A stretch of DNA of 46,462 bases, taken from Candidatus Latescibacterota bacterium. Lineage in GTDB: Bacteria > Latescibacterota > UBA2968 > UBA8231. Positions within the stretch are counted from its first letter, which is position 1; the number at the start of each line of letters is the position of its first letter. The notes below the pieces were generated by a model that saw nothing but the letters and a program-made list of their open reading frames with translations, was not told where the DNA came from and did not search any database. The DNA lies in the NCBI GenBank assembly GCA_009691525.1, contig SICG01000008.1, positions 1 to 46,462 of the forward strand. The letters are read 5' to 3'. The translations under genes were made by a program, and so were the position numbers. Below, piece after piece: positions 1 to 46,462 of the stretch.

Positions 1-335
1 TCGGTGTGCATCAACGCCAGCAGCGACTGGACCAACCCCTGGGTCTGACGCAAAGGTTGATGAAACAGTTTGCCCAGTGTCAAACTCGTCTCAATCGCCA
101 GGTCCGAATAGCGAAACTGGGCCCCGCGCTGGGGCGGACCTGCATAGGATCAGGCGGCCAGCGCTTCTGCACTCAACCAAAAGGGGATCTGGCCCCGGTC
201 GATCAAGGCCTGGTTATACGCCGGCCAGTTCTTCACCCGCTAGACCGTCTTGGTCTTGCCCTTTTTGCCCTTGTCGCTGGATTGGACAGAAGGAGCCTTC
301 TTGTTAGGCGAACCGGGCGACGGTATCTTCTTCAT
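1..335 (-). pseudogene. IS5-family transposase, N-terminal part, two in-frame stops
   Basis: From an ATG at 335 the frame runs leftwards off the window. It is interrupted by TAG at 240-242 and TGA at 150-152 with no frameshift. The first 31 codons are a Lys/Ser-rich leader. Later pieces read VKNWPAYNQALIDRGQIPFW and YSDLAIETSLTLGKLFHQPL followed by RQTQGLVQSLLALM. These match the conserved start of IS5-type DDE transposases (an 'NWxxYNxxLxxRGxxxFW' block, then 'YSDLAIETxLTLxxLF'). The catalytic DDE residues would lie beyond the window. Two nonsense codons in a recognisable domain mark it as inactive unless they are suppressed. Confidence 0.75.
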
Positions 336-458
336 CACACAGGCTTTCGTTGGTGGACGGAGGGGGGTTCTTGGCCGAATACCCTTCCAATCTACCCGAG
401 AGCCTGTGCTATTTCAACATCTCAATACGACCAATGATCCCTTTCGTGCAACAACGCC
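1..458 (-). mobile_element. Decayed IS5-family insertion sequence, right part only
   Basis: The bottom strand encodes the N-terminal part of an IS5/IS903-like transposase, and the element is cut by the window edge at position 1. Its outer end is probably at 458, where the bottom strand reads GGCGTTGTTGCACGAAAG. This resembles the IS5-group terminal repeat type GGCTTTGTTG. The other end lies outside the window, so neither the inverted-repeat partner nor a target duplication can be checked. The element lies about 60 bp downstream of the oxygenase gene that ends at 518. Confidence 0.7.
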
Positions 459-473
459 GAAATCAGCGGGATT

Positions 474-502
474 ATTATCTTAAACCCTGTTAGCCTTGTC
501 AA
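474..502 (-). promoter_or_regulatory. Sigma-70-type promoter reading into the IS remnant
   Basis: On the bottom strand TTGACA (497-502) and GATAAT (474-479) are separated by exactly 17 bp. The site lies between the oxygenase stop (518) and the IS end (458), so transcription would run leftwards through the IS remnant and out of the window. It may belong to a gene that the IS separated from its promoter. Confidence 0.5.
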
Positions 503-517
503 CCTTTTTACCGCTGA

Positions 518-1264
518 TCAGCCCACCCGCTTCCCCCCGCGCAATACCGGCACCTGGTCGCCCCAGGCCTGGCCGGTGTGTTTGGCGATCAGGTGGGGCA
601 CGTGGTACTGGGGCACGAACCCGCGCCGGATGCTGTCGGCCGAGATATTGGGCCCGCTCTTGTGTAACATCAGCGAGCTGAAGATCGCCACCTGGCCGGC
701 GCGCATCTCCACCGGGATGGCACCGCTTTCGTCGGCAAACTGAGCCGTCTTCCCTCCGTAGCGTTCAGCGGTTTCAGGTTCCGGGATATGCTCCAGCAGT
801 CCCCACTTGGGCGAGCCGGGGATGATCCAGATGCAGCCATTGTCCAGATTGGAGTCGGTGATGGCCGTCCAGCAGGTGATATACTCCAGCGGCTCGGTAT
901 GTACGTACCCCGAGTCCTGATGCCAGGAGAAGATCCGGCCCCGCTCCGGGGGTTTGGTCGCGGCCTGGTTGTAGTACAAATCGGCGTCTGGACCTACGAA
1001 GCGCCGGCAGGCCTCTTGGTAGATGGGCTCTTGAACGAATTGGGCGGCCACCGGACTTAGCAGATGGAACTGGCTGTAGGAACGCCGGTTCCGCACCGCC
1101 TCTACCGCCGCCGCGTCGCCGCCGGTCCTGGCCTGATCTAAGTGTTCCCGGTACACCCGGTCCATCTCCTCGCTCATCACCTGCAACAGCGCCGGGGCAA
1201 AACCACCCTCGGCGACAAAGTAGCCCAGTTCGCCAAACTGCGTTGCCTGCTCCTCGCTGATCAT
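518..1264 (-). CDS. Phytanoyl-CoA dioxygenase (PhyH) family oxygenase
   Basis: This 248-residue protein belongs to the Fe(II)/2-oxoglutarate dioxygenase superfamily, PhyH branch. The iron triad is visible: H115 and D117 in WHQDSGY, and the distal H201 in SSLMLHKSG. R213/R214 follow and are candidates for binding the 2-oxoglutarate carboxylate. The central stretch CWTAITDSNLDNGCIWIIPG is typical of the family. Its ATG overlaps the stop of the upstream 4Fe-4S/NuoB-like gene by 4 bp (ATGA, 1261-1264), so it is probably translationally coupled to the membrane complex operon. The substrate cannot be told from sequence; PhyH proteins hydroxylate many small molecules. It is the last gene of a run that appears to start at 10333. 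Confidence 0.88.
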   Translation of the reverse strand: MISEEQATQFGELGYFVAEGGFAPALLQVMSEEMDRVYREHLDQARTGGDAAAVEAVRNRRSYSQFHLLSPVAAQFVQEPIYQEACRRFVGPDADLYYNQAATKPPERGRIFSWHQDSGYVHTEPLEYITCWTAITDSNLDNGCIWIIPGSPKWGLLEHIPEPETAERYGGKTAQFADESGAIPVEMRAGQVAIFSSLMLHKSGPNISADSIRRGFVPQYHVPHLIAKHTGQAWGDQVPVLRGGKRVG

Positions 1265-2037
1265 ACCCTGCCCTCCTCCTTCAATCTGCCCAGCAACCTC
1301 AATAATCCATCCAGCATGGTGAGCGGATGGGGCGGACAGCCAGGGATGTACAGGTCCACGGGCACCAGGCCATCGGCCCCGTTGTTGACCTGATCGTGGT
1401 CGATATAAGGACCCCCTGAAATGGCGCAGGCCCCCACGGCGATGACAATCTTCGGCTCTGGCACCGCGTCGTACGTCTTCTGCAGCGCCAACTTCATATT
1501 CTGGGTGACTGGCCCGGTGATCAACAGCCCATCGGCGTGGCGCGGCGAGGCCACCACCTGGATGCCGAAACGGCTCAGGTCCCAGCCCACGGTGCTCAGC
1601 ACGTTCACATCGGCCTCACAGGCGTTGCAGCCTCCGGCGCTCACCTGGCGCAATTTCAGCGAGCGGCCGAAGAGGCTTCTCAATTCGCCATCCAGCGCGG
1701 CAGCCAGCTGCAGTTGCTGGTCCTGGGCGAGGACCAGGTCCCCGCGCTGACGCACCGCCAGGCGGTAGTCACCCGCATAACTGATGGCCCCCTCGGGACA
1801 GGCGTCGCGACAATCGGTGCAGAACAGGCACCGGCCCAGGTCTACACTCACCTTTTCCGCGATGGTGATGGCATTGGTCGGACAGGCCTCGGCACAGGCG
1901 CGGCAGCCTGTCGGACATTTGGCGGCGTCGATCAGCGGGCGGCCGCAGAAGCGCTCCGGCATCTCCGGCGGCGGCCCATCCGGGTAGGCCATGGTGCGGT
2001 GCCCCTGTTGCAGTCGGGCGAGTATCACCTTGTACAT
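1261..2037 (-). CDS. Ferredoxin/NuoB-like fusion (HyfH-HyfI-like) electron-transfer subunit
   Basis: This 258-residue protein joins two subunits that are usually separate. Residues 41-85 carry two 4Fe-4S motifs: C41, C45, C48, C52-P and C70, C73, C76, C80-P. The first has a three-residue gap between its first two Cys, unlike the classic CxxCxxC. Residues 133-255 are a NuoB/hydrogenase-small-subunit domain with C137, C140, C204 and C234 (GGCNAC, VGACAISGG, IPGCPPHP), the ligand set of the proximal or N2-type cluster. It would pass electrons from a soluble donor to the NuoD-like subunit on the cytoplasmic face. ATG 2037 is chosen because GAGAGGTG stands just before it, 13 bp after the upstream stop. 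The open frame continues upstream only inside the neighbouring gene. Confidence 0.88.
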   Translation of the reverse strand: MYKVILARLQQGHRTMAYPDGPPPEMPERFCGRPLIDAAKCPTGCRACAEACPTNAITIAEKVSVDLGRCLFCTDCRDACPEGAISYAGDYRLAVRQRGDLVLAQDQQLQLAAALDGELRSLFGRSLKLRQVSAGGCNACEADVNVLSTVGWDLSRFGIQVVASPRHADGLLITGPVTQNMKLALQKTYDAVPEPKIVIAVGACAISGGPYIDHDQVNNGADGLVPVDLYIPGCPPHPLTMLDGLLRLLGRLKEEGRV

Positions 2038-2050
2038 GGCACCTCTCTCA

Positions 2051-3583
2051 TCATAAATCGTGCCCACAGTAGGACAAATTGAAACTCTTGTTGCACAGCG
2101 GGAAGTCGGAAATCTGTTGGTTGCGCAGGGCGTAGGCCAGGCCGGGCCAGTTGTGGAACGAGGGATCGACGACCTTGTAACGGGCAAAACGCCCCTGCCC
2201 ATCGGTGAGGGCCACGTGGCAGACCTCGCCGCGCCAGCCTTCGCAGAGGGTGACGACCAGGCGATCAGAGGCCAGCGGACCCAGCGGGGTCTGCACCGCA
2301 CCGGTCGGGATGGCGCGTAACTGCTCCCGGATAAACTCGATGGATTGCTGGATCTCGAACCAGCGCACGTACGCGCGGGCCAGCACATCGCCGGTATCGT
2401 AGGTGGCGATGGGAAGGTGGGCAAAGCGGTAGATGCTCGAAGGCTGGTCCTGGCGCACATCGCGGGCCAGGCCCGAGGCCCGGGCCGCCGGGCCGACCAT
2501 GCCCAATTCGACAGCCACCTCCTGCGGCAAGGGCCCGGTGTCCTCGAAGCGGGCCATGACCGAGGAGGTGTCCCAGAGCAACTCAACGGCGACGGTGGCA
2601 TCCTTCTTGGCTGCGTCGAGCCGGCGCAGCAGTTCAGCAACCAGGGCCTCATCGACGTCGAAGCCCACCCCGCCGGGCCGGATCATACCGCGCCCGAAGC
2701 GGTTGCCGCAGAGCAGGGCGGTCATGTTGAGAAAGTCGCCGCGGATGCGGCCGCAGTACGAGGCCGTGGGCAGAAAGCCAACATCGTTGGCCAGCGCCCC
2801 CAAGTCGCCGACATGGTTGGCCAGGCGCTCCAGCTCCAGGGCGATGCCGCGCAGGGACTGGGCCCGGGCCGTCTTCTGGCAGCGGGCCAGGGATTCGAGC
2901 ACCTGGCAGTAAGCGGTGGTATGGGCGATGGTGGTGTCCCCCGCCAGGGTCTGGGCATAGTGGAGCGAGCGCTTGTCCGGGCCGCCGATCAGGGCTTCCT
3001 CGACGCCCCGATGCTGGTAGCCCAGGGCGATTTCCAGATGGAAAACCTTCTCGCCGTGGCACTGAAAGCGAAAATGGCCCGGCTCGATGACACCGGCGTG
3101 TACCGGACCGACCGCTACCTCGTGTACCTCGTCTCCCTCGACCTGATAGAAGTCGCCCACTGCGGGCAGGATAGGCTGGTCCGGCGCCCGGTCCCAGGCG
3201 TCGCGGCTCGTCCACGAGCGGCGGTACCGCACGGGTTTGAACCACGGATGACCGACCGCCTTGAGCCCGAACTGCTCGGCGATCTCCCGCTCGAAGAGCT
3301 GCACCTGCGCACAGGCTGGGGTCAGCGAGGGAAACCGTGCGCCGGCGATCTCGGTCCGGCCGGCGAGCAACTGATTCTGCTCGTCGTCGGCGAGCACCAC
3401 ATAGAGCTGGGTCGCGCCGGGGCGATCGCCCGCCGCGCCGAAAAGCGCCGCGACCCGCTGCCCGGCGGCCACCGCCTCGAGAATGGCGCGCCCGAAGCCA
3501 TCGGGCGTCAGGGTCGGCACTGCCTCCAATTCGATGGCTCGGCCGTTGCCCATTATGGCCAGGTCGGGAGGATTCTCAGTCAT
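2051..3583 (-). CDS. hyfG: NuoC-NuoD-like (HyfG-type) large subunit lacking NiFe ligands
   Basis: This 510-residue fusion has a 30-kDa NuoC-like part (about 1-130) and a 49-kDa NuoD/hydrogenase-large-subunit part (about 150-510). The family landmark VGPVHAGVIEPGHFRF is at 158-173. In true group 4 NiFe hydrogenases the next block holds a CxxC pair and the C-terminus a DPCxxC pair. Here the first reads TLAGDTTIAH (212-221) and the last VDPSFHN (about 472-478), so all four nickel-binding cysteines are missing. The subunit should therefore not be a hydrogenase. It resembles the Ehr (energy-converting-hydrogenase-related) complexes and NuoD of complex I. The start overlaps the upstream HyfF-like stop by 4 bp (3580-3583). 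Confidence 0.92.
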   Translation of the reverse strand: MTENPPDLAIMGNGRAIELEAVPTLTPDGFGRAILEAVAAGQRVAALFGAAGDRPGATQLYVVLADDEQNQLLAGRTEIAGARFPSLTPACAQVQLFEREIAEQFGLKAVGHPWFKPVRYRRSWTSRDAWDRAPDQPILPAVGDFYQVEGDEVHEVAVGPVHAGVIEPGHFRFQCHGEKVFHLEIALGYQHRGVEEALIGGPDKRSLHYAQTLAGDTTIAHTTAYCQVLESLARCQKTARAQSLRGIALELERLANHVGDLGALANDVGFLPTASYCGRIRGDFLNMTALLCGNRFGRGMIRPGGVGFDVDEALVAELLRRLDAAKKDATVAVELLWDTSSVMARFEDTGPLPQEVAVELGMVGPAARASGLARDVRQDQPSSIYRFAHLPIATYDTGDVLARAYVRWFEIQQSIEFIREQLRAIPTGAVQTPLGPLASDRLVVTLCEGWRGEVCHVALTDGQGRFARYKVVDPSFHNWPGLAYALRNQQISDFPLCNKSFNLSYCGHDL

Positions 3584-5013
3584 GGCCTATCCTCCATAAA
3601 GTGGACCGCGTCGGTGAGCAACGCCTGCAGCGACGAGGGCATGTAGAGGCCCAGTATCAGGACCAGGGCCAAAAGCACCACCAGCGGTGCGCCGGTGAGC
3701 AGGCTGTCTCTATAGGGTGTGTCGCGCACCTCCGCGGGCGCGCAGCCCTGCACCACCTGCAATACCGTCGCCCCCATGCCGATGAAAATCACCAGCAGGA
3801 AGAAAAGAAAGAGTCCACCGACGACAAATTGCCCGGCGGCAAAAGCCCCGCTGAGGATGGCGAACTCACTGACGAAGGGGCCAAAGGGCGGCGAGCCGGT
3901 GATCGCCATGAAGCCGGCCAGGAAGAGCGTTCCCGACAGGGGCAACCGGCGCATGGCTCCGCGCACCTGGTCGATGCTCTTGCTGCCGTAGGCGCGGTGG
4001 ATATTGCCGGCGGAGAGAAAAAGCACGCCCTTGGTCAGGCCATTGGTCAACACGTGTAACAGGGTGCCAAAGAGGGCCGGGCCACCGATGCCCAACCCCA
4101 GGACCAGGATGCCCATGTGTTCGACGCTGGAATAGGCGAGCATGCGTTTGATATCGCGCTGGCCGACCAGAAAAATACCGGCGACGGCCATGGAGAAAAG
4201 CCCCATGAAGAGCAGGAGCCGCGAGATGTAGGCGCTCTCCCCGGCGGCGCAGCAGATGTGGTAGATACGCAGCACCGCCAGAAACGCACAGCTGGTAAGG
4301 CCGCCGGCGAAGATAGCCCCGGCGATGCCGGGCGCTTCCCCGTAGGCGTCGGGCTTCCAAGTGTGCATCGGGGCCAACCCCATCTTGGTGCCGTAGCCGA
4401 CCAGCAACAAAATAAAAGCGGCATGTAACCAGGGTTTGGACAGTTTCGGCGCCTCGCGCAGCAGATCCTCCAGCGTCAGCGAGGTCTCCAAGCCGCCGTG
4501 TAGGGCCGCATAGGCGAGGAAGAAGGTGCCCAGCAGGGCCAGAGCAATGCCGATGGAGCCGACCAGCAGGTATTTCCAGGTGGCCTCGATGCTGCGCTGG
4601 GTCTGGTTGAAGTAGATAAGGGGCGCAGTGGCGAGGGTGGCCGCCTCGATGGCCACCCACATCAGACCCAGGTGGTGCGACCAGATCACCAGACTCATGA
4701 CGCCGAGAAAGGCCAGCAGGCAGGCGCAGAAAACGCGGTTGGGCCGTTCTGCCCGGTGTTGCAGATAACCCACCGCATAGATCGAGCAGAGCAGGAAGAG
4801 CGTGGTGACCAGGAGCAGGATGATGCGGCCGGGCGGATCGAGGACCAGCCAGGCGGAACTGACCCACAGATCGGGCCGTCCCAGCACCAAAAAGCTGATG
4901 CCCGTATGCGCCAGAGCCGCGACCGGCAGCAACCAGGGACGCCAGCGGTTCGAGGGCAAAACCGCAGCAAGGGCGGCCATGAGCAGCGGCAGAAAGATCT
5001 GGACGAAGGCCAT
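3580..5013 (-). CDS. hyfF: HyfF-like / NuoN-type antiporter-like membrane subunit
   Basis: A 477-residue hydrophobic protein with about 14 predicted membrane segments, of the proton-translocating NuoL/M/N and Mrp-antiporter family. The region GYGTKMGLAPMHTWKPDAYGEAP holds the conserved lysine and histidine of the half-channel, and GQRDIKRMLAYSSVEHMGIL is the signature that follows the broken helix. An acidic residue in WVAIEAATLATAP is at the place of the conserved Glu of membrane segment 5. It would pump H+ or Na+ as part of the complex. It sits between hyfE-like and hyfG-like genes, 3 bp from the former and overlapping the latter. Confidence 0.9.
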   Translation of the reverse strand: MAFVQIFLPLLMAALAAVLPSNRWRPWLLPVAALAHTGISFLVLGRPDLWVSSAWLVLDPPGRIILLLVTTLFLLCSIYAVGYLQHRAERPNRVFCACLLAFLGVMSLVIWSHHLGLMWVAIEAATLATAPLIYFNQTQRSIEATWKYLLVGSIGIALALLGTFFLAYAALHGGLETSLTLEDLLREAPKLSKPWLHAAFILLLVGYGTKMGLAPMHTWKPDAYGEAPGIAGAIFAGGLTSCAFLAVLRIYHICCAAGESAYISRLLLFMGLFSMAVAGIFLVGQRDIKRMLAYSSVEHMGILVLGLGIGGPALFGTLLHVLTNGLTKGVLFLSAGNIHRAYGSKSIDQVRGAMRRLPLSGTLFLAGFMAITGSPPFGPFVSEFAILSGAFAAGQFVVGGLFLFFLLVIFIGMGATVLQVVQGCAPAEVRDTPYRDSLLTGAPLVVLLALVLILGLYMPSSLQALLTDAVHFMEDRP

Positions 5014-5016
5014 GGC

Positions 5017-5658
5017 TTATTCCTGGAGCGCGGCCAGCTGGCGCGTGTCCATCGAGGAAAAAGCCTGGTTGATGTGGTTGACGATGATGCAGATGACAAA
5101 GATGCCGACGAAGAGGTCCAGCAGCACCCCCATCTCGACGACGAAGGGCATCACCTCGACCAGCAACATGCCAAAAATGAAGATGCCGTTTTCGAGGACC
5201 AGGTACCCGACCACCTGACTGAGCGCCTTATATCGGGTGGTGAGCAAGATGAAGCCGACCAACACCGTGGCGATGGAAGCGGGGACCAACAGGGTGCCGG
5301 TATGCTGAGGGGCCAGGGGCAGTTGGTCGGCAAAGAGCAGCGCGGCACCGGTGGTCAGGGCACCCAGCATGATGGAGGGCAGCAGACCGATCAGGGGCTC
5401 CACCTCGCGTTTGATCTGGGCGTCGCGCAGCGCCCGGATCATGATCCCCGGAATGGCGAAGCCCTTGAGGAGGATGGTCGCCACCGCGATCAGCAACATC
5501 GACGGGCCGTGCTGCGGATGGACCAGCAGCGGGATGAAACTCAGCAACACGCCCTGCGCGGCCACGGTGCGGATCACCGCCACGATCCGGCTGGTGCCCA
5601 GGGCAAAGAGGTTCATCGCCAGGACGACCACCAGAATGGCATTGAGCAGGCTGATCAT
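5017..5658 (-). CDS. hyfE: HyfE-like (NuoK-related) membrane subunit
   Basis: A 213-residue membrane protein with about six hydrophobic segments. Its place in the operon, its length (E. coli HyfE is of similar size) and blocks such as YLVLENGIFIFGMLL identify it as the HyfE/NuoK-like subunit. The Glu in LVLEN is the residue expected in the NuoK-type channel. It is 3 bp from the next gene and 4 bp from the preceding one, so expression is surely joint. Confidence 0.85.
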   Translation of the reverse strand: MISLLNAILVVVLAMNLFALGTSRIVAVIRTVAAQGVLLSFIPLLVHPQHGPSMLLIAVATILLKGFAIPGIMIRALRDAQIKREVEPLIGLLPSIMLGALTTGAALLFADQLPLAPQHTGTLLVPASIATVLVGFILLTTRYKALSQVVGYLVLENGIFIFGMLLVEVMPFVVEMGVLLDLFVGIFVICIIVNHINQAFSSMDTRQLAALQE

Positions 5659-5662
5659 CGGG

Positions 5663-6571
5663 TTATCTCACCAGCAGGAGGAAGCCAAAGCCGCAGCAGA
5701 GTATCGCCGCAGTTAATAGATAGGGCACATACCGCATCTGGAGCCGCGCCATCACCGATTCTATCACCCCGATCGCGGCGGCCAGCCCCAGCATCTGGGC
5801 GGCGAAGAGCAGCCAGTCGATCCAGACCTCGCCAACCCGAAAGGGAACCACCACATGTAAGAGCACCGCGCCGAGGATAAAGAGTTTGAGGGCGGCAGCA
5901 TAGAGGATCACGCCGAAGAGCGGCCCGCTGTGGTCGAGCACCATGACCTCATGGATCATGGTCAACTCCAGGTGGGTGTTCGGATCGTCGACAGGGATGC
6001 GGCAAGTCTCGGCCAGCAAAATCACAAAAAGACCGATGGCCACCAGCGTCAGCGGCGCGGCCACTGCTGCCGCGAACCCGCCGGCCGGGCCCTTCAGCAT
6101 CTGGACCAGGGTCAGCGAACCTGAAATCTTGGCCAGCACCAGAAAAGCGAAGATCAGCGCTGGTTCAGTGAGGCAAGAGAAGGTCACCTCGCGGGCCGCC
6201 CCCATGCCTTCGAAAGCAGAGCCCGTATCCAGCGCCGCTGCCGTGGTCAAGAAACGCGCCAGCCCGAAAAGGTAGGCGAAGAGGATCAGGTCGCCGGTGA
6301 AGGAGAGCGGCGCTCGGGAACTACCGATAGGCACCAGCAGGCCGGCCAGCCCCACCGCCGCCAGCGCAACCACCGGACCGAGGCAGAAAACCCAGGTCGT
6401 CGTCCAGCTCAGCACCAGGCCTTTGCGCATCAATTTGTACAGGTCGTAGTAGAGCTGCAACAAGGGCGGGCCCTGGCGGCCGCCGAACCAGGCCTTGGTT
6501 TTGTTGATTACCCCCAGCAGCAGGGGCGGCATAACCAGCATCAGCGCAATCTGCATAGCCCGCTCGATCAT
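5663..6571 (-). CDS. hyfC: HyfC-like / NuoH-type membrane subunit
   Basis: A 302-residue membrane protein of the NuoH/HycD/HyfC family, which anchors the peripheral arm and lines the quinone or ferredoxin coupling site. Visible marks are GGRQGPPLLQLYYDLYKL near the N-terminus (cytoplasmic loop), FEGMGAAREVTFSCLTEPAL in the middle, and ETCRIPVDDPNTHLELTMIH with the acidic residues typical of the family. The length fits. Its start overlaps the HyfB-like stop by 4 bp (6568-6571). Confidence 0.92.
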   Translation of the reverse strand: MIERAMQIALMLVMPPLLLGVINKTKAWFGGRQGPPLLQLYYDLYKLMRKGLVLSWTTTWVFCLGPVVALAAVGLAGLLVPIGSSRAPLSFTGDLILFAYLFGLARFLTTAAALDTGSAFEGMGAAREVTFSCLTEPALIFAFLVLAKISGSLTLVQMLKGPAGGFAAAVAAPLTLVAIGLFVILLAETCRIPVDDPNTHLELTMIHEVMVLDHSGPLFGVILYAAALKLFILGAVLLHVVVPFRVGEVWIDWLLFAAQMLGLAAAIGVIESVMARLQMRYVPYLLTAAILCCGFGFLLLVR

Positions 6572-8547
6572 GGTTCAACCCCCATCGCCCCCCAGACAAA
6601 GAGAAAGATCACCATCACGAGCATGTAGAGCACGTACCGGTGGGTCTGCCCCTGCTGCAGGAAACGCAGCCGCGGGAGACAGCGGTTGGCCAGGCTGAAA
6701 AAGGGCAGGACAAGATGATCGAGCACCACATCGGGAACGAAACTCTCAAAACGGGCTGGCCGGGAGAAGATCCCCCGAATGGCCGGCCACTGCTGCCGCG
6801 GCCGGAGAAAAAGCGCAAAGAGGTGGACCAGCATCTGCCCAAAGGACGAGCCGGTGTACTGCATGCGCCGGATCGGCTGGGCATAGCCGCAATCCCAGGT
6901 GCCGGCCTCCCGGAGGAGTGTAACTCGCGGCAACATCCTCAGGGCCCCCCACAGCAACCCCACCAAGCCCAGGAGGGTCACTCCGAGGACGGAAATCCAC
7001 TTCAAGGGCGCCAGCGCCGCGATGGAGGGATGCTGTGGGCCGGACAGACCCGCCCAATCCCGCACCGCCCTCTCCAGCAAGGGCGTGGCGAGCCAGGGAA
7101 AGAGGCCGAGGACGATACAGCCGGCCGCAGTGATTATCATGGGAAAACGCATACTGAGGCCGGGATCACTCCCCTGCGCGCCGGCCTCCCCTCGCGCCGT
7201 GCCGAGAAAAACCACCCCCAAAAGTTTCACGAAACAGGCAAGGGCCAGGGTGCCGATCAGGGCCAGCACCACCGCCGCCACTGCCGCCGCCGGGAATCCC
7301 GCGCCGCTCGGGTCCAGGGTGCGGAACAAGCCGACATAGAGCAGCCATTCACTGGCAAAGCCGTTGAGCGGCGGCAGCGCACAGATGGCAATCGCACCCA
7401 CAGCAAAAAGTACTGCCGTCTGCGGCATGACCTTGGCCAGCCCGCCTAGACGGTCCAGTTGGCGGGTGTGGGTGGCGTGAATGACGGCGCCGGCATTGAA
7501 GAAAAGCAGCGGTTTGAAAAGGCTGTGGTTCCACACATGCAGCAGCGCCCCGCCCAGGCCCAGCACCACCCAGTCCGGCCGGCCCAGCGCCCGGCCCAGC
7601 AGGGCCAGCCCCAGGCCCATAATGATGATGCCGATGTTTTCGATGCTGCTGTAGGCCAAGAGCCGCTTCAGGTCGCGCTGGCCGAGGGCCAGGGCAATGG
7701 CGGCCACGCCGGAGATCGCGCCCACCGTCAGCAGCACCCCGCCCCACCAGTCGGCCGCCACCGGCAGAAGCGCGGTCATGCGCACCATGCCGTAGATCCC
7801 CATCTTGAGCATGACCCCGGACATCACCGCCGAGACGTGGCTGGGGGCGCTGGCGTGGGCGCCGGGCAGCCAAATGTGCAGCGGCATGAGCCCGGCCTTG
7901 AAGCCAAAGCCGACCACCGTCAGGCCAAAGAGGATTCCGGCCAGTTCCACCGGCACGGCCCTTGCCGGCACCAGCGCCAGCGAACCGGTCGCCCGGTGCC
8001 ACAGGGCAAAGAGGGCGATCAGGCAGAGGGTGCCGGCGTGGGTGGCGATCAGATACACCCAGCCGGCGCGGCGGACTTCCTCGCTGTCCTCCTCGACGGT
8101 CGCCGCAAAGAAGGCGGCCAGCGCCATCACCTCCCAGGCGATCAGCAGCAGCACACCATCGCGGGCGATAACGACCAGGGCCATGGCGCCGGCCAGCGTG
8201 CCGTAGAACAGGCTCAGCCGGCGGCCGTTCTCGGGATGTGCGGCCGCTGGCCAGTACCCCAGTCCGTAGATGGACCCCAGGACCGGGACGACGAACACCG
8301 GCACCAGAAACAGGGCACTGAGGGCGTCGACCGCCACGGTAAACTGGCCCCAGGGCAGGGCCCAGGTGGGGGTCTCCCCGGCGCTGAGCGCAGCCCCTAC
8401 CCCAACCAACCCGGTCAGGCCGCCCAACACCATCAGCAGTACGGCCAGCCGCTGCCCCACCGCCGACCTGGCCGGGAACAGGCAGCCAGGCAGGCCGCTG
8501 AGGCCAAACATCGAGATCGCGGCGAGAATCAACCAGATGCCCAACAT
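6568..8547 (-). CDS. hyfB: HyfB-like / NuoL-type antiporter-like membrane subunit
   Basis: A 659-residue, strongly hydrophobic protein and the first subunit gene of the complex. It belongs to the NuoL/HyfB/HycC family. The segment WEVMALAAFFAAT contains the conserved channel glutamate. GFGFKAGLMPLHIWLPGAHA and VMSGVMLKMGIYG supply the half-channel lysines, and GQRDLKRLLAYSSIENIGII is the family signature. It begins 11 bp after the upstream HTH/EIIA gene. Together with the HyfF-like protein it gives the complex two putative ion-pumping subunits. Confidence 0.92.
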   Translation of the reverse strand: MLGIWLILAAISMFGLSGLPGCLFPARSAVGQRLAVLLMVLGGLTGLVGVGAALSAGETPTWALPWGQFTVAVDALSALFLVPVFVVPVLGSIYGLGYWPAAAHPENGRRLSLFYGTLAGAMALVVIARDGVLLLIAWEVMALAAFFAATVEEDSEEVRRAGWVYLIATHAGTLCLIALFALWHRATGSLALVPARAVPVELAGILFGLTVVGFGFKAGLMPLHIWLPGAHASAPSHVSAVMSGVMLKMGIYGMVRMTALLPVAADWWGGVLLTVGAISGVAAIALALGQRDLKRLLAYSSIENIGIIIMGLGLALLGRALGRPDWVVLGLGGALLHVWNHSLFKPLLFFNAGAVIHATHTRQLDRLGGLAKVMPQTAVLFAVGAIAICALPPLNGFASEWLLYVGLFRTLDPSGAGFPAAAVAAVVLALIGTLALACFVKLLGVVFLGTARGEAGAQGSDPGLSMRFPMIITAAGCIVLGLFPWLATPLLERAVRDWAGLSGPQHPSIAALAPLKWISVLGVTLLGLVGLLWGALRMLPRVTLLREAGTWDCGYAQPIRRMQYTGSSFGQMLVHLFALFLRPRQQWPAIRGIFSRPARFESFVPDVVLDHLVLPFFSLANRCLPRLRFLQQGQTHRYVLYMLVMVIFLFVWGAMGVEP

Positions 8548-8558
8548 GGTCGAGGCCT

Positions 8559-9248
8559 TCAGCTACTGCTTGAGACGGGCAATGCGGTTTCGGCGCGCGC
8601 TACCGCCTCCATTAGTTCCTCTAGCGAGGCCTGCCGCTTGAGTACGGCCTTGAATTCCCGATTTTGCAGCACAAAACTCAGTCGCGACAACATGTGGAGA
8701 TGGGCCCGCACCGTGGGGCTGATCAGGGTGAACAGGGTGTTGATCAGCTGGCCGTCGATGGCGCGAAAATCTATGGGGTGTTCTAGAAAGCACAGGGTGA
8801 TGGTCGGCCTGGAGAGATGTAAAACAACGGGATTGCGCACGTGAGGGATGGCGATGCCGTCGCCGATGCCCGTGGAGCCAAACATTTCGCGCGCCTGCAG
8901 CACCTGGTAGAGAAACTCGCGATCGACCTCTTCGGGCAGCTTGAGCGCCTCGACCAGGGCGCGCAGGACCGAAGATTGGTCATGCCCCCCGACCCGATAC
9001 ACCACCCCACCGGCCTTCAGCGCTTCGCAGAGGCTGGGCAGGGGCTCTTTGTTGGTCTCACCCTCGAGAAAAATTTCCGAAGAAACCTGAAGGCGCTGGG
9101 CCGTGGCCCACTCCAGCAGCTCCGACCGGTTGAAGCGAAACTGCTCGTTGACTCGATAACAAGGAATGGTTTCCTGCTTGATCCAACGGTAGATTGTCTT
9201 TTCCGATACCTTCAGCAAGCCGGCAACATCTTTGACTGAAAGTCGCAT
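8559..9248 (-). CDS. Helix-turn-helix / PTS EIIA (PtsN-type) fusion regulator
   Basis: A 229-residue protein. Residues 1-55 are a MerR/excisionase-like winged helix (LSVKDVAGLLKVSEKTIYRW, then FRFNRSELLEW). Residues 68-225 are a PTS EIIA type-2 domain with the PtsN-like motif GSTGIGDGIAIPHVRNP. H136 is the predicted phosphorylated histidine. No EIIB or EIIC is present, so a regulatory role is likely. ATG 9248 is chosen because it overlaps the ddl stop by 1 bp (TGATG). The longer frame to 9653 only runs through ddl. Lying 11 bp upstream of the membrane complex genes, it may control their expression or activity; that link is inferred from position. Confidence 0.85.
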   Translation of the reverse strand: MRLSVKDVAGLLKVSEKTIYRWIKQETIPCYRVNEQFRFNRSELLEWATAQRLQVSSEIFLEGETNKEPLPSLCEALKAGGVVYRVGGHDQSSVLRALVEALKLPEEVDREFLYQVLQAREMFGSTGIGDGIAIPHVRNPVVLHLSRPTITLCFLEHPIDFRAIDGQLINTLFTLISPTVRAHLHMLSRLSFVLQNREFKAVLKRQASLEELMEAVARAETALPVSSSS

Positions 9249-10333
9249 CACAGCACCGTGCGGATATCCTGCCGATCGCGATGGCGGTCCAGGGCCAGCT
9301 GGATCAGGCGGTCGATCAGCGCTGGGTAGGCGACGCCGCTGGCTTCCCAGAGCTTGGGGTACATGCTGATGGGGGTAAATCCCGGCAGGGTATTGATCTC
9401 GTTGACGTAGACTTGCTCGTCCCGGCGGCTGACGAAGAAGTCCACCCGGGCCAGGCCGGCGGCCTCCACGGCGCGAAAGGCGCGCAGGGCCAACTCGCGC
9501 ACCAGGGCGGAGGTGGCCGGCGAGAGGCGCGCCGGGATGATCAGCTGGGAGTTGTCGTCGATGTACTTGGCGTTGTAGTCGTAGAACTCGTTGCCCGGCA
9601 CCACCTCCCCCACCACCGAGGCCTGCGGTTCCTCGTTGCCCAGCACCGAACACTCCACCTCGCGGCAGTCGCTAGCCTCGGCCTCGACCACCACCTTGTA
9701 GTCATAGGCGGCGGCTTCCTCCAGGCAGGCACGAAACTCCTCCGGGCCATGAGCCTTGCACACCCCTACGCTCGACCCCATGTTGGCGGGCTTGAAGAAC
9801 ATGGGGTAAGCCAATTGGGGTTCGAGCCGTCGCTGCACTGCGGCTGGGTCCTGCCGCCACTGATGGCGCCGCACCACCGCGTACTCCACCTGGGGCAGAC
9901 CATCGGCGCGGAAGGCCCGCTTGGTCATCTCCTTGTCCATACCCACCGCAGACCCCACCACCCCCGAGCCCACATAGGGGATACCGGCCAGTTCCAGCAA
10001 TCCCTGCACCGTGCCGTCTTCGCCGAAAGGGCCGTGCAACAAGGGGAAGATCACATCGAGTTGCTGATCCAGTGCTCCTCCCTGGCGGGCCATCAGAGCC
10101 CCACCCTGTTCCAGGACCACCGGCAGCAGCCCCTGCTCCTCGACCACCCCGGCCTGCAGCACCGCCAGCGCATCGCCGGCCATCAGCCAGTGGCCTCGTT
10201 TGGAGATGCCGATCATGGTCAGTTCGTACTTGTTGCGGTCGATGGCCTCCAGCACTGAGCGGGCCGAGCGCACCGAAACCTCGTGTTCGCAGGACCGCCC
10301 GCCGAAGAGCAGGCCCACGCGGATTTTTTTCAT
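9248..10333 (-). CDS. ddl: D-alanine--D-alanine ligase
   Basis: A 361-residue ATP-grasp ligase that makes the D-Ala-D-Ala dipeptide for peptidoglycan. It starts with KIRVGLLFGGRSCEHEVSV, the usual Ddl N-terminus with the substrate-binding Glu. MFFKPANMGSSVGV is the ATP-grasp lysine and glycine/serine-rich loop. FYDYNAKY carries the tyrosine found in D-Ala-D-Ala ligases at this loop, and VYVNEINTLPGFTPISMYPKLW holds the metal ligands and the closing motif. It is the first gene of the leftward run and probably supplies the promoter. Finding it ahead of a respiratory-type complex is unusual. Confidence 0.95.
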   Translation of the reverse strand: MKKIRVGLLFGGRSCEHEVSVRSARSVLEAIDRNKYELTMIGISKRGHWLMAGDALAVLQAGVVEEQGLLPVVLEQGGALMARQGGALDQQLDVIFPLLHGPFGEDGTVQGLLELAGIPYVGSGVVGSAVGMDKEMTKRAFRADGLPQVEYAVVRRHQWRQDPAAVQRRLEPQLAYPMFFKPANMGSSVGVCKAHGPEEFRACLEEAAAYDYKVVVEAEASDCREVECSVLGNEEPQASVVGEVVPGNEFYDYNAKYIDDNSQLIIPARLSPATSALVRELALRAFRAVEAAGLARVDFFVSRRDEQVYVNEINTLPGFTPISMYPKLWEASGVAYPALIDRLIQLALDRHRDRQDIRTVL

Positions 10334-10410
10334 AAAAGCGTCCCCTTCCTCTGGGCTGCCGCTGCCCGGTCCCTAATATGCCTATAAAGATCCAAAATGG
10401 AAAAGGGCGC

Positions 10411-10439
10411 TTGCCCGGTCGGAGGGGGATTGATAGTAT
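10411..10439 (+). promoter_or_regulatory. Candidate promoter of the small lipoprotein gene
   Basis: TTGCCC (10411-10416) and TAGTAT (10434-10439) are 17 bp apart, which would start transcription near 10446, about 20 bp before the ATG at 10467. It lies in the divergent gap with ddl. The match to the sigma-70 consensus is moderate. Confidence 0.35.
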
Positions 10440-10466
10440 TGGGGGGATTGAGAAAGGTGGTGCGCG

Positions 10467-10745
10467 ATGAAAAAGACCTTCCTGCTCTTCCTGCCGGCCC
10501 TCCTGCTCTGCCTGACAGGCTGCGTGCCCGGCGACCACACCCTCGAAGATCCGGCCGGCTTTTTCTGGGGCGTCTGGCACGGCTGGGTGGCCCCGATCTG
10601 CCTGGTCTGGGGTTTCTTCAATGCCGAAATCCGTATCTACGAACCCACCAACACTGGGTGGTGGTACGACCTGGGTTATTATATGGCCATCATCAGCGGC
10701 TTCGGCGGCCTGTCCCTGTTCCGCCGCAAGCGCAAGGAGGATTGA
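10467..10745 (+). CDS. Small predicted lipoprotein with a membrane helix
   Basis: A 92-residue protein with a lipoprotein signal: MKK, a hydrophobic stretch LFLPALLLC and a lipobox LTGC with the lipidated cysteine at 19. The mature part has an aromatic-rich segment (GFFWGVWHGWVAPICLVWGFF), a polar NTGWWYDLGYYMA region and a basic end RRKRKED, so the C-terminus is probably cytoplasmic. This 'WHGW.AP... TGWWYD' layout recurs in small uncharacterised proteins of many bacteria; no function is known to me. The following SDR gene starts 2 bp after its stop, so they form one transcript. Confidence 0.75.
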   Translation: MKKTFLLFLPALLLCLTGCVPGDHTLEDPAGFFWGVWHGWVAPICLVWGFFNAEIRIYEPTNTGWWYDLGYYMAIISGFGGLSLFRRKRKED

Positions 10746-10747
10746 GC

Positions 10748-11542
10748 ATGAGGCTTGTTGACACGGTGGCGCTGGTCACCGGCGCCGGCTCGGGCATTGG
10801 CCGGGCCATCGCCGAACTCTTCGCCCGCGAAGGCGCCGCCGTGGTCGTGGCCGATCTGCGCCCGGAGCGGGCTCAGGAGAGCGCCGGGCGCATCCAGGCA
10901 GCCGGGGGCAAGGCCCTGGCCCTGGCCGCCGATGTCTCCCTCAGGGATCAGGTAGATCGGATGGCCGCCCAAGCCCACGCCGCCTATGGCCGGGTGGACG
11001 TGCTGGTCAACAATGCCGCCCTGGCCACTGGAGACGACATCCTCCACATCGAGGAGGAGGAGTGGGACCTGAACCTGCGCGTGGTGCTCAAAAGTGTGTA
11101 CCTCTGCTCCAAAGCCCTGCTGCCGGGTATGATCGAACGCCGGCGCGGGTCCATCGTCAACATCGCCTCGGTCAATGGGCTGAGTGGCCTGAGCGAAGAG
11201 GCCTACAGCGCCGCCAAGGCCGGGGTCATCAACCTCACCCAGAACATGGCCATCAAATACGGCCAGCATCAGGTGCGGGCCAATGTCATCTGCCCGGGCA
11301 CCGTGCGCACCCCGATCTGGGGTCCCATCCTCGAGAAAGATCCTCAGATCTTCGCCAAGCTGACCAAGTGGTACCCGCTGGGCCGGGTGGGCGAACCGGA
11401 GGACATCGCCCGGGCCGCTCTTTTCCTGGCCTCGGAGGAGGCCGCCTGGATCACTGGCACCACCCTGACCGTGGACGGGGGCCTGATGGCCGGCTCCTAC
11501 GGCATGTCGCGCGAGCTGATGGCCAAGGAGAATGAGCTATGA
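10748..11542 (+). CDS. Short-chain dehydrogenase/reductase (SDR)
   Basis: A 264-residue classical SDR. It has the NAD(P) motif TGAGSGIGRA near residue 12, the NNA motif (VLVNNAAL), and the catalytic set S in IVNIASVNG and YSAAKAG (Y and K four apart). The ending ITGTTLTVDGGLMAG is the standard SDR C-terminal block. D following the second strand (VVVADLRPE) suggests NAD preference. The ATG is 2 bp after the lipoprotein stop and the end overlaps the esterase start by 4 bp. It is probably a sugar- or polyol-type dehydrogenase; the substrate is unknown. Confidence 0.9.
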   Translation: MRLVDTVALVTGAGSGIGRAIAELFAREGAAVVVADLRPERAQESAGRIQAAGGKALALAADVSLRDQVDRMAAQAHAAYGRVDVLVNNAALATGDDILHIEEEEWDLNLRVVLKSVYLCSKALLPGMIERRRGSIVNIASVNGLSGLSEEAYSAAKAGVINLTQNMAIKYGQHQVRANVICPGTVRTPIWGPILEKDPQIFAKLTKWYPLGRVGEPEDIARAALFLASEEAAWITGTTLTVDGGLMAGSYGMSRELMAKENEL

Positions 11543-12594
11543 CCACCCGCCGGCTCAAGGAACTGCAGCCCGCCCACCTGTTGTGGCAGCTCTACCAACC
11601 CGCCAGCGCCCCCTACCGCTTTGCCGCCCAGACCCCAGCCCAGGCGCACAAGTGGCAGCCCCGGACCCGCCGGGCCCTGGGACAGGTCTTCGGCCTCGAC
11701 CTGCTGCGCCCTGTCCCGCTGGCCCCCAAGAGGATAGAGGTGTTGGACCGGGGCGATCACACCCGCGAGAAGGTCCTCCTACACACCGCTCCGGGGGTGG
11801 TGATGCCCGTTTACCTGCTCCTGCCCAAGAAGGGCCCCAAGCCCTTCCCGGTGGTCCTGGCCTTCAACGGCCACGGATATGGAGTGAAGGACATCGTCGG
11901 CCTGTGGGAAAACGGTGAGGAACGCCTCAGCCCGGACGGGTACCACCGCGACTTTGCCGTGGCCCTGTGCCGGCGGGGCTTTGCCGTGGCCGCACCTGAG
12001 ATCTCCTGCTTCGGCGAGCGGCAGACCGACTTCTCCTACCTGGAGGCAGGGCAGGGTTCGCCGGGCACCTGCACCCACACCTCCATGCTGGCCTTCCACC
12101 TGGGTCTGTCAACGGTGGGCCTGCGGGTCCACGACGGCCTGCGCCTGGTGGATTACCTCCAGACCCGCAAAGACCTGGACACCTCGCGCCTGGGGGCCAT
12201 GGGTATCTCGGGCGGGGGTATGCACACCCTCTTCTCCACCTGTATGGACGAGCGCATCCGGGCCTGCGTCATCAGCGGCTATTTCTGTACCTTCCGCGAC
12301 AGCATCCTGGCCATGCACCACTGCCCCTGCAATTTCGTGCCCGGCCTGCACCAGTTCGGCGAGATGCACGATCTGGCCGGCCTGATCGCCCCCCGCCCCC
12401 TGCTGGTGGAGGCCGGGGCCCGCGACCCCATCTTCCCCATCCGCGCCGTTAAAAAAAGCGTACAGCAGGCGCGCCAGCACTACCAGGTCTGGGATGCCCC
12501 GGGCCAGGTGGAGACCGACTACTTCGACGGCCGCCACCAGATCAGCGGTCGGCGGGCCTACGATTTCCTCTGGGAGAAACTCGACAAGCCATGA
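11539..12594 (+). CDS. Alpha/beta hydrolase (acetyl-xylan-esterase-like)
   Basis: A 351-residue alpha/beta-hydrolase of the acetyl xylan esterase / dienelactone hydrolase type. The nucleophile is S224 in MGISGGGMHT, followed by the acid D in GARDPIFP and the histidine in DGRHQIS near the C-terminus. There is no signal peptide, so it acts in the cytoplasm. FACxxP-type oligomer signals are absent. It lies between two SDR genes with 4-bp overlaps on both sides (11539-11542 and 12591-12594), so the three make one coupled unit, perhaps for a lactone or acylated sugar intermediate. Confidence 0.88.
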   Translation: MTTRRLKELQPAHLLWQLYQPASAPYRFAAQTPAQAHKWQPRTRRALGQVFGLDLLRPVPLAPKRIEVLDRGDHTREKVLLHTAPGVVMPVYLLLPKKGPKPFPVVLAFNGHGYGVKDIVGLWENGEERLSPDGYHRDFAVALCRRGFAVAAPEISCFGERQTDFSYLEAGQGSPGTCTHTSMLAFHLGLSTVGLRVHDGLRLVDYLQTRKDLDTSRLGAMGISGGGMHTLFSTCMDERIRACVISGYFCTFRDSILAMHHCPCNFVPGLHQFGEMHDLAGLIAPRPLLVEAGARDPIFPIRAVKKSVQQARQHYQVWDAPGQVETDYFDGRHQISGRRAYDFLWEKLDKP

Positions 12595-13325
12595 GACTGC
12601 AAGGGAAGATCGCCCTGATCACCGGCGGGGCCACCGGCATTGGCCGGGCCACCGCCGAACGCTTTGCCGCCGAGGGTGCCCAGGTGGTGATCCTAGACTA
12701 CAACGAAGAGGAGGGCCGCGCTGCCATCGAGACCATCATCAAGGGCGGGGGCCAGGCCACTTTTCACCAGATCGACGTGCGTTCGGCCCAGAGCGTGGAG
12801 GCGGTTTTCCGGCAACTCAACTGCGCACAGCTCGACATCCTGGTGTGCAGCGCCGGGGTGCTCAAGGGGGCGTACAAGGGGGTGGCCGGCCTGCCCGAGG
12901 AAGACTGGGACGCCACCATCGACACCAACCTCAAGGGCACCTACCTAGTGGTCAGGCAGGCGGCGCCCCTGCTGGAGCGGGCCGACCAATCGGTGGTGCT
13001 GCTCATCTCCTCGGGGGCGGGCGTGCGAGGGGCCAGTTCCTCGCTGGCATATGCGGCCAGCAAGGCCGGGGTCCACGGCATGCAGTACAATATCGAAGCC
13101 CATGTGCGCGGCGCCCGGGTCCACGTCATCTGCCCAGGGGGCATCGCCACGCCGCTCAAGCTGGAGAACATCGCCGAGGGCGCCCAGGCTGCGGGCCAGG
13201 ACGCGGCCAAGGCGGTTGAGGAGGCCAAGAAGCAGTTGGGCGACCCCATGGGCGTGGCCCGGGTGCTGGCCTTCCTCGCCTCCGAGGAGGGTTCCTACGT
13301 GCGGGGGACCATCTTCACCCGCTGA
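12591..13325 (+). CDS. Short-chain dehydrogenase/reductase (SDR)
   Basis: A 244-residue SDR: TGGATGIGRA is the cofactor loop and VLDYNEEE has the Asp that favours NAD. LVCSAGV replaces the usual NNAG, a small deviation. LLISSGAGVRG and YAASKAG supply the catalytic Ser, Tyr and Lys. The C-terminus is short: SYVRGTIFTR ends where most SDRs have the TG..LxVDGG block plus a few more residues. This could slightly alter the active-site lid. It is translationally coupled to the esterase gene and closes the operon; a palindrome-rich repeat follows at once. Confidence 0.9.
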   Translation: MRLQGKIALITGGATGIGRATAERFAAEGAQVVILDYNEEEGRAAIETIIKGGGQATFHQIDVRSAQSVEAVFRQLNCAQLDILVCSAGVLKGAYKGVAGLPEEDWDATIDTNLKGTYLVVRQAAPLLERADQSVVLLISSGAGVRGASSSLAYAASKAGVHGMQYNIEAHVRGARVHVICPGGIATPLKLENIAEGAQAAGQDAAKAVEEAKKQLGDPMGVARVLAFLASEEGSYVRGTIFTR

Positions 13326-13379
13326 ACTAGTGGCTCACATCGGAGAGCGACCCACTCCGGCCTTTCTCCAGGCGTGTCC

Positions 13380-13408
13380 CCCAGCACCCCAACGTATGGG
13401 GTGCTGGG
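13380..13408. repeat. Perfect 12-bp hairpin inside copy A
   Basis: The arms 13380-13391 and 13397-13408 are perfectly complementary around a 5-base loop. No T-tract follows on either strand, so it is not a typical intrinsic terminator, though it could block transcripts from the two convergent genes. Confidence 0.8.
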
Positions 13409-13442
13409 CCGAATGCACAGAACAGCCCGACAGCCCGGCCCC

Positions 13443-13468
13443 CGCAACACCATCTATATGGTGTTGCG
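13443..13468. repeat. CACCAT-type hairpin, copy 1
   Basis: 11-bp perfect arms (CGCAACACCAT and its complement) around the loop CTAT. The core CACCATCTATATGGTG recurs three more times in the window with compensating changes in the outer arm. Confidence 0.85.
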
Positions 13469-13575
13469 CCCCCTCGCTCGCTCTGGCTCCGCTACCCGAC
13501 CCCCGGCCACGCGGACTTCCCTTCCCCACCACTCCCCGGGAAAGCCCTGCGGGGTCATCTCCCCACCGCTTGCCA

Positions 13576-14913
13576 TTATTCCAGGGGCGGCAGGATATCC
13601 CGCTGCAGCCGCAGCATCTCCTCTAGGAGCGCCACGGCCCGCCGGTAAGAATCCACTGTCGGGTCCAGCAACAGGGCCTGCAAGAGCTTGGCTTTCGACC
13701 CCTCGGCAAAGGCCTCCACCAGCAGTTTGTGGATGCTGGCCTGTACCCGGATTAAGGCAGCGATGGCCTCGGGCAAGGGCTCCATCTGGCAGGGGTGCAG
13801 CCCCTCGGCGTCGGCCAGGGCCGGCACCTCCACCACCAGCCCCTCGGGCAACTCGGGGATATAACCCCGGTTGGGCACATTGATGGCTGCCAATTCGCGC
13901 TTCGCCCCGCAGGCCAGGGCCTCCATGATGGAGGCGGCCAGTTCGCCCGAGGCCCGCAGTGGCGCTTCTTCTAGTTTGCGCGGCTGGGCAGGGGGTCTTT
14001 GCCAGGGCCGGTTGGTGTCTGTCTTGTCGATGGTGTAGACAAAGTCGGGGATCTTGCCCGTCTCCCAGGGATGGCCCTGGGCCGGATCGTAGTAGTACTG
14101 CAATTCGCTGGCCATGAACTCCTCGGCCCAGCGGATGTACTCGCCATAGTGATTGGTGGCCGGCGAAGGCCAAAGGCCAAAGCGCCGCAAGAGCACCCGG
14201 CCCAACCCGAATTCGTGCCAGTGAGCCAGTTCGTCGCCCTCCAGGTCGGCCCGGCGCAGGCGGGGGTAGAGGTCCTCCCCGGTGGGGCGGTGGCGGATGC
14301 GCTGGAAGAAGGTGAGATGGTTGATGCCGCAGGCCGCGGTGTCCAGCTCCTCCTGAGGGAGTTCCAGGATCTGGGCCAACTGGCGCAGGCCCATGAACAC
14401 CCCGTGGCACAGGCCCACGGCCTGGATGGAGGTCAACCGGGTGACGGCCTCGCAGAGCTTGTGCTCCGGGTTGGTGTAGTTGAGCAGCAGGGCCTGGGGG
14501 CAGAGCTGCTCCATGGTGCGGGCAATATGCACCGTGGGTCCCATATTGCGCAGGGCGTGGAAGAGGCTGCCCGGCCCGCCGTTCTCGCCAAAGATCTGTT
14601 TGAACCCATAGTGGCGGGGTAGGTGGTAGTCCTGGGACCAATAAAGAAATCGTTGTACCTCAATGGCGGTGACGACAAAATCCGCCCCCTCCAGGGCCCG
14701 CTCCAACTGGGTGGTGGATTGTATCTGGGCAGCGTGGCCCAGTTGCCGGCATACATGGCGGGCGTACGCTTCCACTTCCTCCAGATGCCCGGCCACCTTG
14801 TCCATCAACACCATCTCCACCCCGCACTCGGCCAAAGGTTTGCTCAAGAGCACGTCGCGGATGGTGGCCGGGCCAAAGGAGCGGCTGCCGGCGCCGATCA
14901 GGGCAACTTTCAT
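13576..14913 (-). CDS. Glycoside hydrolase family 4 (alpha-galactosidase/galacturonidase-like)
   Basis: A 445-residue GH4 enzyme. This family uses NAD+ and a divalent metal to cleave alpha- or beta-glycosides by a redox-assisted elimination. VALIGAGSRSFG is the N-terminal dinucleotide loop, LLNYTNPEH the Asn-Pro motif, GLCHGVF the metal-binding Cys-His, and CGINHLTFF the following His-containing block. Sub-specificity (galactoside, glucoside, galacturonide) cannot be fixed here. ATG 14913 is preferred since MKVALIGAGS is the natural N-terminus; the longer frame only runs into the upstream gene. It overlaps the acetamidase-like stop by 4 bp. Confidence 0.9.
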   Translation of the reverse strand: MKVALIGAGSRSFGPATIRDVLLSKPLAECGVEMVLMDKVAGHLEEVEAYARHVCRQLGHAAQIQSTTQLERALEGADFVVTAIEVQRFLYWSQDYHLPRHYGFKQIFGENGGPGSLFHALRNMGPTVHIARTMEQLCPQALLLNYTNPEHKLCEAVTRLTSIQAVGLCHGVFMGLRQLAQILELPQEELDTAACGINHLTFFQRIRHRPTGEDLYPRLRRADLEGDELAHWHEFGLGRVLLRRFGLWPSPATNHYGEYIRWAEEFMASELQYYYDPAQGHPWETGKIPDFVYTIDKTDTNRPWQRPPAQPRKLEEAPLRASGELAASIMEALACGAKRELAAINVPNRGYIPELPEGLVVEVPALADAEGLHPCQMEPLPEAIAALIRVQASIHKLLVEAFAEGSKAKLLQALLLDPTVDSYRRAVALLEEMLRLQRDILPPLE

Positions 14914-15806
14914 CGGAAAAGCTCCTTGCTGATCATCGCCCGGGTAGTCACCGGGAATTCCCCCGGCCCGCAGCACTGGCAGATCTGCACGTCCACCACC
15001 GCGCTCATCAGCATATAGGCATCGGCAAAACTCAAGCCCATCCGCTCCTGCATCAACAGCACCATCTCCTCGGCGGCGACGCGCAGGGCCTGGGCCGTGT
15101 CCGGGTGATCGCCGGTGGTGATCCAGTACTCGGGCGTCTCGACTAGGGGCCGGCGCAGTTTTCTACCCTTGAGCAGTTCCACCCGGGCAGTGACCTCGGC
15201 GCAGATCTCCAGCCCGATGAAGGTGATCTCCCCATCCCCCATGGCCCCATGTACATCGCCGATGCCCAGCCAAGCCCCGGGCACGTTCACCGGCAGGTAG
15301 ACCTTGCTGCCGGGGGCGATGTAGCGGTTGTCCATATTGCCCCCGTGGGGGCCGGGAAACCCAGTGCTCACCCCCGCGCCGGCCGGGGCGGTGCCGATCA
15401 CCCCCACCATCGGGCGGATGGGAAAGCGGAGGTGCTCGCCAAAACGAACGTGATTCCCCTCGATCTGCACCATGCGGGTGACGAAGTCCTTGGCCAAGTG
15501 GCCCAGCAGGCCCATGCCGGCTTTGACCGCCAGGAAGCCCTGCGGGGCCAGTGTGATCTTTTGGATCTCCACACACAAGGCGTCGCCGGCTTCCGCCCCG
15601 CGCACCAAGATGGGACCGGTGGCCGGATTGGAGCCTACAGGATGGGGATGGTCGAGCAGGTCCTCGTCGCGCTGGATGCTGCCGGTGCGGGCGTCGTAGG
15701 TCTCCAGCACCACCGTGTCTCCAGGGGTTATCTCCAGGGCCGGGGCATGGGTTTGGTCGAGGCTGTAGACGATATGCTGACGGCTGAGGCGGTGGGTACT
15801 GGCCAT
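14910..15806 (-). CDS. Acetamidase/formamidase family protein
   Basis: A 298-residue amidase of the acetamidase/formamidase (FmdA/AmdA) fold. Marks are HPVGSNPATGPILVRGAEAGD near residue 75, PHGGNMDNRYIAPGSKVYLPV in the middle, and GIGDVHGAMGDGEITFIGLEI, the metal-binding and catalytic stretch. Family members release ammonia from short amides. It starts at ATG 15806 with AAAGGAG just upstream and is translationally coupled to the GH4 gene, so it may act on an amide linked to the same sugar substrate; that is inference. Confidence 0.92.
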   Translation of the reverse strand: MASTHRLSRQHIVYSLDQTHAPALEITPGDTVVLETYDARTGSIQRDEDLLDHPHPVGSNPATGPILVRGAEAGDALCVEIQKITLAPQGFLAVKAGMGLLGHLAKDFVTRMVQIEGNHVRFGEHLRFPIRPMVGVIGTAPAGAGVSTGFPGPHGGNMDNRYIAPGSKVYLPVNVPGAWLGIGDVHGAMGDGEITFIGLEICAEVTARVELLKGRKLRRPLVETPEYWITTGDHPDTAQALRVAAEEMVLLMQERMGLSFADAYMLMSAVVDVQICQCCGPGEFPVTTRAMISKELFR

Positions 15807-15876
15807 GGGCGCTCCTTTCTCAGGTGTCCTTGAAGAAAAACTACACCATCGCCGCACCGGCGACCAGCCGCGGTGC

Positions 15877-15906
15877 TTGACACGTCTTTTAGCCGGGGGG
15901 TATCTT
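15877..15906 (+). promoter_or_regulatory. Promoter of the GHMP kinase operon
   Basis: TTGACA (15877-15882) and TATCTT (15901-15906) are 18 bp apart. The predicted start of the RNA near 15913 gives a leader of about 22 bases, with GGAG just before the ATG at 15935. Confidence 0.55.
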
Positions 15907-15934
15907 GAGAGGAACCCGCCACCCGGAGCCCGGC

Positions 15935-16981
15935 ATGGCCTCTCCCGCTCCTCAGCGCCGTATCAACAGCGTGGCGCCCATTCGTATCTGCGATAACGGT
16001 GGCTGGACCGACACCTGGTTTGCCGAACATGGCGTGATCTTCAACATCGGCGTCTACCCCTATGCCGAGGTGCAGCTCGAGGTGTTCCCGCGCCACCAGG
16101 TGGAAGACCGCATCGTCATCCGGGCCGAGAACTACGGCCAGAAGTATGCCGTCCGCCAGTTGGGCGGGGCCTGGACCCAGCACCCGCTTTTGGAGGCGGC
16201 CATCGAGTACATGCGAATCCCCGAGGAGTTGGCCATCGAGGTGACCATCTACTGCCAGGCGCCGGCCGGCTGCTCCACCGGCACCTCGGCGGCGGTGACC
16301 GTGGCTTTGATCGGCGCCCTCGACGCGCTCACCCCCGGCCGGCTGACCCCCAACGAGGTGGCGCTCACCGCCCAGCGCATCGAAACCGAGATGCTGAAGC
16401 AGCAATGCGGCATCCAGGACCAGCTCTGTTCGGCCTACGGCGGCATCAATTATATCGAGATGTTCAAATACCCCCATGCCTCGGTCTCCCAGCTCCAGGT
16501 CGCCAATACCATCTGGTGGGAACTGGAGCGCCGCCTGGTGCTGATCTTCCTGGGCAAGTCGCATAGCTCCTCCGACGTACACCAGAAGGTCATCGCCGAA
16601 CTGGAGGGCGCCGGCCCCGATTGCAAGAAACTGGCTGACCTGCGCCAGACCGCCCCGGCCTCGCGCGATGCAGTCTACGCCGGGGACTTCGCCGCCCTGG
16701 GTCGGGCCATGATTACCAACACCGAGGCCCAGGCCCGCCTCCACCCCGAGCTGGTGAGCCGGGAGGCCTGGGAGATCATCAACATTGCCCGGGAACACGA
16801 CGTCCTGGGCTGGAAGGTAAACGGCGCCGGCGGCGACGGCGGCTCCCTCACCCTGCTCACCGGCCCTCTTTCCCACGCCAAGCGCCATCTCATCCAGCAG
16901 ATCGAACAGACCAATCCTCTCTTTCAACATATTCCGGTCTATCTGAGCCGCACGGGCCTGCGGCTGTGGGAATCTCCTTGA
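15935..16981 (+). CDS. GHMP-family sugar kinase
   Basis: A 348-residue kinase of the galactokinase/homoserine/mevalonate/phosphomevalonate superfamily, closest in look to the heptose- and fucose-kinase-like members. The N-terminal NSVAPIRICDNGGWTDTWFA is the substrate-binding motif (PxRIxxxGGxTD). PAGCSTGTSAAV (110-121) is the ATP phosphate loop. KVNGAGGDGGSLTLL near 300 is motif 3. The sugar phosphorylated is not known. ATG 15935 is chosen over a TTG at 15905 because GGAG precedes it at proper spacing. It starts the unit continued by the unknown gene and a Gfo/Idh dehydrogenase. Confidence 0.9.
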   Translation: MASPAPQRRINSVAPIRICDNGGWTDTWFAEHGVIFNIGVYPYAEVQLEVFPRHQVEDRIVIRAENYGQKYAVRQLGGAWTQHPLLEAAIEYMRIPEELAIEVTIYCQAPAGCSTGTSAAVTVALIGALDALTPGRLTPNEVALTAQRIETEMLKQQCGIQDQLCSAYGGINYIEMFKYPHASVSQLQVANTIWWELERRLVLIFLGKSHSSSDVHQKVIAELEGAGPDCKKLADLRQTAPASRDAVYAGDFAALGRAMITNTEAQARLHPELVSREAWEIINIAREHDVLGWKVNGAGGDGGSLTLLTGPLSHAKRHLIQQIEQTNPLFQHIPVYLSRTGLRLWESP

Positions 16982-17042
16982 TTGGGGGGAGTACGGTGGT
17001 TATTTTTTGGCGAATGACTTTGCTCGCTCAGAGGAGGAACAC

Positions 17043-17178
17043 TTGAAAAGACGATATCGGCCAGCCAGAGCGTGGTACGGAAGTCCCAACCCACCTGACG
17101 ATAACTTCCTGCAGGAGATGGAAGCCCTCGACCAGCCCGAGGTGCTCTACGACAACAACGGGGGGGGAACCGACCGGT
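17043..17178 (+). pseudogene. 5' part of the following unknown gene, out of frame at a G8 run
   Basis: A TTG at 17043 sits 5 bases after AGGAGGA, an excellent ribosome site. It opens a frame reading LKRRYRPARAWYGSPNPPDD and on to EVLYDNNGG. The frame meets eight consecutive G (17160-17167) and then diverges from the long downstream frame. Removing one G joins the two without a stop (…DNNGGEPTGLEPDLVKGLY…). So the intact gene would be 17043-18117 less one base. This is a sequencing error, a slippage (phase-variable) site, or a real mutation. Confidence 0.55.
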
Positions 17179-18117
17179 TTGGAGCCAGACCTCGTCAAGG
17201 GGCTCTACGCCAAGATGGACACCCTCAAGCGCAGCCCCATCTCTTTCCCGACCTGGACCGAGGAGGACGGCACCGAAGCCTTTCTCAGCACCCTGCTCGA
17301 CCTGACGCCCTCCAACATGAGGACCCGCGTCCAGTTTCTGCAGCTCTTCGGCTCTTTCAAATTCCGGGCCGCTGCCACCCCCGAGGACAAGAAGGGGCTG
17401 ATCGAGGATGTCTTCGCCGCCGAGGAAAAAGAGGACGCGCGCGATATGCTGCGCCGCCAGGCTCACCGCCTGTCGCTGATCTGGTCCCCCAAGGCCGAAA
17501 CCCTGCTCGAATACATCGTCGCCCGCCCCGCCCTGGCCGGCAAGACCCTGGCCGACCGGCTCAGCCCCACCAACACCCAGCCCCTGCGCCTGATCGCCCA
17601 CCCCTATGCTGAGGTGCGCAGCAACAAGCTGCGTCCGATCATCGAAGCCCGCTCGGTGGCCTATGAACGCGCCGGCGAGATCCATTTCGTCTCCGGAGTA
17701 CGCACGGTGCTGGAGATGTGGGACGAGGACGCCGCCGGCGCTGGCTGCGCCCAGATCTCGCTCTTCGAGGCCCTGCTCTTGCACGAAGTGGTGGAAGCGA
17801 TTCTCGACGAGACCCAGCCCGAACTAGAACCCCTGCCGGCCCATATTATCGCCACCACCTTCGAGCGCTACCTGAAGGGGCGTATGCTGAGCGTAGCCGT
17901 GGAGGATTTCTTCCTCAGTTGGCCGCCCATGTCCAGCGCCGAACTGGCGGAGATCCGCCGCGCCGAAAAGGAGCAACTGCTGGCCGACGCCCGCGCCTAC
18001 TTCCAAGAAGAGAGCGGCCCGGAAGGTGAAGAGGAGGAGACCAGCGATCTGCCCGTTGACCCCTCTGGGACCGTGCCGGTTAAGAAAAAGAAAGTCATCA
18101 AGAAAAAGAAGGCATGA
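17179..18117 (+). CDS. Unknown protein with Lys-rich tail, frame-shifted at its 5' end
   Basis: I do not recognise this family. The intact frame gives 312 residues from a TTG at 17179, which has no ribosome site; the natural start is more likely 17043 with a one-base correction at the G8 run. The protein is soluble, mixed alpha, with LFEALLLHEVVEAILDE and TTFERYLKGRMLSVAVEDFF in the middle. The C-terminus is acidic (EGEEEETSD) then strongly basic (KKKKVIKKKKA), suggesting a nucleic acid- or membrane-facing tail. The 4-bp overlap with the next Gfo/Idh gene and the position after the sugar kinase place it in a sugar-related operon. Confidence 0.65.
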   Translation: MEPDLVKGLYAKMDTLKRSPISFPTWTEEDGTEAFLSTLLDLTPSNMRTRVQFLQLFGSFKFRAAATPEDKKGLIEDVFAAEEKEDARDMLRRQAHRLSLIWSPKAETLLEYIVARPALAGKTLADRLSPTNTQPLRLIAHPYAEVRSNKLRPIIEARSVAYERAGEIHFVSGVRTVLEMWDEDAAGAGCAQISLFEALLLHEVVEAILDETQPELEPLPAHIIATTFERYLKGRMLSVAVEDFFLSWPPMSSAELAEIRRAEKEQLLADARAYFQEESGPEGEEEETSDLPVDPSGTVPVKKKKVIKKKKA

Positions 18118-19154
18118 AAAAACACCGCGCCGCCCTCATCGGCCTGGGCCGGATGGGCAGCACCATCGACGCAGAAGTGGTGGGGTACCCGGCTATCGCC
18201 CTGCCCTACTCAGTGGCCGGGGCCTGTCAGGCCAGCGAGCGCCTCGAACTGGTGGCCGGCGCCGACCTCGATCCGGAAAAGCGCCTCGCCTTCACCCAGC
18301 GCTGGGGAGTGGGCGCGGTGTACGCCGACTACCGCGAGATGATCCGCCAGGAGGCCCCCGACCTGGTGGCCATCTGCACCCGGGCCGAGAACCATGCAGA
18401 ACTGGCCCTGGGCGTGGCCGAGGCCGGCGACGTGCGTATGGTCTTCCTCGAAAAGGCTATGGCTTGTTCCATGCGCGAGGCCGACGCTATCCTGCACGCC
18501 TACCAGCAGCACAACATCGCCTTCAACACCGGGGTGCTGCGGCGTTTCGACACCCGCTACCACCAGATGCGCGCGCGTTTGGTCCAGGGCGAAGTGGGCG
18601 AAGTGCGCGCTGCCCTGCACTATGCCGCCTCCTCGCTGATGCACGGCCACATCCACTCAGTGGATACCCTCATGTACCTGCTGGGCGATCCGCGGGCCTT
18701 GCGGGTCAAAGGAGAATTGCGCGGCGAGGTCGCAGTCCGTGACAACCGCTTCGACAAAGATCCTCAGGCCGTGTACCAGCTCCAGTTTGAGGGCGGGATC
18801 GAGGCCTGGACCGTGCCCGTGGGTCACTGGGACTTCGAGGTGTGGGGGGCCAAGGGCATGATCAAAGGTCTCAACAACGGCATGGACTGGGTGGAGCGCC
18901 AACCCACCGCCGCCGGCCGGCACACCATCTACCCAGAGAAGCCGTTCGAGAATGTCCCCCCCTACAGCGCCACCCTCTATTGCCTGGAGGATCTGGTGCG
19001 GGCGCACGAAGAAGGCCGGCCGGCGCTGGGCAACGTGGAAGTGACCCACCACGCCACCGAAATCTGCCTGGCCGTGGCGCAGAGCCATCTCGAAGGGGGA
19101 GCCTGGATCGACCTACCCCTCCAGAACCGCGACCTCTACATCTGGCACGTGTAG
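18114..19154 (+). CDS. Gfo/Idh/MocA family oxidoreductase
   Basis: A 346-residue NAD(P)-dependent sugar or inositol dehydrogenase-type protein. RAALIGLGRMGS is the Rossmann loop. The usual catalytic EKP is replaced by EKAMA (FLEKAMACSMREAD), keeping the lysine. The second domain has the H in LMHGHIHSVDTLMYLLGDPR, where the family's D-H pair lies. It overlaps the unknown gene by 4 bp and ends directly in a repeat element whose first bases supply its stop codon. With the GHMP kinase it suggests a path through an activated or phosphorylated sugar. Confidence 0.88.
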   Translation: MKKHRAALIGLGRMGSTIDAEVVGYPAIALPYSVAGACQASERLELVAGADLDPEKRLAFTQRWGVGAVYADYREMIRQEAPDLVAICTRAENHAELALGVAEAGDVRMVFLEKAMACSMREADAILHAYQQHNIAFNTGVLRRFDTRYHQMRARLVQGEVGEVRAALHYAASSLMHGHIHSVDTLMYLLGDPRALRVKGELRGEVAVRDNRFDKDPQAVYQLQFEGGIEAWTVPVGHWDFEVWGAKGMIKGLNNGMDWVERQPTAAGRHTIYPEKPFENVPPYSATLYCLEDLVRAHEEGRPALGNVEVTHHATEICLAVAQSHLEGGAWIDLPLQNRDLYIWHV

Positions 19155-19228
19155 CGGCAGGAAGTGACCCGCTTCGGCTTTTCCCCAGGCGCGTCCTTCA
19201 CCCTCGCTCGCTCTGGCTCCGCTACCCC

Positions 19229-19252
19229 GCAGCACCATCTATATGGTGGTGC
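19229..19252. repeat. CACCAT-type hairpin, copy 2
   Basis: GCAGCACCAT and ATGGTGGTGC around CTAT, with one mismatch in the outer arm. In copy A this hairpin precedes the 27-bp shared segment; here it follows it. Confidence 0.8.
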
Positions 19253-19486
19253 GCCCCACCACGCGGACTTCCCTTCCCAACCACTCCCCGGGGAAAGCCC
19301 CCCCACCTGCCGCTGCGCTAACCCTGGCGGCCCACCCGGCTGGGGTCATCTCCCCGCCGCTCTAGTCAGCCTCAATTGAATAACTCCCCTGGGCCGGGGG
19401 AGTGCCCCGGAGGCGATTCTGGGGGAGAGGTCGGAGGCAGGACCGCAGGGTTGGGTAGGGGAAGCGTAGTTTAAGGAGCGAGGGGG

Positions 19487-19512
19487 CGCAGCACCATATA
19501 GATGGTGCTGCG
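19487..19512. repeat. CACCAT-type hairpin, copy 3 (inverted)
   Basis: Perfect 11-bp arms CGCAGCACCAT / ATGGTGCTGCG around ATAG, the complement of the CTAT loop, so this copy is reversed. Confidence 0.85.
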
Positions 19513-19549
19513 AGGGCTGGGCTGTGGGTGGCCGCGCGAAAGCGCGACG

Positions 19550-19571
19550 CGACACCATCTATATGGTGTCG
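19550..19571. repeat. CACCAT-type hairpin, copy 4
   Basis: Perfect 9-bp arms CGACACCAT / ATGGTGTCG around CTAT. The outer bases differ from the other copies but still pair. Confidence 0.85.
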
Positions 19572-19640
19572 TGGGTCCGGGACTGCAGAAACGCCGCAGC
19601 GGGCACCCCACGGACCAGGCCACCAAGGGTTCGGGGATTT

Positions 19641-20114
19641 TTATTTGTTGTTGAGCTGCTGGAAGGCGGCGAGTAATTCGGCCTTCCCGGCCCGGGAGAT
19701 AGCCCGGCCTTTGAGGGCCAATTCGGGATACTGGCGGGCCAACTGACGCAACCGGGTGACTGGCAGGGCTTCCAGTTCGGCGAGGGAAGGGGTCGCTTCA
19801 GCAGCGGGAGGAATTGCTGCGGCGGGCGGCGGCGGAGGGCCGTTCCCCTCCAACAGGGCGACCAGATCTTCGTGAGGGCCGGGGATGACGTGAAAGCTGA
19901 TCACCTGCCCGAGGCGCTGGGCAGCAGCCACCGCAGCCTGGATAGCGGTCTGCACCGAGGCCACATCCCCACTCAAGCGCAGAGAAACCAACCCACCCCC
20001 AATACACTCAAAACCCAGCAACTGCACATCGGCCGTCTTGGCGGCCACATCGGCCGCTTCGATCAGCCCTACCAGGCCTTCGGTTTCAATCAGTCCGATG
20101 GCAGCGCGGGCCAT
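19641..20114 (-). CDS. BMC-domain shell protein with C-terminal Rho-N/SAP-like extension
   Basis: A 157-residue protein. Residues 1-88 are a bacterial-microcompartment hexamer domain: AAIGLIETEGLVGLIEAADV at the start, the pore loop ECIGGGLVSLRLSGDV, then VQTAIQAAVAAAQRLGQV and SFHVIPGPH. A Pro/Ala linker (92-108) leads to residues 112-155 (LEALPVTRLRQLARQYPELA…SRAGKAELLAAFQQL), which resemble the small helical Rho N-terminal/SAP fold that binds nucleic acid. No enzyme or other shell gene of a microcompartment is in the window. AGGAGAG precedes the ATG and it lies 27 bp after rpsR, so the two are cotranscribed. Confidence 0.85.
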   Translation of the reverse strand: MARAAIGLIETEGLVGLIEAADVAAKTADVQLLGFECIGGGLVSLRLSGDVASVQTAIQAAVAAAQRLGQVISFHVIPGPHEDLVALLEGNGPPPPPAAAIPPAAEATPSLAELEALPVTRLRQLARQYPELALKGRAISRAGKAELLAAFQQLNNK

Positions 20115-20141
20115 GTCTGCTCTCCTGGGGCGCGGCCGCGC

Positions 20142-20371
20142 TTATCTGGTGTCGTTGATGGTGTAAGGCAGCAGGGCGAGATAGCGGGCGCGCTTAATGG
20201 ACTGGACGATCTGGGCTTGCTGCTTGCGGGTGGCGCCGGTGCGGCGTGCGGCGTCGATTTTCCCGAGGGGATTGAGAAAGCGGACCAGCACATCCAGCCG
20301 CTTATAATCGATGTCTTCCGGCTTCAGCTTGGCCGTGAATTCCTTGCGGTTGACCCTGGCGATGGCGACAT
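20142..20371 (-). CDS. rpsR: 30S ribosomal protein S18, start out of frame
   Basis: The bottom-strand frame ending with TAA at 20142-20144 reads VNRKEFTAKLKPEDIDYKRL, then FLNPLGKIDAARRTGATRKQ and SIKRARYLALLPYT. This is S18, with the conserved KIxxxRxTG and IKRARxLALLP blocks. The frame has no ATG, GTG or TTG at its head. AGGAGC-ATG (ATG at 20369-20371) is ideal but one base out of phase; adding one base near 20365 would give M-S-A-I-A-R-V-N-R-K, about 76 residues, a normal S18 length. The gene is essential, so a sequence error or a recoding event is likely. rpsF, ssb and rplI, usual neighbours, are absent. Confidence 0.85.
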
Positions 20372-20438
20372 GCTCCTGTATAGAAGGTGGAGAGAAGAGG
20401 GCACGAAGCTCCTATCCTTCTCTAAAAAAGAGATCAGG

Positions 20439-20467
20439 AAAATAGGCAGTGGCTCTGAGGCTGTCAA
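20439..20467 (-). promoter_or_regulatory. Sigma-70 promoter of rpsR and the BMC gene
   Basis: Bottom strand: TTGACA (20462-20467), 17 bp, TATTTT (20439-20444). The first 14 bases, TTGACAGCCTCAGA, are identical to the glnS promoter at 41768-41781. The leader to the predicted ATG is about 60 bases. Confidence 0.65.
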
Positions 20468-20788
20468 TATCTTTGCCGAAAACCTCTGAAAAGGTATTTT
20501 ATCTGGCGAAATGCTTTATCTTGTCAGATAAAATTCCGATAGCTTCGTTATAAGTAATTGATTTAATGTTAATTATCACTGGGTTGCGATTTCGCTAAAG
20601 ATTTCAAGCTGATATCCGATAATATTACTATAGACTATTTTATACTAAGTCGGATCGAACCTCCAGCTCCCCGATCGATCGAATAGTTCTTCAGTACTCA
20701 GGGCCCATCCAACCCTGAGTCCCCAGATCCTCGGAGTCCCCACTCCGGGCCTGGTTGCGCAGCCGCCTAGAGCGGCCAAAAAATAGCG

Positions 20789-20816
20789 ACGCCCTGCACA
20801 GGCCTGTGCAGGGCGT
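20789..20816. terminator. Bidirectional intrinsic terminator after the creatininase gene
   Basis: A perfect palindrome with 14-bp arms and no loop (ACGCCCTGCACAGG and its complement). On the bottom strand it is followed after five bases by TTTTTT, and on the top strand by TTGCTTTT. It lies 20 bp past the stop of the leftward creatininase-family gene. Confidence 0.75.
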
Positions 20817-20835
20817 TTGCTTTTGGGGCATCCGC

Positions 20836-21651
20836 TCAGGAGCAGTGGCTGCCGAACTCCCGGTAATGCCGCACCGGCAACCCATGGTACTGCCGGGCCA
20901 GCTTTTCGAGGCGCTGGCAGGCCAGGGCAAAGATGCGCTCGCCTTTTTCGGCACTGGCGGCAAAGGCGTCGCCCATGATCCCGGTATCTTTCATGGTGTC
21001 GCGCCGGCGTTCGGCAAACTCGGCAAAAGCCAACTCCCCGGCAAAAGGCTGGGTCCCGGTATCGTCCTTGTCCAGCCGGGTCTGGTCGACCAGGTGCGCT
21101 CGCAGGTGTAACTGCACGGCCGTTTCCCACTCGCCGCCGTGCCCCACCCCTTCGTCGGTGGCACTCCATTCGCGCAGTTCACCGTTGACCATATCCCACC
21201 AGTTGAAGCTGAGGACAAAGATATCTTCCTCGGCCAGTTGCCAGGCTACTGAACGGCAGGGACCCCAGTTGCCGCCATGGCCGTTGACCACAATGATCCG
21301 CGTAAAGCCATTGGCGTGGATACTGCGCAGGATGTCGGCCAGCAGGTTCTGAAAGGTCTCCAGGCGCAGGTTGATGGTGCCGGGGAACCCCATGTTGTAG
21401 TGGGTGAAGCCGCACCACACCGGCGGGGCCACAATCACCGGAAAATCGTCCACCCGCCGGGCCACCTCGACGGCCATGTAGAAAGGCGCCGAGATGTCCA
21501 CGTCCATGGGGCAGTGGGGCCCGTGCTGCTCCACCGAACCCACCGGCACGATAACCACCGGGTCGCGGTCGAGGGCGGCGAGAAATTCGTGCCGCCACAG
21601 CTCCTGCCAGAGGACCTTCTTGTTTTTGCCGTCGTACGAGGCGCGGTACAC
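20836..21651 (-). CDS. Creatininase-family amidohydrolase
   Basis: A 271-residue protein of the creatinine amidohydrolase/FAPy deformylase/MftE family of metal-dependent hydrolases. VPVGSVEQHGPHCPMDVDI (36-53) has the metal ligands E41, H43 and D52; VVNGHGGNWGP (about 121-131) and GVGHGGEWETAV supply the other His and Glu. It begins with GTG 21651, just 1 bp after the Gfo/Idh stop, with GAGGGGAAG upstream. In this genomic context it probably opens a cyclic amide or deformylates a metabolite; the substrate is unknown. Confidence 0.9.
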   Translation of the reverse strand: MYRASYDGKNKKVLWQELWRHEFLAALDRDPVVIVPVGSVEQHGPHCPMDVDISAPFYMAVEVARRVDDFPVIVAPPVWCGFTHYNMGFPGTINLRLETFQNLLADILRSIHANGFTRIIVVNGHGGNWGPCRSVAWQLAEEDIFVLSFNWWDMVNGELREWSATDEGVGHGGEWETAVQLHLRAHLVDQTRLDKDDTGTQPFAGELAFAEFAERRRDTMKDTGIMGDAFAASAEKGERIFALACQRLEKLARQYHGLPVRHYREFGSHCS

Positions 21652-21652
21652 G

Positions 21653-22816
21653 TTATTTCTTCCCCTCGTTGAGTTTCATCATGATCTGGTGGTGGCCCAT
21701 TCCTTGGGCGCGCAACTCGCCGTACGCCTTTTCGTCGATGCCGTCTCGTTTGAGAAAGCCGCGGATATCGTAACGCCCGGGCACCTCCACTGGCAACTTG
21801 CCCTCCCGGATCATCAGTTCCAGCGGGTACTCCTGCTCCTGCAGGGGCAGGTTGATGACCCGATGTCGGCGCGCCGACTCGTACAGGGCCATCATGATCT
21901 CCACCGTGTCGCGCGCCTTGCGGCCCGATCCCCGGTGTTCGGGCCCGCCCTCGATCCACCTGATCAGCTCGCGCACCTGGGCGGCGTTGGTGTTGCCGCC
22001 GATGCCCTGGATCTGGTCGGCGGGCACGCTGAGGGGCACGTCCTGCCAGCCCTTGGCCGCCGCGTTGAGCAGCCGCACCTGGGTCTCGCTCGCCTCCATC
22101 AGTCCGTCGGTGCCCTGGATCTGAAAGGAGCCGGCCGCCGCGCCCTCGCGCATCAGGTCGGACTGGATGAAGAGCTGGAGTTCACCCTCGAACTGCACCA
22201 GGCCCATGCAGGCGTCCTCGACTGCGGTGTCGCGCTCGTAGCGCTCGGTGCGCCGCTCCACCGCGCCCATCACCCACAAGGCCCGCGGGTCGCCCAGCGC
22301 AAAGCGCGAGCCGTCGATGGAATGGGTGCCCCAGTTGGCCAGGCCCTCGGCCACCTTGTTGCTCACCCACACCGGCTTGCCGATGGCCCCCTGCTTCATC
22401 AACTCCCTGGCTTTTTCCCAGCCGGCGGTGAAGCGGCGCTGGTGGCTGACGACCAGCTTGGTGCCGCTGGCTTCGCAGGCCGCGACCATGCTGTTGGCCG
22501 CACCCACACCGATGGCCATGGGTTTCTCGCAGATCACGCCCTTGACCTTGGCCTTGGCAGCGGCGATGGTGGGGGCCGGGTGCAGCAGGTGCCAGGTACA
22601 GACGCTGACGAGGTCGGGCTTGGCCGCGGCCAGCATCTCCTCAACTGTGGCGTACCCTTGGGGGATGCCGTATTCTTTCATGTACTGCTGCCGGCCGGCT
22701 GCGAGCGGATCGGCAACGGCAACGACCTCAATCTCGTCGACCAGCCGGTAGCCTTCCATGTGTGCGTGACCGATGGAACCGCAGCCGACAATGGCAGCGG
22801 TGTACTTGCGGGCCAT
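21653..22816 (-). CDS. Gfo/Idh/MocA family oxidoreductase
   Basis: A 387-residue dehydrogenase of the glucose-fructose oxidoreductase type. AAIVGCGSIGHAHMEGY is the cofactor loop and VICEKPMAIG carries the catalytic EKP. The second domain has NWGTHSIDGSRFALGDP (the G-x-H-x-ID motif). ATG 22816 is selected because AGGAG stands 8 bases upstream; the longer frame to 22993 runs through a leader region with duplications and its own short ORF. The next gene starts 1 bp after its stop. Confidence 0.9.
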   Translation of the reverse strand: MARKYTAAIVGCGSIGHAHMEGYRLVDEIEVVAVADPLAAGRQQYMKEYGIPQGYATVEEMLAAAKPDLVSVCTWHLLHPAPTIAAAKAKVKGVICEKPMAIGVGAANSMVAACEASGTKLVVSHQRRFTAGWEKARELMKQGAIGKPVWVSNKVAEGLANWGTHSIDGSRFALGDPRALWVMGAVERRTERYERDTAVEDACMGLVQFEGELQLFIQSDLMREGAAAGSFQIQGTDGLMEASETQVRLLNAAAKGWQDVPLSVPADQIQGIGGNTNAAQVRELIRWIEGGPEHRGSGRKARDTVEIMMALYESARRHRVINLPLQEQEYPLELMIREGKLPVEVPGRYDIRGFLKRDGIDEKAYGELRAQGMGHHQIMMKLNEGKK

Positions 22817-22823
22817 AGAGTGT

Positions 22824-22901
22824 CTCCTCACGTAGGGGTAGACCTTTTGCAGCAGGTCGTTATAGATGACTGACGCATGCCCCCTCCTCACGTAGGGGTA
22901 G
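22824..22901. repeat. 18-bp direct repeat spanning two ribosome sites
   Basis: CTCCTCACGTAGGGGTAG occurs at 22824-22841 and 22884-22901, start points 60 bp apart. On the bottom strand each copy ends in the ribosome site GAGGAG. Confidence 0.85.
22828..22878 (-). CDS. Possible 16-residue leader peptide upstream of the Gfo/Idh gene
   Basis: Bottom strand: GAGGAGGGGGC then ATG (22876-22878), 16 codons (MRQSSITTCCKRSTPT) and TGA at 22828-22830. The stop lies 11 bases before the Gfo/Idh ATG, overlapping its ribosome site. Both ribosome sites sit in copies of an 18-bp repeat, so this small ORF may have arisen by duplication. Function as a regulatory leader is only a suggestion. Confidence 0.3.
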   Translation of the reverse strand: MRQSSITTCCKRSTPT

Positions 22902-22938
22902 GCCTCTGTGCCTACCCCGAATGGGGCAACCACAGAGG
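22895..22938. promoter_or_regulatory. Nested inverted repeats upstream of the Gfo/Idh operon
   Basis: GGGGTAGGC (22895-22903) pairs with GCCTACCCC (22910-22918) around six bases. The alternative CCTCTGTG (22903-22910) pairs with CACAGAGG (22931-22938). The two hairpins share bases and exclude each other, as in attenuators. Confidence 0.45.
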
Positions 22939-22983
22939 GTTGTCCCCACGATAAGGGTTCAATAATATAAACCACTCCTCTAG

Positions 22984-23424
22984 ATGCAACCACCCATGAA
23001 CGCGCTAGAAATCCTGCCCGAATTACACCTGCCCCTGGCGGAGCTGGTCTTCTCTTTCGACCGCAGCCCGGGGCCGGGCGGGCAGCATGTCAACAAGACC
23101 AATACCCGGGCCGAACTGCGCTTCGACTTGGAGCACAGCCCCTCCCTTAGTCCGGTACAGCGCCAGCGCCTCATGGAGGCCCTCGCCTCGCGCCTGAGCC
23201 AGGAAGGCATGCTGATCCTGCGCTCGAGCCGCTTTCGCAGCCAGCTCCGCAACCGCGAGGATTGCCTGGAAAAATTCGTCTCCCTGCTGGCTTTCCATCT
23301 CCAACCCCCGCCCCCACCGCGCCGGCCCACCCGACCGGGCAGAGCCGCTAAGGCGCGCCGTCTGAACCACAAGAAGTCCCACTCTAGCAAGAAGTTACTT
23401 CGCAGGCCCCCCCACTTGGACTAA
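22984..23424 (+). CDS. arfB: ArfB/YaeJ-like peptidyl-tRNA hydrolase (class I RF domain)
   Basis: A 146-residue protein with only the catalytic release-factor domain. The motif SPGPGGQHVNKTNTRAEL holds the GGQ that hydrolyses peptidyl-tRNA. The basic C-terminal tail (RRPTRPGRAAKARRLNHKKS then SKKLLRR) fits the ArfB tail that enters the empty mRNA channel of stalled ribosomes. It thus rescues ribosomes without a stop codon. A second ATG at 22996 is possible. It is divergent from the Gfo/Idh gene and upstream of the sigma factor. Confidence 0.9.
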   Translation: MQPPMNALEILPELHLPLAELVFSFDRSPGPGGQHVNKTNTRAELRFDLEHSPSLSPVQRQRLMEALASRLSQEGMLILRSSRFRSQLRNREDCLEKFVSLLAFHLQPPPPPRRPTRPGRAAKARRLNHKKSHSSKKLLRRPPHLD

Positions 23425-23437
23425 AAAAATCCCCTAC

Positions 23438-23481
23438 TTGCCGCGGATCTATTCGGTTTTTATATTTAACGTTGACGTTAA
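23438..23481 (+). promoter_or_regulatory. Promoter and palindromic operator of the sigma-factor gene
   Basis: TTGCCG (23438-23443) and TATATT (23461-23466) are 17 bp apart. Overlapping the -10 end and expected start site is a perfect palindrome TTAACGT-TG-ACGTTAA (23466-23481), well placed for a repressor dimer. Confidence 0.5.
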
Positions 23482-23519
23482 GGTTAATATATTTCCTCTT
23501 TGAGCTGAAAGACTCTGCC

Positions 23520-24350
23520 ATGTCCAAATCTACCGCTGTGGATGTCTACTGGCGCGAGATCAAGGATGTCCAGCCCTTGAGCCGCGCCGACGAAGTCACT
23601 CTCTTTGAACAGGCTCGGACCGGCGACGAGGAAGCACGCGAGCAACTGATCCGCGCCAACCTGCGTTTTGTGGTGAGGGTGGCCCGCGACTACAAGGACT
23701 ACGGCCTCACCTTGGCGGAACTGATCTCCGAAGGCAATATGGGGCTGCTCGAAGCGGTGAAGCGCTTCGACGAATCGCGGGGTTTCAAGTTCATCACCTA
23801 TGCGGTGTGGTGGATACGCCAGGCCATTCTCCGGGCCCTGGCCGAGCAGGGCAAGATCGCCCGCCCCCCCATGAGTCAGCTCAACGACCGGCACAAGGTA
23901 GAAAAAGAAGCGCGCCATCTGGCCCAGGAACTGGGGCGCGTGCCCACCTTTGATGAACTGGCCGACAGCGTGGACCTGAGCCGGGAACGCACCCGCAACG
24001 CCATGGCCGCAGCCCAGCAGGATCTCTCCTTCGACGCCCCGGTTTATCAGGGAGAAGGGGCCCCGCCGCTCTCGATGTTCCTCTGCAGCGAGGCAGAAGG
24101 TATGGACGAGGTGCTGGAGCGGGAGCAGATGAAAACCACCCTCTCCGGTTGCCTCAAAACCCTGGACCCGCGCGAGTACCAGATTGTCCGCGACTATTTT
24201 GGGCTGGAAAACCTCGAACCCATGACCTTGGAGCAGATCGGCGAGACCATGGGCGTCACCCGCGAGCGAGTGCGACAGCTGCGCAACCGGGCCCTAGATA
24301 AGCTGCGCACCAACTACCGGGAACGGCTGGTAGAGTTCTCCAACAACTGA
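23520..24350 (+). CDS. Sigma-70 family RNA polymerase sigma factor (group 2 type)
   Basis: A 276-residue sigma factor with regions 1.2 to 4 and no long 1.1 region. DVYWREIKDVQPLSRADEV is 1.2; LRFVVRVARDYKDYGLTLAE and ISEGNMGLLEAVKRFDESRG with FKFITYAVWWIRQAILRAL make up region 2 (core and -10 binding). 3.1 follows, and LEQIGETMGVTRERVRQLRN is the 4.2 helix-turn-helix for the -35 box. It is shorter than a primary RpoD and may be a primary or alternative (RpoS/RpoH-like) factor. ATG 23520 is taken over a TTG at 23472 that lies in the operator. Its last 37 bp overlap the opposing MFS gene. Confidence 0.92.
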   Translation: MSKSTAVDVYWREIKDVQPLSRADEVTLFEQARTGDEEAREQLIRANLRFVVRVARDYKDYGLTLAELISEGNMGLLEAVKRFDESRGFKFITYAVWWIRQAILRALAEQGKIARPPMSQLNDRHKVEKEARHLAQELGRVPTFDELADSVDLSRERTRNAMAAAQQDLSFDAPVYQGEGAPPLSMFLCSEAEGMDEVLEREQMKTTLSGCLKTLDPREYQIVRDYFGLENLEPMTLEQIGETMGVTRERVRQLRNRALDKLRTNYRERLVEFSNN

Positions 24351-25519
24351 TCCTGGCTGCGCCGGCGCCGACTCTGGGCGAGCACGGCACCGGCGGCCAG
24401 GGCCATAACCCAAGCGGTGGCCGCGCAGAACCAGAAACTCTGCGCGATGCCAAAGTGCCCGGCGATGGCCGCCATGGCAAAGGGAAAGCAGAGGGCGCCC
24501 ACGCCGCCGGCCCCCGAGACCAGGCCGATGGCCAGGCTCTGCTCGCCAGTGAATTGCTCTCCCACCAGCGCTATGACCACCGGATAAACCGCAGAAAACC
24601 CCAGGCCGCTCACCAGGAAGAGCCCTCCCGCCACCCAGGGTGAGTCGCTGCAAAGGGCCAAGGCCAGCGGCAGGGCGGCCAGGCAGGTCAGGCCCAGCAG
24701 CAGCGGTACCTGTCGCCGCCCCCGGTACCCTGCCGAGAGGGCCAGCCGGCCCAGCAGCAATCCCAACCAGACCACCGACACCATATACGCTCCGGTGGCG
24801 GTGGAAACGGCGAAGGCCTCGACGTAATACTCGGCAATCCACGAAGAGATGCCGATCTCGGCACCCACATAGAGGAAAATCACCGACCCCAGTAGCACCA
24901 GCAGCGGATTGCGCACCAGGCTGCCCAGGGCCCTCCGTGACGAGGCGGCCTCTGCTGCAGGGGCAAAGGGAAAAGACAGGCGCAGGATCACCAGTGCCAC
25001 CCCCAGGAGCAACAGGGCCACCCCTTCGTAGGCCAGCCGCCAGGGCGCCCCACCGGCCAGCAGCGCTCCCACCCCTGCCGGCCCCAGGCAGGCCCCCGCA
25101 GTGAAACCAGCGTGAATGAGGTTCATCAGCCGGCTCTCGCCCGGCTTTTCCAGGCGCACCAGGCAGTAGTTGGTCGCCACCTCGGCCCAGCCCTGGCCCA
25201 GGCCCACCAGCAGCAGGACCCCCAGATTGAGGGCCAGTCCAGGGTCGCTGCCAAAGGCCCCCAATCCCAGCCCTTCTAGCACCAGGCCTCCCAGCAACAT
25301 GCGCCGCGGCCCGGCTTTGCGCACCAGCACCCCCCCGCTGAAACAGCCGCTCAGGTACCCCGCCGAACCAGCGGCCATCACCGCCCCGATATCCAGATAG
25401 CTCCAGCCAAAGGTGCGGATGATCTCGGGTACCGTGGCGCCCACCAGGGTGACCGCCATCCCGTAGAGGGCGAAGTGGGCGGCCAGCAACCCCAGCAGCC
25501 GGCGCTCAGGTGTGCTCAA
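24314..25519 (-). CDS. MFS transporter (fucose-permease-like)
   Basis: A 401-residue protein with about 12 hydrophobic segments in two halves, a major facilitator. The first half has AAGSAGYLSGCFSGGVLVRK, like the loop 2-3 motif with its Gly and basic residues. The second half contains WLGLLLGRLALSAGYRGRR, the matching motif. General look and length fit the FucP/sugar branch, but the substrate cannot be assigned. It follows the phosphodiesterase-like gene with a 14-bp overlap, so the two are cotranscribed; its 3' end runs 37 bp into the sigma-factor gene. Confidence 0.88.
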   Translation of the reverse strand: MSTPERRLLGLLAAHFALYGMAVTLVGATVPEIIRTFGWSYLDIGAVMAAGSAGYLSGCFSGGVLVRKAGPRRMLLGGLVLEGLGLGAFGSDPGLALNLGVLLLVGLGQGWAEVATNYCLVRLEKPGESRLMNLIHAGFTAGACLGPAGVGALLAGGAPWRLAYEGVALLLLGVALVILRLSFPFAPAAEAASSRRALGSLVRNPLLVLLGSVIFLYVGAEIGISSWIAEYYVEAFAVSTATGAYMVSVVWLGLLLGRLALSAGYRGRRQVPLLLGLTCLAALPLALALCSDSPWVAGGLFLVSGLGFSAVYPVVIALVGEQFTGEQSLAIGLVSGAGGVGALCFPFAMAAIAGHFGIAQSFWFCAATAWVMALAAGAVLAQSRRRRSQDQLLENSTSRSR

Positions 25520-26321
25520 CCATCTCTTCCCCGGCGACCACCTCGGCGATCACCTTGCCGGCCCACTCCGGGGCCGGTTCCACCCCCAGGAGTGCGGCGA
25601 TGGTGGGCGGATTGTCGATGATCTCCACCTGATCTTGTAACTGGTACCCCCGGCGGATGCCCGGGCCAGAGATCAGCCAGGGGATGGTCATATCCTCGGG
25701 CATTTCGGTGCCGTGGGTCTGGGCGTGGCCCCCGTGGTCGCTGGTGGCGATGCAGACCGTCTGGGAGGGTAGCTCGGCCAGGATCATACCAATGGCCTGG
25801 TCGGCCTGGGTCACGGCTTCGAGGTACGGGTCCGACATCCAGCCCTGGCTGTGCCCCACGGTATCCACATAGCCCAGGTACACAAAAGCAAAGCCCGCCT
25901 CCATACTGCCCAACACACCGGCGGCCAGCTCGGCCAGTTCCAGATCCCCGCCCGGCTCGTAGCAGTTGTTGAGGAAATAACACTGGTCCAGCGAACCGGG
26001 ATCTGCCAGGTCGCGCAACTGCTCCCAGTTGTAGATAGCGGTGGTGGGCTTTTTTGCCCGATGGAGCAGGTCCAGCAGGCTGGGCACTGGCCGGGCCGGC
26101 GGAATCCACACATTGGTGGTGATCCCGTGCCGCTCCGGCCTCACCCCGCGGAACATCGAGGTATGGCAGGGCAGGGTGACCGAGGGCATCACCGTGCGGG
26201 CGGTGTAGGTGTAGCACCCATGGGCGGCAAGGCGGTCGAGGTGGGGGGTGGGGGCCTGGCGCAGGGCATCGGGGCGCAGGCCGTCGATGACAAAAAGCAC
26301 CAGGGCATCGGCGCGGATCAT
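25506..26321 (-). CDS. Alkaline-phosphatase-superfamily phosphodiesterase/sulfatase-like enzyme
   Basis: A 271-residue protein of the type I phosphodiesterase/nucleotide pyrophosphatase group. VLFVIDGLRPDAL supplies the first metal Asp. The nucleophile is the Thr of VMPSVTLPCHTSMFRG. GYVDTVGHSQGW and ATSDHGGHAQTHG hold the remaining Asp and His ligands. There is no signal peptide. ATG 26321 is used because AGGAGA precedes it; the extension to 26393 lacks a ribosome site. It probably removes a phosphoryl or phosphonate group from a substrate moved by the linked MFS protein, which is inference from the shared transcript. Confidence 0.9.
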   Translation of the reverse strand: MIRADALVLFVIDGLRPDALRQAPTPHLDRLAAHGCYTYTARTVMPSVTLPCHTSMFRGVRPERHGITTNVWIPPARPVPSLLDLLHRAKKPTTAIYNWEQLRDLADPGSLDQCYFLNNCYEPGGDLELAELAAGVLGSMEAGFAFVYLGYVDTVGHSQGWMSDPYLEAVTQADQAIGMILAELPSQTVCIATSDHGGHAQTHGTEMPEDMTIPWLISGPGIRRGYQLQDQVEIIDNPPTIAALLGVEPAPEWAGKVIAEVVAGEEMVEHT

Positions 26322-26458
26322 AAGGGGTCTCCTCCCTAGATATTGAAGTCTGCAGGGAAGTTCAAAATAACCCAGATCTCGAACCGAGGCCACTGCCAGT
26401 TGCCCAAAAGGTGCGGGGTATGATATATTGGGGAAACTTTTTTACCGCGAGGATAGAC

Positions 26459-26743
26459 ATGCCGCAGTTGCGCCAGAAGCTTTGGGTCCTTTACACCCAC
26501 TCTCCCGACCTCCATAGCCAGATAGTTTCGTGGTCCCAGTACGACGGCACTGGCAAGGCGTCGGCCACCACCGGCAACAGCGACACTCCGCCCTACACCT
26601 CGGTAGTGGCTGCCATGAAGGAGGGTTGGCGGGTGATCCAGTTCCCCCAGCAGTTCCCGGCCTACCCCGGAATGGAATACCACACTGCCTATCTCAAATA
26701 CGAGTACATTCTCGAAAAGATGGAGGAGACCGATGGCCCTTGA
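26459..26743 (+). CDS. Small unknown protein coupled to an oxygenase
   Basis: A 94-residue soluble protein: LRQKLWVLYTHSPDLHSQIV, then SDTPPYTSVVAAMKEGWRVI, and EYHTAYLKYEYILEKMEE at the end. I do not recognise a named domain. GAGG stands 6 bases before the ATG, and the gene overlaps the following PhyH gene by 11 bp, so a shared function is likely, for instance as a partner or small subunit. Codon use matches its neighbours. Confidence 0.7.
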   Translation: MPQLRQKLWVLYTHSPDLHSQIVSWSQYDGTGKASATTGNSDTPPYTSVVAAMKEGWRVIQFPQQFPAYPGMEYHTAYLKYEYILEKMEETDGP

Positions 26744-27545
26744 GCACTTGTTGACCAGCAAACAGATGGCGCAATTCACCGCCGATGGGTTCCTGCGCTT
26801 CGACGAGCTGGTCCCCGCCGAATTGAACCAGGCGGTGTACGATGAGATCGGAAAGAACGCCGTGCCCCGACCCCAGGCCGGCAGCCGCCTCAGCCAGGCC
26901 TGGCCGGATTCGGCCGTGGGCCAGGTGTTCCGGCTGCCCCAGGTGCAGGGTATCACCCACAGCCTGGTGGGCCCCGACCCGCTCTACGACCACCACGCCG
27001 TACACACCGTGGGCCCCCATCACGACCAGGGTCAGATCTGGCACGCCGACGCCATCATCGACACCCGCCTGCACTTCGATATCCAGTTTATGTATTTCTG
27101 TCACGACACCCCGCGGGAAATGGGCGGCACCATGATCCTGCCGGGCAGCCAGTACCGCCGCATCAGCGAAACAGACATCGGCCGCTACCAGAACTTCCTG
27201 GGCCAGACGCCCGCCGTATGCAAAGCCGGGACCCTGCTGGTGCTCCACCACGGCATGTGGCACTGCGCCCAACCCAATCTCACCGAGCAGATGCGCTACA
27301 TGTTTAAGCTGCGCCTCAATCCCACTATCCGCCAGCTCCGGCTCTGGGACACCGCCGACCTGGAAGATCCGGCCATTCCCGGCATCCTCAGCGCCAACCA
27401 CCGCTGGTACGGCAACGAAGTGCGCCTGGAGATCGTCAATCGTATCAAGTTCTGGCGCTTCCTGATCGGCGACGAAAAATACGACGTGCACTACTGGCTC
27501 TCGCGCCTGGAGAATATGCCCGAGACCCGCCTGCGCGCCGCCTGA
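26733..27545 (+). CDS. Phytanoyl-CoA dioxygenase (PhyH) family oxygenase
   Basis: A 270-residue Fe(II)/2-oxoglutarate oxygenase. The iron ligands are H104 and D106 (IWHADAIID) and H177 (HHGMWHCAQPN), with R188 as the likely 2-oxoglutarate binder. EMGGTMILPGSQYRR is the family's central motif. It is not a close copy of the oxygenase at 518-1264. The start overlaps the small upstream gene by 11 bp, and a good terminator follows 22 bp after its stop. Confidence 0.9.
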   Translation: MALEHLLTSKQMAQFTADGFLRFDELVPAELNQAVYDEIGKNAVPRPQAGSRLSQAWPDSAVGQVFRLPQVQGITHSLVGPDPLYDHHAVHTVGPHHDQGQIWHADAIIDTRLHFDIQFMYFCHDTPREMGGTMILPGSQYRRISETDIGRYQNFLGQTPAVCKAGTLLVLHHGMWHCAQPNLTEQMRYMFKLRLNPTIRQLRLWDTADLEDPAIPGILSANHRWYGNEVRLEIVNRIKFWRFLIGDEKYDVHYWLSRLENMPETRLRAA

Positions 27546-27567
27546 GCCGCGCCTCACCGCACAGAGA

Positions 27568-27599
27568 AAACCCCGCTTCCCTCAAGGTAGGCGGGGTTT
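27568..27599 (+). terminator. Intrinsic terminator after the PhyH gene
   Basis: AAACCCCGC (27568-27576) pairs with GCGGGGTTT (27591-27599), followed by CTTGTTG. A typical stem with a short T-rich end. Confidence 0.75.
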
Positions 27600-27605
27600 C
27601 TTGTT

Positions 27606-27777
27606 GGTGGGCGGCGGGGAGCGACCCCTTCGCTCATACGCTCAACTCTTCGAGTTGGCGGTCTGCGACACTCGCCGGCCATCCCTGGCCGGCTCCGAGG
27701 TCTGTCCTCCAAGGGGCGCAGTCCTGCGCCCCTTGGAGGACAGAAACCCGCTCCGGGGCTCACTCCCCACCGCCCCT
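27606..27777. repeat. Palindrome-rich element D with terminal inverted repeats
   Basis: The left end GGGCGGCGGGGAGCGACCCC and the complement of the right end GGGGCTCACTCCCCACCGCCC match at nearly every base. Inside are a 21-bp perfect hairpin (27701-27744), CCGGCCA-TCCC-TGGCCGG (27675-27692) and CAACTC-TTC-GAGTTG. The ends resemble those of copies A and B, so it looks like a relative with different inner hairpins. Confidence 0.65.
27701..27744. repeat. Perfect 21-bp hairpin in element D
   Basis: Arms 27701-27721 and 27724-27744 are fully complementary around a 2-base loop. It is the longest perfect inverted repeat seen in the window. It has no T-tract, and terminator function is already supplied upstream. 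Confidence 0.9.
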
Positions 27778-27789
27778 GCTACCCCAACC

Positions 27790-28557
27790 TCACTTCTTCA
27801 GCTTCATCAAATCCACCGGCCCTGGGTCGGTGAACACCGCTTCGGGCAGCTGGTCAAAAACGGCGATATCGGTGTGTCTGGCCCGCCCATGATCGTCGGC
27901 CAGCCAGATGTGGCCGTAGGGCTGCCAGTGGGCCCAGATTCCGGTGAACTTCGGTTCTGTATCTGCCGCGTTGGTAAAAGGCCCATTGGGTCACCAGATG
28001 CTCCTGTTGGTCTACTCACACCTCGTATTTGTTCTGCGGCGTCACCCCCACATCCTTGAAGGTCAGCACCAGCACCTGGGCCGGCTCACCCTCCTCGGTC
28101 TGGCCCTCACCCTTGTATTTGAGGGTCACCCCGCTGTCCTTGAGTTTGTACGGCATGACCAGCCAGTAGGAGTCGTTGATCTAGGCATTATGCGCCTGTT
28201 TGAGTCGGGCCTTGAGCGTATCTGGCTCGGCCACCTCCTGCCCCTCCTGCCAGGCGCGGCCCTTGCCAGAATTGATGTTCATCAGCACCACCAGCCCGCC
28301 GTCCTCAAAGCGGATATTGCCCGTCCACTTGTCCCACACATGCAGGTGCTTGCCGAAGAAGCGCCAGGTCAGATAGCGGGTCTGGTCCCAGCTGTGCCGG
28401 CCCCCAGGCGTTCCATGACCTGGTCGGCCAGGGCAATGGCCTGGGGATCGGAGCCAGCCTGGTCGAAGCCGGGTGCCGGCGGATTCGGTGTAGCCCCGGA
28501 CGGCGCGGCGGCCAGCATTCCGCAGAGGGCGATGAAGTGCAGGGTTTTTCTGAGCAT
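27790..28557 (-). pseudogene. Broken gene for an exported protein (DUF6503/lipoprotein-like)
   Basis: From ATG 28557 a signal-peptide-like start (MLRKTLHFIALCGMLAAAPS) leads into a frame broken at least four times. One G is missing in the run 28401-28405 (restoring it gives LGGRHSWDQTRYLTW). There is a TAG at 28181-28183 where Trp is expected (…HNA*INDSYWLVMPYKLKD), a TGA at 28016-28018, and another shift near 27971. After that the frame reads KFTGIWAHWQPYGHIWLADD and ends MKLKK-stop at 27790. The product looks like the envelope proteins of the DUF6503 type; this family name is from memory. Confidence 0.75.
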
Positions 28558-28571
28558 GGATGCCTCCTTGT

Positions 28572-30374
28572 TTAGAGTACCTTGGGCAACAACGCCTCCA
28601 GGCGCTGCAGCGGTTGCTCCAGACTCTGGAGGGCTTCCTCCCAGAAGGCGGGCTTCTCCAGGTCGCAGCCCAGGGTCTGGCGGGCCACCTCCTCGGCAGT
28701 GCCGCTGCCGGTCAGCCGCAGGAATTCCTCGTAACGGGGCAAAAAAGCAGCGCCTTCGGCTACGAAGCGGGAGAAGAGCCCGCGGCTGAGCAGGAAGCCA
28801 AAGGTGTAGGGAAAATTGTAGAAGGTGGCCCCGGTGATGTAGAAATGCAGCTTGGAGGCCCAGAAATACGGGTCCTCCTCCCCTTTTTCCAGCACCTCGC
28901 CGAAGACCTGCTGCTGCGCCTCCACCATCAACTCCTTGAGCCGGCTCACACTCACCGGCCCCTGGCTGCGCTCCTCGTAGAAAGACTTTTCAAATTCAAA
29001 GCGCATGGGGATGTCTAACAGATAGGCGCAGGCGTTGCCTGCCTCCATGTCCAACAGGCGGGCTTGCTCCAACTCGCTGGTCTTGCCCTCGGCCATCAAG
29101 CCCTCGGCCATCACCAGTTCGCCAAAAGTAGAGGCGGTCTCGGCCAGGGTCATGGGATAGGCCCTGGCCCAGCTCCGCAACGGACGCATGATGTGCTGGT
29201 GGAAGGCATGGCCGGCCTCGTGGGCCAGGGTGCGCAAATCGTGCAGAGTGTCGCGGTAGGTCATGAAGATGCGCGACTCGCCGCTGAGGGGCGAGGAGGT
29301 GCAGAAACCGCCCGGCCGCTTGCCGGCGCGCGGCTCCCATTCGATCCAGCGATCCTCGTACATCTGCCGGGTGAAGGCCCCCAAATCCGGGTATACGCGG
29401 GAGAAGGTGCGTTCGACCAAGGCCTTGGCCTCCTCCCAGGGAATGGCCCGGGTATCGGGAAAAGGCAGGGGTGCCTCCAGGTCGTACCAGGAGATACCCC
29501 CCAGGCCCATGGCTCGGGCCTTGAGACGCAGAGCCCGGCGCGGCAACTCGGCCCGGCGGCGCACCGCTTCCAGCATGGCGTCGAGGGTAGCCCGCGAGAT
29601 GGACGATTGGAAGAGGGCCACGTCGAGGAAGTGGGGCACGCCTCGGCGCGGATTGAGGGTGAGGCGGGTGCCGGCAATGGCGTTGAGCGCGGCAGCGGCC
29701 ACGTCTTCCATCTGCTGCCAGGCTGCGGTGCCCCCGGCAAAGGCCGCCTGGCGCACCCGGCGGTCCGGATCGGCCATCAAGGCGCGGCGCTGCGAGATGG
29801 GCAGGCGCTGGCGCTGGCCGTCGGGGAATTCCATCTCGAATTCGAGTTTGCCGCTGAGGGTGTCGTAGAGCCGGCCCCAGGCCTGGATGCCGTCCACCCC
29901 CAGGTCGGCGGCCAAGCGCTCCTCGGCCGGGGGCATGGACCACTGGGCTTCGCGGCGCATGGTTTTGAGGAAGTGAGCGCACCCTTCCAGGCCGGGCCTG
30001 GAGAGGAAGGCGGCAAAGACTCCGTCCCCGGCCTCGCGCAGGGCCCGGCGCAACTCGACCTCCAGCTTGGTGTAACTGGCCCGCACCAGGTCCAACTCCG
30101 ACTCCTCGCGGGCGTACGCCTCGTTGGCCGCGTCCACCGCCGAAAGGCACCCCGTGTACGAGGCCCAGTGCGCCAGGCGGGTGTCCACATCCTCGGTGCG
30201 GATGAACAGCTCCTCCCACTGGCCGCTGTTCTGGGCGTCGAGGGGCGCCAATGCCTGCGCCTCCGCCAGCAGCCGCGCCAGGTCGCCGACCAAGACCTCC
30301 TTGAACTGCCGCATTTCGGGCCCGCCGAATTCGGGAAAGTAACTGCTCAGGTCCCAGTTCATCTGCGTCGTCAT
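28572..30374 (-). CDS. pepF: Oligoendopeptidase F-like M3 metallopeptidase
   Basis: A 600-residue cytoplasmic zinc peptidase of family M3 that trims oligopeptides. The zinc motif H385EAGH389 sits in LAHEAGHAFHQHIM, and the third ligand Glu follows in LAETASTFGELVMAEGL. SRIFMTYRDTLHDL precedes the motif as usual. The length matches PepF. ATG 30374 is taken because MNWDLSSYFPEF is the family's natural N-terminus (M79 and M75 of the longer frame are both possible). The BNR-like gene ends 10 bp upstream, so they may share a transcript. Confidence 0.92.
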   Translation of the reverse strand: MTTQMNWDLSSYFPEFGGPEMRQFKEVLVGDLARLLAEAQALAPLDAQNSGQWEELFIRTEDVDTRLAHWASYTGCLSAVDAANEAYAREESELDLVRASYTKLEVELRRALREAGDGVFAAFLSRPGLEGCAHFLKTMRREAQWSMPPAEERLAADLGVDGIQAWGRLYDTLSGKLEFEMEFPDGQRQRLPISQRRALMADPDRRVRQAAFAGGTAAWQQMEDVAAAALNAIAGTRLTLNPRRGVPHFLDVALFQSSISRATLDAMLEAVRRRAELPRRALRLKARAMGLGGISWYDLEAPLPFPDTRAIPWEEAKALVERTFSRVYPDLGAFTRQMYEDRWIEWEPRAGKRPGGFCTSSPLSGESRIFMTYRDTLHDLRTLAHEAGHAFHQHIMRPLRSWARAYPMTLAETASTFGELVMAEGLMAEGKTSELEQARLLDMEAGNACAYLLDIPMRFEFEKSFYEERSQGPVSVSRLKELMVEAQQQVFGEVLEKGEEDPYFWASKLHFYITGATFYNFPYTFGFLLSRGLFSRFVAEGAAFLPRYEEFLRLTGSGTAEEVARQTLGCDLEKPAFWEEALQSLEQPLQRLEALLPKVL

Positions 30375-30384
30375 CGAATCGCTT

Positions 30385-31650
30385 TCATTCGGGATCGAGC
30401 CGGCCGTACCAGACCTGGTTGCTGTATTGCTGGTACGGGCCGGTCCAGTAACAGTCGATGAAGGGCGCCCGGGTGCCACCGGCGCGAGTGGTGTTGATGA
30501 AGAAATGCCAGAAGCGCGAGGGCAACTCCAGTTGCACCGGCTCGCTGATACGGCTCCAGTCCTCACTGCCCGCCGCGTACCACAGACTCTCCGCATCGCC
30601 GCGCCGGCCCCGGGTCAACAAGTAGTGCATCCGCCCATCGGGGGTCTGGTACAGGCGGCCGCTGTTGTAGTTGCCCAGGCAGAAATGGGCAAAGGGACCG
30701 CCGGGCTCACCCACCGCGTGGTAGAGCCGGCTGGCGCTCTGGTCCTGGCCAGTGGCCGCCCACACGGTGCTGGAGGGCTGGCGGTTCTCAAAGTAGATCA
30801 AGTGGACGCGGCCCTGCATGTCGACCAGCAAATCCTGTTGTTCAGTGGTGCCGCGTTTCCCCTCCGCAAAGGTATCGCTCACGTCGCTGACCACCTGCAT
30901 GTGCCAGTCCTGCGGGGTGTGCGAGAGATCCGGGCAGTAGTAGTAATAGCTTTTGAGCACCGGATAGATGCCGTGTGGAGTCTCGACAGTTTTCATCTCG
31001 CCAGTGGCGGCATCGCGATAGGTGACTGTCTGGTTGGGGTACTGGTCGCCGGCGAGGAAATAGTCGTCGCTGCAAAAGGTGTGGGTCGCGCTGCCGGCCA
31101 GGGCGATGAAGTGATAACCCCGCGCCGCCTCGTGGGCCACCTCCCCAGCAGCGATAGGCTGGCAGTCCTGGCCGGCGTCGAGCAGGTACCAACCCAGGCG
31201 CTCCAGGCCGCCAGCGGCGATGAGCTGGTCGTTGGCGTTGATCGCCGCCCCGAAACGGCTGTCGGCGGTGGCCTGTTCGTGCAGCACAAAATGCTGCACC
31301 TGGCCGGGTGGATCAAAGACCACCTGGAAGCTGGCGTTGGCCCCGCCGATCAGGTGCAGACGGGCGCGGCTGTCCACCAAGAGATTGCCGTTCTGGGGCA
31401 CTGGCGGGGTGGGCGGACTGGGTTCCCAGCGGTCGGGGCCGGCTCGGCGGAAAACCACCAGGCTCAGGTCGTCGCGCCAGCTGAGGGCGTAGACTTCCTC
31501 CCCGCAGCGGACGATGTTGGACTGGTTGAACCCCCAGCAACTGGCACCGCTGCCGCCGGTCTGCTTAGAGCCGGCAGTGTCGGTGATCATCTCGATGACG
31601 AAACGCGGACGGGTGGGGGGGTCGTATTGTACTTGGATGCGGTCTGACAT
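30385..31650 (-). CDS. BNR/beta-propeller-like protein, function unknown
   Basis: A 421-residue protein without signal peptide. Repeated units of the type 'GNLLVDSRARLHLIGG', 'DLLVDMQGRVHLIYFE' and 'GRLYQTPDGRMHYLLTRG' are the Asp-box-like turns of a sialidase-type beta-propeller. The C-terminus APFIDCYWTGPYQQYSNQVW is well formed. It could bind or cleave a carbohydrate, but none of the classical sialidase arginines can be assigned with confidence. ATG 31650 has no clear ribosome site and shares two bases with the ATG of the divergent gene. Confidence 0.7.
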   Translation of the reverse strand: MSDRIQVQYDPPTRPRFVIEMITDTAGSKQTGGSGASCWGFNQSNIVRCGEEVYALSWRDDLSLVVFRRAGPDRWEPSPPTPPVPQNGNLLVDSRARLHLIGGANASFQVVFDPPGQVQHFVLHEQATADSRFGAAINANDQLIAAGGLERLGWYLLDAGQDCQPIAAGEVAHEAARGYHFIALAGSATHTFCSDDYFLAGDQYPNQTVTYRDAATGEMKTVETPHGIYPVLKSYYYYCPDLSHTPQDWHMQVVSDVSDTFAEGKRGTTEQQDLLVDMQGRVHLIYFENRQPSSTVWAATGQDQSASRLYHAVGEPGGPFAHFCLGNYNSGRLYQTPDGRMHYLLTRGRRGDAESLWYAAGSEDWSRISEPVQLELPSRFWHFFINTTRAGGTRAPFIDCYWTGPYQQYSNQVWYGRLDPE

Positions 31651-31945
31651 GCAGGGCAAGATATCGCGGCGCCTGGATCGGCGCAAGCCGGGCGGGGCGT
31701 TTGCCCTCGACGGATCACTGGTGTATCATAGCGCCGAAGAGGTAGTCTGCCCTTCCAACGAGATTAACCTGCGCATGTGCGCCAAAGCGGGCAAGGTCTG
31801 GATCACCACTGCCGACAGCAGCCATCCCATCCATTTGCCCTGCTCCGCGCCCTCGGGATTCGTCGACCCAGAGGGCAACTGGGCGGCGAGAACCGAGGAT
31901 CGGGGAGAGCAATTGCTGTGTCACACTGTGGAGTTAGAGCCATGA
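31649..31945 (+). CDS. Short protein, probable C-terminal remnant of a nitrilase-like enzyme
   Basis: 98 residues ending four bases into the ceramidase-like gene. The stretch NEINLRMCAKAGKVWITTAD … APSGFVDPEGNWAARTEDRG … resembles the last third of carbon-nitrogen hydrolases (strand, 'VDPEGN' turn, closing strand), while the catalytic Glu, Lys and Cys regions are absent. GSLVYHSAEEV could be what follows the catalytic Cys. The start codon overlaps that of the divergent gene, so the real start may be further in, for example a GTG near 31721. It is either a truncated gene or a small protein of its own. Confidence 0.45.
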   Translation: MQGKISRRLDRRKPGGAFALDGSLVYHSAEEVVCPSNEINLRMCAKAGKVWITTADSSHPIHLPCSAPSGFVDPEGNWAARTEDRGEQLLCHTVELEP

Positions 31946-33150
31946 AAGCCGGCACCGTCAAAATTGATATCACTCCGCAGCCCGCAGCCGGAGTATTTAT
32001 GACCGGGTATACCAACATCCACAACAAGCCTTCAATGGGAACCCACGATTCCCTCTATGCCCGAATTCTGTTATTCGATGACGGTCAGACCAGGGTGGCT
32101 CTGGTGGCCCTGGATCTGATCGGCCTCAATCCGGGACGGCTGACTGAAATGGTCGGCGGACTGGGGGTGGAGGGGCTCTTGCTGGCCGCCAGCCACACTC
32201 ACGGCGGCCCGATGGTGCTGGACCTGTACGAACCCTGCGGCGAAGACCGGAGCTGGCCGGCTGGCAACCCCTACCTGAGCTGGGTCGAGGAACAGATCGC
32301 CGCAGGGATCGCCCAGGTAAAAGAAACGCTCCAGCCCGTGCGCCTGTCCGTGGGCAGTGGTGTGGTAGATATCAGCTTTAACCGCCGGCTGGTGAAACCC
32401 GATGGCAGCGTGGAGATGATCTGGGGTCAGAACCGGGAGCGCCGCCAGCCCTATGGGCCAGTCGATCCAGAGGTGGGCATCGTGCGGGTGGACGACCTGG
32501 AGGGAAAACCAGTGGTCCTGCTGTGCAACTACGCCTGCCATCCGGTGGTGCTGGGGTCCGAGAATCGCTTGTTGACCGCTGACTTCCCCGGCTACACCTG
32601 CGCCTACCTGGAAAACCAGTTTCCCGGCGCCCTGGCCCTCTTCCTCCAGGGCGGGTGCGGGGATCTAGACCCCTATGTGGACGTGCAGAACGACTTTGCC
32701 CCGGCCCAGGAACAGGGCGAGGTGCTGGGCCGCGAGGCCAAGCGGGTGGTGCGGGCCATGGGTCCTTACCGGGAAGGGGCGGAGCACGCCCTGGAATCCG
32801 AACCTGATCTGGAACTGATCGAATTGAGCCGCGAGTGCCGGCGTTACTACGACCCTGCAGCCCGCTGCCAGATCGAATACAGCGTACTGCGCATCGGCCG
32901 GAGTCTGGCCTTCCTCAACCTGCCCGGCGAACCCTTCGTCGAACTCCAGCTATCCCTGAAAAAGCGCTCCCCGCTCCCCCACACTTTTCTGCTGGGATAT
33001 ACCAACGGCTACGCCGGATACTTTCCCACCGTACAGGCCAGCCGCGAGGGCGGGTACGGGGCCAACTCCGGGCTGACCATACACGTGGAGGCAGGTGTGG
33101 GTGAGGCGATGGTGGAGGCGGCGCTGGGGGTATTGCGGCAGTCGCGCTAA
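31942..33150 (+). CDS. Neutral/alkaline ceramidase-like hydrolase
   Basis: A 402-residue protein matching the N-terminal zinc domain of neutral ceramidases. KAGTVKIDITPQPAAGVFMTGY is the usual start, ASHTHGGP has the zinc-binding His pair, and CNYACHPVVLG supplies another His. The C-terminal immunoglobulin-like domain of full ceramidases is missing, as in many bacterial short forms, whose substrates are mostly unknown. There is no signal peptide, so a cytoplasmic amide hydrolase is likely. It is coupled by ATGA to the small upstream ORF. Confidence 0.88.
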   Translation: MKAGTVKIDITPQPAAGVFMTGYTNIHNKPSMGTHDSLYARILLFDDGQTRVALVALDLIGLNPGRLTEMVGGLGVEGLLLAASHTHGGPMVLDLYEPCGEDRSWPAGNPYLSWVEEQIAAGIAQVKETLQPVRLSVGSGVVDISFNRRLVKPDGSVEMIWGQNRERRQPYGPVDPEVGIVRVDDLEGKPVVLLCNYACHPVVLGSENRLLTADFPGYTCAYLENQFPGALALFLQGGCGDLDPYVDVQNDFAPAQEQGEVLGREAKRVVRAMGPYREGAEHALESEPDLELIELSRECRRYYDPAARCQIEYSVLRIGRSLAFLNLPGEPFVELQLSLKKRSPLPHTFLLGYTNGYAGYFPTVQASREGGYGANSGLTIHVEAGVGEAMVEAALGVLRQSR

Positions 33151-33161
33151 AGAGTCCCGGT

Positions 33162-33205
33162 AAAAAAAGAGCCGGCGCCACTACCGCAGGGCCGGCTCTT
33201 TTTTT
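33162..33205. terminator. Bidirectional intrinsic terminator
   Basis: AAAAAAAGAGCCGGC (33162-33176) and GCCGGCTCTTTTTTT (33191-33205) form a GC stem with A/T tails on both sides. It serves the ceramidase-like gene (ends 33150) and parC (ends 33218), which converge here. Confidence 0.9.
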
Positions 33206-33217
33206 GTGTCCTACCTG

Positions 33218-35104
33218 CTAGACGAGCTTGCAGCCCGCCAGTTCCTTGTTGCTCAGGCGGATGCCTCCGGCCTTGAGGCCGCGCACCGGGTACTGGGCAA
33301 TGGCAAACTCCTCCTGCAGCACCCGCACCCGCGGTTTGGGTTTATAGTCGAGGGCGATGGTGCGCTCCGAGTCGGTGGTCAGCCGCAGCACCTTGCAGCC
33401 CTCGGGGGCCAGGGCATAGACTTTGTTGAGGATGAACTGGTCGATCTGGCAGCGCTTGAGGTAGGTGTTGTCCTCCTCATCGCGGTAGATCACGTTGAAG
33501 ATCAGGTCCTTGTCCACCAGCCCGCAGTGCAACATGCCCTTGTCGACAAAGAGTTTGTCCGGCACGTCGATGACCGAGTAGGTGCCGTCCTTGCGAATGA
33601 CCAGCACCCGGTCGTAGTGGGACACCTCGCACAACAACTGTGCATCCACCTCGTAGCCCAGGTACCCGGTGTTTTTGTCGTAGCGCAACCTGAGATTGCG
33701 CTGAGCCACCTCGCGCACGTCCACCCTGGCAAAAGAGACTACCTCGGTGCGCCGGGGAAAAACGTCCCGATATTTCCCGATCAGGCCCTGGAGAAAATCG
33801 ATGGCGTAGGGAATGATAGCGTCCAGGTGCCCCTTGATCTCCCGCAGGCGCTGGCGGATCTCCTGCATTTCCTTGCGGGCCCGCTCGATGTCATAGAGAG
33901 AGATGCGGCGGATGGGGATCTTGAGCAAGGTCTCGAGGTCCTCGCCGGTCACCTCGCGCTTGATCTGCTCCTGGTGTACGGCTAATCCCTTGCGCACCGC
34001 CCCCTCCACCTGCTCGACCGTCTTCATCTGCTCGATGGCCTGGTAGATGTGCTCCTCGATGAAGATCTGCTCGAGGGTCTTGGCGTGCATCCGATCCCGC
34101 AGCTGGATCTCTTCCGATTTGAGTTCGGCCCGGAGCACGTCCACCAGGTGATCGACGTTGCGCTGCAACACCTCGGTGACACTCATCACCTTGGGCCGGT
34201 CCCCGTCGATGACCAGCAGGCTGGTGGAAATGGAGACCTCACACTCAGTGAAGGCATAGAGCGCGTCCACCACCTCCTGGGTGTACACCCCGCGCGCTAG
34301 CTTGACCTCGACCTCCACCTTCTCGGCGGTGTAGTCGTGGATACTGGAGATCTTCACCTTGTCCTTGCGGGCCGCGTCCTCGACCGAGGCGATCAAACTC
34401 TCGGTGGTGACGCCAAAGGGGATATCGCGGATAACGATGCGCTTGGGATCGGAGGTGTCGAGCCGGGCCCGCACCCGCACCTTGCCATTGCCGTCGTTGT
34501 ACTCCGAGGCGTCCATCAGACCGGCAGTGGGGAAATCGGGCAGGAGTTGGAAGGGCTGGTCCTGCATGTGGGCGATTTCCGCCTCCAGGAGTTCAATCAG
34601 ATTGTTGGGCAGGATGCGGGTGGTCATGCCCGGGGCAATGCCTTCGGCCCCCTGGGCCAGCAACACCGGAATCTTGGCCGGGAAAACCACGGGTTCCCGA
34701 TTGCGGCCGTCGTAGGAATCGGCGTACTGGGTCAGGCGCGGGTTGTGCAGCACCCCTCTGGCCAGCGGGGTGAGCCGGCATTCGATATAGCGGGCCGCTG
34801 CCGCCGGGTCGCCGGTGTAGATATTGCCAAAGTTGCCCTGCTTCTCTATGAGCAGATCCTTGTTGGCCAGCACTACCAACGAATCGGGGATGGACTGGTC
34901 CCCGTGCGGGTGGTACTTCATGCAGTGGCCCACCACGTTGGCCACCTTGTGGAACTTGCCGTCGTCCAGCTCAAAGAGCGAGTGCAGGATGCGGCGTTGC
35001 ACCGGCTTGAGGCCGTCCTGCAGCTGCGGGATGGCGCGCTCCTTGATCACATAAGAGGCGTATTCGATGAAGTGGTGTTCGTAGAGACTGTCGAGGTAGG
35101 CCAT
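33218..35104 (-). CDS. parC: DNA topoisomerase IV subunit A (ParC-like), short form
   Basis: A 628-residue type IIA topoisomerase A subunit, which breaks and rejoins DNA. QLQDGLKPVQRRILHSLFEL and HCMKYHPHGDQSI are the winged-helix region, and Y106 in AARYIECRLTPLA is the catalytic tyrosine. It is shorter than GyrA or E. coli ParC, and the C-terminal beta-pinwheel is reduced: no GyrA box is seen. This fits a decatenase instead of a supercoiling gyrase. It overlaps parE by 1 bp (TGATG). Confidence 0.92.
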   Translation of the reverse strand: MAYLDSLYEHHFIEYASYVIKERAIPQLQDGLKPVQRRILHSLFELDDGKFHKVANVVGHCMKYHPHGDQSIPDSLVVLANKDLLIEKQGNFGNIYTGDPAAAARYIECRLTPLARGVLHNPRLTQYADSYDGRNREPVVFPAKIPVLLAQGAEGIAPGMTTRILPNNLIELLEAEIAHMQDQPFQLLPDFPTAGLMDASEYNDGNGKVRVRARLDTSDPKRIVIRDIPFGVTTESLIASVEDAARKDKVKISSIHDYTAEKVEVEVKLARGVYTQEVVDALYAFTECEVSISTSLLVIDGDRPKVMSVTEVLQRNVDHLVDVLRAELKSEEIQLRDRMHAKTLEQIFIEEHIYQAIEQMKTVEQVEGAVRKGLAVHQEQIKREVTGEDLETLLKIPIRRISLYDIERARKEMQEIRQRLREIKGHLDAIIPYAIDFLQGLIGKYRDVFPRRTEVVSFARVDVREVAQRNLRLRYDKNTGYLGYEVDAQLLCEVSHYDRVLVIRKDGTYSVIDVPDKLFVDKGMLHCGLVDKDLIFNVIYRDEEDNTYLKRCQIDQFILNKVYALAPEGCKVLRLTTDSERTIALDYKPKPRVRVLQEEFAIAQYPVRGLKAGGIRLSNKELAGCKLV

Positions 35105-36939
35105 CAGACCAGATGCTCCATGATGTACTCGCGGCGCTCGGGGGTATTCTTGCCCATGTAGAACTCGAGGGTCTTGGGCACCGTGGACATCGAACGCACA
35201 TTGACCTTGACCAGACGCATGGCCGGGCCGATAAACTGGCCGAATTCCTTGGGAGAGATTTCCCCCAGGCCCTTGAAGCGGGTGATCTCGGGGCCGGCCA
35301 GCTGCCTGACCGCCCGCTCGCGCTCGGCCTCGTTGTAGCAGTAGCGGGTCTCCTTCTTGTTGCGCACCCGGAAGAGCGGAGTCTCGAGGATATAGAGGTG
35401 GCCGGCCACCACCAGGTCCTCAAAGTAGGTGAGGAAGTAGGTCATTAATAGGTTGCGGATGTGGAAGCCGTCCACATCCGCGTCGGTGGCCAGCACCACC
35501 CGGTTGTAGCGCAGGGTGTCGATGCCCTCCTCGATGCCCAGGGCCATCATCAGGTCGTAGAGTTCCTCGCTCTTGTAGATCTCTGCCTTGCCGCGGCCAA
35601 AGACGTTCTGGGGTTTGCCGCGCAGGGTGAAGATGGCCTGGGTGCTGACGTCGCGGGCCGAGACAATGGAGCCGCCGGCCGACTGGCCCTCGGTGAGGAA
35701 GATGGTGGAGTCCTCGCCGCGCTTGGGGTCCTGCAGGTGGTACTTGCAGTCGCGCAGGTTGGGGATCTTGATCTCGATGCGCCGCGCTGCCTCTTTGGCT
35801 TCTTTTTTTACGGCGTTGAGTTCCTTGCGCAACTTCTCGTTGTGGGTGATCTTGCCCTTGAGCTTCTGGGCGGCCTCGGGGTTCTTGTGGAGAAAGTCGG
35901 CCACCCCGGCCTTGACCTCGCCCGCCACCCAGCCGCGGATGTCGGTGTTGCCCAGTTTATTCTTGGTCTGCGACTCAAAGACCGGGTCCTTGAGCTTGAC
36001 CGCCACCACCCCGACAATACCCTCGCGCACATCCACCCCGTCGAAGTCCTCGCGGAAAAACTCGTTTACCCCCTTGAGCAACCCCTCGCGGAAGGCGCTC
36101 TGGTGGGTGCCCCCGTTGCTGGTGTACTGGCCGTTGACAAAGGAGCGGTAGTTCTCGCCATAGCTCTCACCGTGGGTGAAGGCGAATTCGAGCTGCTTGC
36201 CCCGGCAGTGGGCCGGCGGATAGAGCACATTTTCGCCCACCTCGCGCCGCAGCAAGTCCAGCAATCCATCCTTGGATTCGAATTTCTGGCCGTTGAAGTA
36301 GAGCTTCAGGCCGCTGTTGAGGCAGGCGTAGTTCCACAGCCGCTGCTCCACGTATTCGTGGCTGAACTTGTAGGTGCTGAAGATCTGCTCGTCGGGGACA
36401 AACTCGACCAGGGTGCCGTCGGGCTGGTCGGTCTTGCTCTTCTTCTGGTGTTTGAGCACCCCGCGTTCAAAGTTGGCCTCCGCGCACTGGCCCTCGCGGT
36501 GGGAAACCACCCGGAAGTTGGCGGAGAGGGCGTTGACTGCCTTGGTGCCCACCCCGTTGAGGCCGACGCTGAACTGGAACACGTCATCGCTGTACTTGGC
36601 GCCGGTGTTGATCACCGAGACACATTCCACCACCTTGCCCAGGGGGATGCCCCGCCCGTAATCGCGCACCTGCACCCGCCCCTCCTCGAGCGAGATCTCG
36701 ATCTTCCTGCCGAAACCGACGACAAATTCGTCCACCGAGTTGTCGATGACTTCCTTCATCAGCACATAGATGCCGTCATCTGGGTCGGCGCCGGTGCCCA
36801 ATCGGCCGATGTACATGCCGGTGCGCAGGCGGATGTGTTCGAGGGAACTGAGGGTCTTGATCTTGCTTTCGTCGTACACTGCCAGCGGTTTTCCGTTGCC
36901 GCGGCTGGCGCCATTGGCGTGGAGGACGTTCTTCTCCAT
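35104..36939 (-). CDS. parE: DNA topoisomerase IV subunit B (ParE-like)
   Basis: A 611-residue GHKL ATPase subunit. HIRLRTGMYIGRLG and MKEVIDNSVDEFVVGFG (with the Mg-binding Asn) are the ATP site, and GLNGVGTKAVNALS is the lid. ILTEGQSAGG-type residues (FLTEGQSAGGSIVSARD) and ATDADVDGFHIRNLL make the TOPRIM metal site. ATG 36939 is preferred over a TTG at 36972. It forms an operon with parC. Confidence 0.93.
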   Translation of the reverse strand: MEKNVLHANGASRGNGKPLAVYDESKIKTLSSLEHIRLRTGMYIGRLGTGADPDDGIYVLMKEVIDNSVDEFVVGFGRKIEISLEEGRVQVRDYGRGIPLGKVVECVSVINTGAKYSDDVFQFSVGLNGVGTKAVNALSANFRVVSHREGQCAEANFERGVLKHQKKSKTDQPDGTLVEFVPDEQIFSTYKFSHEYVEQRLWNYACLNSGLKLYFNGQKFESKDGLLDLLRREVGENVLYPPAHCRGKQLEFAFTHGESYGENYRSFVNGQYTSNGGTHQSAFREGLLKGVNEFFREDFDGVDVREGIVGVVAVKLKDPVFESQTKNKLGNTDIRGWVAGEVKAGVADFLHKNPEAAQKLKGKITHNEKLRKELNAVKKEAKEAARRIEIKIPNLRDCKYHLQDPKRGEDSTIFLTEGQSAGGSIVSARDVSTQAIFTLRGKPQNVFGRGKAEIYKSEELYDLMMALGIEEGIDTLRYNRVVLATDADVDGFHIRNLLMTYFLTYFEDLVVAGHLYILETPLFRVRNKKETRYCYNEAERERAVRQLAGPEITRFKGLGEISPKEFGQFIGPAMRLVKVNVRSMSTVPKTLEFYMGKNTPERREYIMEHLV

Positions 36940-37087
36940 AGTCTCAGATAGGAAACAGGGTTTGGACTGCAAATACCGGGGCGATTGAGCGCTGCGGGAA
37001 GGGGGGAGGAGTGACCCGCAGCCCAGGAATCGTATTAGATAATAAACTTCGGCGCTTTTTTCAAGATACTAAACATTTGTTCAGTGG

Positions 37088-38296
37088 TCAAGAGGCGGGG
37101 GTTTTCCGTCCGGATCCGCGCTTGCCACCCCGCCCTCCGTCTCGCTGCCGCCCCCCTCGCGCCCGGCGGGTGGAAGCCTGGCCCAGATCGGGGGCCTGGC
37201 CCCTCCACACCGGCTGGATGCGGTTGCCCTGCACCAGGCGGTCGAAATTTTTGAGATCATGGTCGGTCACCAGGGTCAGGGCGATGCCGGTGCGGCCCAT
37301 GCGGCCAGTGCGGCCAGTGCGGTGCAGGTAGATTTCGAGATTAAAGGGGAAGTCGTAGTTGATCACATGGGTGACGTGGCTGAAATCCAGCCCCCGGCCG
37401 GCCACATCGGTGGCCACCAGCAGCCGGATCTGCTTTTCGCGGAAACGGTTGAAGATGGAGATGCGCCGGTCCTGCTCCAGGCCCCCGTGGATGAACTCGA
37501 TGGAGGGGAACTTGCGGCGTAAATCGCGGTAGAGCGTGCCGCCCTTGTCGCGCGAGTTGCAAAAAATGATGGCCTGCTCGATCGTTTCCTGTTGTAAATA
37601 GCCCAGTAGCGCCTCAAAACGGTCGCTGCCGGCGTGCTGAAAGTGGTGCTGGATGGATTGGGGCGCCCGCTGGTCGCGGTTGAGCTGGATGCGCACCGGG
37701 TCCTTGAGGTAGGCCTTGGTCAATCTCTCGATCTCAGCCGGCATGGTGGCCGAGAAGAGCAGGGTCTGGTGCTCTTGCAGCATGCAGGACATGATGAAGT
37801 CCACGTCCTCGATGAAGCCCATCTTCAGCATCTCGTCGGCCTCGTCTAACACCACGGTGCGCACCTGGCGCAGGTCGATGATGTCGGTATTCCACAAAAA
37901 ATCGATCAGCCGCCCGGGCGTGGCCACCAGGATGTGGACCTTGTGGCGCAGCTTGGTCCTCTGGATGGCCATATCGAAGCCGCCGAAGATCGCAAAGGTC
38001 GCCACCCCGGCCTGATCGGCCACCTTGCCCACCTCCTCCACGTACTGGAGGGCCAATTCGCGGGTAGGGACGATGACCAGAACCTGGACCATGTTGAGGT
38101 CGGGATCGGCCAGGTGTACCAGGGGCACGCCGCAGGCGCTGGTTTTGCCCGAGCCAGTCTCGGCCATGCCCAGCACATCGCGGCCTTCGAGGATGTGGGG
38201 AATGGCCTGCTCCTGGATGGGGGTCATCTCCTCATAGCCCATCGCTTCAAGGGCATTGAGGACTTCGGGCTTGAGTGCTAATTCGGTGAATTTCAT
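37088..38296 (-). CDS. DEAD-box RNA helicase
   Basis: A 402-residue ATP-dependent RNA helicase. It has the Q motif (F3 and the Gln of TPIQEQAIPHIL), Walker A AETGSGKT (45-52), PTRELALQ (77-84), TPGR (126-129), DEAD (151-154), SAT (182-184), and in the second domain ATDVAGRGLDF and HRTGRTGRMG. The C-terminal tail is Arg/Gly-rich (RRARGGRQRDGGRGGKRGSG), typical of RhlE/CsdA-like members acting in ribosome assembly or mRNA decay. It is monocistronic, with 148 bp to parE and 254 bp to gltX. Confidence 0.93.
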   Translation of the reverse strand: MKFTELALKPEVLNALEAMGYEEMTPIQEQAIPHILEGRDVLGMAETGSGKTSACGVPLVHLADPDLNMVQVLVIVPTRELALQYVEEVGKVADQAGVATFAIFGGFDMAIQRTKLRHKVHILVATPGRLIDFLWNTDIIDLRQVRTVVLDEADEMLKMGFIEDVDFIMSCMLQEHQTLLFSATMPAEIERLTKAYLKDPVRIQLNRDQRAPQSIQHHFQHAGSDRFEALLGYLQQETIEQAIIFCNSRDKGGTLYRDLRRKFPSIEFIHGGLEQDRRISIFNRFREKQIRLLVATDVAGRGLDFSHVTHVINYDFPFNLEIYLHRTGRTGRMGRTGIALTLVTDHDLKNFDRLVQGNRIQPVWRGQAPDLGQASTRRARGGRQRDGGRGGKRGSGRKTPAS

Positions 38297-38550
38297 CGCG
38301 TGCTAATACCTGTTCCTTTACACACTTACAAATACAATACTGCGTCAGGGTGCTGGCTCTTTGCCGGCACCTCAGGGCTCGCCATGCAAACCGGGGGGAG
38401 AATAGACGCGGAGGGAGGATCCATCTTTATATAAGGTAGCAATAACTTGGAAATGTGCCAGCCCTAATCCTTGACAGGCTCGGCCGGCGTTGCGCGATTC
38501 GCCCGCCGCTCTATCTTTTAATTTTTGGCCTGTTCCCGGAAAGGATCCCT
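38297..38550. other. Divergent intergenic region, helicase/gltX
   Basis: 254 bp with no gene. A TTGACA lies at 38471-38476 ahead of gltX but no good -10 follows at 16-18 bp. An imperfect inverted repeat (AGGGTGC…GCACCT, about 38347-38371) is present. Confidence 0.4.
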
Positions 38551-40095
38551 ATGTCCGTGCGCGTGCGTATCGCCCCTTCCCCCACCGGCTCTCCCCATGT
38601 GGGCACTGCCTATATCGCCCTCTTCAACCAGGCCTTTGCCCGGCGGCACGGGGGCCAGTTCATCCTCCGTATCGAGGACACGGACCAGGCCCGCTCCCGC
38701 CCGGAGTACGAGCAGCACCTACTCCAGTCCCTCGCCTGGCTGGGCCTGCAGTGGGACGAAGGGCCCGACCTGGGCGGCTCCTGCGGGCCCTACCGGCAGA
38801 GCGAGCGATTGCCCCTGTACCAAGAGCACGCCAGGCAATTGGTAGAGGCCGGCCACGCCTATTACTGCTTCTGCACCCCTCAGCGGCTGGAGGCCTTACG
38901 CGCCGAGCAGCGCCGGCTCAAGCTGTCCCTGGGTTACGACCGCCATTGCCGCGACCTGCCCCTGGCCGAGACCGACCAGCGCCGACAGGACGAGCCTCAC
39001 GTGGTGCGCCTCAAGATGCCGCTGGAGGGCAAGAGCGTTCTACAAGATACCCTGCGGGGGGCCATCGAGTTCGAATACGGCCTGCTCGACGAACAGGTGC
39101 TGCTCAAGTCGGACGGCTTCCCCACCTACCACCTGGCGGTGGTGGTGGACGATCACCTGATGGGCATCACCCATGTGATCCGCGGGGAGGAGTGGATCAA
39201 CTCCAGTCCCAAGCACCTGCTGCTCTACGAGCGCTTCGGCTGGATCCCACCCATCCACACCCACCTGCCGCTGCTGCTCAACCCGGACGGCTCCAAGATG
39301 TCCAAGCGCCGCAACCCCACCTCCATCGACTACTACCGGCGGGCGGGGTACCTGGGGCCGGCCCTGCGCAACTACCTGGGGCTGATGAACTATCCGCCCC
39401 CCGGCGAGGACGAGAAGTTTACGTTTGAGCAGTGGGTAGCCAGCTTCGACCTGGCCAAAGTCAGCCTGGGCGGGTCGGTCTTCGATCTGGACAAACTGCT
39501 CTGGCTCAACGCCCGGTACCTGCGTGAGGACCTGACCGACGCGGCCCTGCTGGGTGAGTTGAAAAACTGGCTGCTCAACGACGAGCACCTAGCTCAGTTA
39601 GTCCCCCTGATGCACCAGCGCATGGAGACCCTGGGCGACTTCATGCCCAAGTGCGCCTTCTTCTTTGCCCGTAAGGTGGAGTGCAGCCCCGAGGACCTGG
39701 TGCCCAAAAAGCGGGAGGCCCAGGAAGCGGTCCAGGTGCTGCAGACGGTGTTATGGGCGATGGAGGGGGCGTTGCCCTTTAACCGGGACGCGGTGGAGGA
39801 GGCCATCCGCAAGGTAAGCGAGTTCTGGACCTGGCCCATCCGCGAGGTGACCGGACCACTCTTCGCCGCCATCATGGGCCAAAAGGTGGGCCCGCCCCTC
39901 TTCGAGTCCATCGTCCTGCTGGGCCTGGACCTGAGCCGCGCCCGTATTCTCGACGCCATGAACGTGCTGGGCGGGCTCTCCAAGAAAAAAGCCGCCGAAC
40001 TGGAGGAGCGCTGGAAAGCAGCCACCCCCTCACCCACCCTGCTTTTCGATCTTGGCCCAGGTGTCGCGCAGCGAAACCGAACGGTTGAAGACTAG
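38551..40095 (+). CDS. gltX: Glutamyl-tRNA synthetase
   Basis: A 514-residue class I synthetase that charges tRNA-Glu. [20 protein letters not shown] holds the HIGH-type motif (HVGT) and [10 protein letters not shown] the KMSKS motif. [17 protein letters not shown] is the bacterial GluRS block for Glu binding. ATG 38551 with GGAAAGGA upstream is used; the extension to 38455 lacks features. The last 22 codons or so (beyond RWKAATPSP) look non-conserved and coincide with the 66-bp overlap with glnS on the other strand, so the original stop may have been lost. Confidence 0.95.
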
Positions 40096-41709
40096 TTTGC
40101 CCGGTGAGGTATCGGGATCGGTGCAGAAGTAGCCCTGCCGCTCGAACTGGTAGATACTGCCGGCCGGCGACCCCGCCAGAGAGGGCTCCACCAAACAGCC
40201 TTCCTGCTGCTCCAGGGAGTAGGGATTCAGGTGGGCCTTGAAGTCCTCGCCGTTGGGGTCTTCCTTGGAAAAGAGCCGGTCGTAGAGCCGCACCTCGGCC
40301 GGCAGGGCATGAGCCGCCGAAACCCAGTGGATGGTGCCTTGCACCTTGCGCCCGTCCGGGGACCAGCCCCCCCGAGTAGCCGGGTCGTGGGTACAGCGCA
40401 ACTCCACCACCTCGCCGGTCCGCTCGTCCTTGACCACCCCCGTACATTTGAGGTAGTAGCCGTAGCGCAGCCGCACCTCGCGGCCGGGCGCCAGGCGGAA
40501 ATATTTCTTGGGCGGATCCTCGCGAAAATCATCCTTCTCGATATAGATCTCACGCGAGAAAGGCACCCGCCGGGTGCCGGCGGCGGGGTCCTCGGGATTG
40601 TTGACCGCCTCCAACTCCTCGACCTGACCTTCCGGGTAATTCTCGATAACCACCTTCAACGGATTCAGCACCGCCATGACTCGGGCAGCCCGCTGGTTGA
40701 GATCCTCGCGCAGGCAGTGTTCCAGGAGGGCCATGTCCACCAGGTTCTCGCGTTTGGCCATGCCCACTTCTTCGAGGAAACGGCGGATGGCCTGGGGCGT
40801 GTACCCACGCCGGCGCAGCCCGGAGAGGGTGGGCATACGCGGGTCGTTCCAGCCGCTGACATGGCCCTCCTCTACCAACTGGCGCAGGTAGCGCTTGCTG
40901 AGGATGGTGTAGCTCACGTTGAGGCGGGCAAACTCGATCTGGCGCGAGGGAAAGATGCCGAGCTTCTCGATGAACCAGTTGTAGAGGGGCCGGTTATTCT
41001 CAAACTCCAGCGAACACAGCGAATGGGTGACCCCCTCAAGCGAATCGCTCTGGCCGTGGGTCCAGTCATAAGTGGGATAGATGCACCACTTGGTGCCCTG
41101 CCGGTAGTGATTGGCGTAGAGGATGCGGTACATCACCGGGTCGCGCAGGCCGATATTGGGCGCGGCCATATCGATCTTGGCCCGCAGCGTGCGCGTCCCC
41201 TCGGGAAACTCGCCGGACCGCATGCGGCGGAGCAGGTCCAGATTCTCCTCGGCGGAGCGACTGCGGTACGGGCTCTCCCTTCCCGGCTCGGTGAGGGTGC
41301 CGCGGTATTCCCTGATCTGGTCGGCGTTCAGGTCGCACACGTAGGCCAGCCCCTTTTTGATCAATTCCTCGGCCCACACGTACAGCTGCTCGAAGTAGTC
41401 AGAAGCAAAATAGAGGTGTTCGCCCCAGTCCCAGCCCAGCCAGCGAATGTCCGCTTTGATCGCTTCGACAAATTCCTCCTCTTCCTTGGTGGGATTAGTA
41501 TCGTCGAAGCGCAGGTGGCATCGGCCGCCAAATTCCTGGGCCACGCCAAAGTTGAGGCAGAAGGCCTTGGCATTGCCGATTTGCAGGTAGCCGTTGGGCT
41601 CGGGAGGGAAACGGGTGATCACCTGACCGCCGTTTTTGCCAGCTTTCACGTCGGCGGCGATGAGGGTACGGATGAAGTCAGTGGCTGGCGCAGGGCTTTC
41701 AGTAGTCAT
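40030..41709 (-). CDS. glnS: Glutaminyl-tRNA synthetase
   Basis: A 559-residue class I synthetase for tRNA-Gln. [20 protein letters not shown] has the HIGH equivalent, [20 protein letters not shown] is the family block, and YTILSKRYL is the KMSKS equivalent. The C-terminal beta-barrel anticodon domain is complete (about 350-555). Its presence means that Gln-tRNA need not be made by the Glu-tRNA amidotransferase. ATG 41709 follows GACGAGGAAAATC. A strong promoter lies upstream, and its 3' end overlaps gltX by 66 bp. Confidence 0.95.
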
Positions 41710-41752
41710 GATTTTCCTCGTCTGATCTTTGCTCAACAAGCGATAAAGGATG

Positions 41753-41781
41753 AGTATAACGCGAGGGTCTGAGGCTGTCAA
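41753..41781 (-). promoter_or_regulatory. Sigma-70 promoter of glnS
   Basis: Bottom strand: TTGACA (41776-41781), 17 bp, TATACT (41753-41758). Near consensus. The first 14 bases, TTGACAGCCTCAGA, are the same as in the rpsR promoter. Confidence 0.75.
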
Positions 41782-41857
41782 CGAAGGCTGGATTTACGAG
41801 GGAAAATAGAATATATTATGCAGTTCTCTGCCTAACTCAAGAAGAAGGAGCCAGACT

Positions 41858-42400
41858 ATGTACGTCGCTAGCAAAATGTTTCTGACCAAAGGCATCGGCC
41901 AGCACCGCGAAAAGCTAGTCAGTTTCGAGTTGGCCCTGCGCGATGCCAGCCTCGCCCCATACAATCTGGTGCGAGTCTCCAGCATCTTTCCCCCCCATTG
42001 CGAGATCATTCCCATCGATGACGGGGTCAAAGAACTGAAACCCGGGCAGATCGTACACTCGGTCATCTCCGAGTGTTCCAGCGACGAGAACCACCGCCTG
42101 ATCGCCGCCTCAGTCGGGGTCGCCATCCCCCGCGACCGCGACCAGTTTGGGTACTTGTCCGAGCACCACGCCTATGGGCAGGATCAGAAGGTGGCCGGCG
42201 ACTACGCCGAGGATCTGGCCGCCCAGATGCTGGCCACCATCCTGGGCATCAAATTCGACGCCGACCAGAGCTATGACGAGCGCCTGGATCTGTGGAAGTT
42301 GAGCGAAAAGATCGTCCAGACGCAGAACATCACCCAGACTGGGATAGGGCAGAACGGCCTGTGGACCACGGTACTGGCCGCCGCCGTGCTCTTGCAATGA
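41858..42400 (+). CDS. pdaD: Pyruvoyl-dependent arginine decarboxylase
   Basis: A 180-residue enzyme that makes agmatine from arginine. The self-cleavage site is S41-S42 in [12 protein letters not shown]: the second Ser becomes the pyruvoyl group, and the chain splits into beta and alpha parts. [15 protein letters not shown] and [21 protein letters not shown] with HHAYGQ are the other conserved blocks. AAGGAG lies 9 bases upstream. It overlaps the DHS-like gene by 4 bp, so the agmatine is probably used in a polyamine path with that enzyme. Confidence 0.93.
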
Positions 42401-43485
42401 GCAGTTTTCTCCAGGGGCGCTCCATCCGGCCCCAGCCCATCACCCCGCAGACCACCCTCACAGGGCTGGTGGACGAGACCTTCCTGGCCTACAACGCCGC
42501 CCGCCTGCGGGAGGCCTGCTGGCTCTACACCCGCAAGATGCTGGAGCCCGATGTGACCGTGGGCCTGAGCATCACCGGGGCCCTGACCCCGGCGGGACTG
42601 GGCATGTCGGCCTTCATCCCCCTAATCCAGAACGGTTTTGTCGATTGGATCGTCAGCACCGGGGCCAATCTCTACCACGACGCCCACTTCGCCCTGGGCC
42701 TGGAGATGCACGTGGGTTCGCCCACCCTCGACGACCGCCAGTTGCGCCAGCAGGGGGTGGTGCGCATCTACGACATCCTCTTCGACTACCAGGTGCTGCT
42801 CTCCACCGACGCCTTCTTCCGCGAGGTGCTGCGGGCCGAGGAGTTCCAGCGCGAAATGTCCACCGCCGAGTTCCATCATCACATCGGCAAATACCTGCGC
42901 GAACGCGAGAAGGCCCTGGGGGTCCAGCGTCTGAGCCTGCTCTCGGCGGCGCACGAGGCGGGCGTGCCGGTGTACACCTCCTCGCCGGGGGACAGCTCCA
43001 TCGGTATGAACGTCGCCCGCCTGGCCCTCGATGGCAGCCGGCTACGCCTCGACGTGGCCCGCGACGTCAACGAGACGGCGGCCCTGGTGCTGGGGGCCAA
43101 ACGCAAGGGCAAAAGCGCGGTGTGGATCTTGGGCGGGGGCTCGCCCAAGAATTTTGTGCTCCAGACTGAGCCGCAGATCCAAGAAGTCCTGGGCATCGAC
43201 GAGGTGGGACACGATTACTTTTTGCAGATCACCGACGCCAGGCCCGACACCGGCGGGCTTTCGGGGGCTACTCCTGCCGAAGCAGTGACCTGGGGCAAGG
43301 TGGACCCCGACAAACTGCCCGACACCGTCATCTGCTACACCGACTCGACCATCGCCCTGCCCATCCTCACCGCCTACGCCCTGGCCAACCACGCCCCGCG
43401 GCCACTCTCCCGCCTGTACGACCAGCGCGAAGCCCTCTACGCCGATCTGGTGCGGGAATACCAGCAGGCGCAGGCCGGAAAATAA
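42397..43485 (+). CDS. Deoxyhypusine-synthase-like protein
   Basis: A 362-residue NAD-dependent aminobutyl-transferase-fold protein of the deoxyhypusine synthase family. The catalytic lysine is kept: K251 in LGGGSPKNF, matching the GGGxxK spacing of true [26 protein letters not shown] and [14 protein letters not shown] are the NAD-site blocks, and [14 protein letters not shown] contributes to the substrate pocket. Bacteria lack eIF5A, so it must have another acceptor, such as a diamine (homospermidine-like product) or an agmatine-derived compound. Coupling with arginine decarboxylase supports a polyamine role. Confidence 0.9.
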
Positions 43486-43487
43486 TC

Positions 43488-43513
43488 GCCGTCGGGGGCC
43501 GGCCCCCGACGGC
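43488..43513. terminator. Perfect 26-bp palindrome between convergent genes
   Basis: GCCGTCGGGGGCC (43488-43500) and its exact complement (43501-43513), no loop. It lies 2 bp after one stop and 15 bp before the other. There is no T-tract, so it may be a barrier to both transcripts more than a standard terminator. Confidence 0.55.
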
Positions 43514-43528
43514 CCGACACCCCTCTCC

Positions 43529-44461
43529 CTACCTGATCACCCAGTGCCCCGATGCCTTGGGGTACTTGCCCTTGGCCGGCATACACTGGCGCAAATGCCG
43601 GCAGCCGTAGGCAAAGCCCTCCAGCCCGGGCATGCCTCTGTCCTCGTTCTCCACACACATCACATAATCGTAACCCGCCTCCACCATCGCCCCGGTAAGG
43701 GTGGCCCAGTTGATCTGGCCCCGTCCGGGCACCCGGTACTGCCACCACCAGTTGCCGATGATCCCCTGCCGGTAGAGCATGCGTGGGCTGATCTCACAGT
43801 CCTTGACGTCGGCGTAGTACCACTTGCCCGAGTACTCGCGGATCACATCCTCGGCAGGCAAAATCATCATCCACACCCAGTGGGAAGGATCGCAGGACAG
43901 GCCCAGATGATCGGAAGGCACCGCGTCGAGGATGCGATCCCACATCTCCGGGTTGCAGCCGATATTGCCCATACGCACCGCCACATCGAGGGCAATCTTG
44001 ATGTTCTTTTCCTCGGCCACCTTGACCACCGGGGTGAACATCTCTTTGAAGCGGGCCACCAGTTCGGTGCAGCGGTCGGAGCCATTGTCGGGGGGCGAGG
44101 AGAACATGCCGTAGAACTGGCCGTTGCGCAGCGGCGCGCCGCTGCCGGTGAGCACCACCGGGGTGCCCAGCGCACTGGCCGAATGGATGGCCTTGATCAG
44201 GCGGGCCTGCTGGGCCTGGCGCACCTGGGCATCGTCGTCGAGTAAATTGCAGTGCGAGGTGAGGCAGGCCAGGTACAGGCCCTGGGCGGCCAAGGTTTCC
44301 ACAACCTGGGCCGGCCCCTCTTTGAGGATGAGGTCTGAATCGAGGGCCCCACTGTCCCCCAGGCGCACGCAGTCGAAGTCGTGTTCCTTGGCCCAGCGGG
44401 CGCACTCCTCCAGGCTCCAGCCGCTCTGGCCGCCGGCGTTGGTGAAGAAGCTGATATCCAT
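43529..44461 (-). CDS. Sugar phosphate isomerase/epimerase-like TIM-barrel protein
   Basis: A 310-residue protein of the AP-endonuclease-2/xylose-isomerase-like barrel. DISFFTNAGGQSGWSLEECA is the first strand and helix. Metal-ligand candidates are the Asp in IKIALDVAVRMG (where many members have E and H), the D-x-S-H of LSCDPSHWVWM, the D of YYADVKDCEI, and the E of MCVENEDRG. Replacement of the usual ENH by LDVA suggests altered chemistry. The gene stands alone, divergent from dapL. Confidence 0.82.
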   Translation of the reverse strand: MDISFFTNAGGQSGWSLEECARWAKEHDFDCVRLGDSGALDSDLILKEGPAQVVETLAAQGLYLACLTSHCNLLDDDAQVRQAQQARLIKAIHSASALGTPVVLTGSGAPLRNGQFYGMFSSPPDNGSDRCTELVARFKEMFTPVVKVAEEKNIKIALDVAVRMGNIGCNPEMWDRILDAVPSDHLGLSCDPSHWVWMMILPAEDVIREYSGKWYYADVKDCEISPRMLYRQGIIGNWWWQYRVPGRGQINWATLTGAMVEAGYDYVMCVENEDRGMPGLEGFAYGCRHLRQCMPAKGKYPKASGHWVIR

Positions 44462-44538
44462 CTGTCCCTCCTGTTGGGATTGTCTGGCGGTGGGCTTGTC
44501 CTTAAATTTCTGCGGACCACAAAAAGAAAGAGAATCAC

Positions 44539-45765
44539 ATGGCGCTGATCAATGAAAATTATCTCAAGCTCAAGGCCGGCTACCTTTTTCCCGAAATCGG
44601 CCGGCGCACCCGGGCTTTTGCCCAGGCCCATCCCGAGGCCAAGATCATCCGCCTGGGCATCGGCGACGTGGTCAAAGCCCTGCCCAAGCCAGTAGTCAGG
44701 GCCATGAAAGCCGCGGCCGAGGAACTGGCCCACGACGAGACCTTCCGCGGTTACCCGCCCGAACAGGGCTACGACTTTCTGCTGCAGGCGGTGGTGGATA
44801 ACGAATACAGGCCGCGCGGCGTCGAGATCCAGCCAGACGAGGTGTTCATCTCCGACAGCTCTAAGTGCGATTCGGCCAATATCCAGGAAATATTCGGCCT
44901 CGACAACGTCATCGCCCTCACCGACCCGGTGTACCCGGTGTACTGCGACAGCAACGTGATCGCCGGCCGCACCGGCCTGCCCAACGACCAGGGTCGTTAT
45001 GCGGGCATGGTCTACCTGCCCTGCACCGCCGAGAACAACTTTGTCCCTGCCCTGCCCCGGGAGCACGTGGACATCATCTACCTTTGTTCGCCCAACAACC
45101 CCACCGGAGCGGTGATGACCCGCCAAGACCTGGAGGAGTGGGTGAAATACGCCCAGCGCAAGCGGGCCATCATCCTCTTCGACGCGGCGTACGAGTCCTA
45201 TATCACCGACCCCAAGATCCCCCATTCCATCTACGAGATCCCCGGGGCGCAGGAGGTGGCCATCGAGCTGCGGAGCTTCTCCAAGACCGCTGGCTTCACC
45301 GGCACCCGCTGCGCCTTCACCGTGGTGCCCAAGGAACTGGTCGCCTACACCCGCTCGGGGGATGCGGCGGCCGTACACCCCATCTGGTACCGCCGCCAGA
45401 CCACCAAGTTCAACGGCGTGGCGTACGTGGTGCAGCGCGGGGCCGAGGCCTCCTACTCCCCCCAGGGAAAGAAGGCGGTGCGCGTGCTGATCAAATACTA
45501 CCTGGACAACGCCGCGTACATGCGCCAGCAGCTGGCTAGCTGTGGTTATACGGTGTACGGCGGGGTCAACGCTCCGTACCTGTGGCTGCGGACTCCAGAA
45601 GGTCAGGGCAGCTGGGAGTTTTTCGACACCCTGCTGAACAAAGCCAACGTGGTGGGTACCCCGGGGGCTGGCTTCGGCGCCACCGGCGAAGGATACCTGC
45701 GCCTCTCGGCCTTCAACCACCGCGAGGCCATCGAAGAGGCCATGGTCCGCATCGCCCGGCTCTAA
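44539..45765 (+). CDS. dapL: LL-diaminopimelate aminotransferase
   Basis: A 408-residue PLP enzyme that turns tetrahydrodipicolinate directly into LL-diaminopimelate for lysine and cell wall. [19 protein letters not shown] and [13 protein letters not shown] are typical of Dap[10 protein letters not shown] and DAAYESYI hold PLP-binding residues, and K249 in [11 protein letters not shown] is the Schiff-base lysine. Its presence means that the succinylase branch (dapD/C/E) may be absent. It starts the unit that continues with pyruvate kinase 2 bp later. Confidence 0.95.
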
Positions 45766-45767
45766 CC

Positions 45768-46462
45768 ATGATACCCCGGCGTGCCAAGATTGTCTGCACC
45801 ATCGGGCCGGCCAGTTCCTCACCCGAGAAGCTGGCAGCGCTGATCGAGGCCGGCATGGACGTGGCCCGCCTCAATTTTTCCCACGGCACCCACCAGGACC
45901 ACGCTCAGGTCATCGCCCACCTGCGCCGCCTCGCCGCCCAGGCCGGGCGGCCCCTGGCTATCCTCCAGGATCTGCAGGGACCCAAGATCCGCACCGGCCC
46001 CTTGGCCGCCGGCCCGGTCGAACTCCAGGCGGGCAGTCTCTTCACCATCACCACCCGCCCGGTGCCCGGCGACGCCGTCTGCGTCTCCACCACCTACCAG
46101 CACCTGCCCACAGATGTGAAACCCGGCGACCAGGTCCTGCTCAGCGACGGCCTGCTGCGCCTGGAGGTGAAGGTGGTGCGCGGAGAGGACATCGAGTGCC
46201 TGGTGGTGGATGGCGGCCAGCTGCGGGCGCGGGCCGGCATCAACTTGCCCGGCGTCCAGGTGAGCGCCCCCTCACTGACCGAGAAAGACCAAGAAGACCT
46301 CGAATTCGGCATCACCCAGGAAGTGGACTACCTGGCGCTCTCCTTTGTGCGGCGGGCCGCCGACGTGATCGACCTCAAGGAGCACCTCGCCCGACGGGGG
46401 GTCTCCATCGGCGTGGTGGCCAAGATCGAGAAACCCCAGGCCCTGGGCGAACTGGAGGCCAT
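45768..46462 (+). CDS. pyk: Pyruvate kinase, N-terminal part, cut by the window end
   Basis: 231 residues are visible. RRAKIVCTIGPASSSPEKL and MDVARLNFSHGTH are the classic start, with the substrate and K+ sites. AILQDLQGPKIRTG precedes the B domain (about 65-165). LSFVRRAADV and VVAKIEKPQAL contain the conserved Arg and the catalytic Lys-Glu of the barrel. The enzyme makes pyruvate and ATP from phosphoenolpyruvate in the cytoplasm. The ATG is 2 bp after the dapL stop. Confidence 0.95.
   Translation, partial: MIPRRAKIVCTIGPASSSPEKLAALIEAGMDVARLNFSHGTHQDHAQVIAHLRRLAAQAGRPLAILQDLQGPKIRTGPLAAGPVELQAGSLFTITTRPVPGDAVCVSTTYQHLPTDVKPGDQVLLSDGLLRLEVKVVRGEDIECLVVDGGQLRARAGINLPGVQVSAPSLTEKDQEDLEFGITQEVDYLALSFVRRAADVIDLKEHLARRGVSIGVVAKIEKPQALGELEA

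Follow-up and report, generated by a model that had tools for sequence, protein, structure and literature searches.

An Ehr complex in a Latescibacterota genome: lost NiFe ligands, a predicted polar pocket and, in relatives, a predicted HTH-EIIA-linked operator

Results

The 46,462-nt stretch of Candidatus Latescibacterota DNA that we analyzed (contig SICG01000008.1; hereafter the window) encodes a complex of the Ehr family, relatives of hydrogenases and complex I without the nickel site, in which the pocket at the former NiFe position is, as read from alignments, neither hydrogenase-like nor quinone-like. The family itself is already known: published descriptions report the absence of Ni/Fe ligands, Mrp-antiporter-like subunits, and no assigned function (PMC6349859, PMC10284858), and in the literature that we found no substrate is assigned, with links to formate being loose or the function being called unknown. 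New here are the character of the pocket, the linkage of these operons to an HTH-EIIA regulator and its operator, and the loss of the promoter/operator and of one pump in this genome.

Gene content and family placement

The locus (9248-1261, minus strand) comprises the regulator and a six-gene complex (Table 1). The interval first proposed for the complex, 518-8547, does contain the Ehr genes, but 518-1264 is an unrelated PhyH gene and the regulator at 8559-9248 had been missed. Likewise, the expectation of an intact six-subunit set holds for function, as those of HyfB, HyfC, HyfE, HyfF, HyfG, and HyfH/HyfI each lie on an intact open reading frame according to Pfam and NCBIfam (HyfH and HyfI being fused in EhrS), but not for copy number, since one of two tandem HyfB-type pumps has been lost. 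Sister species G001 has both pumps, the window has only the second, EhrA-1 being missing, and the other sister has only the first. Gene order is uniform across nearly all of the 80 loci compared, and dN/dS values of 0.12-0.28 for orthologous Ehr genes relative to congeners indicate purifying selection. PhyH was rejected as a part of the system; it is a neighbor of Ehr in this genus only (1 of 80 loci, L040, and three congeners).

Table 1. Features of the ehr locus and its flanks in the window.
Feature	Position	Strand	Basis or remark
ddl (D-Ala-D-Ala ligase)	9248..10333	-	Pfam Dala_Dala_lig; flanking context, outside complex
Regulator, HTH_17 (excisionase/MerR-like) + PTS EIIA-2 (PtsN/fructose type)	8559..9248	-	Pfam/NCBIfam
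EhrA-2-like antiporter subunit, HyfB/NuoL type, 659 aa	6568..8547	-	NCBIfam PRK06521, Proton_antipo_M
EhrB, HyfC/NuoH-like membrane anchor	5663..6571	-	PF00146; conservation
EhrC, HyfE-like membrane subunit	5017..5658	-	NCBIfam PRK11492, score under curated cut-off; conserved K, E, N, D
EhrD, HyfF-like second antiporter-type subunit	3580..5013	-	NCBIfam PRK06458, Proton_antipo_M; conservation
EhrL, NuoC+NuoD/HycE-like large subunit, 510 aa, without NiFe ligands	2051..3583	-	Domains, alignment, AlphaFold model
EhrL residues 212-221, TLAGDTTIAH (HycE counterpart RVCGICGFAH)	2921..2950	-	Alignment
EhrL residues 472-478, VDPSFHN	2150..2170	-	Aligns ~30 residues upstream of true second motif
EhrL residues 498-510, NKSFNLSYCGHDL, at DPCxxC position	2054..2092	-	Alignment
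EhrS, 2x[4Fe-4S] ferredoxin domain fused to NuoB/HyfI-like domain	1261..2037	-	Pfam/NCBIfam
PhyH-type 2-oxoglutarate dioxygenase, overlaps EhrS stop	518..1264	-	PF05721; outside complex

Homologues of the large subunit in Geobacter, Geomonas, and Pelobacter share 56-60% identity with it. Phylogenetic analysis places all 29 sampled homologues, Geobacteraceae included, in one clade (support 100/100) apart from hydrogenases and NuoD, with HycE/HyfG as its sister clade (99/98), and on this tree the NiFe site was lost separately in complex I and in Ehr. Together with the ligand loss and the gene set, this clade bears out the Ehr-type assignment of the original prediction; we label the complex type 1. 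Homologous Ehr loci are numerous, at least 576 being recovered in one scan.

The emptied NiFe site of the large subunit

All four NiFe ligands are gone, as had been proposed: HycE C241, C244, C531, and C534 correspond to A214, T217, S504, and G507 of EhrL. Our alignment recovers the published HycE numbering for C531, E193, D529, R478, and S283 (PMC9474812). The first motif was correctly recognized in the original prediction, TLAGDTTIAH aligning exactly with HycE RVCGICGFAH. VDPSFHN, which had been taken as the counterpart of DPCxxC, was mis-aligned and matches HycE CRAATYAN; the segment that corresponds to D529-P-C531-Y-S-C534 is instead N502-L-S504-Y-C506-G507, at the C-terminus. The alignment reveals no ligand cysteine surviving elsewhere, with C506 occupying the position of the serine between two ligand positions. 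EhrL ends three residues past G507 (NLSYCGHDL), without the C-terminal maturation extension. Moreover, the same pipeline makes both CxxC motifs visible in true hydrogenases of the same phylum (loci L007-L011). The Pfam scan detects no hyp maturation genes in the operon or the 46-kb window, and HypD was found neither in the MAG that contains the window (84% complete) nor in six further Ehr genomes; the congeners G001 and G003 carry HypD.

Residues predicted to line the vacated site are strongly conserved. G215, D216, and H221 are invariant in 81 of 81 homologues, and the homologue alignment shows the same for N498, K499, S500, F501, L503, S504, Y505, G507, D509, and L510, so that the pocket features an invariant GD, NKSF, and S504. 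The proton-donor glutamate on the β1-β2 loop (E167; HycE E193) and the canopy arginine (R451; HycE R478) are retained. At the quinone-site positions, NuoCD H224 and Y273 are replaced by I166 and G215, both replacements being invariant in all 81 homologues, and D267, the equivalent of the residue that partners the quinone histidine in complex I, is retained. The AlphaFold model of EhrL (pLDDT 87.8) has HycE (7z0s_E, TM 0.86) as its top PDB match, with the β1-β2 loop and the C-terminus being low-confidence regions. Type-1 EhrL sequences also have five near-invariant cysteines (C175, C277, C292, C497, and C506) that are absent from the two type-2 sequences. We rejected the idea that these form a single new metal site because C277 and C292 lie 15 residues, or ~22 Å, apart on one predicted helix (271-292) and cannot share a site.

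Small subunit and membrane arm

EhrS retains its proximal-cluster ligands (C144-x2-C147, C211, and C241 in the numbering of the 265-aa translation), and wherever these positions could be aligned, at least 96% of homologues keep them. The spacing, CxxC...C...C, suggests a cluster of the hydrogenase type, and the adjacent cysteine pair of the complex I N2-cluster subunit is not present in EhrS. In the membrane arm, the pump lysine and glutamate residues of the antiporter-type subunits are conserved across loci, as are the E-channel-type carboxylates of EhrB, and this conservation suggests that the arm could translocate ions.

The HTH-EIIA regulator and its predicted operator

The HTH-EIIA gene stands first in the operon at 48 of 61 testable Ehr loci, and within the phylum the full-length protein is found only in the three type-1 Ehr genomes. 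Its phospho-histidine motif is intact in the window (GIGDGIAIPH, His137) and is kept as GxGxAxPH in 53 of 56 regulator homologues; the EIIA-2 domain is therefore predicted from this motif to be phosphorylatable. In a survey of 80 loci with flanks of up to 10 kb, in which ORF calling was noisy at GC-rich loci, HTH-EIIA was the sole recurrent neighbor and no conserved electron-partner gene was found.

A direct repeat, TGTC-N6-TGTC, occurs in the 100 bp preceding the regulator in 24 of 52 upstream regions, compared with 0.27 in shuffled sequence, and of 45 matches across 1.31 Mb, 26 lie in just one 100-bp bin, the one preceding this gene. An inverted repeat, our first guess from k-mers, was rejected, the signal being a direct repeat. 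A stricter pattern matched 20 times over 22 whole genomes, and 11 of these hits were at the ehr promoter. We considered a wider regulon and claim none, because the nine hits away from ehr promoters are close in number to the 10 obtained with a reversed control pattern. Upstream of ehr operons that lack the regulator there is no exact TGTC-N6-TGTC, and the best weight-matrix scores lie below the 10.5-bit null level. The operator is also absent from Geobacteraceae loci and from the window. Here, comparison of the junction with congeners shows a deletion that removed the promoter/operator and left the operon fused behind ddl: the ddl TGA overlaps the regulator ATG (TGATG), and the Ehr operon therefore reads on from ddl.

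Genomic context of donor and acceptor

In nine Ehr genomes, including that of the isolate Rectinema, searches for menaquinone synthesis recovered neither MqnA/D nor a MenB above cut-off. We used these markers after discarding the UbiA family (PF01040), which is too broad to be informative. In the window's genus, however, MqnA- and MqnD-type genes are both present, which makes a quinone acceptor possible in that group. All 23 genomes searched, 22 of them with Ehr, encode HPr and members of the 2-oxoacid:ferredoxin oxidoreductase family, although these oxidoreductases are common (also present in 10 of 14 control genomes).

Discussion

The reading that we favor, tentatively and at somewhat less than even odds, is that Ehr is a ferredoxin-fed redox pump with a small, polar, non-quinone acceptor, switched by HTH-EIIA and the PTS in most relatives. 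Reduced ferredoxin is the most likely donor, judging from domain content and co-occurrence in genomes. Low-potential electrons would enter the 2x[4Fe-4S] domain of EhrS and pass to the hydrogenase-type proximal [4Fe-4S] cluster, and the acceptor would be reduced at the former NiFe site in a pocket built from D216, S504, N498, and K499 beside E167 and R451. The carboxylates of HyfC might then relay the energy released to HyfB and HyfF, which would pump H+ or Na+. In most relatives the adjacent HTH-EIIA protein would switch expression through TGTC-N6-TGTC at the operon promoter, perhaps tying expression to the PTS phosphorylation state and hence PEP supply. A broader proposal, which we regard as rather doubtful, is that in Ehr operons of at least seven bacterial phyla their own HTH-EIIA and a head-to-tail 10-bp direct-repeat operator tie a ferredoxin-fed ion pump to PEP/PTS, and that a new active site in the emptied pocket (Asp, Ser, Asn, and Lys with the old proton-donor Glu) converts a small polar non-quinone substrate in a reaction new to the complex I superfamily.

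Ehr might instead be a ferredoxin:quinone oxidoreductase like photosynthetic NDH-1 or Fpo, menaquinone being reduced in the cavity that the NiFe site has vacated. The folds closest to EhrL are indeed HycE and complex I NuoCD/NuoD, D267 is conserved as in NuoD, and the MqnA/MqnD-type genes of the window's genus would fit; the invariant Ile and Gly in place of the quinone His and Tyr ligands, a proximal cluster unlike that of complex I, and the presence of Ehr in genomes with no recognizable menaquinone synthesis nevertheless make this unlikely. An arrangement in which a docked formate dehydrogenase supplies or accepts the electrons is less probable still. It draws on the sister relationship to HycE/HyfG, the greater abundance of Ehr subunits in formate-grown Geobacter sulfurreducens (PMC7894505), and an FDH-Ehr complex proposed in Riflemargulisbacteria and Saganbacteria (PMC6349859). 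Against it, no fdh gene (fdhA with nuoE/nuoF-like genes) is present in the 46-kb window, none recurs among the 80 loci, and HTH-EIIA alone is a recurrent neighbor.

The energy-converting relatives are all reversible in principle, and proton-motive force could drive electrons from a less reducing EhrL-bound donor onto ferredoxin. A soluble redox substrate would suit the polar pocket in that direction too, but ferredoxin-producing enzymes already exist in every genome tested and we consider reverse operation improbable. Precedent for reuse of the chamber comes from MBS, the one characterized hydrogenase-derived complex in which the NiFe site was lost and another substrate is handled (PMC7684303). 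A sulfane-sulfur or polysulfide reductase of this kind is very improbable for Ehr, given that MBS depends on a hydrophobic chamber and on a proximal cluster of the three-Cys kind and still has two NiFe cysteines, whereas Ehr has hydrogenase-like CxxC spacing, has lost all four, and has gained Asp, Lys, and Asn in the pocket. We give least credence, and very little, to a redox-dead remnant in which the peripheral arm would be no more than a scaffold, the membrane arm acting as a regulated ion channel or antiporter. The lost catalytic metal site and the lost pump copy in the window would accord with decay, but strong constraint acts across phyla on all Fe-S ligands and on the invariant residues of the pocket, and the dN/dS values of orthologous genes argue against it.

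The residue evidence speaks against the idea of a ferredoxin:quinone reductase and points towards a soluble polar substrate, which, if true, would add a new branch to the evolutionary path that leads from hydrogenases to complex I. The HTH-EIIA protein and its operator provide a first handle on the role of Ehr, predicting its timing and its controlling signal, PTS phosphorylation.

Among known systems, GSU0739-0745 of G. sulfurreducens shares the gene set (HyfB, HyfC, HyfE, HyfF, large and small subunits) and the absence of NiFe ligands, its identity being gauged through homologues in related Geobacteraceae; the window differs in its single HyfB-type subunit and appended PhyH gene, and the operator seen in other phyla is lacking from Geobacteraceae, while the window has lost it by deletion. 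E. coli formate hydrogenlyase and hydrogenase 4 (HycE, HyfG; group 4a [NiFe]) share the E193 and R478 positions and the CxxC proximal-cluster pattern, but Ehr has no CxxC pairs, C-terminal maturation peptide, or need for maturation genes. Complex I (NuoCD/Nqo4, NuoB) shares the fold, the membrane arm, and the conserved aspartate (D267), and differs in its quinone His/Tyr, adjacent proximal-cluster cysteines, and NADH module. The Pyrococcus MBS sulfane-sulfur reductase is likewise derived from a hydrogenase with loss of NiFe, yet its retention of two of the four NiFe cysteines and its three-Cys proximal cluster (PMC7684303) have no parallel in Ehr as judged from sequence. Finally, PtsN/EIIA-Ntr and other EIIA-2 proteins share the EIIA-2 domain with an intact phospho-histidine motif, to which the Ehr regulator adds an N-terminal HTH_17 DNA-binding domain and a place at the head of ehr operons.

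Identity and spread of the complex

Alignment with HycE, the large subunit of the E. coli group 4a hydrogenase, places Ala-214 and Thr-217 of the window's large subunit (EhrL) at the first NiFe ligand pair, Cys-241/Cys-244, and Ser-504 and Gly-507 at the second, Cys-531/Cys-534. All four ligand cysteines are thus gone, as originally predicted, but VDPSFHN, then taken for the second motif, aligns about 30 residues before the real one. The register is supported by independent recovery of the published HycE residues Cys-531, Glu-193, Asp-529, Arg-478, and Ser-283 (PMC9474812). EhrL ends directly after the second-motif counterpart and hence has no maturation peptide. Both Cys motifs are seen by the same pipeline in true group 4 hydrogenases of the phylum (loci L007-L011). 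HypD was not found in seven Ehr genomes (the window's own, G000; G025; and those of loci L046, L049, L088, L101, and L114), the L101 genome being that of an isolate, Rectinema.

Searching GTDB genomes with the family alignment confirmed at least 576 relatives, of which 80 were kept; they occur in Planctomycetota, Verrucomicrobiota, Spirochaetota, Geobacteraceae, Myxococcota, Acidobacteriota, Omnitrophota, Elusimicrobiota, and others. In the tree, all 29 large subunits of what we term type 1 form a single clade (support 100/100), which two sequences of our type 2 (G025; second operon of L109) join at 100/100. HycE/HyfG is the sister group of the Ehr large subunits (99/98), with NuoD of complex I placed elsewhere; together with the lost ligands, this bears out the assignment to Ehr, described as lacking the NiFe ligands and of unknown function (PMC6349859, PMC10284858, PMC7304191) and more abundant in Geobacter on formate (PMC7894505). 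Cys-175, Cys-277, Cys-292, Cys-497, and Cys-506 are near-invariant in type 1 and missing from the two type-2 sequences and from hydrogenases. Type-1 Ehr is present in only 3 of 64 genomes of the phylum, and because the nearest relatives beyond the window's genus are planctomycete sequences, horizontal transfer is likely. A divergent type-2 operon lies directly 3' of the type-1 operon in a Verrucomicrobia MAG (L109:12521-19886). The L081 locus (3529-11524) is split, its membrane genes divergent from the large and small subunit genes and its regulator immediately before the large subunit gene.

Features of the window
Feature	Position	Strand	Content
Ehr operon with regulator	9248 to 1261	minus	HTH_17-EIIA, then HyfB-, HyfC-, HyfE-, HyfF-, and HyfG-like subunits, ferredoxin-NuoB/HyfI fusion
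PhyH dioxygenase	1264-518	minus	outside the Ehr complex
Retained HyfB gene	6568-8547		second of the two tandem copies
Transposase-like remnant	1-400	minus	in-frame stops, at contig end
Gene pair	41858-43485		bacterial pairing of a pyruvoyl-dependent arginine decarboxylase with a deoxyhypusine-synthase-family gene; probably for polyamine metabolism

The complex had been proposed to span 518-8547; the Hyf-type subunits are there, but the PhyH gene is no member and adjoins the operon in only 1 of the 80 kept loci (L040, a congener). Scanning the 46-kb window revealed no hyp genes, within the operon or beyond it, and no fdh or other obvious redox partner in the rest. EhrL is the one PF00346 protein of the source MAG (4.0 Mb, 84% complete), and congeners have complex I-like copies in addition.

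Regulator and rearrangement

The HTH-EIIA gene stands just upstream of the operon in 48 of 61 loci with that stretch available, and full-length copies are limited to the three type-1 Ehr genomes among the phylum's 64. The EIIA phospho-His motif is kept in 53/56 homologues; we found no PTS/EIIA link to Ehr in the open-access literature. A second, diverged HTH-EIIA gene lies immediately 5' of the first in congener G003 (L037:14493-15161), and likewise in L053 and L067.

At 24 of 52 loci, the 200 bp preceding the regulator contain the repeat TGTC-N6-TGTC, compared to 0.27 loci (maximum 2) for shuffled sequences and 0-4 for each other spacing from 5 to 25; the repeat is missing from the remaining 28 regions, Geobacteraceae ones included. 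Carriers belong to Latescibacterota, Spirochaetota, Verrucomicrobiota, Planctomycetota, Acidobacteriota, Myxococcota, and Omnitrophota. Of the 45 matches across the loci (1.31 Mb in total), 26 lie within one 100-bp bin before the regulator start codon. The putative operator consensus is approximately TGTCCAnAAWTGTCYAW, its TGTC cores being fixed by site selection. In congeners G001 and G003 the repeat begins inside a TTGACA box, followed at promoter distance by a TACTAT- or TTATTA-like box. The switch looks local, since 11 of 20 matches to a stricter form in 22 whole genomes lie at the Ehr regulator promoter, with the reversed control giving 10 in all.

In G001, about 110 bp holding the predicted promoter and operator separate ddl from the regulator (L036:12548-12661). 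In the window (8547-9250) this site is lost and the ddl stop overlaps the regulator ATG (TGATG), an arrangement predicted to couple the operon to ddl; the promoter and operator are likewise deleted in G002. The subunit set, originally called intact, does contain every subunit type, but one of the two tandem HyfB genes kept in G001 (L036:7833-11836) is missing. The window retains the second copy alone and G003 the first (L037:11602-13554), each 76% identical to that of G001; members of a single genus have thus lost different copies of the tandem antiporter pair. A MAG assembly error could conceivably lie behind the window's rearrangement. Orthologous Ehr operon genes have dN/dS values of 0.12-0.28, indicating that the operon is still under constraint. 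In G002, fragments of the regulator (EIIA), the large subunit, and the small subunit are fused into a single reading frame that contains one TGA (L039:9597-10217), the deletion scar of the whole operon, with PhyH intact downstream.

The former NiFe site and related complexes

Gly-215, Asp-216, His-221, Asn-498, Lys-499, Ser-500, Ser-504, Tyr-505, and Gly-507 are invariant in 81 type-1 large subunits. Glu-167 (Glu-193 of HycE, the proton donor of the β1-β2 loop) and Arg-451 (Arg-478) are kept from hydrogenase, and canopy Asp-529 is replaced by Asn-502. The single-chain EhrL model (pLDDT 87.8) best matches HycE (TM 0.86), the loops of interest being its weakest parts. This pocket would fit a small polar substrate.

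Searches of the L041, L046, L073, L084, L089, L101, L111, L117, and L118 genomes did not detect MenB above cut-off or MqnA/D; because most of these are MAGs, single absences are weak and the pattern alone counts. Two MqnA/D-type genes are present in the window's genus. HPr occurs in 23/23 genomes searched, as does a member of the 2-oxoacid:ferredoxin oxidoreductase family.

Residue patterns in EhrL and the small subunit EhrS argue against both a catalytic proximal cluster and a standard quinone site. EhrL shares Asp-267 with complex I, but Ile-166 and Gly-215 align with the quinone His and Tyr positions. EhrS keeps the hydrogenase-type cluster ligands CxxC...C...C, whereas one ligand is lost in MBS, the Pyrococcus sulfane-sulfur reductase, and in complex I two of the cysteines are adjacent (PMC7684303).
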